Assembly: GCF_011769525.1 (NCBI RefSeq) | Contig: NZ_CP050440.1 | Span: forward strand, 8,232,001-8,296,000 | Direction: 5' to 3' | Origin: Tolypothrix sp. PCC 7910 | GTDB lineage: Bacteria; Cyanobacteriota; Cyanobacteriia; Cyanobacteriales; Nostocaceae | DNA length: 64,000 bases | In this document: positions 1 through 64,000 of the stretch, one piece after another | Layout of the letters: every line of letters begins with the position of its first letter | How positions within the stretch are numbered: position 1 is the stretch's first letter | Program-made: the position numbers and the translations under genes | Notes under the pieces: model-generated | What the model was told of the DNA's origin: nothing | The model's database searches: none | Seen by the model: only the letters and a program-made list of their open reading frames with translations

Positions 1-1125
1 GAAAAGCTCTACAGGATCGTAACCTGGCTTGCGGTGAATATCCACAGTTGTTGCGAAATCAGGCGCTTTTGCATCGTCCAGCCAGTAGTAATAGGTAAAC
101 CAAGCATCAGATTGTGCGATCGCAACTAACTCCCCAGAACGAGGATGATTAAGATGGTAAGCTTTTTTCCCTTCTTCATCCAATACCTGCGCTACCCCTG
201 CAGTTGACTCCAGCAAATCGCGCACTTTGGGAATATACGCCGGATCGTTAACATATACATGAGCTATCTGATGATCGGCAACAGCAAAAGCAATGCTAGC
301 ACCTGGATCTAGCAATTCGTGTCCTAACTCTTCTCTCACAGCAATTAAACCATGTTTCCTGAGTATACGGTTCAAATCTACTGCCTTACATACTGGCGTA
401 ATACCATATTCTGATAGAACAATTACTTGAGTATTTCTTGCTTGATAATAATTAATTAAATCACCACAAACAGCATCAATTTCTTGTAAATCTTTTTGGA
501 TTTGCTGTTTATCTTGACCGAATTTTTGTAAACAATAATCTAAATGGGGCAAATATATTAATGTTAATGTTGGGCTATAGCGTTCCTCAATCCACTTAGC
601 GGAATTAGCAATCCATTGACTAGAAATAATTGAAGTATTTGGCCCCCAAAAATTAAACAGAGGAAACTGACCTAAATCTGATTGAATTTCTCCACGGATA
701 TCGGCAGGATATGTATAAATATCAGGTAACTTTCTGCCATCTGCGGGATACATTGGGCGCGGAGTAATCGCATAATCTACAGCAGAATACATATTGTACC
801 ACCAAAAAAGGTTGGCACAAGTAAAATCGGGGTCAATAGATTTAGCAATTTCCCAAATTTTCGGAGACTGTACTAATTTATTAGACTGTCGCCAAAATTT
901 AATTTCACAATCATCGCGGAAATACCAACCATTAGCAACAATGCCATGTTCATCAGGTAATTTTCCTGTTAAATAAGTAGCTTGAACAGAGCAAGTTACA
1001 GCAGGTAATACTGGCATAATTGGTACTACTTGACCTTTAGCAGCCCAAGCAGATAAAAATGGCGTTTTTTCTCCTAGTAAACTAGGTGTTAAGCCGACAA
1101 CATTGAGAACAACTGTTTTCTGCAT
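1..1125 (-). CDS. eboF: EboF-type nucleotide pyrophosphatase/alkaline phosphatase family protein (3' part outside window)
   Basis: The frame is open from an ATG at 1123-1125 to the window edge: 375 codons without a stop, so the C-terminus is missing. The translation begins MQKTVVLNVVGLTPSLLG and contains blocks typical of type I phosphodiesterase/nucleotide pyrophosphatase proteins (PVLPAVTCSVQATYLTGKLP, then DEHGIVANGWYFRD, and later VLSEYGITPV). These enzymes are two-metal hydrolases of the alkaline phosphatase superfamily; the VTCSVQ region supplies the nucleophile. The start lies 15 bp downstream of the eboE stop, so it is the last visible gene of the minus-strand ebo operon. In ebo clusters this is the EboF position. 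The substrate in this pathway is not known to me. Confidence 0.85.
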   Translation of the reverse strand, partial: MQKTVVLNVVGLTPSLLGEKTPFLSAWAAKGQVVPIMPVLPAVTCSVQATYLTGKLPDEHGIVANGWYFRDDCEIKFWRQSNKLVQSPKIWEIAKSIDPDFTCANLFWWYNMYSAVDYAITPRPMYPADGRKLPDIYTYPADIRGEIQSDLGQFPLFNFWGPNTSIISSQWIANSAKWIEERYSPTLTLIYLPHLDYCLQKFGQDKQQIQKDLQEIDAVCGDLINYYQARNTQVIVLSEYGITPVCKAVDLNRILRKHGLIAVREELGHELLDPGASIAFAVADHQIAHVYVNDPAYIPKVRDLLESTAGVAQVLDEEGKKAYHLNHPRSGELVAIAQSDAWFTYYYWLDDAKAPDFATTVDIHRKPGYDPVELF

Positions 1126-1140
1126 AAATATAATATCCTC

Positions 1141-2367
1141 TTAATTACCAGAGAAATTTTTTAATACCCACTCATATTCTCGCTGAATAGATGTGAGCAA
1201 ATCTATTTTCATTTCTGATGGCAATACATCCCATGTATAAGTCTCAATTTCTATATGTTGACAAGCATGATTTTGCTGCAGCAAATGTAAAATTGTCACA
1301 ATATCATCTTGTGTAGACTGCAAGATTTGATAATCACGAATGAAAATTGGCACATGAAAGTGAGTTCGCCATTCTTCAGCTAGAGATTGTGTTAATTGCG
1401 GTAAAGCCGTAATTAAATCAGGATAATGATATAGCGTTCCATCAGCACGCCGTTCTATGACTTGATGCAAATAAGTCGATTCAGCAAAAGGTTGTAAGCG
1501 CTCAACTATTAAATTACGTTGCTCAAATTCAGATGGTATCTTTACTTGAATTGCTGCACTAATTTGCATCTTGCCAATTTTAATTCCTGCTGCTGCCAAG
1601 CGTGTAAATACAGACTCAGGTTGCTCATATTCAACTGAAAAATGGCAAGTATCATAGCAAATTCTTACATGGTCTAGCAATTTACTTTCCGCTAAACTAT
1701 GCTCAATATCTAATTGTTCAGCTAAATAATTACCAGCTATAGGCAATAACCAATTTTGATAAAATTCAATTACTTCTGAGGTATTTTCAATTAAGCCATC
1801 AGGTTCAGGTTCTAAATCAATATGTAACAACTTACCTGTAGCTTGCTGAATCCGCATCATTTCGGCAACAACTGCTGCAATATTTAAACAGCTAGTCTTG
1901 AAAACTATCTCCTTTTTTTCTTCCTTGTCTAACCACCAAGGTTTATATGATAAAGGTAATGTAGAAATTCCCCCATCTAAACCATCAGGTAATAGAGCAG
2001 CTAAAATTTTTGTCAAATTTAATGTATATTCTACTCGTTCATGATTTGACCAATCTGGTGCATAAACTTGGTCTTTCACAACTTGGCGATGAAACCCCCC
2101 ATAAGGAAAACCATTTAAAGTGAAAACATATAAATCTTGTTGTGTTAGCCAAGCTTGAAACTGAGCTAAATTTTCACCTTCTAAAAGTTCTTTTGCGGCT
2201 GTATCTGCTAACCGTAAACCAATGCCAAAAGCTGCTTCAGGCGATAAACGAGATTTGAGTTCAGGAATATATTTTTTTAAATTGGCGAAAACTTCTTCCC
2301 AACTTTCACCAGGATGGATATTTGAGCAATAAGTTAGGTGAAAGTTGCTATTAGCGGCAATTTTCAT
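1141..2367 (-). CDS. eboE: EboE, metabolite traffic protein, TIM-barrel sugar-phosphate-isomerase-like
   Basis: This is a 408-aa protein starting MKIAANSNFHLTYCSNIHPGE. The HLTYCSNIHPGE opening, the LHIDLEPEPDGLIENTSEVI block and the VRICYDTCHFSVEYE block are characteristic of the EboE family, which resembles xylose-isomerase-like TIM barrels; the Glu, Asp and His residues in those blocks would be metal ligands. It lies between eboC and eboF in the minus-strand ebo cluster. Genetic work in Nostoc punctiforme links the ebo genes to movement of the scytonemin monomer precursor to the periplasm; the reaction catalysed by EboE is not established. The 22 bp around its start codon are duplicated 124 bp upstream (2483-2504), outside any gene. 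Confidence 0.88.
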   Translation of the reverse strand: MKIAANSNFHLTYCSNIHPGESWEEVFANLKKYIPELKSRLSPEAAFGIGLRLADTAAKELLEGENLAQFQAWLTQQDLYVFTLNGFPYGGFHRQVVKDQVYAPDWSNHERVEYTLNLTKILAALLPDGLDGGISTLPLSYKPWWLDKEEKKEIVFKTSCLNIAAVVAEMMRIQQATGKLLHIDLEPEPDGLIENTSEVIEFYQNWLLPIAGNYLAEQLDIEHSLAESKLLDHVRICYDTCHFSVEYEQPESVFTRLAAAGIKIGKMQISAAIQVKIPSEFEQRNLIVERLQPFAESTYLHQVIERRADGTLYHYPDLITALPQLTQSLAEEWRTHFHVPIFIRDYQILQSTQDDIVTILHLLQQNHACQHIEIETYTWDVLPSEMKIDLLTSIQREYEWVLKNFSGN

Positions 2368-2410
2368 AAGATAAATACCTGATTTTTTAAGTGTAAATTT
2401 TGTTTCTATG

Positions 2411-2616
2411 GTGTGTTATGCCCTTGCATCGTTAATCTGGTTGTGGTGCGTTGCGCTACGCGACAACACACCCTACACCTGGAATTTTCATAAGATAAAT
2501 ACCTTTATTTTTATGTAAAAATAGTTTTTCCGTAGGGTGTGTTACGCCGTAGGCTAACGCACCTTGCATTTTTAATCTGGTTGCGGTGCGTTGCGCTTCG
2601 CGACAACACACCCTAC
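2411..2616. repeat. Two copies of a cyanobacterial palindromic repeat between eboC and eboE
   Basis: Two related copies lie at 2411-2476 and 2532-2616. Both contain a ttaatctggttg core followed by ggtgcgttgcgct, cgcgacaaca and caccctac. The flanking gtagggtgtgtt is the inverse of aacacaccctac, so each copy can fold on itself. Relatives occur at 19235-19266 and 21283-21315. Between the two copies, 22 bp identical to the eboE start region (aattttcataagataaatac + ct) is repeated, so the insertion history involved a local duplication. Confidence 0.8.
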
Positions 2617-2628
2617 ATTCCTGCAACT

Positions 2629-3564
2629 TCAAGTAACAGCAAACATTTTGGCGAATGACATAGAAATTGGTAGCAAAATTAGTACTAATAAACCGTAAGC
2701 TAAACCAGTAAAACCAGCTGCAATGGTTGCATCTAAGATAATTAAAGACAACACACCAACTTTCACAGCATTGCGGATTTTTTCTGGGACAGGCTCACGC
2801 GCAGCTTGGATAAAATTCGGTAATACTCGCACTGCTAATAAAGCTGCAAATGGTAACGCTGCAATTACTGTATATTCTGCGAAAAATCCTAAACTTAAAA
2901 CTGCTGTCAATACTATTGCAATTAAAATCAACGCTATTACTCCCGTAATTCTTTTACCACCGTGAACTTCTCCTTGACTAATTGCGGTGATAGCCGCAAT
3001 GTAAAGTACAGGAATGAGCGCTAAATACCAGCGTTCCCCAACCATAGCAGGTAAAGCGCTGACACCCAATAACAAGTTACCACCACGGCACACACCCATA
3101 TTCAACGGGCCAAAGAAAGGATGATGCTTCCCTAGCGAGTCATACAATAGCGCTGCAAAAGTAATGAAAATGGCAATGGTGACACTCAACGAACAGACTT
3201 GAGCAGCTGCAAAAATTGCGATCGCAAATAATATCATCCCCAATAAAGCCGCATTATCGCGAGACACTCGACCGCTAGGAATTGGCCTTGATGGGCGTTC
3301 TTGCTGATCTAATTCAGCATCATAAACATCGTTAAAAACGATACCACCGCCATATAATCCAGTGGTAGCCAGTAACAACCAAGCTAAGGGAATTAAACCA
3401 TCAGCCGTTGCTTCTCCATTAATTAATTGAGTAAAAATTACCCCACAACCAGAGGCCGCAAAACCAACTAAAATATCAGCCCAAGCAGTCACAATATTAG
3501 CCGGGCGCATCAACTCTAAATACCCGCGCCATTTTGGTAAATTCAAACTTGTAACAATATTCAC
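2629..3564 (-). CDS. eboC: EboC, UbiA-like polyprenyltransferase family membrane protein
   Basis: This is a 311-aa protein with about nine hydrophobic segments. It has the UbiA signature NDVYDAELD at residues 78-86 followed by QQERPSRPIPSG, and a second conserved YDSLGK segment near residue 141. UbiA proteins use the Asp residues to bind prenyl diphosphate through magnesium and transfer the prenyl group inside the membrane. In the ebo cluster this is EboC. The gene is upstream of eboE on the same strand, but about 260 bp of repeat DNA separates them, so co-transcription depends on read-through of that repeat. The prenyl acceptor is unknown. Confidence 0.88.
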   Translation of the reverse strand: MNIVTSLNLPKWRGYLELMRPANIVTAWADILVGFAASGCGVIFTQLINGEATADGLIPLAWLLLATTGLYGGGIVFNDVYDAELDQQERPSRPIPSGRVSRDNAALLGMILFAIAIFAAAQVCSLSVTIAIFITFAALLYDSLGKHHPFFGPLNMGVCRGGNLLLGVSALPAMVGERWYLALIPVLYIAAITAISQGEVHGGKRITGVIALILIAIVLTAVLSLGFFAEYTVIAALPFAALLAVRVLPNFIQAAREPVPEKIRNAVKVGVLSLIILDATIAAGFTGLAYGLLVLILLPISMSFAKMFAVT

Positions 3565-3600
3565 TTGTGTGTCCTTAATTATTTAGTGTTTGTCGTTAGG

Positions 3601-3732
3601 TAATTGGTAATTGGTAATTGGGTGTTTGGTGTTTGGTGTTTGGTGTTTGTTATTTCTCCCTCATCCCCAATCCCCATTACCCCTTATCCCCAGAGGGGGC
3701 CCCGAGTTCCCCAGTCCCCAGTCCCCAGTCCC
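3601..3732. repeat. Heptameric short tandem repeats between eboB and eboC
   Basis: Three taattgg units (3601-3621) are followed by four tgtttgg units (about 3623-3650) and a ccccagt run (about 3709-3732). Such seven-base arrays are typical of intergenic DNA in heterocystous cyanobacteria. They fill most of the gap between two operon genes. Confidence 0.8.
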
Positions 3733-4640
3733 TACTCAATCAACACATAATCTGCAACAGACTTAATCCCCGGTTCTTGTCCCCGCAATACTGAGTTACC
3801 GTTGAACATTTGACGCTGGTCGGCAGATGGCGCATCTAGCCAGTCTGAAGCTTTCATTTGTCCTGTTTGACCATAAGCTGCTAGGGCGTTTTCGTAGCAA
3901 ACAGCTTGTACGTGTTTCTCCGGTATCCCTGTGTCTAACATTAATTGTGCTGTTTTCGGAACCGCTAAGGGGTCACTCACTCCCCAATCAGCGCTACTAT
4001 CTACAATGATGCGATCGCTTCCATATTGACGAACAATGTCTGCCATCCTAGCGTTACCCATCTTGGTTTTCGGGTAAATTGTGAAAGCTGCCCAAAAACC
4101 TCGGTTTAAAACTTCTTCAACGGTTTCTTCGTTGTTGTGGTCAATAATTACTTGTGATGGATCTAGTCCATATTCAATGCAACGATCCATACTGCGGCTA
4201 GCCCCTGCTTTTTTATTACGATGAGGGGTATGAATCATTACCAGCATATCAAGTTCTTTGGCTAGCGCTAATTGTTCGCAAAAGTATTTATCTTCTGCTT
4301 CTGTCATGTCGTCATAGCCAATTTCCCCAATCGCCACTACACCTTCTTTACAAGCAAACAATGGTAGCAATTCCATCACTTCTGCTGCTAAGGCTTCGTT
4401 ATTAGCTTCTTTAGGGTTGAGGCCGATAGTACAGTAATGTTGAATACCAAATTGACTGGCGCGAAAGTGTTCCCACCCAACCAAGCTACTAAAGTAATCT
4501 TTAAAGGAACCAGCAGTTGTGCGGGGTTGTCCTAACCAGAAAGATGGCTCAATCACTGCAACAATACCATGTTCCCGCATGATCAGGTAATCATAGGTGG
4601 TACGGGAACACATATGAATGTGAGGATCGATAAACATCAT
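3732..4640 (-). CDS. eboB: EboB, TatD family metal-dependent hydrolase
   Basis: This is a 302-aa TIM-barrel hydrolase. The HxH metal motif is visible as DPHIHM at residues 5-10. Further blocks of the TatD/amidohydrolase fold follow: IGEIGYDD (Glu bridging metals), MIHTPHRNKK (His), VIIDHNNEETV (His) and IIVDSSADWG (Asp). TatD proteins are usually nucleases or hydrolases, but the ebo homologue has no assigned substrate. It lies 51 bp downstream of eboA on the same strand. I take the first of two adjacent ATG codons as the start; the second is equally possible. Confidence 0.87.
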   Translation of the reverse strand: MMFIDPHIHMCSRTTYDYLIMREHGIVAVIEPSFWLGQPRTTAGSFKDYFSSLVGWEHFRASQFGIQHYCTIGLNPKEANNEALAAEVMELLPLFACKEGVVAIGEIGYDDMTEAEDKYFCEQLALAKELDMLVMIHTPHRNKKAGASRSMDRCIEYGLDPSQVIIDHNNEETVEEVLNRGFWAAFTIYPKTKMGNARMADIVRQYGSDRIIVDSSADWGVSDPLAVPKTAQLMLDTGIPEKHVQAVCYENALAAYGQTGQMKASDWLDAPSADQRQMFNGNSVLRGQEPGIKSVADYVLIE

Positions 4641-4691
4641 AAATAATTCAAAATTCCTAATTCAAAATGAATAACGTAGTATTATTAATTT

Positions 4692-5573
4692 TTATTTGCA
4701 GACTGCGACGCGATCGCGGCTAAAATTACTCCAAGTCAATTCGCCTTCGGCAATGGCTGACTGCAAGTCTGGATAAAGAGATAGTAGTGCTTGCGCTTCT
4801 AATAAAGGGGATTGCGAACAAGCTAAGGCTGCTGCTTGTTTTTCGGCAATGCTGCCCTCTGCCAATACTTTGGCTAAATCTGCAATGATTGCATTATCGG
4901 CAAATTTTCCTACTGGTCGCCACAATTCTGGTGATACTGGACGTTTAGCAGCCCAACGTTCATGGGCATAGTTTACCAACATCCTTGCTAATTCAGAGTT
5001 AGCACGTTGGTCTAGTCCCCAAATTTGATGCAAAGGACTACCTACAAATAAAGCCTTCAGCACCATCTGATTCCAAGCAATATTATCTAAATAATTTGCT
5101 GGATAGGGGTTGTTGAGTGCGATCGCACAGAATACATTAGTCATGTTACTGCGAATACCTTCAGCAGCACGTTGGCGATGTAACTCTGGGTGCGGCAGTA
5201 AAGGTAGACTTTGATACAGTGCAATCAACTCCCCCATATCCGCAACACTGAAAACTTTATCAAGCGATCGCAGATAATCCTCAGTGCGATCGTGGGGTAA
5301 AGCTAGCACTAATATTGTCCGACCAGCTTGATCCACAGTCCAATTACCAGGAGACCAACCAGGGACTAAGTCATTAGCTGCTGCTAAGTCTTGGGATGTC
5401 AGTTGTAAATTATTTTTACCGAGATAACGCGGTACAGCACTAAAAGAAGTATAAAATATCCTCTCAGGCGCGCCATTAGCAATCTGGCTTTGCTTTTGTT
5501 CCAACCAAGCCAGTGCTTCCTGGGACACAAACTGTATTAGCCAATGATGTAACAACTGGTTGACGCTACTCAT
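4692..5573 (-). CDS. eboA: EboA domain-containing protein
   Basis: This is a 293-aa soluble, helix-rich protein without signal peptide or membrane segment. The opening NQLLHHWLIQFVSQEALAWL, the FYTSFSAVPRYLGKNNL block and the central LFVGSPLHQIWGLDQRANSE-like region match the EboA family as I know it. It is the first gene of the minus-strand ebo operon, transcribed away from eboD. The molecular activity of EboA is unknown; the family is defined by its membership of ebo clusters. Confidence 0.8.
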   Translation of the reverse strand: MSSVNQLLHHWLIQFVSQEALAWLEQKQSQIANGAPERIFYTSFSAVPRYLGKNNLQLTSQDLAAANDLVPGWSPGNWTVDQAGRTILVLALPHDRTEDYLRSLDKVFSVADMGELIALYQSLPLLPHPELHRQRAAEGIRSNMTNVFCAIALNNPYPANYLDNIAWNQMVLKALFVGSPLHQIWGLDQRANSELARMLVNYAHERWAAKRPVSPELWRPVGKFADNAIIADLAKVLAEGSIAEKQAAALACSQSPLLEAQALLSLYPDLQSAIAEGELTWSNFSRDRVAVCK

Positions 5574-6101
5574 AATTAATACACAATAATTCCTGAAGTT
5601 TTTTCTATGACAAACTAAATTTTCAACTTTTTCCTACGTAAAGATATTTATTAAGTCACTTGTAATAATCTCAATAAGATTTTTTCTACTATAAGAAAAT
5701 TACTGAGATGTATAAAAAAATTCATATCCAACTTTACTAAATCTATAAAATTCCGGATGATTTAAATAAGATAATGTAAAGATAGGGTTATCAAGTGCTG
5801 AATTATAAAGGCAAATTATATAGAATAAGTCTACTCTGAAATTTAATAATCCTTCTTAAGACGCACCTTTGAATAAAGGTTAAATCCTAAAGAAAATTGC
5901 AGCCGGAATGTGAATTTTGCATACATTTACTAGGAAATTTAGCTAATTAAACTCACTTACTTAGTGAGAATCTATCTTCTATCAAGCATTTCAGTATTTC
6001 AATACTGAAATGCCTTCTTAATGATGGATTCAGGGCAATTCCTAGCTACTTAAAAAATCCCAACTTGGGATAGTAATACTTAAAAAATTTCTTCACTAAA
6101 A
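5574..6101. promoter_or_regulatory. Divergent intergenic region between eboA and eboD with a perfect 13-bp inverted repeat
   Basis: This AT-rich stretch of 528 bp has no convincing gene and should hold the outward promoters of the eboA operon and eboD. The clearest structure is gcatttcagtatt (5986-5998), a two-base loop, and its exact reverse complement at 6001-6013, about 90 bp before the eboD start. It could be an operator or a transcript hairpin. I see no clear NtcA site. Confidence 0.5.
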
Positions 6102-7307
6102 ATGCTCATTACACACAAGCCATCTACTAGCCTGCAACCAATTCAGCAATCTGTCTGTGTCAACTTTAACTATGATGTTTACTTTACCAATGGGTTGTTT
6201 CAATTAGACAATCCTTTACTAGCGCAAGTGATTGCCGCAGATGGAGAAATAACAGCAAAAAAAGTTTTAGTAATAGTAGATGGAGGGCTGTTAAAACATC
6301 AGCATGGACTATTAAAACAAATATCAGTTTATGCAGATTTTTATTCAGATGTCATCAACTTAAGTGATGCGCCAATCATCATTCCTGGTGGAGAAATAGT
6401 TAAAAACGAGCCAAGATTTGTAGAACAAATTCATCAGATGATCGATGCTGCAGGATTATGCCGCCACTCTTACGTATTAGCCATTGGGGGTGGAGCATTA
6501 TTAGACATGGTAGGATACGCAGCAGCAACAGCGCACCGAGGAATTCGGTTAATACGGGTGCCAACCACAGTGTTAGCGCAAAACGATTCCGGTATAGGGG
6601 TAAAGAATGGCATCAATGCATACGGCAAGAAAAACTTCCTCGGTACATTCATGCCACCTTATGCAGTATTGAACGACTTTGATTTTCTCACCAGTTTGAG
6701 CGATCGCGATTGGCGATCGGGCATTGCAGAAGCCGTCAAGGTAGCATTGATCAAAGATGCAGATTTCTTTGAATTCATTATGAAATCTGCTGATAAATTA
6801 GCGGCTCGTGATACGAGAGCTATGGAACAGCTAATTTATCGTTGTGCTCAATTGCATTTAGCACATATTGCCAATAGCGGTGACCCCTTTGAAAAAGGTT
6901 CATCCCGTCCCTTAGATTTTGGACATTGGGCGGCGCATAAATTGGAAGACATCACAAACTATAAATTACGCCACGGTGAAGCTGTTGCGATTGGTATAGC
7001 CTTAGATACCACATATTCCTATTTAACAGGGCTACTACCACAATCAGAATGGCAAAAGATTTTAGGCACACTTGAAACATTAGGCTTCACCTTGTACCTA
7101 TCTGCATTAAGAGAACAATTACATCAGCCAGAGCATCCCCATTATCTATTTAGAGGACTGAGCGAGTTCCGCGAACACTTAGGTGGCAAATTAACAATTA
7201 TCCTTCTTCAAGGAATTGGGCAGAAAATAGAAGTTAATCAGGTAGATATATCTGTTTATAAACAAGCTATATCCATGCTGCAAGATTGGGAACTATCACA
7301 CCCTTGA
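6102..7307 (+). CDS. eboD: EboD-like 3-dehydroquinate synthase family protein (sugar-phosphate cyclase)
   Basis: This is a 401-aa protein of the dehydroquinate synthase/sugar-phosphate cyclase superfamily. The NAD-binding GGGALLDMVGYAAAT block lies at residues 129-143, followed by RVPTTVLAQNDSGIGVKNGI. Candidate zinc ligands are Glu210 in SGIAEAVK, His275 in LDFGHWAAHKLE and His291 in RHGEAVAIG. It differs enough from primary-metabolism AroB (GALLDM for GVVGDL; NDSGIGVKNG for VDASVGGKTG) to suggest a specialised cyclase. It is the only ebo gene on the plus strand here, divergent from eboA, so it probably has its own promoter. I infer the EboD name from context and family. Confidence 0.85.
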   Translation: MLITHKPSTSLQPIQQSVCVNFNYDVYFTNGLFQLDNPLLAQVIAADGEITAKKVLVIVDGGLLKHQHGLLKQISVYADFYSDVINLSDAPIIIPGGEIVKNEPRFVEQIHQMIDAAGLCRHSYVLAIGGGALLDMVGYAAATAHRGIRLIRVPTTVLAQNDSGIGVKNGINAYGKKNFLGTFMPPYAVLNDFDFLTSLSDRDWRSGIAEAVKVALIKDADFFEFIMKSADKLAARDTRAMEQLIYRCAQLHLAHIANSGDPFEKGSSRPLDFGHWAAHKLEDITNYKLRHGEAVAIGIALDTTYSYLTGLLPQSEWQKILGTLETLGFTLYLSALREQLHQPEHPHYLFRGLSEFREHLGGKLTIILLQGIGQKIEVNQVDISVYKQAISMLQDWELSHP

Positions 7308-7322
7308 ACAGTACAAATAATT

Positions 7323-7350
7323 GTACGGGCACGGCAGTGCCCGTGCCACT
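7323..7350. repeat. Short palindromic repeat after eboD
   Basis: gggcac (7327-7332) and gtgccc (7337-7342) form a GC-rich hairpin 15 bp after the eboD stop. There is no T-run, so it is a weak terminator candidate. A related gggcaaggcagtgccc sequence occurs at 48901-48917, which suggests a dispersed repeat. Confidence 0.45.
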
Positions 7351-7419
7351 ACCCGCGTAGCTCATTTACCTGAAATACGCTGTAAGTTTTCAGCAGTAGC
7401 TAAAGGCGCTGCGTTTCCA

Positions 7420-8553
7420 CTAATTACGCTCTGGTTTTAAGAGGCGGAACCAGAAGCGAGAACCACCTTCAGGAAGAGGTAAATAACCTATTTTCCCTCC
7501 CCAACGTTCAACTGTAATGCGACAAAAATAAAGTCCTAGTCCAGATCTACCCGATCTAGTTTTACCTTGAGAGAATTTTTGAAATAACGTTGGTACAAGC
7601 TGTGGCTCTACGCCTGTACCCCTGTCATCCACTGTCACTAAAACCGATTCTGCATCTTGTTTTAAGCCAATTTCCACAATAGATTCTGGTGGGCTATGGC
7701 GGAATGCATTTTCTACCAAATTAGAAATTACCCGATCCAAACGCGAGCGATCGCCTACTACTCTCCAGTCAGCTGTGAAGTCAATATTGCTGGCTATTTG
7801 TAATTGCATATCATTGAGGGTAAAGGTCGGACTTAAGACCTTGATTACCTCTTGTATAGAAGCGAGAACATTGGGTGCTTGTTCGGGATCGAGTGTGAAA
7901 GCTTCTAGGGATTGCATCTCAGCCGAGAATGCATTTAATATTTCCCGAATCAGCATTTCTTGCTTAACAGTTTGCTGTCTACCAACTTCTAAATGTTCTT
8001 TTCCTTTAGGTGTTAAGTTCTCAAATTCTAGCAGAGCCAGACAACAATTAATACTACTTAGCTGTCCTGCTATATCATGGATAATACAGTGAATCAATAC
8101 TTCTTTTTTCTGATTATCTTTTAATAATTGTTGATAAACTAATTGATTTTCTCTAGCTTTTTGAATAATAGATTGTTTTTCGTAAAAAGAATTATCTAGT
8201 AATTCGATTAATAAAATTTTTCGGTTATTTAAGCAAATAGCCGAGGCTTCAAAATGATATTCTTTCCCAGATAGGGCGCGGTCTGTCCAGAAACCCGAAG
8301 TTAGCTTTGTTGTGCTATTATTTTGCCAAAATTCTTCAGCATCAATCAAAAAGTTTTCTAAAAAAGGAAACTGTTCTTCTGGTATTAAGACTTCCATCCC
8401 TGATGTAATTCTGGGATGGCAAAAATGCCTTAACCAATTTGGTACTGTTCCAGTAACTTTAAATGAACCGACATTAATTCGCTCTAACACTAAAATATTT
8501 AAGGCTGCAAATAGGTCTGCTGTGATAGAGTCATTCATAATTTCATGCCGCAA
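7420..8553 (-). CDS. Sensor histidine kinase with N-terminal PAS-like domain
   Basis: This is a 377-aa soluble histidine kinase. Residues about 15-120 form a PAS-like sensory domain and 121-155 a linker helix. The phospho-acceptor is probably His159 in IIHDIAGQL. The ATPase domain has the N-box NLVENAFRHS (Asn282), G1 DDRGTG (309-314), F-box LFQKFS and G2 RSGLGLYF. No transmembrane segment is present, so it should act in the cytoplasm. It is the last gene of a five-gene minus-strand operon, 19 bp after the small PAS-like gene. Its sensory domain resembles that small protein: both have a conserved FLxxFL/FLPR segment followed by a strand ending in ILLIEL or ILMLDA. No response regulator is adjacent. 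Confidence 0.85.
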   Translation of the reverse strand: MRHEIMNDSITADLFAALNILVLERINVGSFKVTGTVPNWLRHFCHPRITSGMEVLIPEEQFPFLENFLIDAEEFWQNNSTTKLTSGFWTDRALSGKEYHFEASAICLNNRKILLIELLDNSFYEKQSIIQKARENQLVYQQLLKDNQKKEVLIHCIIHDIAGQLSSINCCLALLEFENLTPKGKEHLEVGRQQTVKQEMLIREILNAFSAEMQSLEAFTLDPEQAPNVLASIQEVIKVLSPTFTLNDMQLQIASNIDFTADWRVVGDRSRLDRVISNLVENAFRHSPPESIVEIGLKQDAESVLVTVDDRGTGVEPQLVPTLFQKFSQGKTRSGRSGLGLYFCRITVERWGGKIGYLPLPEGGSRFWFRLLKPERN

Positions 8554-8572
8554 TACATTAATTTATGGTCGA

Positions 8573-8974
8573 TTATTGCTTAAAAATTTTTCTTAATTTC
8601 TCTTGCAACAAACTAAATTCATTTGCTTGTTGTTGAGTAAGTAATTTATGACTTTCATCGCGAGTAGCATCTAACATTAATATCCAGTCACCTTCCTCAG
8701 AGGGAAAGAGATGGACATCTGCACATATCCCGTATTCAGTTTTCATTCGGGGGAGAAATAGGGGAAAATCATCTAATGGCAATAGTCCTTCCAGAAAAAA
8801 AACCTGTTCTGTAATATGCTCACCTGCTTGTAGGTTACTAACTCCATATGCTGCCAATTTCCCCCCCCACGCAGACAAGCAACCATCTTTTTTAACTAAT
8901 AGATAAGCAAGAGAGAGTTCTTCCACGATAAAAGTCAGAAGATAAGCAATCACAGGTGTGGGGATATCTAACAT
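8573..8974 (-). CDS. Small PAS-like protein of the GTPase/kinase operon
   Basis: This 133-aa protein has no recognised family name. It starts with a hydrophobic helix (residues 8-25), then AYLLVKKDGCLSAWGGKLAAYG, LQAGEHITEQ, DDFPLFLPRM and GDWILMLDATRDE, and ends in a charged helix. The strand/helix order and the WILMLDAT end strand look like a stand-alone PAS domain with a C-terminal coil, as in the sensory part of the next gene. The ATG directly abuts the TAA of the GTPase gene, so translation is probably coupled. It may pass the state of the GTPase to the kinase; this is inference. Confidence 0.7.
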   Translation of the reverse strand: MLDIPTPVIAYLLTFIVEELSLAYLLVKKDGCLSAWGGKLAAYGVSNLQAGEHITEQVFFLEGLLPLDDFPLFLPRMKTEYGICADVHLFPSEEGDWILMLDATRDESHKLLTQQQANEFSLLQEKLRKIFKQ

Positions 8975-9472
8975 TTATTCATCCATGATTTTTTCAGCAA
9001 GAGTTTGAAAAACTTCTGCTACACCCAGACCGTTTTTAGCACTTGTTTTCATGACAGTCCAACCTTTTAGCTGTACCGCATCGATTTCTACAGGGTCAAT
9101 CTCCCATTCATCTGTTAAATCCCATTTGTTAAGTATCATAATAAAGGGAACATTGCCAATTGTATCTTCTACTCTGGCTTGCAGGTCAAATGCTTTCTCT
9201 AAGGTATTCCTCCGCGTCCCATCAACTACTAATAAATAACCAGATGAACCCCGTAGATACGACATTCTTACTTTTTGAAATTCATCTTCTCCATAAAGAT
9301 CCCAAAGTATTAAATTAAGAGTTTTTTCTTGAATATTTAGTGTTTTTTTATCAATTTTTACTCCTACAGTAGTATGGTACTTTTCGGAAAAAATACTACT
9401 CACAAACCTCGATACTAAACTAGTCTTACCTGTGGCAAATGCACCCACCATGCAAATCTTTTTCTGGAGCAT
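8975..9472 (-). CDS. Ras-like small GTPase
   Basis: This 165-aa protein is a complete small G domain. G1 is GAFATGKT (residues 10-17), the switch I Thr is in YHTTVG (34/35), G3 is WDLYGE (Asp58, Gly61), G4 is NKWD (115-118) and G5 is TSAK (143-146). The residue after the G3 glycine, Gln in Ras, is Glu62 here, which may slow intrinsic hydrolysis. There is no lipidation motif. The family includes Rab/Ras-like bacterial GTPases such as MglA, which work with roadblock/longin-type partners in polarity and motility. It lies 2 bp after the OmpA-family gene and abuts the PAS-like gene. Confidence 0.92.
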   Translation of the reverse strand: MLQKKICMVGAFATGKTSLVSRFVSSIFSEKYHTTVGVKIDKKTLNIQEKTLNLILWDLYGEDEFQKVRMSYLRGSSGYLLVVDGTRRNTLEKAFDLQARVEDTIGNVPFIMILNKWDLTDEWEIDPVEIDAVQLKGWTVMKTSAKNGLGVAEVFQTLAEKIMDE

Positions 9473-9474
9473 AA

Positions 9475-11385
9475 TTATTGAGGTTGCTTCAGCTGAGAGG
9501 TGTCGGTTATCAATACTCTGAAGGTAACTCTACGGTTATCTGCTGGTGCTAATTCTGGTTGTGAAGATAGAGCAGTAGAACCTACACCCTCAGTTTGAAA
9601 TTTTCTGGGATTAATACCTTGAGCAGTTAGATAAGCAAGAATTTTATTAGCACGAGCTTGGCTGAGAAAATTATTGATTTGTTCTGTACCCGTAGTACTT
9701 GTGTGTCCTGAAATTTGCAAACTCACTTTTTTATTGAGAGATTGAGCAATATCTAAAAGCTGATTGATTTTTATTACTAAATTAGGAAGTTTATTCACTT
9801 CACCTGCAATCAACTCGGTTGTGCCTTCAGAAAAAAAGAGCATTTCTTGTTCTATTTGCTGTTTATATGACTCTAGTTGAATTAGGGCAATGTCCTGAAG
9901 ATTTTTGTCATTAAATTGAGTTACCCCGGGAATAAAACGCCATAAATTTTTTGCTTGGGAAATCCATTGGCGGGGTGCTGCACCATTGGCATTGAGAATG
10001 CCATTTTCGTCAACTTTTAGGGTTACGGTTTTTGGCGGTTGCAGCAATTTCTCAGATCTGAGGGTAATTAATTGGGGATCTAATGATATGTAAGGTTGCC
10101 ACTGACTGGTAACGCTTTTTGGATTGATATTTGCTTGCTGTATAAGTTTTGTAGGATCTACAGCTAAGGGATCGCGCATTCCGGAAATAAAATGTTTTCC
10201 CTGACGCTGCTCTGTATTAACTACTACGATTCCTGGTTGTGATTCCAGCTTTTGAATATAGGAATGCCAGCGAAATTGTTCTCGGATTGTGAAAAAACCC
10301 CAAATACCACTAGCGATCGCAATCGTACCTAAAAAACCCCAGGCATAAGTATAATTTTTTTTAGGCGGTGATTTATAGCCTTCTGCTAGACAAGCTTCTA
10401 AATAAGATTTACTGGCGGTAAATGGCTCTATATCCCCAGCGAAATCGTTCATTTCGCTACTCAATCGCAGATGGATTTTTTCGAGAGCATCTTTGAGGGT
10501 TAACCTAAATTCTTGAGGAGGTTTCCCCCGAATAATCGCAGCTAGTACTGCTTGCGGCCCTTCTTCAACCCAAATGGTAAGTTCTCCCAACTGCAAAGTT
10601 TGCAGTCCATCTTCTTTTTCTATATTGAAAGAATCTCTGACAAAATCCTGAATAGCTGTCAACATTGCTGAAACTAAATCAGGATCTTGAGTTTTTACCT
10701 GTGGTGCTATTAAGTGTTGCAATAATAATCCAGTATTTTTATGAATTAAAAATACTTGTTCTACTCGGTAAAGCAGCGTGCGGAGAAAAATTATTTCCGC
10801 GAATGATTTCCCTGTCCTTTTTGCTTCTAGTCGCCACTGCAAACTTTGTGGTGACAAGCTATGTTCTAAAGTTTGATTTAAAGATTGGAGCATCTCTTCC
10901 AAAGCTGTAGAAATTGCTTTGCGAGTTGCAGGGCCAATAATCGGAAAAAATGTTTCAGAAAGTCTGTTGTGGTCTTGTGTAATTGAGTTTTGAAGTGCTG
11001 TTTCTACAGTAGTAACTATGGCTTCACCTAATTGTTTATCCTGCTTGGAACGCAAAATTACAGCTTCTGGCAGCAGGCGGCTAATATCTTCTGCTTGAAT
11101 TTGGGGATTATCTAATCGCTCATAAAGTTTGTTTAGTTGATTTGGCTCAACACCAAGGAGTAAACTACGGATTGTATTTAATTCATCATTGTTTTGTGGA
11201 TGATTGTTGACAGGTGAATTGATAGAAACAGAATGAGGAGAAGATTTTGCAGCAGAATTTTCTGAACTAGATACTTGTGGTTCTTGGAAAGATATCGCTG
11301 GATTTATAGCTATGGTAATTTGCTTACCATTACTCAAAGATTTCAGGGATTCTTTAGCTACTTCATTAGTAGAATTATTACTCAT
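9475..11385 (-). CDS. OmpA-family membrane protein with cytoplasmic longin/roadblock-like region
   Basis: This 636-aa protein has four parts. Residues 1-65 are polar and disordered. Residues about 66-200 are helical. Residues about 200-315 (EQVFLIHKNTGLLLQHL, DPDLVSAMLTAIQDFV, LGELTIWVEEGPQAVLAAII) look like the longin/roadblock-like fold found in partners of Ras-like GTPases. One transmembrane helix follows at about 345-367. The periplasmic part has a BON-like stretch (380-465) and a C-terminal OmpA/MotB peptidoglycan-binding domain (about 515-628, with SQARANKILAYL and NRRVTFRV). It should span the inner membrane and bind the cell wall. Its neighbour is a Ras-like GTPase, which makes the longin-like region the natural docking site. 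The longin assignment is by pattern and needs profile confirmation. Confidence 0.8.
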   Translation of the reverse strand: MSNNSTNEVAKESLKSLSNGKQITIAINPAISFQEPQVSSSENSAAKSSPHSVSINSPVNNHPQNNDELNTIRSLLLGVEPNQLNKLYERLDNPQIQAEDISRLLPEAVILRSKQDKQLGEAIVTTVETALQNSITQDHNRLSETFFPIIGPATRKAISTALEEMLQSLNQTLEHSLSPQSLQWRLEAKRTGKSFAEIIFLRTLLYRVEQVFLIHKNTGLLLQHLIAPQVKTQDPDLVSAMLTAIQDFVRDSFNIEKEDGLQTLQLGELTIWVEEGPQAVLAAIIRGKPPQEFRLTLKDALEKIHLRLSSEMNDFAGDIEPFTASKSYLEACLAEGYKSPPKKNYTYAWGFLGTIAIASGIWGFFTIREQFRWHSYIQKLESQPGIVVVNTEQRQGKHFISGMRDPLAVDPTKLIQQANINPKSVTSQWQPYISLDPQLITLRSEKLLQPPKTVTLKVDENGILNANGAAPRQWISQAKNLWRFIPGVTQFNDKNLQDIALIQLESYKQQIEQEMLFFSEGTTELIAGEVNKLPNLVIKINQLLDIAQSLNKKVSLQISGHTSTTGTEQINNFLSQARANKILAYLTAQGINPRKFQTEGVGSTALSSQPELAPADNRRVTFRVLITDTSQLKQPQ

Positions 11386-11575
11386 TGCTAAAATTTCCTG
11401 ATATATAATAGATACTAAATTTAAGCGCGTTTAATTCTGGCGATTTAACTGTTGTAATAGTTGCCATAGCGCAGTTTTAACCTTTTAAATTTTCAATTTA
11501 TAAATTTATGTGATGTAGTAAAAACTGAGAATATAAACAGGATATAGGTATATTCTCTGTAGCTGCCTAATTTAA

Positions 11576-12184
11576 TCAAGACTTAATGTCAGAGTTCAAC
11601 CTCACAGCTAGCTCAGTAAACAAAGATGCTAGTTTGGAACGGTCGGTTTTATCTCGCCGCAGTTCCTGAGATTCTCGTTCTAGTAAAGTCAAGATTTCTT
11701 GATATTTTTGCCGGATATCATCCTGTAGGCTATTAGATTGGTTAAGGATCTGTTCGCGCAATTCCCGTTGGCTATTAGTAGTTTGTTCATCCAATTGGGC
11801 AAACTTCTTTTCTAAATTAATGGTGATATTTTTCTGTTCTTCAGCAAGCGCTTTCACTCCTGTATCTCTATCTAGTTGCTCATTTTTTAAGCGCTCTGTT
11901 AAAGAATCAACCTCTTTTTTAATATATAATTCTAAGTAATCTAGACGTTTTTTAGTCTCATCTCGTACGTTATTTAATTCTTTAACCAAACGGTCTTCTA
12001 AACGTGCAAATCTTTTTTCTACTTCTCTTACCTGGTTACCGAAAAGGATATCTCTGACTTTATCTAAACTGTTAAGTTCGGCGAGATTTGTCCCATTTGA
12101 TTGTGGTTTATTGATGTCCGAAATTGACCCCCCTTGCCCTGGCTCTCTGGAATTACTATTGGTGTATTCTTCAGGCGGGTTCAT
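11576..12184 (-). CDS. Coiled-coil protein, first gene of the GTPase operon
   Basis: This 202-aa protein has no recognised family name. After a polar, disordered N-terminus (1-35), residues about 40-190 are charged heptad-rich helix predicted to form a long coiled coil. The segment LNSLDKVRDILFGNQVREVE resembles the OmpA-family neighbour at residues 68-90 (ELNTIRSLLLGVEPNQLNKL), so the two proteins share a short domain. It lies 190 bp upstream of the OmpA-family gene on the same strand. It may be a scaffold or adaptor for the module. Confidence 0.75.
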   Translation of the reverse strand: MNPPEEYTNSNSREPGQGGSISDINKPQSNGTNLAELNSLDKVRDILFGNQVREVEKRFARLEDRLVKELNNVRDETKKRLDYLELYIKKEVDSLTERLKNEQLDRDTGVKALAEEQKNITINLEKKFAQLDEQTTNSQRELREQILNQSNSLQDDIRQKYQEILTLLERESQELRRDKTDRSKLASLFTELAVRLNSDIKS

Positions 12185-12600
12185 GGTTTTAATCCTTTTT
12201 TAAAGTGGAATTAGTTGTACTTTATAGTTGTTGTACCAGATCTGGGGCCCCAAATATCCCTATGTTGGGTAGAATCTTTAAATACAATCATCAAAAGCAT
12301 CTATCCTCAGATATAAATTTTTCTGAAGTAGAGGTTGCTATGGAGAGTCAATCTTACTCCCATCAAAGGATACCATTACTGAATTAGGGGTTATACCCTA
12401 CAGACTGCCATGTTTTTAGCGGTTAAAGAATGCAAACTAAGCAGAATTAGCTAGCGATCGCAAGGCATCATCAAAACGAGCATCGGATGTCACGAAATAT
12501 AAAGAAAAAATAAATATTTAAATTCATTCGACCGTAGGGTTGGTAATAGTACCACTGTGAATTCAAAATACCCTACGGGTAGAGCAAAGCGCTAGCTAAT
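12185..12600. other. Intergenic DNA, no supported gene
   Basis: This divides the coiled-coil gene (its upstream side) from the small ORF and stress-protein gene. It contains a gtaggg/ccctac inverted pair near 12533-12576 (palindromic-repeat relic). A possible protein fragment (TSDARFDDALRSLANSA, then stop) reads on the minus strand near 12438-12490 but has no start and is closed upstream, so I do not call it a gene. Promoter elements of the coiled-coil gene probably lie near its left end. Confidence 0.5.
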
Positions 12601-12603
12601 ATC

Positions 12604-12753
12604 CTAGAGTAAAAAGCGAAACAGCACATACAAAGCCGAAGCTACTAGTTGTAGTAGCATCACTGGAATACCGTACAGTGATAAAAGTAATGATGCTGAG
12701 GATCGCTTGCCAATTTTCCACGCTTTCCCTCTCTTAAGTCTAATTATCTGCAT
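12604..12753 (-). CDS. Possible 49-aa small membrane protein
   Basis: The frame runs from an ATG at 12751-12753 to a TAG at 12604. The product starts MQIIRLKRGKAWKIGKRSSA, very basic, followed by a single hydrophobic helix (residues about 21-49: LLLSLYGIPVMLLQLV and onward) ending in RFLL. A basic head plus one membrane helix is typical of cyanobacterial small proteins. Against it, there is no good ribosome-binding site, and a rho-independent terminator for the upstream stress-protein gene ends just before the ATG. Transcription would need read-through or another start. Confidence 0.3.
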   Translation of the reverse strand: MQIIRLKRGKAWKIGKRSSASLLLSLYGIPVMLLQLVASALYVLFRFLL

Positions 12754-12761
12754 AATAATGA

Positions 12762-12790
12762 AAAAAGCCACCTAAGTATAGGTGGCTTCT
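12762..12790 (-). terminator. Rho-independent terminator after the universal stress protein gene
   Basis: On the minus strand agccacct, a six-base loop, aggtggct and then a run of T form a classical terminator (plus-strand stem positions 12766-12773 and 12780-12787; the A-run 12761-12766 is the T-tract). It lies about 175 bp downstream of the stress-protein stop. Confidence 0.8.
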
Positions 12791-12965
12791 TGAGCTAGCA
12801 TTCCTTACTTGATTTGTGAATTACTCCCCAAGGCTGGGAACACAATAAATAAAAAAGGGAACGAAAAAGAAGCGAATTAGACGTAATGTGGAGTTTTTCA
12901 GCAATCAAATCGGAATGTAAGACATTTTAATTAAATGAAGAGGAACTGAACTCTATAGCCCTGGT

Positions 12966-13625
12966 TTATTCTTCAATACCACTGGGGATACCTAAAACAG
13001 CACAGGGGAAATCGGAACCTAGTGCGCGAATAATAGGATGCTCGACAGATCTACAACCGATAAATAGGATATCGGCAGTTTCTAATTCCACAACTTTTTT
13101 TAGTTCGGTAGCAATTGAACCAAACCGCAAATGGGATTTAAAGGAACCTTGCCATTCCTCTGCTAGACTACGTGCTTGCCATAAAATTTGGTCTGCTTGT
13201 TGGATAACAGCTAAGGATTTTTCTTGTAAATTTGGTGCAATAACTGTTAGTTTTGGTTGAGTTAAAACGGGTGTGACAGATTTTGATACATTGCTTGTAG
13301 GACACTCTAAAGGAGTGAGATTTCTACTAAAGCTAGAGATATCTGTATACTGACTCTTTTGTTTGTCTGCTACCACATAGACAGCTTGAACTGTGACTTG
13401 GGTGTTTGTAGCCAAGCGCGTTTGATGAGCAATCCAAAAGGCAATATCTAATGCAGTATGACTTTTGGGAGATGCATCATAAGCGACAATTAAGTTGACT
13501 GGTTTTGTAGTAGAACCTTGTATAGAAGAGTTTTTTTCAGGTTCTGGTAACAACACCATTTGTTCAATTAAGTCGTCTCGACCTATAGTGCTTTGTAGGC
13601 GCACTAACATTGGCTTGATTTTCAC
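12966..13625 (-). CDS. Universal stress protein (UspA family)
   Basis: This 219-aa protein has a UspA-type fold. The first strand and loop read NLIVAYDASPKSHTALDIAFWIA, and the C-terminal part has DILFIGCRSVEHPIIRALGSDFP, equivalent to the ATP-binding GxRG/S region of the family. The central section (about 95-140) is longer than in minimal Usp proteins. No membrane segment is present. Upstream, at about 13800-13945 on the same strand, there is a c-di-AMP riboswitch, so expression is probably set by c-di-AMP. A strong terminator follows. The ligand and partners are unknown. Confidence 0.85.
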   Translation of the reverse strand: MKIKPMLVRLQSTIGRDDLIEQMVLLPEPEKNSSIQGSTTKPVNLIVAYDASPKSHTALDIAFWIAHQTRLATNTQVTVQAVYVVADKQKSQYTDISSFSRNLTPLECPTSNVSKSVTPVLTQPKLTVIAPNLQEKSLAVIQQADQILWQARSLAEEWQGSFKSHLRFGSIATELKKVVELETADILFIGCRSVEHPIIRALGSDFPCAVLGIPSGIEE

Positions 13626-13735
13626 AGCTTAACTTCTCTCCCATAAAACAAATTACTAATGAGAAGCAGGGTAACCAACTTTGTCTTTTGTCATTTGTCC
13701 TTTGTCTTTTGTCATTTGTTCAAATTTCTTACCAA

Positions 13736-13768
13736 TGACGAATGACGAATGACGAATGACGAATAAGT
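13736..13768. repeat. Heptameric tandem repeat (atgacga)
   Basis: About four atgacga units lie between the riboswitch aptamer and the start of the stress-protein gene, within its leader. An imperfect run of tttgtc/atttgt units precedes it at 13680-13720. Confidence 0.8.
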
Positions 13769-13799
13769 AAAATCGGTAAAAGAAACCCCAATAACAACT

Positions 13800-13945
13800 G
13801 GTCTAAAAGCCAAAGTTCTTGGCGGTTCCTTCCACTGCCGACGGAGTTAGCTGACGGGCTAAGACTGGAAGGTGTCTCTCATAAAGATTAGCCCCAAACA
13901 TTGGTTCCTCCGCTTCAAATCCAAAAGTTGACGAATTTGAATTAG
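13800..13945 (-). promoter_or_regulatory. c-di-AMP riboswitch (ydaO-yuaA type) upstream of the universal stress protein gene
   Basis: Read on the minus strand, the element has the two conserved blocks of the ydaO-yuaA class: GCGGAGGAACCA (13913 down to 13902) followed by TTGGGGCTAATC, and CCCGTCAGCTAACTCCGTCG (13858 down to about 13839) followed by GCAGTGG. Spacing and order match the known aptamer. This class usually turns transcription off when c-di-AMP is high. The target is the stress-protein gene starting at 13625. Boundaries are approximate because the outer stem is not certain. Confidence 0.88.
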
Positions 13946-13975
13946 GCTACCCACTATTAAGAATGATAATCTAAT

Positions 13976-14818
13976 TTATTCGTCTTGGCTAAAATAACGG
14001 TCAAGAAAATTCAGGGCGTGGTTACGAAGTTCAAAATATTCTTTTGAGTTTCGCATGGCAGAGCGATCGCGTGGATGGGAAAAAGGCACCTCTAATATTT
14101 CTCCGATTGTCGCCGCCGGGCCATTAGTCATTAATACGATGCGATCTGACATATAAATCGCCTCATCGACATCGTGAGTAATCATCATTACGGCTTGGCG
14201 ATGATTTTCCCAAATATCCAATACTTGCCGCTGCAATTTACCTCTAGTTAACGCATCTAAGGCACCAAAAGGCTCATCCATCAGCAACATCTTTGGGCGA
14301 ATTGCTAAAGCTCTAGCAATACCCACACGCTGTTTCATTCCTCCTGAAATTTCATCAGGATATTTATCAGCTGCAGCTGTTAAGTTTACCATTGCTAAAT
14401 GTTCATTCACAATGCTAATTTTCTCAGCACGAGTGGCATTTTTTAGCACTTCATCTACTGCTAAACGGATATTTTCTCTTACTGTTAACCAAGGTAAAAG
14501 CGAATAATTTTGAAATACCATCATCCTTTCAGCGCCTGGCTGACGGATTTCTTTACCATCTAGCCTTACTGAGCCGGAAGTAGCTTTTTCTAATCCCGCT
14601 ACAATTTTTAACAATGTAGATTTTCCACAACCAGAGTGACCAATTACAGAAATATATTCATCTTCACCAATCGAAAGATTAACACCATCTAAAACGACAA
14701 AATTTCCTTTATCTGGTGTGGGATAGGACTTGACTAAATTCTCAATTTCTAGGAAACCATTGCGGGGCATAACTTCGTTATGAGTATTGATAGGTACTGA
14801 GGTAGATTTCATGCTCAA
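13976..14818 (-). CDS. ABC transporter ATP-binding protein (NrtD/CmpD/SsuB type)
   Basis: This 280-aa nucleotide-binding subunit has Walker A GHSGCGKST (residues 60-68), the Q-loop VFQNYSLLPW, signature ISGGMKQRV (157 on), Walker B MLLMDEPFGALD (177 on) and switch His in MMITHDVDEA. The sequence is of the nitrate/sulfonate/taurine/bicarbonate group. It is the third gene of the operon after permease and binding protein, on the same strand. A second riboswitch begins just past its stop and serves the next gene. Confidence 0.9.
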   Translation of the reverse strand: MSMKSTSVPINTHNEVMPRNGFLEIENLVKSYPTPDKGNFVVLDGVNLSIGEDEYISVIGHSGCGKSTLLKIVAGLEKATSGSVRLDGKEIRQPGAERMMVFQNYSLLPWLTVRENIRLAVDEVLKNATRAEKISIVNEHLAMVNLTAAADKYPDEISGGMKQRVGIARALAIRPKMLLMDEPFGALDALTRGKLQRQVLDIWENHRQAVMMITHDVDEAIYMSDRIVLMTNGPAATIGEILEVPFSHPRDRSAMRNSKEYFELRNHALNFLDRYFSQDE

Positions 14819-14936
14819 ATGCTCCGGAAAATATTTAGTCGTGAGTCAATATTGCTACTTGGATATAGGGAACAGAGAAGAGGTGAAGAAGTATTTTGAT
14901 TTTGTATTTACCTAATTAATGAACAATACTGAGAAA

Positions 14937-16379
14937 TTAAGACATGAAAAAACGAATAGGAGATTTAGCCCTAATTTCAAAACTATTTAAATAACCCACG
15001 GGATCGCTAGGGTCAAAAGGTTTTTTATCGATGAATACCTCTTTTGATTCCACTTTGTAATCATCCTTAGGGCATTCAATCCCCATTTCCGAGGCTATCT
15101 CGCGATAAAGGTCTGTTCGCCAACCTTTTTCGGCTAATTGTTCAGCATTTTTAGGAAATTGATGAATTTGTCCCCAACGCGCTGCTTGTGTCATTAACCA
15201 GATACTTCTGGATCTCCATAAAAATGTTGAGTGTTCTCCTGGCTGTTTGGGCAGGTTGTCAGGAATATCGTAGAAAATCGTAGTATCAGCAGCTTTAATG
15301 GTGCGGTCTTTACCATCAAAACCACCATAGTTGTAATTGCCTAAAATTGCTGGCCCTGTAAACTTAGTAATTGAGGCACCTGGCTTTTTCGGTTTTGCAC
15401 CTGTAAAAGACCTATCTGTAATTAGTTCGGCAACTTCTTGGCGATTTTCTGGTTTGCTGCAATATTGGCAAGCTTCAATCATTGCCTTGACTAGGGAACG
15501 ATAGGTTTTGGGATATTGGTCGATGAAAGATTCCATCACTCCCAATAGTCTGTCTGGATGTCCTAACCAGACTTCTTTACCTTGGGCAAAGGTAAAACCG
15601 ATACCTTCGTTACCTGTAATTGCCCTAGTATTCCAAGGTTCGGCAACCATGTAGGCTTGCATCGCGCCAATCCGCACGTTGGTTACCATCTGCGGTGGTG
15701 GGACGATGATCACACGAAACTCTTTAAGGGGATCGACACCAGCAGCAGCGGAGATGTAACGCACAAAGTATTCGTAGATGGCAGAACTTAACACTACTGC
15801 CCAAACTTTGCGTTCTGGGGGTTGGTTATCAAAGTAATTACGAAAATCTCTGCCGAAGGCTTCTAAAGCACCGTCGCCATATTTTTGTTGATATTCGTAC
15901 CACGGACGCAGCCCAGAATCCCACATAGCTTTGTTCATCGTCATGGCGTTACCGTGGCGGTGAATTGTCATGGCGGCACATAAGGGTGCATGGCGTGCGC
16001 CTTCCGCACCAATTCTGGCGTTCGTAACTGCACCAGAGACGACAGGCGCAGCATCCAAGCGACCAAATATTAAGCCATCGCGGGAAGTAGCCCAACTAGC
16101 TTCGCGATTGAGTTTGACGTTTAAACCATATTTACGGAAGAAGCCTTTTTTCCAGGCGATCGCAAATGGTGCACAATCATTTACAGGTACGTAGCCGACT
16201 GTAATATCCGGCTTTTCTAAGTCTTGGGGTCTGACAATCGGTTTAACTGCTAAGGCTTCTTCGGTGAGTCCTTTAGCAGAGCGATCGCCAGAAATTGCAC
16301 AGGAGGACAACGCCATTCCAGCGGTTGTTGCTCCCATTCCGATGAGAAATTCTCGTCTTGTCCAGTTATTATCACCCAT
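14937..16379 (-). CDS. ABC transporter substrate-binding protein, NrtA/CmpA-like, Tat lipoprotein
   Basis: This 480-aa protein begins with a twin-arginine signal TRREFLIGMG (Arg8, Arg9) and a lipobox LSSC (Cys27), so it should be exported folded and anchored to the inner membrane. The body has NrtA/CmpA-family blocks: TVGYVPVNDCAPFAIAWKKG, GRLDAAPVVSGAVTNARIG and AYMVAEPWNTRAI. Nitrate and bicarbonate binders share this fold, but I cannot fix the substrate from the visible residues. It is the second gene of a riboswitch-led operon. The c-di-AMP riboswitch hints at a link to osmotic or carbon/nitrogen status rather than simple nitrate control. Confidence 0.87.
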   Translation of the reverse strand: MGDNNWTRREFLIGMGATTAGMALSSCAISGDRSAKGLTEEALAVKPIVRPQDLEKPDITVGYVPVNDCAPFAIAWKKGFFRKYGLNVKLNREASWATSRDGLIFGRLDAAPVVSGAVTNARIGAEGARHAPLCAAMTIHRHGNAMTMNKAMWDSGLRPWYEYQQKYGDGALEAFGRDFRNYFDNQPPERKVWAVVLSSAIYEYFVRYISAAAGVDPLKEFRVIIVPPPQMVTNVRIGAMQAYMVAEPWNTRAITGNEGIGFTFAQGKEVWLGHPDRLLGVMESFIDQYPKTYRSLVKAMIEACQYCSKPENRQEVAELITDRSFTGAKPKKPGASITKFTGPAILGNYNYGGFDGKDRTIKAADTTIFYDIPDNLPKQPGEHSTFLWRSRSIWLMTQAARWGQIHQFPKNAEQLAEKGWRTDLYREIASEMGIECPKDDYKVESKEVFIDKKPFDPSDPVGYLNSFEIRAKSPIRFFMS

Positions 16380-16457
16380 TTATGTAGCTCCAGAAATATG
16401 CTCACGCAGAGACGCAAAGGTCAGAGTTTTTAAGTGTTTTGGCGTGAGAAAAGTGAA

Positions 16458-17309
16458 TTATTTAGCCACAGTAGGGCGACGGGTTACTAATTCTTGAAGT
16501 TTGCCAACGGCGTAATCAAGAATTAATCCAGTTAAGCCAATAACAAATACGGCGAGAAAAACTGAACTCAAATTTAAACGACTCCATTCATCCCAAACAA
16601 AGAAGCCGATACCGATACCGCCGGTGAGCATTTCTACGGCAACAATTACTAACCAAGCAATACCTAAACTGATTCGCAATCCAGTAAAAATATAAGGTAA
16701 GCTGGCAGGCCAAATAATTTTGGTAATCCGTCGCCAACGGGGTATTTCTAATACTCTGGCGACATCTAAATAATCTTGGGGAACGCTAGAAACTCCTAAG
16801 GCGGTGTTAATAATTGTCGGCCATAGGGAGGTGATGAAAATTACGAAAATTGCTGAAGGATCTGCCAAGTTAAAGATAGCTAAAGCAATCGGTAGCCAAG
16901 CTAAAGGCGATACTGGTTTAAAGATTTGAATGATGGGATTTAAGGCTAACATGGCGGATTTGGACATCCCAATCAAAAATCCCAAAGGAATCGCCACTAT
17001 TGCACCTAAAAGAAAACCTAGCAATACTCTGCGTAAGCTGGCGAGTAATAACCAACCGATACCTAAGTTACCTGGCCCTCGTTCGTAGAAAGGATTTAAA
17101 ATGTAGTCCAGATTGGCAATCAGTGCTTCGGGTGGAGTGGGCATTAATTCATGATTGAATAATGCGACAATCCACCACAGTACGATGATTCCTAAAAATC
17201 CTAAAGCTGGGAGGATGACAACATCTTTAACCAGGACAGGTTTAGCTTTTTTCCAAGCTACTTGTCCAGCTACGGCAAAAATCGCAGCTAAATTTAGTTG
17301 CAATAGCAT
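16458..17309 (-). CDS. ABC transporter permease (NrtB/CmpB/SsuC type)
   Basis: This 283-aa inner-membrane protein has about six hydrophobic segments. The cytoplasmic EAA-like coupling region is visible in DVARVLEIPRWRRITKIIWP followed by ASLPYIFTGLRISLGIAWL. It is the first gene of the operon; the binding-protein gene starts 78 bp downstream. The c-di-AMP riboswitch ends about 90 bp before its start, so the leader probably controls the whole operon. Confidence 0.9.
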   Translation of the reverse strand: MLLQLNLAAIFAVAGQVAWKKAKPVLVKDVVILPALGFLGIIVLWWIVALFNHELMPTPPEALIANLDYILNPFYERGPGNLGIGWLLLASLRRVLLGFLLGAIVAIPLGFLIGMSKSAMLALNPIIQIFKPVSPLAWLPIALAIFNLADPSAIFVIFITSLWPTIINTALGVSSVPQDYLDVARVLEIPRWRRITKIIWPASLPYIFTGLRISLGIAWLVIVAVEMLTGGIGIGFFVWDEWSRLNLSSVFLAVFVIGLTGLILDYAVGKLQELVTRRPTVAK

Positions 17310-17404
17310 TCACAACCTCAACAAATGTAAGCACGGGTACAATAATCGGAGCAGTACCAGCCTTGGACACTGATGAGATTACAAAAATGTTTTCTCTTCA
17401 GTCT

Positions 17405-17585
17405 CCTCTCATTGCCTACGAAGTTAGCTGACGGGCTAGGGCTGAGAGATGCCCCTCTCTTAAAGGATGAAGTATAAAGTATCAAGGATGAAACTTTCTT
17501 CCTTAGACTTTACCCTTTACGAGATACGCCCCATAATTTGGTTCCTCCGCTCTAGTGTCACATACTTGTAATACACTAGATTAGG
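17405..17585 (-). promoter_or_regulatory. c-di-AMP riboswitch (ydaO-yuaA type) upstream of the ABC transporter operon
   Basis: On the minus strand a 5' hairpin (TCTAGTGT...ACACTAGA) is followed by GCGGAGGAACCA (17550 down to 17539), GGGGCGTATCTC, an extra stem region, AGAGAGGGGCATCTCTC and the hallmark CCCGTCAGCTAACTTCGTAG (17435 down to 17416). This is the second copy of the class within 4 kb. It differs from the first by about 60 nt inserted in the variable arm. It should regulate the permease gene starting at 17309. Confidence 0.88.
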
Positions 17586-18021
17586 CTGACTTACTCTAAG
17601 TCTGCCTAATATAACATGATTAATCAGTAAATTTATCTGTCCATAGATTTAAATTTTCGCTTTAAGTACTGAGATTCCATAGAAATTATCTTGGCTCAGT
17701 ATTATTTTACATCTATGTATACAATCATATTTTTAAGCTGAATTATTGTGCGCTAAGGCACATTAAAGAAAGATTTATCAAGCAACAAGGTATTTAAGGG
17801 TGGGATTAATTTTTCAGGTTTAGTGATAAATAATATACATATTAATTCAAGAGCGTTAGTTATTAATCAAGCTAACACAGCAGTTAACTGAAGCTAAAGG
17901 TTAAAAATATATACCATTTGGTAGTTGTATTTTTTTTGAATTACCCTAACTAAAGGCGACACTTGTTAAACTTAGTGGATATAGAATTTTACTCATCTGT
18001 CTATTTACAGAATTTAAAAGA
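17586..18021. other. Divergent intergenic region, ABC operon / histidine kinase
   Basis: AT-rich DNA between the riboswitch and the plus-strand kinase gene. An inverted pair (attaggctgacttac / gtaagtc-like) lies at about 17580-17610, at the riboswitch promoter side. I see no gene, RNA or clear operator here. Confidence 0.5.
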
Positions 18022-19209
18022 ATGGATTTTAGTCAAGTACTGGCTGAAAAAACTGAAAGTATCTTACAAAAATGGGTAATAGAGGTACGGAAAGATCAAC
18101 TTATTGAAAGTGCAGATGATTTATCTTATACAGCAATCAAAAATCATCTGCCTGATGTCATTAAAGCAATGGTCACAGTACTGTCAAAATCCCAGGGTAA
18201 TGATGTTAAATCGATTGTCGTGGCTAGTTGGCAGCATGGAGTTCTGCGCGCTGAACAAGGCTTTGATCCATCTGAAATTGCACGGGAATATCATCTGCTC
18301 AGAAGAGTAATATTCGAGACTTTAGAAACAAATTTATTACAGGGAACACCAACAGCAATTGTACGGGCGATGCGGTTAATTGATACTGTAATTGATGAAG
18401 CGATCGCACGGTGTTTCAATAGTTATTTTGAAGAACGGTTGCGAGAATTACAACAGCTCTATAATTCCCTGATGCTGCATAACGAGGAACTCAATCGTTT
18501 AGTAAACGCTAACCAAGATTATCTTGCTCAATTAGCACACGAATTTAAAAGTCCTTTAGCTTCAATTATTGGTTATTCTGATTTATTTTTACGCCAACAA
18601 AGGCAGCAAACTAGAGTAAATAACAACCAAGTAAATGTAGAACATATTGAGAGAGTACTACGTAATGGTAGACATTTACTCCGCCTAATTAACGATATTT
18701 TAGAGATATCGCGCTACGACGCAGGGAAGGTACAACCCGAACCAGAATTGATAAATGTGAGTGAATTAATCAACAATGTTTTGGAAATTTTAGAGCCTTT
18801 AGCTAGGGAAAAACAATTACCAATTGTCGTTAATTGCCAAACCGCTCCTCAGCAAATATTCACAGATCCAGTTAAATTACAACAAATTATTACAAATCTT
18901 ATTAGTAATGCTATTCGCTATACAGAGTCTGGAAGCATTGATATAAGCTGTGAGGTATTGGACGATCAAAAATGGGCGATCGCAGTTAAGGATACAGGAA
19001 TTGGCATTGCACCAGAAAATCAAACCCAAATATTTGAACCCTACTTCCGCGTGGGTTGTCAGAATTCCTATGTTCACGGAAGTACTGGGTTGGGGTTAGC
19101 AATAGTGGCGCGACTGGTGAAACTACTGCAAGGTGAAATTAATTTAGTTTCAGAGATTGGGGTTGGTTCAACTTTTTCTGTCACTTTTCCTTTGCAATTA
19201 AAAATGTAA
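18022..19209 (+). CDS. Sensor histidine kinase with RsbRD-like N-terminal domain
   Basis: This is a 395-aa soluble kinase. Residues about 10-140 (ILQKWVIEVRKDQL, IVVASWQHGVLRAEQGFD, EIAREYHLLRRVIFETL) match the RsbRD/globin-like N-terminal domain found in stressosome-type and cyanobacterial kinases. A coiled-coil linker follows. The dimerisation/phosphorylation helix has AHEFKSPLASIIGYS with His173. The ATPase domain has NLISNAIRYTES (N-box), AVKDTGIGI (G1), IFEPYFRVG (F-box) and GSTGLGLAI (G2). It appears monocistronic, and no receiver protein is adjacent. Confidence 0.88.
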   Translation: MDFSQVLAEKTESILQKWVIEVRKDQLIESADDLSYTAIKNHLPDVIKAMVTVLSKSQGNDVKSIVVASWQHGVLRAEQGFDPSEIAREYHLLRRVIFETLETNLLQGTPTAIVRAMRLIDTVIDEAIARCFNSYFEERLRELQQLYNSLMLHNEELNRLVNANQDYLAQLAHEFKSPLASIIGYSDLFLRQQRQQTRVNNNQVNVEHIERVLRNGRHLLRLINDILEISRYDAGKVQPEPELINVSELINNVLEILEPLAREKQLPIVVNCQTAPQQIFTDPVKLQQIITNLISNAIRYTESGSIDISCEVLDDQKWAIAVKDTGIGIAPENQTQIFEPYFRVGCQNSYVHGSTGLGLAIVARLVKLLQGEINLVSEIGVGSTFSVTFPLQLKM

Positions 19210-19234
19210 AAAATTTGATTTCATGCATAGATAA

Positions 19235-19266
19235 GTAGGGTGTGTTGTCGCGCAGCGCAACGCACC
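19235..19266. repeat. Palindromic repeat (gtagggtgtgtt family)
   Basis: gtagggtgtgttgtcgcgca followed by gcgcaacgcacc folds on itself (gtgcgttgcgc partner sequences). It is the same family as the repeats at 2411-2616 and lies between the kinase gene and the IS630 element. Confidence 0.7.
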
Positions 19267-19344
19267 GAGACAAAATTAATAATTCAAGATAAATTGAATT
19301 TTATTCACCAATTTGCTTTAATGCAAAAGATAATTTTGTATCTA

Positions 19345-20478
19345 TAGGAATCATATTTGATTTCTGAAAAAAACTGCGAGATAATACGGACAGAGATATC
19401 TGTCTAATAACGAACAATGATAAACCAGCATATAGAAATGGCGATCGCAGAACTACAAGAATTTATAGATAGTCGCCCAGATGCTCGTGAGGTAAGAAAA
19501 GCTTTGGCAGTGAAGCTAGTTTATCAAGGCTATAAGTATGAAGAAATTCAAACAATTTTAGATGTGTCAGTTGGTTCGATAACAAGTTGGATCTTGCTTA
19601 CCAAGAATATGGAATTTTGGGACTGCGCTTAAATCATAAAGGGAGAAAGAGTTACCTGAGCGATGAACAGCGAGCAACAGTATTAAGTTGGTTGCAAACT
19701 AAGGAGATTTGGGAGCTTGGAGAACTGGAGTACAAATTGGCTTTTGAATATGATGTTATTTACGAATCAAAACGAAGCTATTACGATTTATTTGAGGCAG
19801 CAGGAATCAGTTGGAAAAAGACTACTGGCTTGAATCCCAAGGCTGATCAGGAGGCTGTTGCTGTAAAAAAAAACAGATTGAAACATTGTTGGCAAGCAAT
19901 AGAGAGCAAATAGAAGCCCGAAAACTGAGAGTATTACTAATAGATGAGTGCCATCTGTTATGGGGAGATTTAACTGGTTATGTCTGGGGCAAAACTGACC
20001 AAGAAATAGCAATTGAAGTTGTTAACGAACGAGATAAACAGACATATTATGGGGCAGTTGATTATCTCGATGGTAAGTTACTTCTGAAAGCATATAATGC
20101 TGGTAATTCAAATAATACAATTGATTATTTGCGTTATTTATTAGACTCTTCTCCCAACCAAAGATTGCTTCTTCTTTGGGATGGTGCTTCTTATCATCGT
20201 TCACATTTGGTTCAAAACTTTTTGGGTGAAGTAAATCAAGGTTTACCTCCAGAGCAATGGAAAATTACTTGCGTTCGCTTTGCCCCTAATTGCCCATCAC
20301 AAAACCCTATAGAAGATATTTGGTTACAAGCAAAAACCTGGGTGAGGCGTTTTTGTGCTTTAATTCCCACATTCCGCCATTTAAAATGGATGTTTGAGTG
20401 GTTTCTCCGAAACACTACGTTTGATTTTCTGTCTCTTCAGATGTACGGAGTTTTTTCAGAAATCAAATACTAGTCCTA
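19345..20478 (+). mobile_element. IS630-family insertion sequence, 1134 bp, with TA target duplication
   Basis: Inverted repeats of about 35 bp bound the element. The left end is TAGGAATCATATTTGATTTC then TGAAAAAA; the reverse complement of the right end is TAGGACTAGTATTTGATTTC then TGAAAAAA. Both ends are flanked by TA (19343-19344 and 20479-20480), the target duplication expected for IS630/Tc1 elements. It sits 22 bp from the 3' end of the RNase III gene, between a kinase gene and rnc, without breaking either. Confidence 0.92.
19417..20473 (+). pseudogene. IS630 transposase in three frames (two -1 shifts)
   Basis: Read continuously, the product is an IS630 transposase: N-terminal helix-turn-helix (AVKLVYQGYKYEEIQTILDV), then AYQEYGILGLRLNHKG, then a DDE domain with LLIDECHLLW (Asp), LLLWDGASYH (Asp) and NPIEDIWLQAK (Glu). 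The frame changes near 19587-19592 (after ITSW) and again at an A9 run, 19865-19873. A -1 shift on an A-run is a known way for IS630 elements to make transposase, but the first shift has no slippery sequence and looks like a deletion. The copy is probably inactive by itself. Confidence 0.85.
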
Positions 20479-20501
20479 TATGCACTAGTCAAAAATTTTA
20501 T

Positions 20502-21185
20502 TTACAACAATCCTTGCCTTTTTAATTTAGCTAATGCATCTTCAGCCGCAGCTTTTTCAGCTTCTTTCTTGTTACGTCCTTTACCTTCTCCATACTCTTT
20601 TTTATCAACAAAGACTTTAGCTAAAAACTCTGGCGCATGAGATAAACCACCTGTTTGTACTGTCTCGTATACGGGAGGAGTTGGGCTAACGTTGCGTTGT
20701 ACCCATTCTTGAAAGCGATTTTTAGAATCTACATTAGAACGAATCACAACAACTTGTTCTGGTACAGAATCAAATAGTGGTGCGACAATGGCGCGTACTG
20801 CTTCAATATTAGAATCATTATCTAAATAATAAGCAGCTAGAACTGCTTCAAAAGTACTACTGAGTAAATTAGGATTTTGGTAGCCACCATCCCGAATTGC
20901 ACCCTTTCCTAGGCGCATTCTGAAATCTAAACCTACCTCAGTAGCAAACTTCGCTAATTGTTTCTCATCAACTAATGCAGAACGTCGCCTTGTTAATTCA
21001 TCTTCTCCCTTTTCCGGGTGACGATTATAGAGATACTCACCACTTAAATAATTTAGCAAAGCATCACCAAGAAATTCTAAGCGTTCGTTGTGTTCGCCTT
21101 CACCTGGATTTTCATGAACATAAGAACGGTGGGTAAGCGCACGGCGTAATAGTTTCTCGTCACGGAATGTTAGAAGTTTGTGCAT
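20502..21185 (-). CDS. rnc: Ribonuclease III
   Basis: This 227-aa protein has the RNase III signature HNERLEFLGDALL (residues 32-44) with Glu37 and Asp41, and a C-terminal double-stranded RNA-binding domain (about 150-225, GRNKKEAEKAAAEDALAKL). The second catalytic pair, normally D-x-x-E before AxxGAxxLD, reads STFEAVLAAYYLD: Glu112 is kept, but the Asp position is Ser109. It processes rRNA and mRNA duplexes in the cytoplasm. Cyanobacteria often carry several RNase III genes, so this copy could be a specialised paralogue. Confidence 0.9.
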   Translation of the reverse strand: MHKLLTFRDEKLLRRALTHRSYVHENPGEGEHNERLEFLGDALLNYLSGEYLYNRHPEKGEDELTRRRSALVDEKQLAKFATEVGLDFRMRLGKGAIRDGGYQNPNLLSSTFEAVLAAYYLDNDSNIEAVRAIVAPLFDSVPEQVVVIRSNVDSKNRFQEWVQRNVSPTPPVYETVQTGGLSHAPEFLAKVFVDKKEYGEGKGRNKKEAEKAAAEDALAKLKRQGLL

Positions 21186-21282
21186 TTTTATCTAGTGTTT
21201 TGTTACGAAAAGTGACTGTTGGGAAATTTGTCTTTAAACATGAAAAAACCGCAAATAGCGGCGCTGTTTAGTAACTCTTTGG

Positions 21283-21315
21283 GTAGGGTGCGTTAGGCTA
21301 AAGCCGTAACGCACC
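21283..21315. repeat. Palindromic repeat upstream of the NYN/RNase III gap
   Basis: gtagggtgcgttaggctaaa then gccgtaacgcaccg is a relative of the gtagggtgtgtt family, with gtgcgtta pairing taacgcac. It lies in the 159-bp gap between rnc and the NYN gene. Confidence 0.65.
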
Positions 21316-21344
21316 GCCAGATCACTAGGTTGAGAAAAGCCAAC

Positions 21345-22145
21345 TTAAGCAGCAAGTTTATCTATCTCAATTAAAAACAATTGCTGATTTTGCATTTTGA
21401 CTTTTCCATCCTTCACAGCAGCATCAACAAACTTGCTAAAGCATGAAAATGTTTTGCCATTAGGTGTCAGAATGGAGGAATATCCCTGATAGTTATCACA
21501 AAGCTGTCGCATTAATATATCAATGTATCCAAATCTTGTAGGTTTACCTTTGCGTAAAGCCGTTTTGATAGCCTCAGTTAGATACTCTATAGCTTCATTG
21601 TAACTAATTTGATACTTAACAACAGTGTTTGGAGCTTGAGTTTCATTAGCAACTAACTGAGGTAACTCGTCTACAAAATGGAAGTTATCATCACCAACTA
21701 ATTTAATCAGTTTTGGACTTACACTACCTCTTTGAGCAAAGATAATCACTTTTTTACCCAAAGCTTGGAGCATGGAAATTAAGCCAGCATAGTCCCAGTC
21801 TCCTAATACGAGAATAATTATATTAGGAATAGTTGAGCGTTGCGGAGTAAATAACTGAACACAGTCAGCCATCAATCGATAATCTGCACTGTTTGGTGAA
21901 GTATCGGGAACATCAACACAATAAAAACCAAGACTTTCTAAAATATTCTTCGTAGCAGTTTGGTCTTTATGTTTTGAATTATAATAAAGGTTTTTGCAAT
22001 GTATACGTCCTCTCAATCGGGCAAATTTTAGTACTAAATGACCTTTTCCTTTAATTGAGTTAACGTTTTGAATATCGCAAAAAATACCGATATGATTTTT
22101 CTTCTGGCTTGCCTGTTTATTTGAGGATATGTGAATGTCTGCCAT
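21345..22145 (-). CDS. NYN-domain (PIN-like) ribonuclease-type protein
   Basis: This 266-aa protein has an NYN/PIN-like nuclease core at residues about 17-160. Acidic residues are in the expected places: Asp24 and Asn27 in IFCDIQNVNS, Asp88 and Asp94 in NSADYRLMADC, Asp116 and Asp118 in VLGDWDYAGL. Such proteins are metal-dependent RNases related to LabA/DUF88 and human MARF1. Residues about 180-260 form a second small domain (EYLTEAIKTALRKGKPTRFG, YIDILMRQLC) that resembles an OST-HTH/LOTUS RNA-binding winged helix. It lies next to rnc and downstream of a long hairpin. No antitoxin gene is visible. Confidence 0.82.
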   Translation of the reverse strand: MADIHISSNKQASQKKNHIGIFCDIQNVNSIKGKGHLVLKFARLRGRIHCKNLYYNSKHKDQTATKNILESLGFYCVDVPDTSPNSADYRLMADCVQLFTPQRSTIPNIIILVLGDWDYAGLISMLQALGKKVIIFAQRGSVSPKLIKLVGDDNFHFVDELPQLVANETQAPNTVVKYQISYNEAIEYLTEAIKTALRKGKPTRFGYIDILMRQLCDNYQGYSSILTPNGKTFSCFSKFVDAAVKDGKVKMQNQQLFLIEIDKLAA

Positions 22146-22631
22146 TAGAATTTATCCAGTGTTGTTTGGTGAACTGGACAGCTTCAAAAATCACACATTT
22201 GGCAGTAGCATGGCTTTATACAAGGGATATATACTCAATTAATACTTCCTGGTATAAGGCTGTTTACTGAGGCTTTCGTTTGGTTCAAGTCTCAGCCGTA
22301 GAACTCCTGGCTTACTGCCAAGCGTCGCGTCATCGCTTCCCCTGAATGTTCACTCAAACATCTTGTCTTACCTTTAAAAACTCTAGTCAATCAGTAAACT
22401 AGATGTTGATCTGAAGATTCAGGCGAAGGGATGACATGATGCTTGGCAGTAAACGAGGAGTTCTGCTGCTGAGACAACACCAAATACTTGCACTTTAGAG
22501 TGAGTTATTTTGCTGTCTCTATACTGAGAATTGCATGGTTTCAAAGTTATGTCAATACCCCTTTTGGTGAAAAATTACACAAGCGATCGCCCAATACAAT
22601 AACTTTACAATTCATCTGTAGTTTTATTTGA
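22146..22631. other. Gene-free stretch holding a long imperfect hairpin
   Basis: 486 bp without a supported gene. The main content is the long inverted repeat described separately (22289-22475). The rest is AT-rich, with one HIP1 octamer near 22583. Confidence 0.6.
22289..22475. repeat. Long imperfect inverted repeat (about 75-bp arms)
   Basis: The arm at 22289-22347 (gtctcagccgtagaactcct...) matches the reverse complement of 22417-22475 at roughly 47 of 59 positions, with runs such as cttactgccaagc/gcttggcagtaaa. Pairing continues inward (ttcactcaaacatct with agatgttgatctgaa) to a loop near 22364-22401. The strand of any RNA is unknown. It could be a MITE or a structured RNA; I see no flanking target duplication. 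Confidence 0.75.
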
Positions 22632-23246
22632 TTAAGGTTTACTTTCGGCGATCGCACTATACAAAATGCCTAATATTTTCTTAACATCTTTGATGTAATA
22701 TTCGCTCAAATCAATCCAAACGATATTTCCTTCTAGCTTGAGAAATTGCCAGATAGTCCCGATAGTTACAGCACCATATATAGCCTTGATGTGATTTTGA
22801 TTCTTATCATTAAATAATTGGGCTGCTAGCATCTCAGCAATACATTGCGCTAACCCAGACCTTAAATTTTCATTCTTACTTTCTACAAGCACAACAACCG
22901 GACTGCGTACAAGTAACTGCTCGGAAGACAGGCTTAAAATAAAATCACAAAAACCATTGAGACCGCGTTGGCTATCAACTGTAAAATCAACTCCAGAAAA
23001 TAAACTGATTTCATAATTAAATTTACGCCTAATTTCTAATAAAATTGGGCTAATAATCATTTCACTACGAGCTTTTTCGGAACTGATAGCGACTGCTAAA
23101 TCAACATTTTCTTTGAGGATGATAGATAATAAATCGCTACATTCTTGCTCTTGGAAGCTGTCAAACATTCCAGATGACTCGTGGATAGTTAAACCAAAAG
23201 CATCAATAATCTCAGCTAGTTTAAAATCACTATAAGCCATAAACAA
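22632..23246 (-). CDS. PD-(D/E)XK-fold hypothetical protein
   Basis: This 204-aa protein has no established function. It has a restriction-endonuclease-like core: Asp101 in GFCDFIL, then the strand VVVLVESKNE with Glu122 and Lys124, and a helix LAQCIAEMLAAQLF. This pattern is common in a cyanobacterial family that resembles type II restriction enzymes and often sits near Uma2 proteins. It lies 1 bp from the upstream Uma2 gene and is probably co-transcribed with it. It may be a nuclease, but no methylase accompanies it. Confidence 0.75.
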   Translation of the reverse strand: MFMAYSDFKLAEIIDAFGLTIHESSGMFDSFQEQECSDLLSIILKENVDLAVAISSEKARSEMIISPILLEIRRKFNYEISLFSGVDFTVDSQRGLNGFCDFILSLSSEQLLVRSPVVVLVESKNENLRSGLAQCIAEMLAAQLFNDKNQNHIKAIYGAVTIGTIWQFLKLEGNIVWIDLSEYYIKDVKKILGILYSAIAESKP

Positions 23247-23247
23247 G

Positions 23248-23838
23248 TTAAAAATTAAGCTTAGGCGGAAATATTTTACTTAAATCAATAGCTAAATCAG
23301 GAAAAAAAGGTAAACTTATCATTTGATTGGATAAGAGAATCCGCTTGCTTGAATAACCGTATTTACCTAAACTATCCGCATAGGGTTCGCTGTAACATTC
23401 TAGGTGATTATCAAATAAATTAAATATCCAATAATCAGTAATTCCAGCTTTAGCATAAAGGGGAATTTTCACAACTTGGTCATAATCTAAAGAAGAATCT
23501 GCAACCTCTATCAGCAGTAACACATCACTAGCTGCTGGGTGGGCAGATAGATAATTATCATCTTTGTTTTTAACAATCGCAAAATCCGGTTCAGGTTCGC
23601 TGTTAGGGGGTATTGTAATTGGCGCTTGAGATTGCAAAGTAGCTCTATCTTCTACTAACTTCGGTAACAGTTTCCACAAATTTCTTAAACAAGTTTCATG
23701 TGCCTTACCCTTCGATACCATTTCGATGATTTCTCCGTTGACTAATTCAATATGGTCATCCTCATGGAAAAAACCTAACTCTGTGAGTCTGTGGTATTCA
23801 TCTAAAGTGAAGCGTTTAGCCTGAGCAATACTCATCAA
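23248..23838 (-). CDS. Uma2 family (DUF820) restriction-fold protein
   Basis: This 196-aa protein is a typical Uma2/DUF820 member. It has RFTLDEYHRLTELGFFHEDD, HIELVNGEIIEM, EPEPDFAIV, LLLIEVADSSLDYD and YAKAGITDYWIFNL. The Asp in EPDFAIV and Glu in LIEVADS fit a PD-(D/E)XK nuclease fold. These proteins are present in dozens of copies in cyanobacteria, with unknown role. The start is supported by an adjacent MMSIAQAKRF opening; the next ATG (MS) is equally plausible. Confidence 0.88.
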   Translation of the reverse strand: MMSIAQAKRFTLDEYHRLTELGFFHEDDHIELVNGEIIEMVSKGKAHETCLRNLWKLLPKLVEDRATLQSQAPITIPPNSEPEPDFAIVKNKDDNYLSAHPAASDVLLLIEVADSSLDYDQVVKIPLYAKAGITDYWIFNLFDNHLECYSEPYADSLGKYGYSSKRILLSNQMISLPFFPDLAIDLSKIFPPKLNF

Positions 23839-23931
23839 TCTTGCTCCTTGGGGAAAGTTGTCACAACACTTATTCTAAATGTGCCAGAAGCTTGATATGC
23901 TAAAAGCCGAGACTAGCTATATTGCCAAACA

Positions 23932-25965
23932 ATGCCTGCGCCTACTATCACCCCTAAAGTCACTTCCTTCCCACTGACAGCCGTAGTCGGACAAGAAGCG
24001 ATTAAATTAGCTTTACTCTTAGCAGCAGTCGATCCTGGATTGGGTGGAGTGGCGATCGCAGGCCGTCGTGGTACGGCAAAATCTGTGATGGCGCGTGCAA
24101 TTCACGCCTTGCTACCACCCATTGAAGTTGTTGAAGGTTCGATTAGTAACTGCGACCCTAATCAACCCCAAGATTGGGACGATCTACTTTTAGCAGAATA
24201 CGCGGATAAAGATATTCAAGCAGTCCCTACAGCAATTGTCCCTGCGCCTTTTGTACAAATTCCCCTAGGAGTGACAGAAGACAGACTCCTCGGTTCTGTG
24301 GATGTGGAAAAGTCGGTAAAAGAAGGGGACACGGTATTTCAGCCTGGGTTACTCGCCTCAGCTAACCGAGGTGTGCTGTATGTGGATGAAATCAACTTAT
24401 TAGATGACCAAATTAGCAATCAGCTATTAACAGTATTATCGGAAGGACGCAACCAAATTGAACGGGAAGGGATCAGCTTTCAGCATCCCTGCAAACCTTT
24501 GTTTATTGCTACCTACAACCCAGAAGAAGGTGCATTACGAGAGCATTTACTAGATAGAATTGCGATCGCCCTCTCAGCAGATGGAGTCCTGGGTTTAGAT
24601 CAAAGAGTACAAGCAGTAGAGCAAGCGATCGCTTATTCTGTATCTCCCCAAGAGTTCCTAGAACAATATAACGAAGACTTAGACGGACTGAAAACTCAAA
24701 TTATCCTGGCGCGGGAATGGTTGAAAGATGTCACCATTACCCACGACCAAATTGCTTACTTGGTAAATGAAGCCATTCGTGGCGGCGTTCAAGGACACCG
24801 CGCCGAGTTATTTGCAGTGCGCGTGGCGAAAGCGGCTGCGGCTTTAGATGGACGCAACACCGTCAACGCGGAAGACTTGCGCCGCGCTGTGGAATTGGTA
24901 ATTGTTCCCCGCGCCACAGTTGTGCAGACACCCCCGCCAGAACAACAAGCACCGCCACCACCCCCTCCACCACCTCAGCCACCAGAAAATCAAGACGAAT
25001 CTGAACAAGAGGAACAGGAAGAAGAACAGGAACAAGAGGAACAAGAACAACAAGAACCACCCAGCATCCCCGAAGAATTTATCTTCGATCCAGAAGGGGT
25101 GATCCTGGATGATACTGTGCTTTATTTTGCTCAGATGGCAAAGAGGCAAGGTAAATCTGGTAGCCGCAGTATTATCTTCTCAGACGACCGGGGACGCTAC
25201 ATTAAGCCCATGTTGCCCAAAGGCAAGGTGAGACGCATTGCCGTAGATGCCACACTCAGAGCCGCCGCACCGTATCAAAAAGCACGTAGAGAAAGACACC
25301 CCGATCGCAAAGTCATAGTTGAACAGGGAGACATCCGCGCCAAGCGGTTAGTACGCAAAGCCGGGGCGTTAGTAGTATTTGTAGTAGATGCTTCTGGCTC
25401 CATGGCCCTCAACCGAATGCAGTCAGCTAAAGGTGCGGTGATGCAACTTTTGACCGAAGCATATCAAAACCGCGACCAAATAGCCTTAATTCCTTTCCGT
25501 GGGGAACAAGCAGAGGTATTATTACCTCCTACTCGTTCCATTGCTTTAGCACGTAACCGTTTGGAAAGATTACCCTGTGGTGGCGGTTCACCCTTAGCGC
25601 ATGGTTTAACTCAAGCTGTACGGGTTGGGTTAAATGCTCAAATGAGTGGAGATATTGGTCAAGTTGTGGTTGTAGCCATTACCGATGGCCGGGGTAATAT
25701 ACCCTTAGCCCGTTCCTTAGGTGAACCGCAGGAACCAGGAGAAAAGCCAGATATCAAAAGCGAATTGTTAGAAATTGCGGCGAGAATTCGCGCTTTGGGA
25801 ATACAGCTGTTAGTAATTGATACTGAAAGTAAATTTGTTTCCACTGGCTTTGCCAAAGAATTAGCGCAAACAGCCGGAGGTAAATATTATCATTTACCGA
25901 AAGCGACCGATAAAGCAATTGCTGCCATGACTAAAGGTGCGATCGCGGATTTAAAATCTAGGTAA
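23932..25965 (+). CDS. chlD: Magnesium chelatase subunit D
   Basis: This 677-aa protein has the ChlD architecture. The N-terminal AAA+ domain has GRRGTAKS (residues 44-51), [13 protein letters not shown] and LDRIAIAL. A proline-rich then acidic linker spans about 335-385 ([10 protein letters not shown], then Glu/Gln runs). The C-terminal von Willebrand A domain has the MIDAS DASGS (Asp486) and later ITDGRG. With ChlI and ChlH it inserts Mg into protoporphyrin IX, the first committed step of chlorophyll synthesis. It stands alone here; chlI and chlH are not in the window. Confidence 0.96.
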
Positions 25966-26040
25966 TTAGTTTAGAGTTGAGGGTCAAGGGTCAAGAGTTA
26001 AAAGTTCATTAACTTTCAACTATAGACTTTTGAGCACTGA

Positions 26041-26898
26041 CTATGACCCACTAGCTACAGGCTGCGGTTGCAAATAGCAAATTAAATCTTGAATTCCCTT
26101 TTGCAGATATCGCGTTACTGTCATCGGACTGGTGCCAATATTTTTAGCTGCATCTTTACGGGAAAGTTCTTTTAAAAATACTAATTCAACTGCCATACGT
26201 GGCTTTTCTTCTAATAAACTGATAGCGCCTTGTAGTTGTTGGCGTTCTTCTTCTTGTTGCTGAAGTGTACTAGAACGAGGACAAGGAAGGGCTTCACCTA
26301 AAGTTATTTGACAATCAACATAATGAACTGCTGTAGCATCTAAACTTAAAGGCATCCGATTTTGAGCAGCTAATTTAGTTTCTTGCCATTCTTGAACAGA
26401 GACATGCAGCTGTTTAGCAATTTCAGAATCTTTAGGAGGGCGACCTAAAGCAATTGATAATTCTTTGCGAACCTTTTGCCCCTCATTATATAATTCTTGC
26501 CAACGCCGGGGAATTTTTAATAAAGTACTGCGATCGCGCAGAAAATGCAGCATCTCACCGCGAATATATGGTACAGCGAAGGAACTAAACGCATATCCTT
26601 GGCTGGGATCAAAGCGTTCAATGGCTCTAATCAAACCAAAATAACCGATTTGTTCTAAATCTTCATAAGGTTCATTACATTGATGGCTAAATTTGTGAGC
26701 CATCTTCCGTACTAAACCAGTATGTAGCTGTACAAGTTGATTACGAAGTTTAATAGAAGGATTCTGGTGGTATAAGTGTAATAACTCTATACCATCTATT
26801 CGCACAGAGGACTCACTTGCTGCCATATAAAAATTCCTTTGTTGTAACTCCTTTTTCTGAAGAAATGGAGTTGCGTATATTGTTATCAAAGCTGTCAT
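26041..26898 (-). CDS. RNA polymerase sigma factor, group 3 (SigF/SigB-like)
   Basis: This 285-aa protein has sigma regions 2 (YEDLEQIGYFGLIRAIERFD then PSQGYAFSSFAVPYIRGEML), 3 (SIALGRPPKDSEIAKQL) and 4 (LEEKPRMAVELVFLKELSRK then DAAKNIGTSPMTVTRYLQKG). The lack of region 1 and the RGEMLHFLRDR motif place it with group 3 alternative sigma factors (SigF type in cyanobacteria, linked to motility or stress). Two starts are possible: 26898, and 26826 (MAASESS), which has an AAGGA eight bases upstream. The first also has an AAGGA. I keep the longer form. Confidence 0.88.
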   Translation of the reverse strand: MTALITIYATPFLQKKELQQRNFYMAASESSVRIDGIELLHLYHQNPSIKLRNQLVQLHTGLVRKMAHKFSHQCNEPYEDLEQIGYFGLIRAIERFDPSQGYAFSSFAVPYIRGEMLHFLRDRSTLLKIPRRWQELYNEGQKVRKELSIALGRPPKDSEIAKQLHVSVQEWQETKLAAQNRMPLSLDATAVHYVDCQITLGEALPCPRSSTLQQQEEERQQLQGAISLLEEKPRMAVELVFLKELSRKDAAKNIGTSPMTVTRYLQKGIQDLICYLQPQPVASGS

Positions 26899-27530
26899 TA
26901 TTTTCCTTAGACGCGACTGAATAAACCATCGTCGTTATACTGAACTTATTAGGGTCTCGAAGCTTGAATTCAGTATTTACACGCATGATTTTTTATTGAT
27001 ATATGTTGTTGGTAAAAGTAGTTTTCTCCACAACAATTTGCAGAAGCTCATTATTTTGAGTTCTGGCAACACACCTTAAATATTTATGCTTAAAAATACA
27101 TACGTTTCTCAACGAGTATCTTGCTTTCTGAATTTAATGGGAAAAAAATACTGCCAACCTATCTAAAAATTTAGATTACCCATCCTGCTATCAGAACTAA
27201 CCATACCAGCATTTGCGGAGATTGCTGGACATAGTAAAAGTGATATCTATCGCACTATTTTGGCTGTTTCTAATTTACTGGCTAAATTCTACCGATCCTT
27301 ACCCTTACCCTGGGGCAGTAAGAACCAAGAATTCTCTATCAGTACGAACAATACTGTAGAGTCTCCAAAAGTTCAAGAATAAGATTTTTTAAGCACAAAA
27401 GTATCGTTGTGATTTGATAAATACATCAAAAAACATAATTTATCTAGCAATACTCCCTGGTTACTAGCCGCAGATATTGGTAAAAATGAGAGTAAAGCAG
27501 AACGTTTATCTGTAAAACACTTTTTTAAAT
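26899..27530. other. Intergenic region between sigma factor and Bax-inhibitor genes
   Basis: 632 bp. It contains a decayed coding fragment (27185-27382, listed separately) and otherwise AT-rich DNA. Promoters for both divergent genes should be here, but I cannot place them. Confidence 0.5.
27185..27382 (+). pseudogene. Coding remnant without start codon
   Basis: A 65-codon open frame ends in TAA at 27380-27382 and reads LLSELTIPAFAEIAGHSKSD, then IYRTILAVSNLLAKFYRSLP and a polar tail. The composition is protein-like, but no ATG, GTG or TTG start is in frame and a stop closes it upstream. I do not recognise the family. It may be the 3' end of a deleted gene. Confidence 0.3.
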
Positions 27531-28259
27531 ATGAGCAACACCAGCAATTTTCGTGATGCCATTCGGGACGCTAGAACTCAAGCCCTCGTTGGCCCCAATG
27601 TAATTGCCAATGCCCTTCCTTATGTCGGTGGCGGTCTTGTACTCACAGCACTGGGTACCTACGGTGGTTTGGGAGTTATCCGTACTAATCCCGGAATTTT
27701 CTTCCCCACCTTTATTGGTGCAGTAATTCTAGAGCTAATTTTGTTCTTTGTGGCGCAAAATGTTGCCGAAAAAGGCAACAAAGGTTTGGCGCTACCACTA
27801 TTAGCTACCTACAGCCTCTTAACTGGATATACTCTCAGTGGCCTAGTATTTGTCGCTTTGAGAACTCAAGGTGTTGGCATTCAAGGTATTGGTTTAGCCG
27901 CTCTTGGTTGTGGCGTTACTTTTATTGTCGCCCGCCAAATTGGTTCAAATCTTTCTGAACAAGACGGGATGGCTTTAACGAAAACCATCTCTCTCGGCAT
28001 CATTGCCTTAGTAGTTGTTTGTTTAACTCAGTTTGTATTTGCTTTGTTCGGTGTTTATACACCAACCTGGCTAGAAATTGCTATTTCTGGTTTGGGCGTA
28101 TTTTTGTTCGTCGGCGCATCTGTGGTTGATTTCTACATCTTGCCACGTACTTATCGCAACGATCAGTACTTGCCTGCGGCTTTGTCTATGTACCTCACCT
28201 ACATCAACCTATTCATTTTTATTTTGCGGCTGCTAATTGCCCTGAATGGACGTGATTAA
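27531..28259 (+). CDS. Bax inhibitor-1/YccA family membrane protein
   Basis: This 242-aa protein has a short polar N-terminus and seven hydrophobic helices, as in the BI-1/YbhL family. Family-like blocks are LLATYSLLTGYTLSGLVFVA and GASVVDFYILPRTYRNDQYL, followed by PAALSMYLTYINLFIFILRL. Bacterial BI-1 proteins are pH-sensitive calcium leak channels; the role in cyanobacteria is not established. A strong terminator follows 35 bp after the stop, so the transcript is monocistronic. Confidence 0.85.
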   Translation: MSNTSNFRDAIRDARTQALVGPNVIANALPYVGGGLVLTALGTYGGLGVIRTNPGIFFPTFIGAVILELILFFVAQNVAEKGNKGLALPLLATYSLLTGYTLSGLVFVALRTQGVGIQGIGLAALGCGVTFIVARQIGSNLSEQDGMALTKTISLGIIALVVVCLTQFVFALFGVYTPTWLEIAISGLGVFLFVGASVVDFYILPRTYRNDQYLPAALSMYLTYINLFIFILRLLIALNGRD

Positions 28260-28294
28260 GCATCTGTAGGTAAGTAAGGTTTGATTAATTATTG

Positions 28295-28326
28295 CCGTGG
28301 TTGTTCAGATTCAACCACGGTTTTTT
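28295..28326 (+). terminator. Rho-independent terminator after the Bax-inhibitor gene
   Basis: ccgtggttg (28295-28303) pairs with caaccacgg (28312-28320) and is followed by six T residues. Confidence 0.92.
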
Positions 28327-28407
28327 AATTTGGATGACATTTCAACTTAAGAATAAATTTTTGTAATACAATATGTAGTAAGTTATCAGCCGTAAGTAAG
28401 CAAAGTT

Positions 28408-29518
28408 ATGCTGGAACTCTCAAACATCAAACGTGAAGTAGAAAGGTTGTCTAATATCTTGGGCAAAGCAGAAGATTGTCTTTGACCTGGGAGAAATAAC
28501 TGCAAGAATTCAAGAATTAGAAAATATAATTTCTCAGCCTAATTTTTGGGAAACTAGCGTTAGTCCCTATGAAACAGTTAGAGATATTGAATCTCTCAAT
28601 GCCAAAAAGATACAATATCAGCGATCGCATTCACTTCTAGGAGATATCAAAGCTGCTCTAGAACTGTTAGAATACCCTGCCGATGAGCAATTATTGCATG
28701 AGGCGCAAACTAACCTGATCCAGCTTTAACAAGAACTCAAAACACTAGAAATACAACAGTTACTAGTTGAATATTACGACCAAAAGAGCGCATATCTTAC
28801 TATTACTGCCGGGGTTGGGGAAATAGATGCCGAAGATTGGGCTTCGATTTTGTTTAGAATGTACTATCGTTGGGCAAATAGCCACAATTACAAAGTATAT
28901 GTAGTCGCAGAATCTTGCAAAGATGTAGCTGGAATTAAGTCTGCCACGCTAGAAATTGCAGGTCTTTACGCATACGGCTGCCTCAAATCAGAACAAGGAA
29001 CCCATGTCAAAATAGCTAGGATTTCTCACCAAAATCGTAATAGCAAGCGACTAACTTGCTATGCGATTGTAGAAGTTAGCCCCATCTTAGATAAATTCTG
29101 TGAGCTAGAGATTCCAGAAAAGGATTTAGTAATAACTAAGTGGCTTTGGAATGATAGGAATATAACCCGCCGTCAAGAAACATGGGTGCGAACATTTCAT
29201 ATTCCTACCGGAATTACTGTGGTTTCTAGTGAGCAACGTAATCAGCTGCAAAACCAAGAGCAAGCCTTAGCTATTCTAAAAAGTAAGCTATGGGCTTTCA
29301 TGCAAGCTCAAGGTATTCAGAATATGTCTGATCTTCAATCTGGCAGAATCAAATCTCTATTCAAAAAGCCCATCCGTGAATATATCTTGCATCCCTATAC
29401 CAGGGTCAAGGATTTGCGTACCCAAGTGGAAACAACATCTGTGACTGAGGTTTTGAATGGCGAAATTGATTTGTTTATCAAAGCTTATCTGCAACAGCAA
29501 CATCAAACCCTGGCGTGA
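28408..29518 (+). pseudogene. prfB (release factor 2) paralogue lacking GGQ and SPF
   Basis: The frame starts with ATG at 28408 and copies the prfB layout, including the recoding site: CTT TGA C at 28480-28486 (codons 25-26). After a +1 shift the frame continues to 29518 but has one in-frame TAA (28727-28729). The rest aligns with true RF2 ([51 protein letters not shown]). The tripeptide anticodon SPF is replaced by a RISHQN context, and the GGQ hydrolysis loop is gone: the region [18 protein letters not shown] reads as LWNDRNITRRQETWVRT. Such a protein could not terminate translation normally. It is either a pseudogene or a repurposed ribosome-binding factor. Confidence 0.85.
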
Positions 29519-29560
29519 GCAAATAGGCTTGGCTTTTGCTTCTTACTTGCTAGTATTGCC

Positions 29561-29621
29561 GGATAGTTCTAGTAAGCAGGTTAAAGTTATTTGAAAGCTA
29601 GTCTCAAAGCTAGAACTATCC
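29561..29621. terminator. Inverted repeat between the prfB paralogue and the biosynthetic locus
   Basis: ggatagttctag (29561-29572) pairs exactly with ctagaactatcc (29610-29621), with a long loop and only weak T content after it. It lies between convergent genes and may end either transcript. Confidence 0.45.
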
Positions 29622-29664
29622 CTATTTTCTAGCCACTCTTTAACAAAAGCGCAATTACATTGAC

Positions 29665-32271
29665 TTACGGATGCTTGTTGTCTATTACATTTAGACAATC
29701 CTCCAATTTTTCTGCCAAGAAACTGACGTTGGGTTCCTGTACAATACTAGAGTGATCGCCAGGAATCTCATAATAATTTAGTTTTCCAGAACTTAGCTTG
29801 CTCAATGTCGATTTAAGAGGATCATAGCTATAACGGATAGAAAAAAAGTCATCTATCTCATCAATTGCCTTGAAAAAAGTCACTTTGCCCAAATAAGGTT
29901 TTGGAGTATAAGTTTCAAAGAAATGCCTTTCACCTATAGGACAATAAGTATTGGGGTTATACTCGTATTTTTTCTCTTGGTAGCGAGGTTTAAGTCCATC
30001 AAGGATAAATTTGATCTGACTCATCGCCTTCTTGATAACTTCGGTGGTGCCAATCCTTAATAGATTAGAAATTTGATGGCGGAGTGGTAAGAGTTGTCTT
30101 TCCTTTATATTCATACTTAGATGCGAGCTATCAAGCAAAGCCAGTAAAGCTACTTCTTGCCTCTGTGCAATTAACTGTTGAGCCATCTCGAACGCAACTT
30201 CACCGCCAAGAGAGATGCCCATGAGATAATAGGGTCCTTCAGGCTGAAAAGCTCGCATTTCTTGTATATAGTGAGCAGCTAAATCTTCAATTCGGCTAGG
30301 GAGAGTGGGTTTGTGATCTGTGGTGCTTCCGGCTAACCCATAACGTAGTCCATAAATTGGTTGCTCCAATCCTAAATAATTAGCTAAATGTTTATAGCCA
30401 AGTATATGAATCCCGAACAGAGGCGGGCGGGAACCCGATGGTTGAATGGGTACGAGTGAATACCAAGGATATGAGCATTCATGGGGGTAGTGTAAAAATT
30501 TAGCCAATTGCTCAATTGTTGGTGCTTGGAAGAGGGCACCTAAGGGTAAATCTACTTGGAAAGATGCTTTCAGACGCAACATAATTTGAGTGGCTCTCAA
30601 TGAGTCACCACCTAAAGCGAAGAAGTTATCCTGAATTCCTACCTCTTCAACACCAAGAACCTCAGCCCATATTTCTGTCAGTACCTTTTCTATCTGTGTT
30701 GTAGGTGCAACAAAAGCCGCTTTCAATTTGCTTGCCAGCTTGTCTGCTAAACCTATGCGTTGTACTTTCCCTGTGGAACCTTTAGGAATTTCCTCCACAA
30801 ATACTACCTGAGTTGGTACTTTGAAATCAGCCAGTCTCTTGGCTGCAAATTCCTGGATTTCCTTTTCAGTAACAGTGACATTCTGATGCAGAACAATTGC
30901 TGCTGCAACATTCTCACCAAGGGTAGGATGGGGAACTGCAAAGCATACTACTTGTGCTATCCCTGGATGGTCTAATAGTACTTCATCAATTTCACGTGGG
31001 GAAATTTTTTCACCTCCCCGATTGATGAGTTCTTTCAGCCTACCTGTAATGAATAGATAACCATCGCTATCTATGTAGCCTTGATCCCCTGTTCTAAACC
31101 ACCTATTCGTAAAGGCATTGAAATTCGCTGTTGGATTGTTTTCATAACCCTTTGTCACATTATTGCCTCGGATAACAATCTCTCCGATCTCATCACTTGC
31201 TAGCAAATTTCCTACTTCACCCATAATGGCAATCTCTGGACCTGCGGTAATGCCAACTGAACAGACTTTGCGCTTTTGAGGTGGTAAAGGGTTACAGGCA
31301 ATTTGGTGGGCTGCTTCAGTCATACCATAAGCTTCAATCACGGGAACACTAAACGCCCTTTCTAAACCCTCCATGACCTGTGGTGGCAATGCCGAAGAGG
31401 AAGAACGAATTAATCGAAGTGGACATTCTTCAATAATTTTGTGGTTAGTCTCAACTCCCGCTAAAACTGCCTGATGCATTGTAGGGACGGCAGTATACCA
31501 GGTTGGCTTAAAGAGTTCTATCCACTCAAAAAACTTGGCAGCATCAAAGCCTGAAGTGCAGACGACATTACCTCCTGATGCTAAGGAGGAAAGAACTGCG
31601 GCAATCAGTCCATGAATGTGAAAAAGTGGCATGACATTCAAGCAGCGATCGCTTTGTCTTAAATCCAATGCCTTTTTGATATTTTCTGCTGAAGTACACA
31701 AATTAGCCTGTGTTAATGGCACAATTTTGGGTCGGGAAGTGGTTCCTGAAGTATGCAGAACGAGGGCAATATCTTCACTAGTAGTGACAGTGTTATCTAC
31801 TCTCTGCAATTTGGTATCGCCTATCAAATGAAAAATTCCGGCCTCTTGTTGAGGAATCAATTCAATGATGGGGATATTATGCGCCACAGCAACTTCTCTT
31901 GCAGGTGAATCTATCCCTGATTGCACAATCAGGGCTTTTGCATTCAAATCACCCAAATAAAAGTCAAATTCAGAAGCACTATAGGCAGGATTGAGAGGTG
32001 CACTAGTGGCACAAGCCGCAACCCCTAAAAAAGCTGTCGCCATATCAGAGCCATTTGGCAGAACTATTGCAATGCGATCATTCCGACCTAACCCCTTTGA
32101 ATTCAAGGTTTTAATCGTGTCTTGAATGTGAGAGTATAACCGACCATAGGTTATGGGTGAACGACCGGGAGATGCGATCGCAATGCCATTCGGATTTTGT
32201 TCAACAGCAGCTGCGATCAAATCCTCAATTGTTGTTAACCTTTGTGAAGTGCTTATTAGTAGTCTGCTCAT
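29665..32271 (-). CDS. Adenylation-carrier-thioesterase (NRPS-like) protein
   Basis: This 868-aa protein has three domains. The AMP-binding domain (about 15-525) has HTSGTTSRPK (173-182), EAYGMTEAAHQIACNPLP, YRTGD-equivalent WFRTGDQGYIDSDGY and GRLKELINRGGEKISPREID. The carrier domain has FFALGGDSLRA with phosphopantetheine Ser557. The C-terminal thioesterase has YYLMGISLGGEVA with Ser687 and GDHSSI with His840. The MTEA-x-HQ-x-x-x-NPLP block and GSVG-like CSVGITAGPEIAIM resemble small-acid CoA ligases such as plant oxalyl-CoA synthetase (AAE3) more than amino-acid-selecting domains. No condensation domain is present. It would load, hold and release one small acid. The next upstream gene is an isocitrate lyase/PEP mutase superfamily enzyme on the same strand. 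Confidence 0.88.
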   Translation of the reverse strand: MSRLLISTSQRLTTIEDLIAAAVEQNPNGIAIASPGRSPITYGRLYSHIQDTIKTLNSKGLGRNDRIAIVLPNGSDMATAFLGVAACATSAPLNPAYSASEFDFYLGDLNAKALIVQSGIDSPAREVAVAHNIPIIELIPQQEAGIFHLIGDTKLQRVDNTVTTSEDIALVLHTSGTTSRPKIVPLTQANLCTSAENIKKALDLRQSDRCLNVMPLFHIHGLIAAVLSSLASGGNVVCTSGFDAAKFFEWIELFKPTWYTAVPTMHQAVLAGVETNHKIIEECPLRLIRSSSSALPPQVMEGLERAFSVPVIEAYGMTEAAHQIACNPLPPQKRKVCSVGITAGPEIAIMGEVGNLLASDEIGEIVIRGNNVTKGYENNPTANFNAFTNRWFRTGDQGYIDSDGYLFITGRLKELINRGGEKISPREIDEVLLDHPGIAQVVCFAVPHPTLGENVAAAIVLHQNVTVTEKEIQEFAAKRLADFKVPTQVVFVEEIPKGSTGKVQRIGLADKLASKLKAAFVAPTTQIEKVLTEIWAEVLGVEEVGIQDNFFALGGDSLRATQIMLRLKASFQVDLPLGALFQAPTIEQLAKFLHYPHECSYPWYSLVPIQPSGSRPPLFGIHILGYKHLANYLGLEQPIYGLRYGLAGSTTDHKPTLPSRIEDLAAHYIQEMRAFQPEGPYYLMGISLGGEVAFEMAQQLIAQRQEVALLALLDSSHLSMNIKERQLLPLRHQISNLLRIGTTEVIKKAMSQIKFILDGLKPRYQEKKYEYNPNTYCPIGERHFFETYTPKPYLGKVTFFKAIDEIDDFFSIRYSYDPLKSTLSKLSSGKLNYYEIPGDHSSIVQEPNVSFLAEKLEDCLNVIDNKHP

Positions 32272-32398
32272 TGCAATAAAGTTCTCTAGTTTCCACTAAG
32301 TTTGAATGACAAAATTATTCAGAATCTCATCTGAAACAACATAACTGTTAGCAAAATGACTCAAGTACTGTTTAGAGAACCAACAAATCAAATGTGGT

Positions 32399-33229
32399 TC
32401 ATCTACGATTCATCAGGTTTTGATTCAAGAGTTGTGTGCATTGTTGAACACCTACTTTTTCTTTGAGCAATAAGCCATTCTGCTCTTTCAACAGCTGCAT
32501 CGTGTCATGAATAGCAGATTGGGCTGCAAACAAACATGGGGTACTATAGTTGACCAACGATACTCCCAAACGCTCTAAATCTTCCAAGCTACAAGACGGA
32601 GATTTGCCACCGGCAATTTGATTAAACATTAGAGGCTTCGACTGCTCTGCTTTGAGAAGTTTCAAGACATTGAGATCCGTCAGTCCATCAGCTAAAACAG
32701 CATCAGCCCCAGCTGCTGCAAAAGCCTTAGTTCTAGTGATAATTTCGTCAACTTCGCTAGCATCTGTACGCGCTACTACGAACAATTCCTGCCTAGTCGC
32801 CAGAACCTTCTGCAACTTTTCTATGAATGTCTCCAATTCCATCAACTGTTTGCCATCGAAGTGTCCACACCGTCTAGGTCTACGTTGGTCTTCTAGAACT
32901 ACCCCAGAAGCTCCGATGGACTCCAGCAGATGCACCACATGACAAGCAACCTCAGGGTCTGTATAACCGTCATCAATATCAACGATGATATGGTGGTTAG
33001 GCAGAATAGTTCGGACTCGTTGGACAAAGTTAACAATATCAGACCAAGCAATAAACCCAATATCAGGTAGTCCATAGTAACTAGCAGCAAACCCAAAACC
33101 GCTAATAAAAATGCCGTCGAAATGTTGTCCAGCAACGGATGCTGAGAACACATCGTAAATACCAATAAAAGGAATAATGGACCTTGTAGAAAGTGCCTTT
33201 CGTAAGCAATGTCCAGCGCTCATTTTCAT
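32399..33229 (-). CDS. Isocitrate lyase/PEP mutase superfamily enzyme
   Basis: This 276-aa TIM-barrel protein has VDIDDGYTDP (Asp84, Asp86, Asp87; metal binding) and GVVLEDQRRPRRCGHFDGK. Residues E113-D114 and C121-G-H123 match the lyase-type KKCGH active-site loop. The EDKxxPKxNS loop of phosphonate-forming PEP mutase is absent, so a C-C lyase or hydrolase is more likely (methylisocitrate-, dimethylmalate-lyase or oxaloacetate hydrolase type). The gene is 127 bp upstream of the adenylation-carrier-thioesterase gene, same strand. It may supply that protein's acid substrate; this is inference from context. Confidence 0.85.
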   Translation of the reverse strand: MKMSAGHCLRKALSTRSIIPFIGIYDVFSASVAGQHFDGIFISGFGFAASYYGLPDIGFIAWSDIVNFVQRVRTILPNHHIIVDIDDGYTDPEVACHVVHLLESIGASGVVLEDQRRPRRCGHFDGKQLMELETFIEKLQKVLATRQELFVVARTDASEVDEIITRTKAFAAAGADAVLADGLTDLNVLKLLKAEQSKPLMFNQIAGGKSPSCSLEDLERLGVSLVNYSTPCLFAAQSAIHDTMQLLKEQNGLLLKEKVGVQQCTQLLNQNLMNRR

Positions 33230-33777
33230 CCGTGTAGCTTAGCGTAGTATTATTGGCAGTACAAAAGTTGAATACAATACAAGTACGGATATATTTGTAT
33301 TCTATTCGGTCGCTTTATTTACATAAATACAAATTTATTGTATTCATTTAAATAAACTAGTACTTAAACTACTTCTACTGTGTTATGTGTGTAAGTCCGG
33401 AATAAAAACTTAAACAATTCGGAAAATACTGAATTCTTCGGGAAAAAAAGTAGTTGAAATGTAATAAACATGAGGGTTTTCACATAAATGCTCAAAATTT
33501 AGCAGTTTACATTATTTAAAAAACTACTAAAAAATGTAAGTATACATACATGTCAAATTAGAAGCATCGATAAAAACTCCACCTACAAGGGAATGGAGTT
33601 TTTGGGCATGGGGAAGATAAGTCGGCAGACTGCTATCCTTCTCCATCCACAATTGATTTTTGCAACTTCTACAAATACAAAGAGAGAACTTGCTCAACTA
33701 CAGCTAAAATCAAAAAGGCAAATAGAATTAAGGGCAAGTTCCTCACCATCGGGAGCGCTTTATCTTTAGTAAGCACT
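33230..33777. promoter_or_regulatory. Divergent region with repeated TTGTATT/AATACAA palindromes and a terminator-like hairpin
   Basis: gaatacaa (33270-33277) and ttgtattc (33295-33302), plus aatacaa-5-ttgtatt (33326-33344), are inverted repeats 40-115 bp before the lyase gene and look like operators. Further on, aaaaactcca (33572-33581) and tggagttttt (33594-33603) form a hairpin with A- and T-runs on each side, a bidirectional terminator lying between divergent genes. That position suggests a small unannotated transcript, but I see no ORF. Confidence 0.5.
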
Positions 33778-34900
33778 ATGGATGTCTTAGAACTCAAACG
33801 CGAAATCGAAACGTTGTCTTACCGCCTGGGTAAAACCCAGGACTATCTTTGACGTACCCGCACTGACAGCCAAAATTCAAGATTTAGAACAAATTTCTGC
33901 CCAGCCAGAATTTTGGGACGACCAAACCACAGCCCAAGAAACTCTACAAGAACTTAATGACCTGAAAGCCCACCTTGAGCAGTATCATCAGTGGCAAATT
34001 AATTTGGAAGATACCAGGGCTGTAGTTGAGTTGTTGGAGTTAGAAACCGACGAATCGCTGTTGCAAGAAGCGGAATCTACGATTACCACACTCAATAGCG
34101 AACTCGATCAGTGGGAGTTACAACAATTACTTTCCGGCCCCTACGACGATAAAGGCGCGGTGTTGACAATCAACGCTGGTGCTGGTGGTACAGATGCTCA
34201 AGACTGGGCATTTATGCTGATGCGGATGTATACCCGTTGGGCAGAAGCACACGGTTACAAGGTCACTTTAGCTGAAGAGTCAGAAGGTGATGAAGCTGGT
34301 ATTAAATCGGCTACTTTGGAAATTACTGGTCGCTACGCCTATGGTTATTTGCGATCGGAAACTGGTACACATCGGTTAGTGCGAATTTCGCCATTCAACG
34401 CCAACGGTAAACGCCAAACCAGTTTTGCTGGGGTGGAAGTTATGCCACAAATAGATAGTTCTGTACAGCTAGATATTCCAGACAAAGATTTAGAAATTAC
34501 TACATCTCGTGCTGGTGGTAAAGGTGGACAGAACGTCAACAAAGTAGAAACAGCAGTACGCGTTGTTCACATTCCCACTGGTATAGCTGTGCGTTGTACA
34601 GAAGAGCGATCGCAATTGCAAAATAAAGAGAAAGCACTCACCCGTCTTAAAGCTAAGTTGTTAGTGATTGCACGAGAACAACGCGCCCAAGAAATTGCCG
34701 AAATTCGCGGTGATATGGTGGAAGCTTCTTGGGGTAACCAAATCCGTAACTATGTATTTCACCCCTACCAAATGGTTAAGGATTTGCGTACCAACACAGA
34801 AACAACTGCCATTACTGATGTCATGAACGGCGATCTTGACGCTTTCATTCAAGCCTATCTGCGTCAAGAAAACCAGCTTGTAGAAAGTACTCCTGCTTAG
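33778..34900 (+). CDS. prfB: Peptide chain release factor 2 with programmed +1 frameshift
   Basis: Translation starts at ATG 33778 ([18 protein letters not shown]). The recoding site CTT TGA C lies at 33847-33853: in-frame TGA is codon 25, and a +1 shift gives Leu24-Asp25. The full product is 373 aa. The SPF stop-recognition motif is at residues about 204-206 ([10 protein letters not shown]) and GGQ at about 249-251 ([12 protein letters not shown]). It releases peptides at UGA and UAA, and its own TGA gives autoregulation. The frame after the shift runs to 34900 without defect, so this is the functional copy; the defective paralogue is at 28408. Confidence 0.96.
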
Positions 34901-34927
34901 TTGGGGACTGGGGGGATGAGGGGCAAA

Positions 34928-34955
34928 ATGACAAATGACAAATGACAAATGACAA
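34928..34955. repeat. Four ATGACAA heptamers that contain the next gene's start codon
   Basis: ATGACAA is repeated at 34928, 34935, 34942 and 34949. The last unit supplies the start of the following gene. The first unit is in frame with it, but TGA intervenes. Confidence 0.85.
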
Positions 34956-35344
34956 ATTTAATAGAATACGAACAAGCCAGCGATGAAGTGCGGGCAGTAT
35001 ATGATGACATCCGCGCTACACGACAGACTGAATATATCAACAATTTTTGGAAAGCGATCGCTAATCATCCCCCTACGCTGCAACGCACCTGGCAAACTGT
35101 CAAGGAAGTCATGACTAGCCCAGGTGAAATTGATCCATTGATGCGTGAACTAATTTACATCGCTGTCAGCGTGACCAATGGCTGTGATTATTGTATTGCC
35201 TCACACACAGCTTCCGGGCGTGCTAAGGGCATGAGCGATACGATGTTTGGTGAATTGTTAGCGATCGTTGCTACCGCTAATACAACTAATCGCCTTGCTA
35301 ATGGCTATCAGATTCCCGTAGACGAGCAATTTAAAAATCAGTAA
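34949..35344 (+). CDS. Carboxymuconolactone decarboxylase family protein (AhpD-like)
   Basis: This 131-aa protein has the CMD/AhpD core with the redox CxxC: NGCDYCIASHTASGRAKGMS. The Cys pair plus the following His are the catalytic elements of AhpD-like peroxidase reductases. It is 48 bp downstream of prfB on the same strand, separated by a heptamer array, and may be co-transcribed. The start codon is inside the array. The substrate is unknown. Confidence 0.87.
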   Translation: MTNLIEYEQASDEVRAVYDDIRATRQTEYINNFWKAIANHPPTLQRTWQTVKEVMTSPGEIDPLMRELIYIAVSVTNGCDYCIASHTASGRAKGMSDTMFGELLAIVATANTTNRLANGYQIPVDEQFKNQ

Positions 35345-35996
35345 CAATCGGTTTTATGTAAATGCTATGTATTAAAACACAAGATTTTTGTGCCTCTAGT
35401 GATGCTAGTAAAGTACGTAGTTAATCTAGTACGCATTACAAATTGTTGTCAGGCTGGGTATACGCATTTCTTAATTTCATATTTCAGCATTTTTATACTA
35501 GCTATAGTTCCATGATAGCGAAGTTCTATTATTGGATATTAAATATGAAGATTTTAAGGATGTATAAAATATAATTCTTGGATAAATCTTATATAAAAAT
35601 ACTATTTAACTTTTGAAAAAATTTGGTATATCTTTATTCATTTCCCTGCTTCTCTGTTTCCTTTCTATACAAGTAGCTTCAGGTATCAAAAGCAATTACT
35701 ATATTTGACAAATCAGTTACAAATATGTAGCAAAATTTTTAAGCTTGTATTTTCCGATTTAAGCGCAACTGGTAGTAAAGACAACAAGCTGAATCTTTTG
35801 TATTATCATTGTTTTTATGAATTAAAACTGGTAGCATTGCTAGGGATTAACCACTGAAAAAAGATAGTATATTAAATACAATCTCATAGCTTTAAACCTA
35901 TCGGAAGACAGATGGAAATGCTATTTAAAAAAATCTAAGATTATTTGAAATAAAGCAAAGGGCATCACGAATCTTGAGGGTGCAGATACATAGGTA

Positions 35997-36036
35997 AATG
36001 CAGAGTAAAAAATTATAATTTTTTACTCTGCATTTT
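35997..36036. repeat. Perfect 40-bp palindrome
   Basis: aaatgcagagtaaaaaatta is followed directly by its exact reverse complement. The hairpin would have a GC-poor stem and a T-rich 3' arm, so it can act as a terminator in either direction, although no gene ends nearby. Confidence 0.85.
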
Positions 36037-36288
36037 CTATATTTACTTATATTTGGAAGTTTGCCCCATAGCGCGCAGTAGCCCTCATGAACGGCACATA
36101 CTAATAATTGATGAAAAGGCTAGGGGTTATACTAATTCAAAATTCAAAATTAAGAATCTAGACAAGACCAGGCTTTGGGTCTGTGTATCGGTCGCATTCT
36201 TTTTTCAAATTTGTATTACATACTAGTAACGCACATCTTTATCGATGCCGTACTCTCTACTAACGCATCCTACAATTTAAGGTTTACT

Positions 36289-36474
36289 TTATACATCATC
36301 TCTAACAGCATTAATAAAGAAACGATTACAAATAATTATCCATTTTTCTAAGCGAAGACCATAATTGTATTCTTCCTCCTCTGCTTCATGGGCAGTTTGC
36401 TCAAGTCGAGCCCCCCGTTGTGCAAACTGGCGGATACCGTTGGCGAATTCATTTGAAGGGTTTTCTTTAACATG
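36289..36474 (-). pseudogene. C-terminal coding remnant
   Basis: A 61-codon frame without start, closed upstream by TAG, reads HVKENPSNEFANGIRQFAQR, GARLEQTAHEAEEEEYNYGL and RLEKWIIICNRFFINAVRDD, ending TAA at 36289. The amphipathic, gene-like composition suggests the tail of a lost gene. I do not recognise the family. Confidence 0.4.
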
Positions 36475-36640
36475 CTAACTTTGATATCATTGGCGGGGTA
36501 TTAGCTTATGGCATAACGTACCCTACTGCCTATAGTCGGCAATAAACTGTTGCATATTTTTATCTAACTAAATAATTTTACATCAGTAATAATACGCAAG
36601 CTATAATCAAATCACTCCGGATAAAACTATATTTATTTTC

Positions 36641-38677
36641 ATGCATAGTCACCTTCTGGATGCACGTTACCGAATCTTGGCGGTTCTAAATACAGGGGAA
36701 TTGACACAAACCTATTTGGTGGAAGATACAAACCTTCCTAACAGTCAATTTATCTTGAAGCAACTACAACCTGCCAACAAAAATTCTCAAGATATTAAAA
36801 TTCTGCGACGCTTTTTTACACGTGAGGCAGCAACTTTAGAAAAACTCGGTCAAAAGCACGATCAAATTCAGCAGCTAGTTAGTTATTTTGAAGAAAGTGA
36901 AGATTTTTATTTAGTGCAAGAATTTATTCCTGGTAAGCCTTTAACTGAGGAAATCCTTTTAGGAATTCCATTGGAAGAAGAGCAAGTTATTAATCTCTTA
37001 ACAGAGATATTGGAAATTTTGGTATTTATCCATAGCCACGATATCAGCCATCAGGATATTAAACCTGCAAATATTATTCGCCGCGAGTCAGACAATAAAT
37101 TGGTGTTGATTGACTTTGGTTCTATTAAAGAAATTGTGGCTAATATTGTTGGCAATCTTGAATATATACCAATAGAGCAATTACAAGGCAATACACAACC
37201 TAACAGCGATATATATGCTTTAGGTATTATAGCGATCGCATCTCTCATCGGTTTAACAGAAAATGAAATAGATATATTACCAAAACACAAAAATTTGCTG
37301 ACAGGTGAAATTATTTGGCGTGATAAAATCCCCCAAGTCAACAAAGATTTAGCCAGAATTATCGATAAAATGGTGCGTTTTGATTACCGGAAACGCTATC
37401 AGTCTGCTAGCGAGGTATTAAATGACCTTAAGCAATTAAATCAAGATGGTAAACAGCAGCCAGTTCAAAAACCTTGGTTAATTCTTGCAGGAATAGTTAG
37501 CTTGGTTACGGTTGGCATAGCTGCATGGTTTTCGCTGATGCCAAAACCAGTAGGTGATAGTAAGTTAATCTATCTGCAAGGGGTAGAAAAATATGAGCGA
37601 GGGGACTATAAAAAAGCTGTTGAAGATTTGACTAAAGTTATTACATTAAATCCTCGAAATTCACAAGCTTATAATCGTCGCGGCGATGCTTTTTATCGAT
37701 TAGGAGACTACCAAAAAGCGCAAGCAGATTCTAGCAAAGCAATTCAGTTAAATCGGCGGGATGATAATGCTTATTATGACCGAGGTTTTTCTTTTTATGA
37801 ATTAGGCAAATATAAACAAGCGATCGCAGATTTTAATCAAGCAATTAAACTGAATGCGAAAAATCCTTATTCTTACTATGGACGGGGTTTAGCGCGTGTA
37901 GAGTTGAAAGATTATTCAGCAGCCATTACAGATTTTAGCAAAGCGATCGCATTTCACCCCAAGTATAGCGAGGCCTACTTACAACGGGGTATTGTTCGCC
38001 GGCGCTTAAAAATCAAAGAAGCAGCGATTCAAGATTTTGATACAGTGATTGAAATCAATCCTCATGATGCTAAAGCCTATTACCAACGGGGTTTAACTTT
38101 ATTTGCGAATAACCAAAGTCAAGCTGCAATTCAAGATTATAATAGCGCCATTGAAATCAACCCCAAATATCTCGAGGCTTATCTAAGTCGGGGAGATGTT
38201 TATAGCGATATGGGAAAAAATTTGGAAGCAACTGAAGATTACAACAAAGTTATAGAACTAAATCCAAAATTAGCTGTAGCATATCTCCATAGAGGAATGC
38301 ATCGCTTTTCTCTAGGAAATTATCAAGGCGCAATTATAGATTACAACCAAGCAATTCAACTAGAACCTAAAAATGCGGTTGCTTATAATAACCGGGGTAA
38401 TGCTTATCTTGAATGGGGAAATAAAAAAGTAGCACTGGCAAATTACACCAAGGCGATCGCAGTTAATTCTCGCTATGCTTTAGCTTATTATAATCGGGGT
38501 TTGCTGCGGGCGAAACTGGGAGAGCAAAAAGGAGCGATCGCAGATTTTCAGCAAGCCGCAAAATTATTTCAGCAGAAAGGCGATCAAGATGCTTATAAAG
38601 ATGCACAATCACAGCTAAAAGGATTAGAAGCTACATCAGATAACGAAAATAAAGCTACAAAACAAGAGAAAAATTAA
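36641..38677 (+). CDS. Serine/threonine protein kinase with C-terminal TPR array
   Basis: This 678-aa protein has an N-terminal Hanks-type kinase domain (about 8-268). Lys40 is in FILKQLQ, the catalytic loop is HQDIKPANII (137 on, HRD changed to HQD) and DFG is at 158-160. The glycine loop is degenerate (LNTGELTQTY in place of GxGxxG). One transmembrane helix lies at about 279-299, followed by ten or so TPR units (about 307-660) with repeated YxxRGxxxxxxGxYxxAIxDYxxAI patterns. The kinase would face the cytoplasm; the TPRs on the other side may bind a partner. This kinase-TPR layout is common in cyanobacteria. Confidence 0.9.
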   Translation: MHSHLLDARYRILAVLNTGELTQTYLVEDTNLPNSQFILKQLQPANKNSQDIKILRRFFTREAATLEKLGQKHDQIQQLVSYFEESEDFYLVQEFIPGKPLTEEILLGIPLEEEQVINLLTEILEILVFIHSHDISHQDIKPANIIRRESDNKLVLIDFGSIKEIVANIVGNLEYIPIEQLQGNTQPNSDIYALGIIAIASLIGLTENEIDILPKHKNLLTGEIIWRDKIPQVNKDLARIIDKMVRFDYRKRYQSASEVLNDLKQLNQDGKQQPVQKPWLILAGIVSLVTVGIAAWFSLMPKPVGDSKLIYLQGVEKYERGDYKKAVEDLTKVITLNPRNSQAYNRRGDAFYRLGDYQKAQADSSKAIQLNRRDDNAYYDRGFSFYELGKYKQAIADFNQAIKLNAKNPYSYYGRGLARVELKDYSAAITDFSKAIAFHPKYSEAYLQRGIVRRRLKIKEAAIQDFDTVIEINPHDAKAYYQRGLTLFANNQSQAAIQDYNSAIEINPKYLEAYLSRGDVYSDMGKNLEATEDYNKVIELNPKLAVAYLHRGMHRFSLGNYQGAIIDYNQAIQLEPKNAVAYNNRGNAYLEWGNKKVALANYTKAIAVNSRYALAYYNRGLLRAKLGEQKGAIADFQQAAKLFQQKGDQDAYKDAQSQLKGLEATSDNENKATKQEKN

Positions 38678-39183
38678 CTCTTGAGGAATTTTTGATTTTT
38701 GGTCAAGAGTCAAAGAGACGCGATTAATCGCGTCTGTATAAGAGTCGAATATCATCAGGAAGCTGAAAATCAAAGTAATTTTTTAGCAGTATAAATTAAC
38801 TGATTATTTATTAGCTAATATAATTTTACAGAATTACAAAATTTGCATATAAAATAACCTGACAATTATTTTATAAAATTTCATTACTGATAAAACTTAA
38901 ATTTTCAAACAGCCTCTCAGGCTGGTATATTAACGCTAGTACAAATGTTCAATAAAAGCATCTGCTGGTGATGCTTCAATATTTTGCTGACTAAACTACG
39001 GATGGAGATGAATGGAGTAAAACTATACCAAGTGCTTAGCAGTAGTGCTAAACTCGCCTGTCTCTTTGTGCCTTCCTTACGCCAGAAGTGGTTCAATAAA
39101 TCCTAAATTCTCTAGCTCAACTAGTAGACAAACTATATTTCCTTGCTACACTTTTACTTCATTAGCCCAGCTACCCTGCGCCT
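38678..39183. other. Intergenic region before smc
   Basis: 506 bp. A 20-bp perfect palindrome agacgcgatt/aatcgcgtct lies at 38716-38735, about 40 bp after the kinase-TPR stop; a degenerate relative is at 58389-58410. No T-run follows, so terminator function is uncertain. The remainder has no recognisable gene. Confidence 0.5.
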
Positions 39184-42100
39184 ATGGTTCATGTAAAGCG
39201 CGTGGAACTTACCAACTTTAAGTCCTTTGGTGGCACCACCCAAGTTCCTTTACTGGGGGGGTTCACTGTCATATCTGGGCCGAATGGTTCTGGTAAATCT
39301 AATATTCTTGATGCGCTATTATTTTGTCTTGGACTCGCTAGTTCCAAAGGAATGCGAGCTGATCGCCTCCCTGATTTGGTAAATAATACTCAAACAGCTA
39401 AAAGCCGTGCCACTGTCGAAGCTAGCGTCACGGTGACTTTTGATATTACTGATGCCGTCTCCCTCAACGATACCAAGCCGCAAAGCCTAGAAAATATAGA
39501 GGAAGTCGAATTAGTAGAAATTGAGGAAGTTGAGAACGTTGAGGAAGTCGAAGAAGTTGAGGAAGACAAGTTAAAATCCAAACTTCCCAATCCTGAATCG
39601 TCGAATGAGTGGAGTGTTACCAGAAAGCTGCGGGTGACGCACCAGGGAACTTATACATCGAATTACTATATCAACGGCGCATCTTGCACCCTCACAGAAT
39701 TACATGAAGCCTTAGAAACACTGCGGATTTACCCGGAAGGCTATAACGTTGTACTGCAAGGGGATGTCACCAGCATTATTTCGATGAACGCCAGAGAACG
39801 GCGGGAAATTATTGATGAATTGGCGGGGGTAGCGGCGTTTGATCGCAAAATTCACCAAGCCAAGGCGACTTTAGATGAGGTGAAGGAAAAGGAAGATAGT
39901 TGTCGGATTATTGAAACTGAATTAACTGTACAACGCGATCGCCTTTCCCAAGACCGAGCCAAAGCTGAAAAGTATCAAAAACTCCGTGCGGAATTTCTCG
40001 CGAAACAATCTTGGGAAGCAGTTTTATCTTGGCGTTCCCTGCAAGCACAGCAAGAAAAATTAGCTCATCAAATTCAAACTGGCGATCGCAAATCTGAAGA
40101 ACTATCTGCGGAACTGACGGCGCTGAACACTACAATTGAGCAAACCACCGTTGAATTAGATAAACTCAACGCCCATGTAAAAGCTTTGGGGGAAGAGGAA
40201 CTTTTAGCAGTACAATCTACCCTCGCCACCCAAGAAGCCGAACACAAACAACTCCAGCGTCAACGCAGCGAATTAGAAACCGCAATTCAAGAAACTGGGA
40301 AACGCCAGACGCAAAGTCAGCAAGAAATTCAGCAACACCAGCGTTCCCTCGAACAAATTGCGGAAACTCAGGTAATTGAAAAGCAATCGATTGTCTACTT
40401 ACAGCAGCAACGGGATGAAGCGCAACAAGCACTAGAAACTTCTCGCCAAGCAGCGGCGGAAATTGCTTCGGCTTCGGAAGCTTGGGTACAGCAACAAACG
40501 GCGTTAAACCGTCAAATTGAAACGCTGCTGCAAACCCTGGAACCCCAACGCACCGAACAAGCACAGCTAAGAGAACGGAACGATCAGCTACAGCAGCAAA
40601 TTCAAGAACAAACCCAGCTAGTTGCTAGCTTAGAGCCAGAATTAGCCACAAAACAAGCTGATTGTAGTCGCCTAGAAACAGAATTTAACGCCTCTAGCGA
40701 ACCCATCCAAAATTTAGCGCAAAACCTGGCAGCTACAGAACAAGAACTGCAAATTCAACAAGATACGCAAAAGCGCTTACTCCAAGAACAACGGGAAAAA
40801 CAACGCCAGTTAGATAAACTCGAAGCGCAAGCGCAAGCACAGCAAGAAATCCAGGGAACCCAAGCTAGCAAAGTCATCTTGCAATCGGGATTACCGGGAC
40901 TTTGTGGCTTAGTGGTACAGTTAGGCCGAGTTGAACCCCGTTACCAACTAGCTTTGGAAATTGCTGCTGGTGGACGTTTGGGACATATAGTGGTGGAAGA
41001 TGACGGTGTTGGTGCGGCGGGAATTGAACTGCTGAAACAGAAACGCGCTGGGAGAGCGACTTTTTTACCGTTAAATAAAATTAATGCTCATAAATTTACC
41101 CAAGATGCCACACTGCGGTTAGCCAGTGGTTTTGTTAACTATGCTGTAAACTTAGTGGAGTGCGATCGCCGTTATAAAGATGTTTTTAGCTATGTTTTTG
41201 GTAATACCGTTGTATTTTCTACCCTAGAACAGGCGCGAAAAAACATAGGTTTATACCGCATCGTCACCTTAGACGGGGAATTATTGGAAACTAGCGGCGC
41301 AATGACTGGTGGTAGTAACACTCAGCGTTCGGCGTTGCGCTTTGGGAACGTCGAAGCTGCTGAACCCGAAGAAGTCGCCGCCTTAAAAAGACGCTTGGGG
41401 GAAATTGAACGAGTTTTAGAACGTTGTACGGAAGCCATTTCTACCCTCGCCGCGAAAACCAAAACCCTAGCGCAGGAAGTTACAGAAGCACGTCAAGCCA
41501 GGAGAGAACAGCAGATCCAATTAGAACAGCTGCAAAAAGAAATTAAAACTTTGACAGCGCAATTAGAAAATACGCGATCGCAATTAGCGCAAAACACCGA
41601 AAAATTTGCCACTGCACAATCTCGCTTGGAAGTTTTGGATCGGGAATTACCGGGACAAGAAACTCAGTTGCAGCAATTGCGACAAACATTAGCGGAGTTG
41701 GAAGCCTCCCAAACTCCCAGTGAATGGCAACAAATCCAAGCCACCATTAAAAACCAAGAGCAACAATTACAACAACGAGAAACAGCCTTACGGGAAGCGG
41801 AACAAAGATTAAGAAATCTCGAAAACCAGCAACAGCGTTTACAAGAAAAAATCCAAGAAGCTGAGGAACGGATTACCCAGTACCAGCAAGAGCAAGAAAC
41901 CCAGCAAAATCAATTAAGCTTCATCAGCACCCAACACTCAGCACTCAGCGCTCAAATCGCCGCAATTAAAGCGAAATTGAGTCAGATGGAACTGAGTTTA
42001 GGCGAAGAAAAACAAAAACGCGATCGCACCGAACAAGAACTGCGATCGCATCTTCTGCGTCAGCAACAATTGGAATGGGAACTGCAAAAACTCCAAGAAA

Positions 42101-42864
42101 CCCTCACAGCCAAGCGCGAGGAAATCGTTAACGTCAGAGAGCAACTGCAAACAGTCGCCGCCGAACTACCCAGCCCCCTGCCAGAAGTCCCCGATCAAGT
42201 AGACTTAGAAGAATTGCAGAAAGAATTGCGATCGCTTGCCAAACGCTTGCAAGCAATGGAACCAGTAAATATGCTGGCTTTGGAAGAATACGAACGCACT
42301 CAAAATCGTCTGCAAGAATTGACGCAAAAGCTGGAAACCCTAGAAGGGGAGCGTACAGAGTTACTTTTACGGATTGAAAACTTTACTACATTACGTCAAC
42401 GCGCTTTTAAGGAAGCTTTCGACGCAGTCAACGAAAACTTCCAATCAATTTTCGCCACCCTTTCTGAAGGTGACGGCTACCTACAACTAGACGATCCTGA
42501 AGATCCGTTTAACAGCGGCTTAAATTTAGTCGCTCACCCCAAAGGTAAACCAGTACAGCGACTAGCTTCCATGTCTGGGGGAGAAAAATCCCTCACAGCC
42601 TTAAGCTTTATCTTCTCCCTACAACGTTACCGTCCTTCCCCCTTCTATGCTTTCGATGAAGTCGATATGTTTTTGGATGGGGCAAACGTAGAACGATTAG
42701 CTAAAATGATTAAACAACAGGCTAAACAAGCTCAATTTATAGTTGTTAGTTTGCGTCGCCCGATGATAGAATCAGCCGAACGCACAATAGGCGTTACTCA
42801 AGCACGGGGAGCTTACACCCAAGTTTTGGGAATTAAATTGCAAGCTGACCATACATCTGCTTGA
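39184..42864 (+). CDS. smc: Chromosome segregation protein SMC
   Basis: This 1226-aa protein has the full SMC layout. Walker A GPNGSGKSN is at 32-40, then a long coiled coil, a hinge near residues 570-690 (GLCGLVVQLGRVEPRYQLAL and after), a second coiled coil, and the C-terminal ATPase part with signature LASMSGGEKSLTALSF and Walker B FYAFDEVDMFLD. It dimerises and works with ScpA/ScpB to organise the chromosome. An acidic insertion of about 30 residues, built of E-V/E-E-V repeats, lies in the N-terminal head at about 100-130, coded by a short tandem repeat (39498-39567). Confidence 0.96.
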   Translation: MVHVKRVELTNFKSFGGTTQVPLLGGFTVISGPNGSGKSNILDALLFCLGLASSKGMRADRLPDLVNNTQTAKSRATVEASVTVTFDITDAVSLNDTKPQSLENIEEVELVEIEEVENVEEVEEVEEDKLKSKLPNPESSNEWSVTRKLRVTHQGTYTSNYYINGASCTLTELHEALETLRIYPEGYNVVLQGDVTSIISMNARERREIIDELAGVAAFDRKIHQAKATLDEVKEKEDSCRIIETELTVQRDRLSQDRAKAEKYQKLRAEFLAKQSWEAVLSWRSLQAQQEKLAHQIQTGDRKSEELSAELTALNTTIEQTTVELDKLNAHVKALGEEELLAVQSTLATQEAEHKQLQRQRSELETAIQETGKRQTQSQQEIQQHQRSLEQIAETQVIEKQSIVYLQQQRDEAQQALETSRQAAAEIASASEAWVQQQTALNRQIETLLQTLEPQRTEQAQLRERNDQLQQQIQEQTQLVASLEPELATKQADCSRLETEFNASSEPIQNLAQNLAATEQELQIQQDTQKRLLQEQREKQRQLDKLEAQAQAQQEIQGTQASKVILQSGLPGLCGLVVQLGRVEPRYQLALEIAAGGRLGHIVVEDDGVGAAGIELLKQKRAGRATFLPLNKINAHKFTQDATLRLASGFVNYAVNLVECDRRYKDVFSYVFGNTVVFSTLEQARKNIGLYRIVTLDGELLETSGAMTGGSNTQRSALRFGNVEAAEPEEVAALKRRLGEIERVLERCTEAISTLAAKTKTLAQEVTEARQARREQQIQLEQLQKEIKTLTAQLENTRSQLAQNTEKFATAQSRLEVLDRELPGQETQLQQLRQTLAELEASQTPSEWQQIQATIKNQEQQLQQRETALREAEQRLRNLENQQQRLQEKIQEAEERITQYQQEQETQQNQLSFISTQHSALSAQIAAIKAKLSQMELSLGEEKQKRDRTEQELRSHLLRQQQLEWELQKLQETLTAKREEIVNVREQLQTVAAELPSPLPEVPDQVDLEELQKELRSLAKRLQAMEPVNMLALEEYERTQNRLQELTQKLETLEGERTELLLRIENFTTLRQRAFKEAFDAVNENFQSIFATLSEGDGYLQLDDPEDPFNSGLNLVAHPKGKPVQRLASMSGGEKSLTALSFIFSLQRYRPSPFYAFDEVDMFLDGANVERLAKMIKQQAKQAQFIVVSLRRPMIESAERTIGVTQARGAYTQVLGIKLQADHTSA

Positions 42865-42922
42865 GTTTTTGTTAATAATAGTGTATAGATTAACCGGATT
42901 CGAGATCAGGACTCGGTATAGA

Positions 42923-43906
42923 ATGACCTCTGAACAGATAATTAGGCGTTCCGACATATTAAATACCCAGGTAATTACCCGCGACAATGGCAAGCGGGTA
43001 GGCATAGTTAGTCAAGTCTGGGTGGATATTGACCAACGAGAGGTTGTAGCTCTTGGTTTGAGAGACAGCCTGATCTCTATTTCTGGTATACCGCGCAATA
43101 TGTACCTTAGCAGTATCAGCCAGATTGGTGATGTCATCCTGGTCGATAACGAGGACGTAATCGAAGATATTGAAATTGAAACCTTAAGCAACCTGATTAA
43201 CTGGGAAGTAATTACAGAAACCGGTGAAGTCCTAGGCAGAGTGCGGGGCTTCAAATTCAATGGTGAAAATGGCAAACTTCACTCTATAGTCATTGCTTCT
43301 GTGGGATTACCGCAAATTCCCGAACAAGTGCTAAGTACTTACGAACTTTCCATTGATGAAATCGTCAGCACAGGCCCCAGTCGATTAATTGTCTTTGAAG
43401 GAGCCGAGGAACGAGTCAATCAATTGACAGTTGGCGTTCTAGAACGCATGGGTATCGGTAAAGCCCCCTGGGATCGCAGCGATGATGAAGAATACGGCTA
43501 TACTGCACCTCGCACCGTCGCACCCGCCAATCAACTCCCCAGCGGTGTACCATTACAGCCACCCAAACCGAAAGTTCGTACCCCCGAACCCGTAGCCAGG
43601 GAAGAGTGGGATGAGGACTATGTAGAAGAAGAAAGACCCCAGCGCCAAGTAATGCAGGCGCGCCAGTACGAATCGATTCAATACGAAGAAGACGACGAAG
43701 ACGACAACTGGAGTGAGGCTACAGATAAAGACAGATATCAACAGCCCGCCAAATTTGAAGCTCAACCCTACAAAAAGCCCTACGTCGATGAATATGACAA
43801 CTATGACGATGTAGATGGCGATGCTTGGGAAGATGTCCCCCAACCAGTCAATATCCCCAAGAAAGTCAAAGAAAAACAACCAGAATACGAAGAAGAAGGA
43901 TATTAA
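42923..43906 (+). CDS. PRC-barrel domain protein with acidic C-terminal tail
   Basis: I choose the ATG at 42923 (MTSEQIIRRSDIL) over an upstream one at 42869 that adds 18 unconserved residues. The product is 327 aa. Two PRC-barrel domains follow each other (residues about 5-75, QVITRDNGKRVGIVSQVWVD; and about 80-160, WEVITETGEVLGRVRGFKFN). The last 130 residues are Asp/Glu/Tyr/Pro-rich and disordered. PRC barrels occur in photosynthetic reaction-centre H subunits and in RNA-processing RimM; this cyanobacterial family has no set role. It is 58 bp after smc and probably in the same transcript. Confidence 0.87.
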   Translation: MTSEQIIRRSDILNTQVITRDNGKRVGIVSQVWVDIDQREVVALGLRDSLISISGIPRNMYLSSISQIGDVILVDNEDVIEDIEIETLSNLINWEVITETGEVLGRVRGFKFNGENGKLHSIVIASVGLPQIPEQVLSTYELSIDEIVSTGPSRLIVFEGAEERVNQLTVGVLERMGIGKAPWDRSDDEEYGYTAPRTVAPANQLPSGVPLQPPKPKVRTPEPVAREEWDEDYVEEERPQRQVMQARQYESIQYEEDDEDDNWSEATDKDRYQQPAKFEAQPYKKPYVDEYDNYDDVDGDAWEDVPQPVNIPKKVKEKQPEYEEEGY

Positions 43907-43953
43907 AGTAATTCGTAATTCGTAATTTCTAATTTGTAATTAAGTTTAAAGTT

Positions 43954-43983
43954 AAACCCCTACTTCCACGCGGAGAGGGGTTT
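43954..43983. terminator. Bidirectional terminator-like hairpin between convergent genes
   Basis: aaacccct (43954-43961) pairs with aggggttt (43976-43983) with a 14-base loop, followed by aattata. It separates the PRC-barrel gene from the convergent Uma2 gene. Confidence 0.55.
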
Positions 43984-43990
43984 AATTATA

Positions 43991-44638
43991 CTAACTTGTC
44001 ATACTTCCAACTTGAAAAATTTGTTCAGCTGTTAAATTTAAGTCGGGGAAAACGTGAGAGATAATACGTTCTCCTTGTAAAAATTGCCGAACTTGGTATT
44101 CTCCTTCCACTAACGAGTAAATAGAGATAGTGGGTTGTTTAGGGTTACCGATAAACCGCCTACCACCTAAAGCTGCATAATCTACAATCCAATATTCGAG
44201 GATACCTACTGCTTCTCTTCGAGACGCTTCGCGAACATAATCAGCGGCTTTTTTTAAATAATCATCTCTCCAGTTAGTACTCACCACCTCAATTACTAAC
44301 GGAATTGATTCAGCTTGGCTAACAGTTGATTCTTTTTTCCATCTAGGTTCATTTACTAAATTAAGCTGATTTAATACCAATACATCTGGTGAATAAGCTG
44401 ACTCACCTTCTAATGGTTTGATGAAAGCTGTTTTGGGAATAAAGTAAGGCAGTTTTAAACGTTTATATTCTGCAACTATTTCCCCAACTAAAAAACCAAT
44501 AACCTGTTCATGATCGCCAGTAGGTGGGGTCATCTCAACAATTACTCCATCATGCAGTTCATAGCGTTGTTGGGAGTTTTCTGGATACCAAGCGATAAAA
44601 TCATCAAATGTTACCAGCTTACGTAAGGCTTGAATCAT
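43991..44638 (-). CDS. Uma2 family protein with an in-frame repeat insertion
   Basis: This 215-aa Uma2/DUF820 protein has DDFIAWYPENSQQRYELHDG, SPDVLVLNQ (Asp) and IPLVIEVVSTNW (Glu). In the usual place of a short turn before GILEYWIVDY there is an extra VREASRREAV segment. It is coded by gcttctcttcgagacgcttc then gcgaac (44211-44236 on the plus strand), a palindromic cyanobacterial repeat. The insertion keeps the reading frame, so the gene appears intact. The role is unknown. Confidence 0.86.
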   Translation of the reverse strand: MIQALRKLVTFDDFIAWYPENSQQRYELHDGVIVEMTPPTGDHEQVIGFLVGEIVAEYKRLKLPYFIPKTAFIKPLEGESAYSPDVLVLNQLNLVNEPRWKKESTVSQAESIPLVIEVVSTNWRDDYLKKAADYVREASRREAVGILEYWIVDYAALGGRRFIGNPKQPTISIYSLVEGEYQVRQFLQGERIISHVFPDLNLTAEQIFQVGSMTS

Positions 44639-44715
44639 AAATTTTTGCCTTGAATATCGCCTTCCTTCTCCTTAAAATCTACACCAACAACCCACTGCAC
44701 AACTGCATCGATGTT

Positions 44716-45306
44716 TTAGGGATTAATCGCAGAATTAGCCATTTTGATCAACGAAGCGCGATCGCCTGCTTTTAATCCAACAGTATATTGCACACCCTGA
44801 AGTCGCCAAGTCAAGGTAGCATCTGAGCAATTAGCCCCACAAGTAGAATCTACAAAATAGCCCGTGATACCCTTAGCTAATACAACTCGTTTTCCAGTCA
44901 ACTTAGGGGTTTTACGTGTTACAGCTTCCGCAGTCACAACACCTAAACGGCAAGCTGTTCCACCAGTACAATCAGGACTAAAACCTAGTAAAATATCGTA
45001 TTTCCTCAGCGTAGCGCTTTCGACAATCGCATAAACTGGGTTAGCACCATCCGACTCAGGAATAAACTTAGGTAATAACAGTCTAATTTTTATCTTCTGT
45101 CTTAATCTTGGTAAAATCGCCTTAAAAACCGGATGTGGTTGAGAATTAACCGTTTCAACTTGACTTTGTGCAATCTTTTGAGGCTGAGAATTGGTAGATG
45201 CGATCGCTAAACCTGATAAGCTGCTGCTGACTAGCAAAATTGCGGCAAACGCACCACTGAAATTTCTTAAACCGAATATCATCCGCATAACCCTATTTAC
45301 AGGCAA
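44716..45306 (-). CDS. Secreted hypothetical protein
   Basis: This 196-aa protein has a basic N-terminus and hydrophobic stretch (SGAFAAILLVSSSLSGLAIA, residues about 17-36) ending in a likely signal peptidase I site. The mature part has four Cys in CTGGTAC and CGANC, possibly forming two disulfides outside the cytoplasm, and a conserved-looking KGITGYFVDSTCG block. I do not recognise the family. The preceding gene encodes another secreted protein on the same strand, 93 bp away. Confidence 0.75.
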   Translation of the reverse strand: MPVNRVMRMIFGLRNFSGAFAAILLVSSSLSGLAIASTNSQPQKIAQSQVETVNSQPHPVFKAILPRLRQKIKIRLLLPKFIPESDGANPVYAIVESATLRKYDILLGFSPDCTGGTACRLGVVTAEAVTRKTPKLTGKRVVLAKGITGYFVDSTCGANCSDATLTWRLQGVQYTVGLKAGDRASLIKMANSAINP

Positions 45307-45399
45307 ATACTTAATTGATGACCAAATTTTAGTATCAAATTATGCGGTTTGTCATTTGGTGTTTGGCGTTTGTTGCCATTACCAATTACCCATTACCCC

Positions 45400-46155
45400 C
45401 TAACTACAAGTATCAGCTGAAGCCAAGTTCACTTTTGTTAAATCCCCAGTGAAGACGACTGTGTATTTGTAGGGTGATGAACCAGTGCAATTCATTGCAG
45501 TTGTATTAGCGCGGCGCGGAGTCCACCATGAAGTTGCATTTACAGTTAAATTCACTCCATTCCACGACAATTGGTTAACTACTAAAGAGTTAGTTTTTCC
45601 ATCACTCGGCCTTTGCGCTGTGAGAAATGTCGCATAGTTAACATCACCATTACTAGGATTAATCTTGGCTATAACTGCTACTTTCGGGCCGCCGCCACTA
45701 CCGTAACTAGTTAGCCAACGACCAGTAGCAAAGCGACGAAAATCATTTCCTGGCTGGCTACCAGTGGCTGAAAATACGCCATACAAAACGCTTCCGCCAT
45801 CCCAAAGCAAACCGTAACCAGAACCGTCATCACCAGTGGTTTCGTAATCATCCCGGCACCATTGTTTGACACCATTATTAAAAAGGATTATGCGAGGGTT
45901 TTTGTTAGTAGAAGATACTTGCCTGTAACCTATGTAGATTGTTTTTGTCCCAAAAATTACCTTGGGGCCATTTTTAGCTTTAATTGTTGCTTCACTATCA
46001 CCACAAGTAAATGGCACACTGTTACCAATAGATGACGGTACAGTAGTTTGGGCATTAGCTGAAGGAGCTATGTCTGTGATTGCTAAATCAGCGCCTAATA
46101 CCACTGATAAAGATAACAGTGCCAAAGATTGTGGCAGTTGGCGTTTATACATCAT
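45400..46155 (-). CDS. Secreted hypothetical protein
   Basis: This 251-aa protein has a signal peptide (LPQSLALLSLSVVLGADLAI, cleaved probably after ANA near residue 35). The mature part is strand-rich, with Cys residues spread along it and blocks such as VIFGTKTIYIGYRQVSS and GYGLLWDGGSVLYGVFSATG. The repeated Trp/Gly/Tyr blades suggest a beta-propeller or beta-sandwich, which I cannot confirm. No catalytic residues are evident. It is probably exported to the periplasm or the outer surface. Confidence 0.75.
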   Translation of the reverse strand: MMYKRQLPQSLALLSLSVVLGADLAITDIAPSANAQTTVPSSIGNSVPFTCGDSEATIKAKNGPKVIFGTKTIYIGYRQVSSTNKNPRIILFNNGVKQWCRDDYETTGDDGSGYGLLWDGGSVLYGVFSATGSQPGNDFRRFATGRWLTSYGSGGGPKVAVIAKINPSNGDVNYATFLTAQRPSDGKTNSLVVNQLSWNGVNLTVNATSWWTPRRANTTAMNCTGSSPYKYTVVFTGDLTKVNLASADTCS

Positions 46156-46395
46156 TAGGGTTGATTACATTACTTTACAAAAAAAACACCGTATCATGAA
46201 GTTTACATAAAGCTTTAAACAACTTAATGTTTATTAATAATGCATTGATAATGTGTTGTTATTAAGCATCAAAAAGATGGATATATTAAATAAATACAAG
46301 AAAAATTTGCAGTGCAAACACATTGGGATGCTGCACTTAAACCCTGATAATTGCTGGTTATAAGCCTACAAGTTACCTAATAATCAATTCATATT

Positions 46396-48039
46396 TTAGA
46401 AATTCAAAATATCTAGTGATTCTTCAATTTCTAACTCTAAAATTCTTTCTTTTGCATCTTTATGTTCGGCTATTTTGCCAGCTTTCCAATATAAATCTGC
46501 GGCTTTTTGAAAATCTGTCAATGCTCTTGTTTTATCGTCCATACTAACTAAAGCATTACCGCGATTATAATATGCATCTATATAATTAGCATTAATTTTA
46601 ATCGCCTGACTATAATCTAAAATTGCGCTTTGATAATCTTCTAAATCACACCTTGCATTACCACGACGGTAATATGCATCGGCGTAATTAGGGTTAATTT
46701 TAATTGCCTGAGTGTAATCTGCGATCGCACCCTCATAGTCTCCTAATTCGGCACGTGTATTACCGCGATTATAGAAAGCGACAGCATCATCAGGAGCAAT
46801 TTTAATTGAGTGTGTCAATCGTTGTTGTTCTTTTAACAAATAACGCGAAATTACCCGATTTTTATCTGCAACAGCATAATTAGGATTAATTTTAATTGCT
46901 TGTGTATAATCTTCTATTGCACCTTGATGATCGCCAATATGAGAACGAGCATCAGCACGGTTCATATAAATAAGCGCCACATCAGGATTGATTCTAATGG
47001 CTTGGGTATAATCTTCGATAGCGGCTTGATAATCTTTAAGTTGATAACGCGCTAAACCACGCTGATTATAGGCTTTGGTGTAATTGAAGTTAATTTGGAT
47101 AACCTGATTATAATCTGCGATCGCACCTTCGTAATCGCCTATATGATAACGCACCATGCCGCGTTTGTAATAAATATCGGCATTATCAGGATTCAGTTGC
47201 AAGGCTTGGTTGTAGTTAATAATTGCTGTATCAGATTCACCTTGCTCAAAAAATTTATCGCCCATATTTACATATAGCAGATTTAAATCAGCAGTGTTAT
47301 TTAACACAACTTCTTCTGCTGTTGGTAGAGCTAAGTGCTGAGTTATCTGATGATGATTTTGATTATTAGGTAATTTTTTTGGTATATATTGCTGAGAATT
47401 ATATTGATAAATAGCAGAGGGTTTTTCTTTAATTTTAGCAGCTTGTAAATCTTCTAAATAGCCGAATAAGCCACCACCATAAAGTAATTGATTAATTCCA
47501 AATGCAATTCTCCCTCTTTTCAGCTTAATCATTTGCGTAGGCAGAAAACCAGCTAAAAAAAGGTGATATTCTTGTTGAGCTTCATGTACTTCTTCTTGAA
47601 TTAAAATGCAGACAACAACTGCATTTTTTTCTACTTCTTCAGAACTAACAGACCATCTAACTCTGTCAATACTGCCATGACGCGATTTAACTTCCACACC
47701 AATTGAGGGTTCAGCAGTGAGGGTAAAATCTACCTTGCCATCACCACCGATTTTTTTTTCATAATCTACTTCTGTAATAAAATCAGCTAACCGTTCTTTA
47801 ACAACTTCCTCACCGAGTTTACCTTTTAAGTTGCTAATAAAAACATCCCGGACTGGCGAAGTACGCTTATACTTTTCTGCCATCAGCCAGCAAAAATCTC
47901 GGAGAGTTTTTAACCTTTCTCCAGAGATTATAGTTAACTCACTATATTGACCTTCTGTTTCACAATGAAGCAGACAACCACTAGTTAACCTTCTAATAAA
48001 ATCAGACTGTAGCGATCGCAGTAAGGTAATCCAGTCCAT
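46396..48039 (-). CDS. PD-(D/E)XK-type nuclease domain fused to TPR repeats
   Basis: This is a 547-aa protein. The N-terminal half has an endonuclease-like core: GKLGEEVVKERLAD, then Asp104 in GKVDFTLTAE and Glu116-Val-Lys118 in IGVEVKSRHG, the D-xn-ExK pattern. From about 250 to 535 there are eight TPR units (NPDNADIYYKRGMVRYHIGD and relatives). A nuclease-fold N-terminus with a TPR tail suggests a recruited nuclease; it could be a defence protein or a Holliday-junction-type enzyme. It is transcribed alone. The TPR codons carry HIP1 sites. Confidence 0.8.
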   Translation of the reverse strand: MDWITLLRSLQSDFIRRLTSGCLLHCETEGQYSELTIISGERLKTLRDFCWLMAEKYKRTSPVRDVFISNLKGKLGEEVVKERLADFITEVDYEKKIGGDGKVDFTLTAEPSIGVEVKSRHGSIDRVRWSVSSEEVEKNAVVVCILIQEEVHEAQQEYHLFLAGFLPTQMIKLKRGRIAFGINQLLYGGGLFGYLEDLQAAKIKEKPSAIYQYNSQQYIPKKLPNNQNHHQITQHLALPTAEEVVLNNTADLNLLYVNMGDKFFEQGESDTAIINYNQALQLNPDNADIYYKRGMVRYHIGDYEGAIADYNQVIQINFNYTKAYNQRGLARYQLKDYQAAIEDYTQAIRINPDVALIYMNRADARSHIGDHQGAIEDYTQAIKINPNYAVADKNRVISRYLLKEQQRLTHSIKIAPDDAVAFYNRGNTRAELGDYEGAIADYTQAIKINPNYADAYYRRGNARCDLEDYQSAILDYSQAIKINANYIDAYYNRGNALVSMDDKTRALTDFQKAADLYWKAGKIAEHKDAKERILELEIEESLDILNF

Positions 48040-48384
48040 TTATATTTCTGCGAGTCTTTTGATGACATTATTTTATTAAAATATCAAATTGGCGTAAATC
48101 GTTAAATGCTGGGTAATGGGTAATGGGTAATTGGTAATTGGTAATGGTAATTTCTCTCTGTTCCCTCATCTTCCCCAGTCCCCAGTCCCCAGTTCCCAGT
48201 CCCCAGTCCCCAATCCCTAATCACAATTGACCCCTCCTTACCAGCCAGAAAAGGTAAGCAAGGAGGGATCAGTGAAAGATACATTAAATGTATCGTCTGC
48301 AATTGATTGTAACTAAAATGCACTTAAAATCGGTCAAGAGTACGGCAAACTGCTAACTTGAGGCGATGTTGACTAACCAACTAA
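48040..48384. repeat. Intergenic tandem repeats and a hairpin
   Basis: 345 bp without a supported gene. (gggtaat/tggtaat) units run from 48113 to 48150 and (ccccagt) units from about 48174 to 48214. A hairpin of ccctcctt with aaggaggg spans about 48231-48268. Confidence 0.7.
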
Positions 48385-48591
48385 TCAAAAAACCTCATCT
48401 TCAATACCGCGCCACCATTCACCCAAATTCATCATATCTTGGAAGATGTCTTCTAATTCCTCAACATAGACATCTTGAGGAATCAAAGCTTGACGTTCTT
48501 GGAGTTTTTTGAGGCGAAGTTGTACTAATAGCCAAGGTTTAGCGATGCTATCCGTGGCTTCCATGTATTGAGCCAGCTGTCTACTATCCAT
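48385..48591 (-). CDS. Small conserved-looking hypothetical protein
   Basis: I choose ATG 48591 (MDSRQLAQYMEATDSIAKPW), giving 68 aa; an upstream ATG at 48666 adds 25 residues (MHKKWPLTATSC...) of unlikely composition. The protein is helical and acidic, ending in DIFQDMMNLGEWWRGIEDEV. It has no membrane segment. I recall similar short proteins in other cyanobacteria but know no function. Confidence 0.65.
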   Translation of the reverse strand: MDSRQLAQYMEATDSIAKPWLLVQLRLKKLQERQALIPQDVYVEELEDIFQDMMNLGEWWRGIEDEVF

Positions 48592-48866
48592 GATTTTTAT
48601 ATTTGTGATGATGCCATTACTTTTTACGATACAAGACGTAGCCGTAAGTGGCCATTTTTTATGCATAGCTTAAGTAGGCGATCGCACTTCTATACCCTAT
48701 GCATGATGATTGCTGTTGGTTAAGGGGAAGGGGGGAATGGGGACTGGGGAATGGGGAATGGGGAATGGGGAATGGGGAATGGGAAAAAAATTTTTCATAC
48801 CGATTCACCAAAAATAGGGAATAGATTCAAAGCCCAAGACCTCAATTCGTCGAAGTTTCTTAATTT
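48592..48866. repeat. Intergenic stretch with ggggaat heptamers
   Basis: Five or so ggggaat units run from 48734 to 48783. One unit is changed to ggggact. The rest, up to the MITE-like arm at 48867, has no gene. Confidence 0.75.
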
Positions 48867-48916
48867 ATACCAATTTGAAAAAAGAATGCGACAGATGGTA
48901 GGGGCAAGGCAGTGCC

Positions 48917-50374
48917 CATTGGTGTCAACTTAAGAAGATTTTGCCCAAATTTGTTGAGTGTAAGCGTCAATATCAAGGGTGGCGCTTACGCCTGGCTTTG
49001 ACTAATCCAAAGAGCTTTTGATGTTCCACAAGATAAGGAATAGCCTCAGATGCATCACCACGGAGAACAGCTTGGGAGAAATGGTATAAACTGCGGAAGA
49101 CCATCTCTGTAGAAATTCGGTCTAAAGGTTGATTAAGAGCGAGAGTGCTTCGCACACGCTTCTCTGCGAGAGGCTTTGCCAACGCGAACGCAACATCAAG
49201 ACATAATTGATTGAGAACAGCGTAGAAAATCCAAGTGGCAAAAATTTGAATTTGCAAACCATTGCGCTCGCCAACCCAGATATAAGCCAGACCTAAAAGC
49301 CGTTTGGTCAGCAAAAATGCATCTTCAACTCGCCAACGACGACGATATAACTCACAAACTTGCTGTGCAGATAAAATTTGCGGGTCAATCACATGAGTGA
49401 GATAGTAATACCAAGTTGAACCCCACAGTACAGAAACCAGACGTACCTGATGCAGACAAGGATTGGAGCGATATTCTCCCAGAGATATAACTTCATCGCG
49501 GTAAAATTGGGCGCAGGTCACATAACGAATCACCTTGTAAGCAGTTTTTTCTCGTAATCTTGTGACAAAAAACTGATCAGATTCGGTGAATGCGTCGAAC
49601 CAAGGAAATTTAAAAAATCCCAAATCAAAAATTAGCAATCCACCTGTTGGTAAGCGCTCGAGTAATTGCTCGCACCAAGTCTTATCATTGGCTTTGCTAT
49701 TTGTTGTATACCAGGTTGCGACTGGGCGATGGTGAAATGCTTCTACCACCATCATAATTTTGCCAGCCAGTATTTTTTCCTTGTCTTGCAGTGCTTTGAG
49801 CTTTCTTCTCAATGCTTCTAGGGTGGAACCATCTGCAATCCAAATCGCTGGGAATCTATGACAGACTGCCTGCCAATTCTCTGGAATTGCTTGATTTTTT
49901 GGTTGATGATTAATTCTGGCGATTACTTGCTCAAAAACTTGTACAAATAATTCAATTGGTAATGTTCGCAATCTTTTTGACACTGCTTGGGCTGTTACTT
50001 CTATTCGTTCCACCCATAACAATCCCTCTTGTGATGATATCCTTTGAACTTCTCTTAAGCCAGGAATCTGCCGATATACTAAACTCACCACGCTCGCCAT
50101 CATCATCGGTAGTGTTAATATTCTGTCCCAGTATTTCTTGTTTTGTTCATTTTCATAGAATCTCAAGGGTTTAAAGCTCACAGGAGATAACAATGAAAAT
50201 ATTTCTTTCTCGATTTCTTCTATTGGCGGTGCTGGTACATGCTTTTGCTGCCGCAAATCTGGGTTTCCTGTTCTCGCTGGCCTTTTTCTACTCATGATGT
50301 ATCACTCAGAACATCAGAATTGATGTTCTTAGATTACATCTTATGCTTCCTTTAAGCTTAAGTTGACACCAATG
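48917..50374 (-). mobile_element. IS4-family insertion sequence, 1458 bp
   Basis: Exact 18-bp terminal inverted repeats, cattggtgtcaacttaag at 48917-48934 and its complement at 50357-50374, bound one transposase gene. I see no clear target duplication in the flanks, so the ends may have diverged since insertion or one flank may be rearranged. Confidence 0.88.
48973..50295 (-). CDS. IS4-family DDE transposase
   Basis: This 440-aa protein has the IS4 signatures. The first Asp is in AIWIADGSTLEAL, the second in LLIFDLGFFKFPW, and the Y-x2-R-x3-E-x6-K motif is exact in YRRRWRVEDAFLLTK. The frame is intact, so the element could be active. Near the C-terminus, the segment ALAKPLAEKRVRST is coded by a palindromic repeat-like stretch (49147-49190, gcttctctgcgagaggcttt). 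That suggests an in-frame repeat insertion in this gene. Confidence 0.92.
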   Translation of the reverse strand: MSRKRPARTGNPDLRQQKHVPAPPIEEIEKEIFSLLSPVSFKPLRFYENEQNKKYWDRILTLPMMMASVVSLVYRQIPGLREVQRISSQEGLLWVERIEVTAQAVSKRLRTLPIELFVQVFEQVIARINHQPKNQAIPENWQAVCHRFPAIWIADGSTLEALRRKLKALQDKEKILAGKIMMVVEAFHHRPVATWYTTNSKANDKTWCEQLLERLPTGGLLIFDLGFFKFPWFDAFTESDQFFVTRLREKTAYKVIRYVTCAQFYRDEVISLGEYRSNPCLHQVRLVSVLWGSTWYYYLTHVIDPQILSAQQVCELYRRRWRVEDAFLLTKRLLGLAYIWVGERNGLQIQIFATWIFYAVLNQLCLDVAFALAKPLAEKRVRSTLALNQPLDRISTEMVFRSLYHFSQAVLRGDASEAIPYLVEHQKLFGLVKARRKRHP

Positions 50375-50561
50375 TTGCCCCTACAATCTGTCGCATTCTT
50401 TTTTCAATTTGGTATTAGATTTGATGACCTGAACCGCAGATAAACGACGATGAAATGAATTTTTGCTATTGCACCAAATTAGCTGTGTCAGTCTACTACA
50501 TAAATTTGAAAAATCAAATATGAGTCCTTTGATTAATAAATCTGGTGTCTCGCATCAACCG

Positions 50562-52448
50562 CTAACGAGTATATTTCAAACTTTCTACCTTGCCTAAAAA
50601 CTTATCTGTGAAAATGCTCATAACGGTGCGCTTGCGAATATTCACATTTGCACTCAAAGACATACCAGATTGCAAAGGTACTTCTGTGCCATTGATATTA
50701 ATGGATTGTTTGTCTAAACGAATTTCCGCAGCAAAACGATAGTAGGGATGGGTTTGATCAGGTGGTAAAGCATCCGAACCGACACGTACTAATTGCCCTT
50801 TAATATCACTAAATTCGGTGTAAGGAAAGGAATCAATTCTGACATCAACAGGCATTCCAGGTTTGATAAAACCAATGTCGTTGTTAGTAATGAAAACTTG
50901 GGCTACAAGGTTTTCGGGCGGCACAATTTTGAGAATCGATTCACTGCTGTTATAAACATAGCCAGAACTACGAGGCTTGAGGTCAAACACAATACCATCA
51001 TTGGAAGCTCGCAGTTCTTGGTATTTCATATTTACCTCGAGTTCCCGAATTTCGCTGTTAAGTTCTTGGATTTTTTTGTTATTTTCAACAATGACTTTGG
51101 TAAGTTGACTATCAATATCAGCGATGCGCTTTTCGTTATCGGCTATTTTGCTGAGTAAATCTTCTTGAGAAAGAGCGATCGCATTTTCTAGTTTCCTTTG
51201 TCCTTGCGCGATCGCTAATTTTAGCCGTTCTACTTCCTGTTCGAGGCGGTTGACTTCTGCACGGCTAGCTTCTGCTGCTTGTTGTTTTTCTAGGTAAGGT
51301 AACCGAGCAAATGCGCCTTTATCTACGAGGGATTGTAAATTATTAGCAATTTCTAGATTTGTGGATAGAGTACTTCTAGCGTTAATCAGTTGCACTTGCA
51401 CTTGATTTAACTGTCGAGTTAGCTGTTCTCTATCCAAGCGCACCGAGTCAATGCGGGTTTCTTTTTCTAATTGTCTAGTGAGTAAGCGCTGTCTCATCTG
51501 TGGGTTTAAGTCGCGTACTCCTAAACCTTGGTTTAATTCTGCACGGAAAAGTTGATTTTCTTTAACTAAAGCTGCACGGTTTTCGGTGAGTGCTGCTAAT
51601 TCTGGAACTTCCTTCAAATCTTGCCAACTAGTATTAGCCGTGAGCGATCGCATTTGTGTCTGATAATATTTATTTTCTGCCAACAAACTGGCTCGCACAG
51701 CTTGCAGAGAGCGTAATTTCGCCTGGCTAGAGGTGCGATCAAAACTTACTAATAGGTCGCCTTTTTTGACTCTTTGCCCTTCTTGGACGTGAATCTTATC
51801 AATTACGCCGCCTACTGGTGCTTGAATTTCTTTGACAAATCCTTTGGGTTCGAGTTTGCCTTGCACTGGTACAGATTCGTCAATTTTGGCAGTAGCAGAC
51901 CAAACTACAGCAAAACTTGTAACTCCGACTATGCTCCAGACTATTGCATGAGACCAAGCACGAGACTGTTTTAAGATGACAGGCTGATCGAACTCTTTTT
52001 TCTTCTCCGGCCAAGGAACATCCGAACTTAAAATACCTGTATCGCCTTGTAAGAGCAGCTGCCATTGACGTTGAGCATCGGGAAAGCGTTTCCAGATAAT
52101 TAAGATACTGCCAACAATGAGCATGAAGAAAAAACCACCCATCGGCAACAGCAGATCTACTTGTAGAGGCCGCACTTCTGCAATCTGATTGAGATGATTG
52201 TATTTATTCGTGGGATTAACGAATGTTTCTGCTTGCGTTTGCGCCTGTGCTACTGAAGTTTGTTGATTAGTCTCTTGAATTGGTGGTGAAAATGCTACCT
52301 CCATGCTTTCTGGTTGGCTAACGCAAGCACTCGTATCAGATGGTGGGGGAGTGGTTTCGTCAGCACGAATTTCTTGGCAATGATTAGCAGGTGTTTGCGA
52401 AACATTTAAACATTGTGTGCAAGCTAACAGCAAAGATAAATCTGGCAT
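50562..52448 (-). CDS. HlyD-family membrane fusion protein of a type I secretion system
   Basis: This 628-aa protein has a Ser/Gln/Pro-rich N-terminal extension (1-95), a hydrophobic segment at about 100-119, a second at about 166-186, a lipoyl-like domain (VQGKLEPKGFVKEIQAPVGG then VIDKIHVQEGQRVKKGDLLV), a long coiled coil (about 245-470) and a beta-barrel C-terminus with GMPVDVRIDSFPYTEFSDIK. It bridges the inner-membrane ABC exporter to an outer-membrane channel. The two hydrophobic segments and long N-terminus are more than usual for HlyD; the true start may lie later. It follows the ABC exporter gene by about 190 bp. Confidence 0.88.
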   Translation of the reverse strand: MPDLSLLLACTQCLNVSQTPANHCQEIRADETTPPPSDTSACVSQPESMEVAFSPPIQETNQQTSVAQAQTQAETFVNPTNKYNHLNQIAEVRPLQVDLLLPMGGFFFMLIVGSILIIWKRFPDAQRQWQLLLQGDTGILSSDVPWPEKKKEFDQPVILKQSRAWSHAIVWSIVGVTSFAVVWSATAKIDESVPVQGKLEPKGFVKEIQAPVGGVIDKIHVQEGQRVKKGDLLVSFDRTSSQAKLRSLQAVRASLLAENKYYQTQMRSLTANTSWQDLKEVPELAALTENRAALVKENQLFRAELNQGLGVRDLNPQMRQRLLTRQLEKETRIDSVRLDREQLTRQLNQVQVQLINARSTLSTNLEIANNLQSLVDKGAFARLPYLEKQQAAEASRAEVNRLEQEVERLKLAIAQGQRKLENAIALSQEDLLSKIADNEKRIADIDSQLTKVIVENNKKIQELNSEIRELEVNMKYQELRASNDGIVFDLKPRSSGYVYNSSESILKIVPPENLVAQVFITNNDIGFIKPGMPVDVRIDSFPYTEFSDIKGQLVRVGSDALPPDQTHPYYRFAAEIRLDKQSININGTEVPLQSGMSLSANVNIRKRTVMSIFTDKFLGKVESLKYTR

Positions 52449-52637
52449 AGTTCTGCTTGGTGGTTTTCTTGGTCAAGGTAAGCCACTGTGGTTTTGAGGT
52501 TTCCCCAAATGGAGCAAGTGGTGTTCAAGGGTTAAGATTCGAGGGGCCAGAATCAAAAGTCAAGGCTGAAAAGTGATTGTTTATGTCACCTTTACTGCTG
52601 CATCTGTTGAGTTCTCCGTCCCTATCTTCAATACCCT

Positions 52638-55577
52638 CTATAATTGCGATTCTTGTTGTTGAAATAGACAGTAATAACGTCCTTTCATAGCCATGAGTTC
52701 GGTATGTGTTCCTTGCTCTGCAATTACACCCTGATCCATGATGATGATTGTGTCGGCATTTTTGACGGTGTTCAGACGGTGAGTAATAAATAAAACGGTA
52801 CGGTTTTTAAAGAACTCCATCAAATTGCGACATACTTGTTGCTCAGATTCGTAATCTAAAGCACTAGTGGCTTCGTCGAGAATTAATAATCTTGGATTTT
52901 GTAACACAGTGCGAGCGATCGCAATTCGTTGGCGTTGTCCTCCAGAAAGGGCGGAACCTCTTTCGCCAACTTGTGTGTTGTAGCCGTTAGGTAGTGCCAT
53001 GATGAAATCGTGTGCGGCTGCGGCTTTGGCAGCAGCAATGATTTCTTCGGTAGTTGCGTCTGGTCGAATGAGTGCGATATTTTCTTGGATTGTTCCTTCA
53101 AATAATAGAGTATCTTGTAGCACTATCCCAATTTGACGACGCAAAGAATTTAACTCTACTTTCCTTATATCATAGCCATCAATTTGAATTTGCCCTGCTA
53201 CTGGTTCGTAGAGACGGGGTAATAATTTTGTCAAAGTACTTTTACCAGAGCCACTTTGACCGACTATACCAACGAAAGTTCCAGGGGAAATATCCAAATT
53301 AACATTGATCAGTTTTAAGCTATCTTCTGGGTTAAAACCAAAGGAAACTCCTATGTATTTGATAGCACCTTCAATATCTGGAAGTTGAATATTGTTGCGA
53401 TCGCTGGCTGGGACTTCTGGCGCTGTATCTAAAATATCACCGAGGCGTTCTATAGATAATGCGACTTCTTGGAAGCTTTGTGAGAGTTGAATTAAACGCA
53501 GCAGTGGGCTGGTAACATAACCAGCAATAATTCGGAAGGCAATTAACTGTCCTAAACTCAGTTGATTGGAAATCACTAAATGCGCGCCTACCCACAATAA
53601 GACAAAGCTAGAAAATTGATTTAAAAATCCACTAATAGAGTTGGCGGTGCTAGAAGTGAGGACATTCTTAAACCCGGCGCTAATATAACGCGTATAGCGA
53701 TCGCGCCATTGCCAACGAGATTTTAATTCAATATTTTGGGCTTTGACTGTTTGAATTCCAGTGAGAATCTCCACTAAATAGGATTGAGTGTCAGCGTAGC
53801 GTTCGGCTTTTTTGCGTAATTGTTGCTGCACAATCGGCACCACAAAAGTTGTGAGGATGGCAAACAATGGCACAGTTGCCAAAGCTACGAGGGTTAAAAC
53901 CCAACTATAAAACAACATGATGCCGATATAAATCACGGAAAATACGGCATCTAAAACTACAGTTAATGCTGTACCTGTGAGAAATTGCCTAATATTTTCT
54001 AGTTCATTAATTCTCCCGGCTAATTCTCCGACGCGGCGACGCTCAAAATAATTGAGGGGTAATCGTAACAGATGCTCAATTACTTCTGAACCCAAACGAA
54101 TATCAATCCGGTTGGTAGTATCAGCAAATAAATAAATCCGTAAACTTGTTAACGCCGCCTCAAATACACCAATTACTAACAGAAAAATCCCTAAAAGATC
54201 CAGAGTATCGAGGCTTTTTTGAATTAATACAGTGTCAATAATGATTTGGGTAATAATCGGGTTAGCCAAACCAAATATTTGTACAAAAAAAGAAGCCACC
54301 AGGACTTCCATCAACACCAAACGGAATTTATAGATGGAAGGTAGAAACCACCTTAAACTAAATTTCTCTGGGCGATCGCCATCTGCCTGTTCTACTGTTA
54401 ATACTGGCCCGGATTGTCCCCAAATATTGCCAAACTCAGCAGGTGTATATCTGGCTATGCCCGTTTCTGGTGCAGCTACGATGATTTCCCGTTCGGTAAT
54501 TTTGTACAGTAAAGCCAAATTTTCTTGGAAGTAAATCAGCGCTGGCGCACTCAGGCGGTTAATCACATGAGATGGAACATTAACTAATTGGGCTTGCAAA
54601 CCCATCATTTCCACCACTGCGCCGGCTACTGGTAGAGTAATTTGCTTATGGGTTTTGAGTTGGTTGGTTAAAACTTTGCGGATTAAATCGCGGCGGAAAG
54701 AACCACCCAATATCTGATTTAACATCTGAAAACAGGCTAAAGGCGCGTCAATGGGCCCTTTTCCCGATACAAAGATAGTTTGCGCTGGTGCGAGATTTTC
54801 GCTGTATGGATCTGGCGGATATTCTGGTGCTGGCGCAATTTGTAACTGCGAAGTCTCTTCTTGAGGCGCATCCCAGGGAATACCCACTATGCGAACCTCT
54901 GTAGTACTTTGCCAATGTCTACCCTCACGTGGCAATAACCGAAAGCCGACACTCATATTATCAATAATGCCAGCGCTGAGTATCCACAAGTGATCGCGAT
55001 CAAATTGCAGAGAATTGATTTTTCCTGGTAGTAAATTAACCACCAATGTGTCTTGCCAAAGTTGGCGCGCTAAATCTTTGGCGTTAAAGCTTGTATCTGG
55101 ATGACGCTGGAGTTCCTGACTTACAAGTTCAAAAACTTCAATAATGTGGGAATGCGATCGCACTGCTTGGGCAAACTCTGGTTCTTGTTCCATTAATTGC
55201 ATGAATTCCAGAGAATCCAGAGTCACGGCGATCAGTTCGGACGAGGCCATAACAGCCTCACAACTTATGCCTCGTACCAATCCCAACCAACCAAGAAACT
55301 CTCCTCTTTCAACAACCGTTAAACTACTGGGAGAGTTCGTTTGCTGATCGTGGCCCAATACCCGCGCTTGTCCTTGATAAATTATCATCACTTGCGCTGG
55401 CATTCTTTCCCTAACTAACATCCACTGTCCGGTACGATATTGCAACAGTTGGCATTTAGCCGCAACGCTTTCTAAAGTTGTTGGTGAAAGTTGAGTAAAT
55501 GGCGGAGTTACAGCGAGAAATTCGATTATTTCGTTTTCAGTAATACTTTGCTTCATCCCATCTGATACCCCACGCAA
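52638..55577 (-). CDS. ABC exporter with cyclic-nucleotide-binding and C39-like domains
   Basis: This 979-aa protein is in four parts. An N-terminal cNMP-binding domain is at about 20-150, with GEFLGWLGL. A C39 peptidase-like domain is at about 265-400. There are six transmembrane segments (about 415-690) and an ABC domain with GIVGQSGSGKSTL near 765-777, signature ALSGGQRQRIAIA and Walker B LLILDEATSALD. The C39 domain lacks the DCG catalytic Cys (it reads IDAPLAC near residue 277) and the expected His; as in HlyB, it is a C39-like docking domain, typical of RTX exporters. It should export the CAP-RTX protein encoded nearby. The cNMP domain would let cyclic nucleotides regulate secretion. 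Confidence 0.92.
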   Translation of the reverse strand: MRGVSDGMKQSITENEIIEFLAVTPPFTQLSPTTLESVAAKCQLLQYRTGQWMLVRERMPAQVMIIYQGQARVLGHDQQTNSPSSLTVVERGEFLGWLGLVRGISCEAVMASSELIAVTLDSLEFMQLMEQEPEFAQAVRSHSHIIEVFELVSQELQRHPDTSFNAKDLARQLWQDTLVVNLLPGKINSLQFDRDHLWILSAGIIDNMSVGFRLLPREGRHWQSTTEVRIVGIPWDAPQEETSQLQIAPAPEYPPDPYSENLAPAQTIFVSGKGPIDAPLACFQMLNQILGGSFRRDLIRKVLTNQLKTHKQITLPVAGAVVEMMGLQAQLVNVPSHVINRLSAPALIYFQENLALLYKITEREIIVAAPETGIARYTPAEFGNIWGQSGPVLTVEQADGDRPEKFSLRWFLPSIYKFRLVLMEVLVASFFVQIFGLANPIITQIIIDTVLIQKSLDTLDLLGIFLLVIGVFEAALTSLRIYLFADTTNRIDIRLGSEVIEHLLRLPLNYFERRRVGELAGRINELENIRQFLTGTALTVVLDAVFSVIYIGIMLFYSWVLTLVALATVPLFAILTTFVVPIVQQQLRKKAERYADTQSYLVEILTGIQTVKAQNIELKSRWQWRDRYTRYISAGFKNVLTSSTANSISGFLNQFSSFVLLWVGAHLVISNQLSLGQLIAFRIIAGYVTSPLLRLIQLSQSFQEVALSIERLGDILDTAPEVPASDRNNIQLPDIEGAIKYIGVSFGFNPEDSLKLINVNLDISPGTFVGIVGQSGSGKSTLTKLLPRLYEPVAGQIQIDGYDIRKVELNSLRRQIGIVLQDTLLFEGTIQENIALIRPDATTEEIIAAAKAAAAHDFIMALPNGYNTQVGERGSALSGGQRQRIAIARTVLQNPRLLILDEATSALDYESEQQVCRNLMEFFKNRTVLFITHRLNTVKNADTIIIMDQGVIAEQGTHTELMAMKGRYYCLFQQQESQL

Positions 55578-55650
55578 TGGTTGACAGCTTGTCTAACAAG
55601 TTTGGATTGGGCAATTTTTTGGTTAAAAATCAAAATTAAAAATCCAAAAT

Positions 55651-56382
55651 CTAAAATCTAAAATTCTCTAGTTCAGTTTTGATTTGTATTTGTATCCAAG
55701 CTTCAAATAGTTCATCTAGTAAATGTTGCTGCATCGCTTCATCCAACTGTGCAGGCAGAAATTGTTCTAAGCGAATAATTACATACCAATCAGCGATTAA
55801 CTGGGGTTTCCAAAGTTGACCAGGTTGACTGGCAAAGAGAATCTTTTGAATTACGGGATGTGGTTGAGATAAAGGAACTGGCCCAACCACACCTCCTGTT
55901 TGGGCTTCAGAACCTTGGGAATACTGTTGAGCAATAGTTGCCAAAGAATTTTCTTCTTCCGCAATGCGAAAATATAGCTCTTGGGCTAAACCTTCATCTT
56001 GGGTGCGAATCATGGAATAGACAACTTGGTCTAAATCTGATTTACGTTGCAGAAAATAAGACTCAAGTTTGTTTCCCCACATCTGCAATTGAAATTTACG
56101 GATTAATAGGGGTCGAATTGCTACCTCATACATGATTGCTTCCGTTAGCTGATTTTTTTGCAACCATGCGGCTTGTTCCTCCAAAGAGGTGAGTTCGTAG
56201 CGTTGACGGAAATTTGCGATCGCCGAGAGTGTTTCTGCTTCTGTGCAGCTAAAGGGTGCGATCGCTTCGTCAATCAGTTTGGCACGTAGTACCTGCGGTA
56301 ATAGTTGGTAACGATTCAGCAAAGACAGCAATTTTTCTGCCTGAAGAATTTCGTTCCCCGCTTGTAATGTTGGTGTTGTCAT
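55651..56382 (-). CDS. Parvulin-type peptidylprolyl isomerase
   Basis: This 243-aa protein has a helical N-terminal half and a rotamase domain near residues 118-215, with SLATIAQQYSQGSEAQTGGV followed by VGPVPLSQPHPVIQKILFAS and WYVIIRLEQFLP. No signal peptide is visible, so it may act in the cytoplasm on the exported protein before translocation. It is the first gene of the three-gene secretion operon, 73 bp before the ABC exporter gene. Parvulins are often linked to type I systems in cyanobacteria. Confidence 0.85.
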   Translation of the reverse strand: MTTPTLQAGNEILQAEKLLSLLNRYQLLPQVLRAKLIDEAIAPFSCTEAETLSAIANFRQRYELTSLEEQAAWLQKNQLTEAIMYEVAIRPLLIRKFQLQMWGNKLESYFLQRKSDLDQVVYSMIRTQDEGLAQELYFRIAEEENSLATIAQQYSQGSEAQTGGVVGPVPLSQPHPVIQKILFASQPGQLWKPQLIADWYVIIRLEQFLPAQLDEAMQQHLLDELFEAWIQIQIKTELENFRF

Positions 56383-57380
56383 AATTTCTGACTAGCACTT
56401 TGGCATTCTAAGGTTTGGGCAGAAAACCGTATATCTCAACGCTGTTAGCGTATCTAAAACTACTAAGAGTCCTTAAACCCATCTCTTGTTCTGTTCAGGA
56501 ATTTTTCATTACATCCGGATTTTTTTCAAGAAGCCTTTGTAAATTTTTTTAGTCTGAATTTATGATGGCTTCTTGAAAGCTTTACATTATATCCGCTTTT
56601 TAGAGTAATTTATTACAGCCTTACTGAGCTATACTGATTTTTTATAAAAAATTTAGTTAAATATTATACTAATAAATTAAGAAAAATTATTCAGTATTAC
56701 TCATAAGTAAAAGCTTTAATGCTCATAAAACTTTAATCATGTATAAAAAATCAAAATAAAAATAGTGTATAAATTATTTTTTTACTACCATGTGACGGTT
56801 TATCGACCGTCACAAAGCTAGTGTCAAAAAAGCTACGGTATCTTTTATCCTGAGGTGAAGCGACTGATGTATTACTACTTACATCTTTTCCCTACTAACT
56901 ACGGTGTCTGAATCCACCTGCCAGAACTCATACCAATTCTCTAAAATTCGGCAACACATACACCCAAACTTTCAAATCCAGAATCGGCCGAATTTTCATA
57001 ATTCCCAATTGGTATCAGGCAGATTTACAACACCCCTAACAGAGGAAGTCGCTGGAGAGGAAAGCCTCTCTAACAATTAGCTTAAATTTACCCACTACAA
57101 GACCTTGCAGTTTTACGCAAGCTTGTGACAGCTTTGCTTTTACACCCCTAATTGACACCTCTTCCAATACTTGTTGGTTAAGGGGTAAAAGGGGAATGGG
57201 AAAAGGGAAATAAAAAACCTTTAACCTTTAACCTTTAACCTTTTCCCCAAAACCAATTTTGAGTTCAAACCGTTTAACCGAGTAGTATTGACACCTCTTC
57301 AGGTTTGCTTCTACCAAAAATTGCAGGCAAACTAATCTCCTGCTGAATTCATGTGAACAAATCTTTATGAGGACAGATTC
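56383..57380. other. About 1 kb intergenic region between the secretion operon and its likely cargo
   Basis: Contents: a hairpin gtgacggt/accgtcac at 56792-56813; a MITE-like inverted repeat at 56918-57022; gggaaaaggg and (cctttaa) tandem repeats at about 57180-57246. No ORF of note. Promoters for the divergent operon and the RTX gene should lie here. Confidence 0.6.
56918..57022. repeat. MITE-like inverted repeat
   Basis: ctgcc...ataccaatt...aaaattcggc on the left pairs with gccgaatttt...aattggtatcaggcag on the right across about 100 bp. The ataccaatt end motif is shared with the repeat around the IS4 element (48867). Confidence 0.65.
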
Positions 57381-58295
57381 ATGGCAACAACTAGCCCAAC
57401 ATTTGAACAAAAGGTCTTAGAACTGACCAATGTAGAACGCACCAAGAATGGTTTGAAACCTCTGCAAGGCAATGCAGAACTTAACTATGCTGCCGATCAA
57501 TATGCAGAATCAATGGCAAAGAACAATTTCTTTAGTCATACCGGGCTAGATGGTTCGCAACCTTGGGATAGAGCCAAAAAAGTTGGCTTTGAAGCCCAAA
57601 CAATGGGAGAGAATATAGCCAAAGGCCAAAGAACACCAGAAGAAGTTGTAGCAGCTTGGATGAAGAGTCCAGGACACCGAGCAAATATTCTCAATCCCAA
57701 CTTTACTCAACTCGGTGTTGGTTTTCAAGACAACTATTGGGTGCAAAACTTTGGTAGCAATGATCGAAACCCTGCAAGTTATATTCCAGGTTCAGGTTCT
57801 CAACCAAGTCCCACACCAACTCCCACTCCCACCCCAACACCTACACCTACCATCGGTAAAGAAATCAAGGGTGGAGATGGTAACGATGTCTTAACTGGTA
57901 CCGCAGCTAATGATGTGATTTGGGGTGGTAGAGGTAACGATACCCTAAATGGCGGTAACGGTAGCGATCGCTTAATTGGTGGAATCGGCAGAGATAAATT
58001 AACTGGTGGTGCTGGCGGCGACACCTTTGTTTATCAAAGTCTGCAAGAGAGAGGAGATACCATCACTGATTTTGCTGTCGGTCAAGATAAAATCGACGTG
58101 CGCCAAATCCTCAGCGGTCAAGCTTACAACAGCAATAACAAATTCAGTGATTTCATTAAATTCCAACAATTTGGCTCTGATACTATTGTTCGCCTAGACG
58201 TAAATGGCAAGACAAATTCTGGTGGATTTGAGAGATTTATTCTCTTAGAAAAAGTCAACGCCTCTAGCTTAACGGCTAATAACTTTATCCTCTAA
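57381..58295 (+). CDS. CAP-domain protein with RTX (hemolysin-type) repeats; predicted type I secretion cargo
   Basis: This 304-aa protein has a CAP/SCP domain (about 5-130, with ELTNVERTKNGLKPL, MAKNNFFSHTGLDG, MGENIAKGQ and MKSPGHRANILN), a (PT)n linker near 140-160, RTX calcium-binding repeats (GGDGNDVLTGTAANDVIWGG then RGNDTLNGGNGSDRLIGGIG, about 165-215) and a C-terminal block with DTFVYQSLQERGDTITDFAV. No Sec or Tat signal is present, and RTX repeats plus an uncleaved C-terminal signal are the hallmark of type I export. The adjacent divergent operon encodes such a system. Extracellular Ca2+ would fold the repeats. The function of the CAP domain is unknown. Confidence 0.92.
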   Translation: MATTSPTFEQKVLELTNVERTKNGLKPLQGNAELNYAADQYAESMAKNNFFSHTGLDGSQPWDRAKKVGFEAQTMGENIAKGQRTPEEVVAAWMKSPGHRANILNPNFTQLGVGFQDNYWVQNFGSNDRNPASYIPGSGSQPSPTPTPTPTPTPTPTIGKEIKGGDGNDVLTGTAANDVIWGGRGNDTLNGGNGSDRLIGGIGRDKLTGGAGGDTFVYQSLQERGDTITDFAVGQDKIDVRQILSGQAYNSNNKFSDFIKFQQFGSDTIVRLDVNGKTNSGGFERFILLEKVNASSLTANNFIL

Positions 58296-58328
58296 TTTTC
58301 AAAGTTCCTTCGCTCACTTTGCAGAACA

Positions 58329-58352
58329 GGGCGCGATTATCGCGCCCCTTCT
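58329..58352 (+). terminator. Terminator-like hairpin after the RTX gene
   Basis: gggcgcga (58329-58336) pairs with tcgcgccc (58340-58347) and is followed by cttctt, 34 bp after the stop. Confidence 0.6.
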
Positions 58353-58464
58353 TAATTTGCTAAAAGTAAAGAGTCAAGAGTTGCAACAGACGCAATTAAT
58401 CACTTCTGTACTCAAAGGTTAAAAGTTATTTCTTCCCATTACCCATTACCCATTACCCAATCCC

Positions 58465-59775
58465 TCACTTAGCACTACTATTAAGCCGATTCCAACCATT
58501 CACCACTAGCACCAAGTTTTGCGGTAATTTATTTTGTGAAATATCGCTATATCTCACCGTTCCCTCTCGGCTAGTCAACGTAAAGGTAATATAATCAGCC
58601 GCACCTTGAGCAGCTGGATAATTCAAATTTTTAAATGTACTAAATTTTGCGCTTTCTAATAATCTGATAAATTGTTGTACCTGTTGAGTAGAAACGCGGC
58701 GCACGCTACGTTCTGAATCATTAGCATCACCAATTCTGACTCGAATCAAGCTACCGTCATTGAGTAGAACAGTTTCATAAGTTCTACCAGTAAAGCCACC
58801 ACTAGAAATTTGGCGAAATACAACATTTTGATCCAAAGGTGCTGGTAATTCATTCGCAGGAATTGGTACTCCGCCACCTGTATTGCTGTTAGAAATAGGA
58901 CTATTCCGCAGCCGATTCCAAGCTTTGATTACAGTCCGCAAATTCTTTGGTATTTGGTCTTGCGAAATATTGTTGTACTTGACAGTTCCCTCTTGACTGC
59001 TGAGAGTATAGGTAATGTAATCAGCTGCACCACTAGGCGCTGGATAACTTAAATTTTTGAATTCACTAAACTTGGCGGTTGCTAGTAATTGTTGGAACTG
59101 TTGCACTCTTATAGGGGAAACCCAGCGCACTTTTCGTTCTGAATTGTTAGCATCGCCAACTCTCACTTGAATCAAGCTACCATCATTGAGTAAAACAGTT
59201 TCATAAGTTCTCCCAGCAATACCACCACTAGAAATTTGGCGAAATACAACATTTTGATCTAAAGGTGGTGGTAACTCACTGTTAGGAATGGGAACTGGTT
59301 GAAATATACCACTACCATTTCCTTCAGAAATTTGGCTGGCGTTTTCATTAAACCTAACTATAGAACCTGTTTGATTAGTGTGATAAACCCATTGTCTTTG
59401 GTTGTTTGATATGACAACTCGCCAACCTGGAACTAAAGCTTGAGTACAGAGTTCATCTGGTTGAGGTAGTTCCAAGCAACCATTACGCCAAGTACGTTGG
59501 TTCGATTCCACAACTTGCAGTTTTTGAGTTGAAACTACACCTCTACGAGATAAATCTTGTAGCACCGCATTCACTACTGAACGTGGTAAGCGGTTTTGTT
59601 TGGTGTTACCTTTAATTATTTCGTTTTTTGTTTCTGTTGACAAATTAATAGCAGCGGCGCTACTACTTTTAATTAGTGTTAACCCACTCCCTACAGATAA
59701 AATTCCTGTTAAAACTAAGGCAGTAAAAATCCGTGCTTGATTTACGGTACGAGACGCACCCAAAATGTTTTTCAT
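58465..59775 (-). CDS. Secreted protein with a tandemly duplicated domain
   Basis: This 436-aa protein has a signal-like N-terminus (ALVLTGILSVGSGLTLI, about 18-36). An N-terminal domain (45-140, with CLELPQPDELCTQALVPGWR) is followed by two copies of one domain of about 115 residues (about 175-290 and 320-435). Both start VFRQISSGGxxGRTYETVLL, carry RVRxGDAN(N/D)SER and NLxYPAxxGAADYIT, and end in a WNRL motif. I do not recognise the domain name. Export to the periplasm or the surface is likely. It has its own promoter region upstream, with a possible IS630-like end at 59859-59897. Confidence 0.8.
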   Translation of the reverse strand: MKNILGASRTVNQARIFTALVLTGILSVGSGLTLIKSSSAAAINLSTETKNEIIKGNTKQNRLPRSVVNAVLQDLSRRGVVSTQKLQVVESNQRTWRNGCLELPQPDELCTQALVPGWRVVISNNQRQWVYHTNQTGSIVRFNENASQISEGNGSGIFQPVPIPNSELPPPLDQNVVFRQISSGGIAGRTYETVLLNDGSLIQVRVGDANNSERKVRWVSPIRVQQFQQLLATAKFSEFKNLSYPAPSGAADYITYTLSSQEGTVKYNNISQDQIPKNLRTVIKAWNRLRNSPISNSNTGGGVPIPANELPAPLDQNVVFRQISSGGFTGRTYETVLLNDGSLIRVRIGDANDSERSVRRVSTQQVQQFIRLLESAKFSTFKNLNYPAAQGAADYITFTLTSREGTVRYSDISQNKLPQNLVLVVNGWNRLNSSAK

Positions 59776-60148
59776 ACTAAAGTAATAATTAGTTATTAGT
59801 AGAATAATTTTTAGCGGTCAGCCTCATCAAAATTAATGAGACATATCACTAGTCTGCAACTATAGGATTCCTATTTGATTTTTGCAATCCCTATAGTCTG
59901 GCAATGGCCACTTTATCTAGATTTTTGTGGCTATTACTCACCCTAAACTACTAAAGATTAAACAAGCGTCTATCTTCTGAAGCAGATGTGAAGATAGACG
60001 CTGATAAGTTTATTATTTGTTCCTGAATTTTTACAGCAAGATTTTTACCAGGTCAACACAACCCAAATTTACTTGGTGCAGCTGAGTGACCTTAGCCATC
60101 TCTCATACCCAGCTTTCCTAGATATGAAATTTAAAATTAGAAAGAGTA
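59776..60148. other. Intergenic region with a hairpin and an IS630-like end
   Basis: A hairpin gcgtctatcttc (59966-59977) with gaagatagacgc (59990-60001) is exact. A second structure, actatagg...cctatagt at 59859-59897, carries ctatttgatttttg, close to the IS630 end at 19345. Neither has a T-run. No gene is supported. Confidence 0.55.
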
Positions 60149-60265
60149 TTAAGCACTGAAGAGTTGCTGATTGCCCGATGTATTAAATTGATAATTAACA
60201 TCTGCCCAGTCCTTCATATTATTTAATAGACTGAGACGTGAATTGACATTGCTAGGAAAGAATGT
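60149..60265 (-). pseudogene. Duplicated C-terminal fragment of the next protein
   Basis: A frame +1 relative to the 60267 gene reads NTFFPSNVNSRLSLLNNMKD, WADVNYQFNTSGNQQLFSA and stop at 60149. Its KDWAxxxxxF...QxLxSA pattern echoes the tail of the upstream protein (KDWAASTIRFDMPNQLLEQR then ALSA). It is a diverged repeat or a piece cut off by a frameshift at the stop codon of that gene. Confidence 0.5.
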
Positions 60266-60266
60266 A

Positions 60267-60761
60267 TTAAGCACTGAGAGCACGTTGTTCCAGAAGCTGA
60301 TTGGGCATATCAAATCTAATAGTACTAGCTGCCCAGTCTTTTAAATCAGGTGCTAGCCAGACTAGTTTCCGGAGAATTTCATCATTTACCCATAAAACTA
60401 AGGGGCAATGAAACTGTTTGCGGAACTCATCTCGCATGAGATTTGTACTCACGATGAGTTCATTAATATCTACTACAGATTCTAAACCACGCACCATTAA
60501 AACATCAGGTTTGGCAACACCTAGTGTAGTTGAGATAGTGGTATATAGTGTCTCCGCCCCAGGTGGGAGGACGATCTCTTGAATCTGTACAGAGGAGAAT
60601 TCTGTTAATAGGTTCAGCACTTGCTGTTGTCTATTAGCCGAATTACAAGATACCAAGATTAATGAAAAAGCACCAGCAGAAACCATCATGGCTCTTGCAA
60701 GCCTTTTGGTGGCCGCAATGGTATTTCCCATACCATCTTGTGAATTACTGAAGCTGCTCAT
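60267..60761 (-). CDS. Truncated NTPase-like N-terminal region
   Basis: This 164-aa protein looks like the start of a larger cyanobacterial NTPase/TPR protein rather than a complete enzyme. It has a segment LARAMMVSAGAFSLILVSCN (strand of a nucleotide-binding fold), QIQEIVLPPGAETLYTTI, VLMVRGLESVVDINELIVST and PLVLWVNDEILRKLVWLAPD. The usual Walker A motif is not visible. It ends in ALSA, and a related tail follows in another frame (60149-60265), so the gene is probably truncated or frameshifted. Function unknown. Confidence 0.6.
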   Translation of the reverse strand: MSSFSNSQDGMGNTIAATKRLARAMMVSAGAFSLILVSCNSANRQQQVLNLLTEFSSVQIQEIVLPPGAETLYTTISTTLGVAKPDVLMVRGLESVVDINELIVSTNLMRDEFRKQFHCPLVLWVNDEILRKLVWLAPDLKDWAASTIRFDMPNQLLEQRALSA

Positions 60762-61242
60762 TATAAAACCCTGCCTTTGGTCTTTAAAAGTATTAAAAGT
60801 ACCTTAGCCATTTCAGTTTAAATTGTTCCTCAACTTAAAATCCAAAGTATTATTGGGTAAAAATTGATAACAATTTGTTTGATGACCTATAGTAATCCTA
60901 CGCATAATTTTTACTCTGAGTATGCAGTGCCTGACCCCACATTTACGGAAAAACAGGTTATTTGATGTAGTGTAAATAACAACAATTAGTAGTGCTAAAT
61001 CTAGATAAGCGTAGTATACCAATGCTGGAAACCTTTTAGCCAAAGGGATGAGGGAGATGAAGAGAATCAGGAAGATTAGTTAGATAAGGTACTAAGGAAG
61101 TAGCAGGACATAAGTAATACAAAAGAACTAATAACCAATAAAAAAATCACAAAATCACAAAATAACAAATAATAAATAACCAACGAGCAACATCTATCCA
61201 GCTATTCTAGTCATGGTTTATGTTATGAGTTGCCTGTAACAA
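60762..61242. other. Intergenic region, no supported gene
   Basis: AT-rich, 481 bp. It holds caaaatcacaaaat-type short repeats near 61140-61175 just before the next gene. I see no promoter or RNA that I can defend. A 76-codon minus-strand frame (60813-61043) lacks protein-like features. Confidence 0.5.
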
Positions 61243-62496
61243 ATGTTCAAAAAACTGGGAAAGTGGGTAGTGAATATTGGTAAATGGAAGATTTGGCATC
61301 AGAAAAAACAGGCATTATTTGCCATGATAGTTACCCTCAGCATGGTAGCTACAATGATGCTGTCGTTCCCCTTAAATGCTCAAACTCCGCCAGCGCGATC
61401 GCTCGCTACGGAATTAAGAGGTGTATGGTTAACAAATATTGATAGTGATGTGCTATTTGAGCGCGATCGCCTAAAAAAATCTTTACAACGGTTGAGCGAA
61501 TTAAATTTTAATACCGTATACCCAACAGTTTGGAATTGGGGGTATACATTATATCCCAGTCAAGTCGCCGCTAAAGTAATTGGGCGATCGCTCGACCCCA
61601 CGCCAGGGTTACAAGGGCGAGATATGCTCAAAGAAGTTGTAGAAGAAGGCCATAAAAAAGGTTTAACAGTTATCCCCTGGTTTGAATTTGGCTTTATGGC
61701 TCCTGCTGATTCCCAATTAGCCAAACGTTATCCCCAATGGCTCACGAATCGCAGTAACGGTACGCGCATTGTCAAAGAAGGCACTCATGACCGAGTTTGG
61801 CTGAGTCCCTTTAGACCAGACGTACAGCAATTTATGCAAGATTTAATAGTCGAAATCGTTAAAAATTACAATATTGACGGCATTCAATTTGATGACCACT
61901 TTGGCTTGCCCTCAGAATTAGGCTACGACCCTTACACAGTAGCGCTCTATAAAAAAGAACATGGCGGACGTGCGCCTTCTAGGGACTTTAAAGATCCAGA
62001 GTGGGTGGCTTGGAGAGCGAATAAAATTACCGACTATATGAAGCGGGTATTTACAGCCATCAAAGCTGTTAAAAAAGACTGTATAGTATCAGTAGCACCT
62101 AATCCCCAACGTTTTTCTTATGATTTCTTTTTAGCAGACTGGCAGAAATGGGAACGCCTGGGATTGGTAGAAGATTTAGTCTTGCAAATCTACCGTGACG
62201 ACCTAAGTCGTTTTATTCGTGAATTAGAATACCCAGAAGTCAAAGCTGCACGCAGCCATATTCCTGTGAGTATCGGCATTTTATCTGGGTTAAAAGGCAA
62301 ATCTATATCCATGCAACAGATTCAAACCCAAGTGCAAAAAGTACGCGATCGCAATTTTGCCGGGGTCTCATTCTTCTTCTATGAAACCCTCTGGAACATG
62401 AGTCAAGAAAAGCCTTTAGACCGCCAAACCAGCTTCGGGCAAATGTTCCCCACACGCACAGCTTACCCCAATTTGCTAGCGGGGTGGAAGCCGTAG
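61243..62496 (+). CDS. Glycosyl hydrolase-like 10 (GHL10) family protein, secreted
   Basis: This 417-aa protein has a basic head and a hydrophobic signal segment (ALFAMIVTLSMVATMMLSFP, about 24-44, then LNAQ). The mature protein is a TIM-barrel GHL10-type enzyme: ELRGVWLTNIDSDVLFER, FNTVYPTVWNWGYTLYPS, VIPWFEFGFMAP and YNIDGIQFDDHFGLPSELGY. Glu/Asp in WFEFGF and FDDHFG are the likely catalytic acids. The family cuts or binds cell-wall or exopolysaccharide glycans; the substrate is not known. It is monocistronic. Confidence 0.88.
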   Translation: MFKKLGKWVVNIGKWKIWHQKKQALFAMIVTLSMVATMMLSFPLNAQTPPARSLATELRGVWLTNIDSDVLFERDRLKKSLQRLSELNFNTVYPTVWNWGYTLYPSQVAAKVIGRSLDPTPGLQGRDMLKEVVEEGHKKGLTVIPWFEFGFMAPADSQLAKRYPQWLTNRSNGTRIVKEGTHDRVWLSPFRPDVQQFMQDLIVEIVKNYNIDGIQFDDHFGLPSELGYDPYTVALYKKEHGGRAPSRDFKDPEWVAWRANKITDYMKRVFTAIKAVKKDCIVSVAPNPQRFSYDFFLADWQKWERLGLVEDLVLQIYRDDLSRFIRELEYPEVKAARSHIPVSIGILSGLKGKSISMQQIQTQVQKVRDRNFAGVSFFFYETLWNMSQEKPLDRQTSFGQMFPTRTAYPNLLAGWKP

Positions 62497-62497
62497 G

Positions 62498-62590
62498 GAA
62501 TGGGGACTGGGGAATGGGGACTGGGGAATGGTAAGAAAAATTTCTCCTTATCCTCCTCATCCCCCTCATCCCCCTCATCCCCCTGATCTT
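62498..62590. repeat. Intergenic tandem repeats
   Basis: ggggact/ggggaat units (about 62502-62530) are followed by cctcatccccctcatccccc units (about 62551-62583), between two convergent genes. Confidence 0.8.
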
Positions 62591-62594
62591 CTTC

Positions 62595-64000
62595 CTACCC
62601 GCCGATGCCTAAACGCCCAGCCAAAGCTGGGGTTAAGGGCAAGAGGGTACTAATCATCAAAAAGAGTGCTAAAAGACCTAAACCGGCTCTGGCATCATCA
62701 GGTTCGCTAATTTCATTCAGGCTGGGGCGTTCTAAATCCCGTTGTAAGAACAGAATTAAAATTGCCCAGTACATTGCTAAAGGATTAGCTAAGGATACGA
62801 TACCTAGCAAAATTAAAGTTGCTAAACTAGCTCTACCTGCGGTTTTCCGCCCATAAATTGCTTGGACAATCCGGCCCCCATCTAATTGTCCGGCTGGCAT
62901 GAGGTTTAAAGCGGTGACCACTAATCCCAGCCAGCCAATCACTACCAAAGGATGGACATTTACCAAAGGTGACTGTAGAGCTGAACCAAGAACAACTCGC
63001 GCCAAGGTACCTACTAAAATCGAGCCTTGGAAAAACTGATTTGGCACTTGAAATAAACTGCCTTGGTGAGACAGCAACAAACCAGCAATCAGCATTAACA
63101 AAGAAACAATTCCACCAGCCGCAGGCCCTGCCAAGGAAATATCAAATAGTACCGTGCGATTGGGCAATAATGACTCAAACCGTGTAATGGCACCAAAAGA
63201 GCCAATTTGCACAGCCGGGAGAAAGAAGGGCCAGCTAAGCCGCACATTGTAACGTTGCGCCATTACCCAATGACCAATTTCATGGGCTACCAGAATTGTT
63301 AATAGACCGATACCAATAGGTAAGGTTTCTGGTAAGCGTTGTATTTGTCCAAATAAATCAAAACTCAGCAGTATTCCCGCCGCTTCTAAACTAGTAGCAA
63401 TGGTTGCCAAGAACAGAATTGCTGCAAAAGCCTTTTGCGCCAACGTCATAGGACGCGGATCATTGCGACTAGGCAGAACAATCACCACAGGTCTGCCATC
63501 GGTATTCTCTACTAAAAATAAACGATAGCGATCGCCTATTCTTTCTTGCAAACTTGTACTCAGGCGATTGTGAACTTCCTGCGCTTCTCCCCGCAAATTA
63601 CCTTTAAAAATTGCTCCTTCCTGGTAGGCGATGGTTTCTGTAGCAAAAAATGTGTCAATCCCAAAAATGCCCTTAATGGCGTTTAAATCATCTTCGGGAA
63701 TTGTGAGTAGTTCAACTTTCAGTTCCGCAACACCTGCGGGAGGCTGGGAATTTTCTGTGGTATTGACTTCCGATGAAGCCTCCGCCGCCAGCCTTTGATT
63801 TGCCTTTTGTTTGAGTAGAGCATCTTGTCCAGCTGCGCGCAACTGCTTCCCTAAATAGATATACAATCCAGCAGAAGCCACCACCAAGAACAATATACCC
63901 ACTATGTTGATGTATATTCCGGCTGCAAACAAACCAAAAAACAACAGCCACGGAGCCATCAACACCACCGACTGTAACCAGGCAAAGATTCCCAGTTTAC
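62595..64000 (-). CDS. Site-2 protease (M50) family, start possibly outside window
   Basis: The conserved part is a multi-pass membrane protease. The zinc motif is HEIGH (His229, Glu230, His233 counted from the first start in the window), and the second metal site is NLMPAGQLDGGR (Asp363). A domain of about 100 residues (ELKVELLTIPEDDLNAIKGI and after) precedes the first catalytic helix. These EGY/S2P-like enzymes cut membrane-bound factors, such as anti-sigma factors, by intramembrane proteolysis. In-window starts are GTG 63968 and ATG 63959, but the frame stays open to the right edge (KLGIFAWLQSV precedes it), so the gene may begin beyond the window. Confidence 0.88.
   Translation of the reverse strand, partial: KLGIFAWLQSVVLMAPWLLFFGLFAAGIYINIVGILFLVVASAGLYIYLGKQLRAAGQDALLKQKANQRLAAEASSEVNTTENSQPPAGVAELKVELLTIPEDDLNAIKGIFGIDTFFATETIAYQEGAIFKGNLRGEAQEVHNRLSTSLQERIGDRYRLFLVENTDGRPVVIVLPSRNDPRPMTLAQKAFAAILFLATIATSLEAAGILLSFDLFGQIQRLPETLPIGIGLLTILVAHEIGHWVMAQRYNVRLSWPFFLPAVQIGSFGAITRFESLLPNRTVLFDISLAGPAAGGIVSLLMLIAGLLLSHQGSLFQVPNQFFQGSILVGTLARVVLGSALQSPLVNVHPLVVIGWLGLVVTALNLMPAGQLDGGRIVQAIYGRKTAGRASLATLILLGIVSLANPLAMYWAILILFLQRDLERPSLNEISEPDDARAGLGLLALFLMISTLLPLTPALAGRLGIGG

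Follow-up and report, generated by a model that had tools for sequence, protein, structure and literature searches.

Five minus-strand genes of Tolypothrix sp. PCC 7910, carried on the 64,000-nucleotide stretch of DNA analysed here (the window), almost certainly form a Group 1 Rup signalling system in which a predicted longin domain, a Rab-like small GTPase and PAS-headed effectors may act together. We put the probability of this whole explanation, that is, a Group 1 Rup operon signalling through a longin, a GTPase and PAS effectors, at roughly 60%. The genome around the window comprises 8.76 Mb in 7 contigs, and its nearest relatives are Nostocales.

An open reading frame (ORF) check recovered all five genes where an earlier note on this DNA had placed them (Table 1). 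The spacings of 2 bp between the OmpA and GTPase genes and 0 bp between the GTPase and PAS genes were correct, and the gap from the PAS gene to the kinase gene is 19 bp with the TTG start (8553) or 34 bp with the in-frame ATG (8538). The description of all five genes as tightly ordered holds for four of them, because the coiled-coil candidate lies 190 bp from the OmpA gene. The PAS-like protein had no Pfam match, and neither the coiled-coil candidate nor the cytoplasmic portion of the OmpA protein had one above the cut-off; Pfam and NCBIfam together supplied no name for the cytoplasmic region or the PAS-like protein. A promoter scan returned 13 sites against 16.0 expected, and 8 terminator-like sites were found against 4.2 expected, including a T-run hairpin (12791-12762) upstream of the operon. 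Window positions 13821-13958 on the minus strand hold a c-di-AMP (ydaO/yuaA) riboswitch (RF00379, 59.6 bits). The ORF that follows it at a distance of about 200 bp (12966-13625) looks, by eye, like a universal stress protein and had no NCBIfam match at 1e-10. Downstream of the operon is a divergent pair, an EboA-family metabolite-traffic gene (4692-5573, minus strand) and a 3-dehydroquinate synthase gene (6102-7307, plus strand).

Table 1. Features of the five-gene operon, in window positions
Feature	Position	Strand	Evidence or remark
Coiled-coil candidate protein, 202 aa, no transmembrane (TM) segment	11576..12184	-	best 19-residue hydropathy 0.23; coiled coil by eye
OmpA protein (predicted longin, one probable TM, OmpA), 636 aa	9475..11385	-	OmpA PF00691 1.2e-12
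Cytoplasmic helical region, residues 63-202	10780..11199	-	modelled helices, pLDDT mostly about 45-76
Predicted longin domain, residues ~203-338	10372..10779	-	predicted structure
Probable single TM segment, residues 349-367	10285..10341	-	Kyte-Doolittle maximum 1.48, below 1.6
OmpA-type (peptidoglycan-binding family) domain, residues 543-609	9559..9759	-	Pfam
Rup-type small GTPase, 165 aa	8975..9472	-	Pfam Ras 8.3e-32; G3 DLYGE
Stand-alone PAS protein, 133 aa	8573..8974	-	predicted PAS fold; invariant Gln115 in C-terminal helix
PAS-headed histidine kinase	7420..8553	-	Pfam HATPase_c 3.8e-24; start TTG, in-frame ATG at 8538
Gln131 of kinase (codon)	8161-8163	-	TTG numbering
Phospho-acceptor His159 of kinase (codon)	8077-8079	-	TTG numbering

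The earlier note knew of no published system made up of these parts. Such a system, the Group 1 Rup neighbourhood, has in fact been in print since 2014 (Wuichet & Søgaard-Andersen 2014, PMC4316618), and we dropped the view that the system is new. Group 1 Rup GTPases are described there in neighbourhoods of these same parts, namely a coiled-coil protein, a protein that joins an unknown domain to a TM segment and an OmpA domain, a Rup GTPase without the G3 Gln, and an output with an invariant Gln in its N-terminal region. In the window, the G motifs of the GTPase are intact and the catalytic Gln is missing from G3 (Glu62), the OmpA protein combines a conserved cytoplasmic domain with a TM helix (by hydropathy only) and an OmpA domain, and the N-terminal region of the output carries the invariant Gln. 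Because the window has these testable features, its composition is to be regarded as known. The neighbouring gene of the coiled-coil candidate is present and conserved, its coiled coil judged by eye. The sections of the 2014 paper drawn on here leave the cytoplasmic domain unnamed, whereas we predict a longin; they do not mention a stand-alone PAS gene, and they give a DGC/PDE fusion or a kinase as the typical output. According to the same sections, experimental work on Rup members then consisted of the transcription of a single one, from Nostoc punctiforme. A search of open-licence PMC literature (titles and abstract openings) retrieved no experimentally studied Rup system and no link between a longin and Rup or OmpA among the matches listed. 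To the known composition our analysis adds the model-based longin identification (bacterial longins may have been reported earlier), a putative PAS effector domain shared by many outputs and by distantly encoded proteins, and a tentative reading of the small PAS gene as a cyclase remnant.

The G1, G2, G4 and G5 motifs of the GTPase are intact (the G motifs were examined over 107 distinct relatives). At the position of Gln61, occupied by Glu62 in the window, Glu is found in 89/89 canonical relatives; in 18 divergent GTPases the residue is His (8), Ser (5), Gln (4) or Asn (1). When the PDB was searched with the GTPase, the best 60 of 651 matches belonged to the Rabs or their near relatives, with Rab-23 (4.6e-25) in first place. 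Rup is considered the group closest to Rab/Rho/Ras/Ran in a study according to which trees do not settle the relation (PMC4915359).

Residues 200-315 of the OmpA protein had been called a longin in the earlier note, and a structure prediction returned the same fold. The order of strands and helices, b-b-a-b-b-b-a-a, spans the whole longin in a model whose overall pTM is 0.51 and whose helical part is poor. On the strength of this model we consider a longin fold of the cytoplasmic domain very likely. The note would have counted the lack of any longin or roadblock profile match in this region against its call. Literally such a match is lacking, since the region is recognised by sequence with neither Pfam Longin nor Robl_LC7, but the predicted structure is a longin. 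Elsewhere in the same genome Pfam Longin had two weak matches (E 0.7, 0.8). A profile of the cytoplasmic region (A1), built from 45 of 77 aligned OmpA proteins (window included) after a redundancy cut and with ORFs of ≤500 aa omitted, retrieved no longin from PDB sequences, its single match being at chance level (E 0.076). Remote relatives often escape sequence profiles. A1 has 25 invariant columns, and seven of them (at 184-196) belong to the first longin helix.

Fuzzy was among the best structure matches of the longin domain, and VIA-align, which merely re-scores Foldseek's own matches for both the longin and the PAS domains, is not an independent measure. Fuzzy is part of the exchange factor for Rab23 (PMC6864590); that Rab-23 leads the matches of the GTPase while Fuzzy is among the top matches of the longin is a pairing we take as suggestive only. 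MglB was also among the Foldseek matches (3t1r_C, E 1.6e-3, TMt 0.43), as would be expected if the domain were an MglB-like roadblock and the whole set a wall-linked MglAB polarity system, a reading we consider very improbable. Membership in MglAB was dropped on the structure matches, the Robl_LC7 search and the Rab-like PDB matches of the GTPase. The sole match of Robl_LC7 in the genome at E ≤ 1 lies at C1:3862427, where a roadblock protein adjoins a small GTPase in an MglAB-like pair (C1:3862427-3863415).

The comparison with MglA/MglB drawn in the earlier note is kept as an analogy, in that both systems pair a small GTPase with a protein whose fold is related, and not as kinship, since the GTPase is nearest to Rabs among the PDB matches listed and the genome has a separate roadblock/GTPase pair. 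The partner in the window is a predicted longin rather than a roadblock and is probably membrane-bound, and the GTPase belongs to another family. Eukaryotic longin-Rab pairs (Fuzzy-Inturned/Rab23, Mon1-Ccz1/Ypt7, TRAPP/Ypt1) offer a further comparison, from which the window differs in that no PDB longin was found by sequence, in its OmpA anchor and in having signalling enzymes as presumed effectors.

The hydropathy maximum exceeds 1.4 in 76/77 aligned OmpA proteins (window included), although the PAS protein, compact and soluble in its model, peaks higher (1.87 at residue 9). We infer the membrane topology of the OmpA protein from hydropathy only. Within the OmpA domain, Arg578 is present in 77/77 aligned proteins, and the position usually held by Asp is Ser563 in the window (D 27, N 32 and S 18 of 77). 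These Asp and Arg residues are presumably the contacts to peptidoglycan. The protein would be anchored to the cell wall, as the earlier note had it; because the presumed contact Asp is Ser here, its hold on the wall may be weak.

Scanning genomes with the GTPase gave 172 relatives, of which 80 loci (L006-L085) were kept for a neighbourhood count in which an output was any ORF with a phmmer match to the window kinase. Coiled coil, OmpA protein, GTPase and output followed one another in that order at 74/80 loci, in agreement with the conserved gene order that the earlier note had proposed to look for. The six exceptions comprise three loci truncated by contig ends (L076, L083, L084), one with a short OmpA ORF and no coiled-coil match (L060), one with no coiled-coil match (L069) and one with neither upstream gene (L082). 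A relative of the coiled-coil candidate is found at 75/80 loci. Ten of the 80 loci are from non-cyanobacterial records, with titles naming Blastocatellia, Acidobacteria, Desulfobacterales and kin, Nitrospirales/Nitrospira and Nitrosospira. The median gap between the OmpA and GTPase genes is 14 bp (77 loci), and that between the GTPase and PAS genes is most often 0 bp (44/63). Two relatives (L023, 6729-7853; L056, 6968-8085) have a pair of ORFs in place of a single kinase gene.

Profile A1 was positive in 45/386 cyanobacterial genomes, with one match in the window's own genome. A divergent cyanobacterial clade has larger longin/OmpA proteins (open frames of 709-1271 aa). Of its 18 short loci (L098-L115, ~3.7 kb each), 13 have a GTPase after the longin protein and five have none within ~3.7 kb; a coiled-coil match is present in 11. 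Thirteen longer loci (L116-L128) include a GTPase in 12 and a coiled-coil match in 10, and at L127 (11204-14249) the longin/OmpA and coiled-coil genes are present but a GTPase match is absent across 15 kb. Many proteins of L098-L115 match the profile repeatedly over a portion of the helical region that precedes the longin.

Both PAS calls of the earlier note were upheld, that of the stand-alone protein by its predicted fold, a compact soluble domain, and that of the kinase N-terminus by alignment. A single PAS family, with an invariant Gln in a helix behind the PAS core, heads unrelated catalytic domains; the outputs behind this constant N-terminal PAS are a cyclase, GGDEF-EAL, SpoIIE, a sigma-54 activator and a kinase. 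Gln131 of the kinase is present in 82/82 ORFs holding the position (84 aligned), and the PAS Gln in 51/51 PAS-type and divergent rows of alignment A2, for which 67 rows were prepared and 51 used after omission of the window kinase, 13 kinase-type rows, L006 and L053. PAS domains outside the stand-alone genes are 14-49% identical to that of the window, and the Gln is still invariant. His159 is found in 71/84 sequences, the remainder being non-kinase outputs, fragments or gaps. Outputs without a PAS domain lie beside the GTPase at L126 (a receiver-kinase) and L121 (a Ser/Thr kinase).

The operon probably controls a kinase, and the system would be coupled to it through the PAS domain. The signal could also run the other way, with the kinase upstream as a sensor that alters the longin/GTPase pair and the GTPase as the output, acting for example on envelope growth or motility. 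No response regulator was found among the five flanking ORFs scanned, and actinobacterial conservons are read in that direction by authors who liken Group 1 Rup to them (PMC4316618). The wide variation of C-terminal outputs behind a constant N-terminal PAS speaks against such a direction, since it resembles one shared input feeding different outputs, and we judge the reversed flow unlikely. Like the window, conservons CvnA-D have an operon in which a kinase and a small GTPase occur with a partner whose fold is related; they differ in that the partner is an MglB-like roadblock and the GTPase an MglA of Group 2, and an OmpA protein is not described for them in the sections drawn on (PMC4316618).

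A short PAS gene without a cyclase part is present at 54/80 loci (only 93 aa at L069), and the stand-alone PAS gene is absent from 11 cyanobacterial loci. At the same place, a Desulfobacterales locus (L077) encodes PAS plus class III cyclase, twice (Guanylate_cyc 6e-21, 5e-21). Acaryochloris-type loci and one other cyanobacterial locus have a gene of similar size there. Pfam found nothing above cut-off in its C-terminal part at the two loci scanned (L071, L073); a cyclase profile recognises this part in 5/5 Acaryochloris-type/other loci (E 1e-23 to 8e-12; hhalign probability 99%). On the simplest reading, the stand-alone PAS protein would have arisen by stepwise loss of the cyclase with PAS and Gln retained.

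Across 386 cyanobacterial genomes the PAS profile was positive in 48 and the longin profile in 45, with both in 44, longin only in 1 and PAS only in 4 (4/48 PAS-positive genomes). With no more than 10 candidates scored in each genome, there were 85 PAS matches. A longin protein is encoded within 12 kb of 50 of them; the other 35 have none that close, and 31 of these 35 belong to genomes with a longin protein. In two genera (g2 and g7) the profiles are jointly present or jointly absent in the genomes listed. This co-occurrence, in which the distant PAS proteins share, suggests that the PAS family is a dedicated effector domain; its formal significance is inflated, since shared ancestry is ignored and the PAS profile was built from loci beside longin proteins. 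One candidate distant effector is encoded in the same genome (C1:4843329-4845701; L142 3330-5702), where the PAS-Gln domain is followed by PAS, GAF, PAS and a class III cyclase.

Small molecules are the usual ligands of PAS domains, and the PAS domains considered here could likewise be ordinary ligand or redox sensors, with the GTPase/longin/OmpA core a separate envelope device that shares the operon, and the 11 loci without a stand-alone PAS would agree with this. So would the 17/52 longin-protein loci with no PAS-profile match within 12 kb, 15 of them from the divergent clade and two canonical (G335 and G098 C12), in a count with one row per longin protein that omits weaker partial matches of the same proteins. 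Co-occurrence that extends to distantly encoded PAS proteins, and a Gln that survives such low identity, are hard to reconcile with ordinary sensors, and we regard that explanation as distinctly improbable.

For the preferred reading, signalling from longin through GTPase to PAS effectors, we infer all contacts and the direction of signal flow. The OmpA domain would tie the longin to the wall, so that the longin would report the envelope state or fix the site of signalling. The longin would bind the GTPase and set its nucleotide state or its place, a contact we think probable; longin and roadblock domains are described as having a common GTPase-binding mode (PMC3521125, PMC10933270). GTP-bound GTPase would then dock on the PAS domain of effectors and alter their activity, and this contact we favour by a small margin over its absence. 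Experimental precedent for a GTPase acting on the N-terminal domain of an enzyme comes from E. coli RdcA/RdcB-DgcE, in which a GTPase and its partner control a signalling enzyme in this manner (PMC6510439). RdcA is a dynamin-like protein that has a membrane MASE1 domain as its binding target (PMC6510439), and we cite it as an analogy, not as a relative. From the kinase the signal would pass to a response regulator whose gene lies elsewhere. The bare PAS protein most likely competes for the GTPase or turns it off, because its docking surface is kept and an output is absent.

The invariant Gln may also complete the active site of the GTPase, in which case each effector would be an off switch as well; the speculation that it replaces the Gln missing from the GTPase was made in PMC4316618. 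Such trans-catalysis is weakened by the divergent clade, in which 4/18 GTPases have the G3 Gln; for two of these four (L117, L122) the output was aligned, and it retains the PAS Gln nonetheless. We consider a catalytic role of this residue doubtful, and in view of those four GTPases we did not accept it as a proven GAP residue.

Taken to its full extent, the explanation would describe a true bacterial pair of longin and Rab-like GTPase, fixed across the inner membrane to the wall, that drives plug-in effectors (kinases, cyclases, GGDEF/EAL proteins, phosphatases and sigma-54 activators) through a shared PAS docking domain supplying the missing Gln. Some effectors would be encoded at a distance, and some PAS genes, including that of the window, would have lost their catalytic domain to become pure regulators of the GTPase. 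We advance this complete version tentatively and think it somewhat unlikely to hold in every part, our estimate having been lowered by the divergent loci that have no GTPase or PAS partner nearby. In this bacterial signalling operon, a switch protein akin to human ones adjoins a membrane protein with a predicted fold familiar chiefly from eukaryotic membrane traffic. The operon may offer a simple bacterial case of Ras-effector logic, with one switch, one docking domain and many outputs, and the presence of a Rab-like GTPase and a predicted longin in one bacterial operon would open the origin of the longin-Rab partnership to tests in bacteria that can be cultured.
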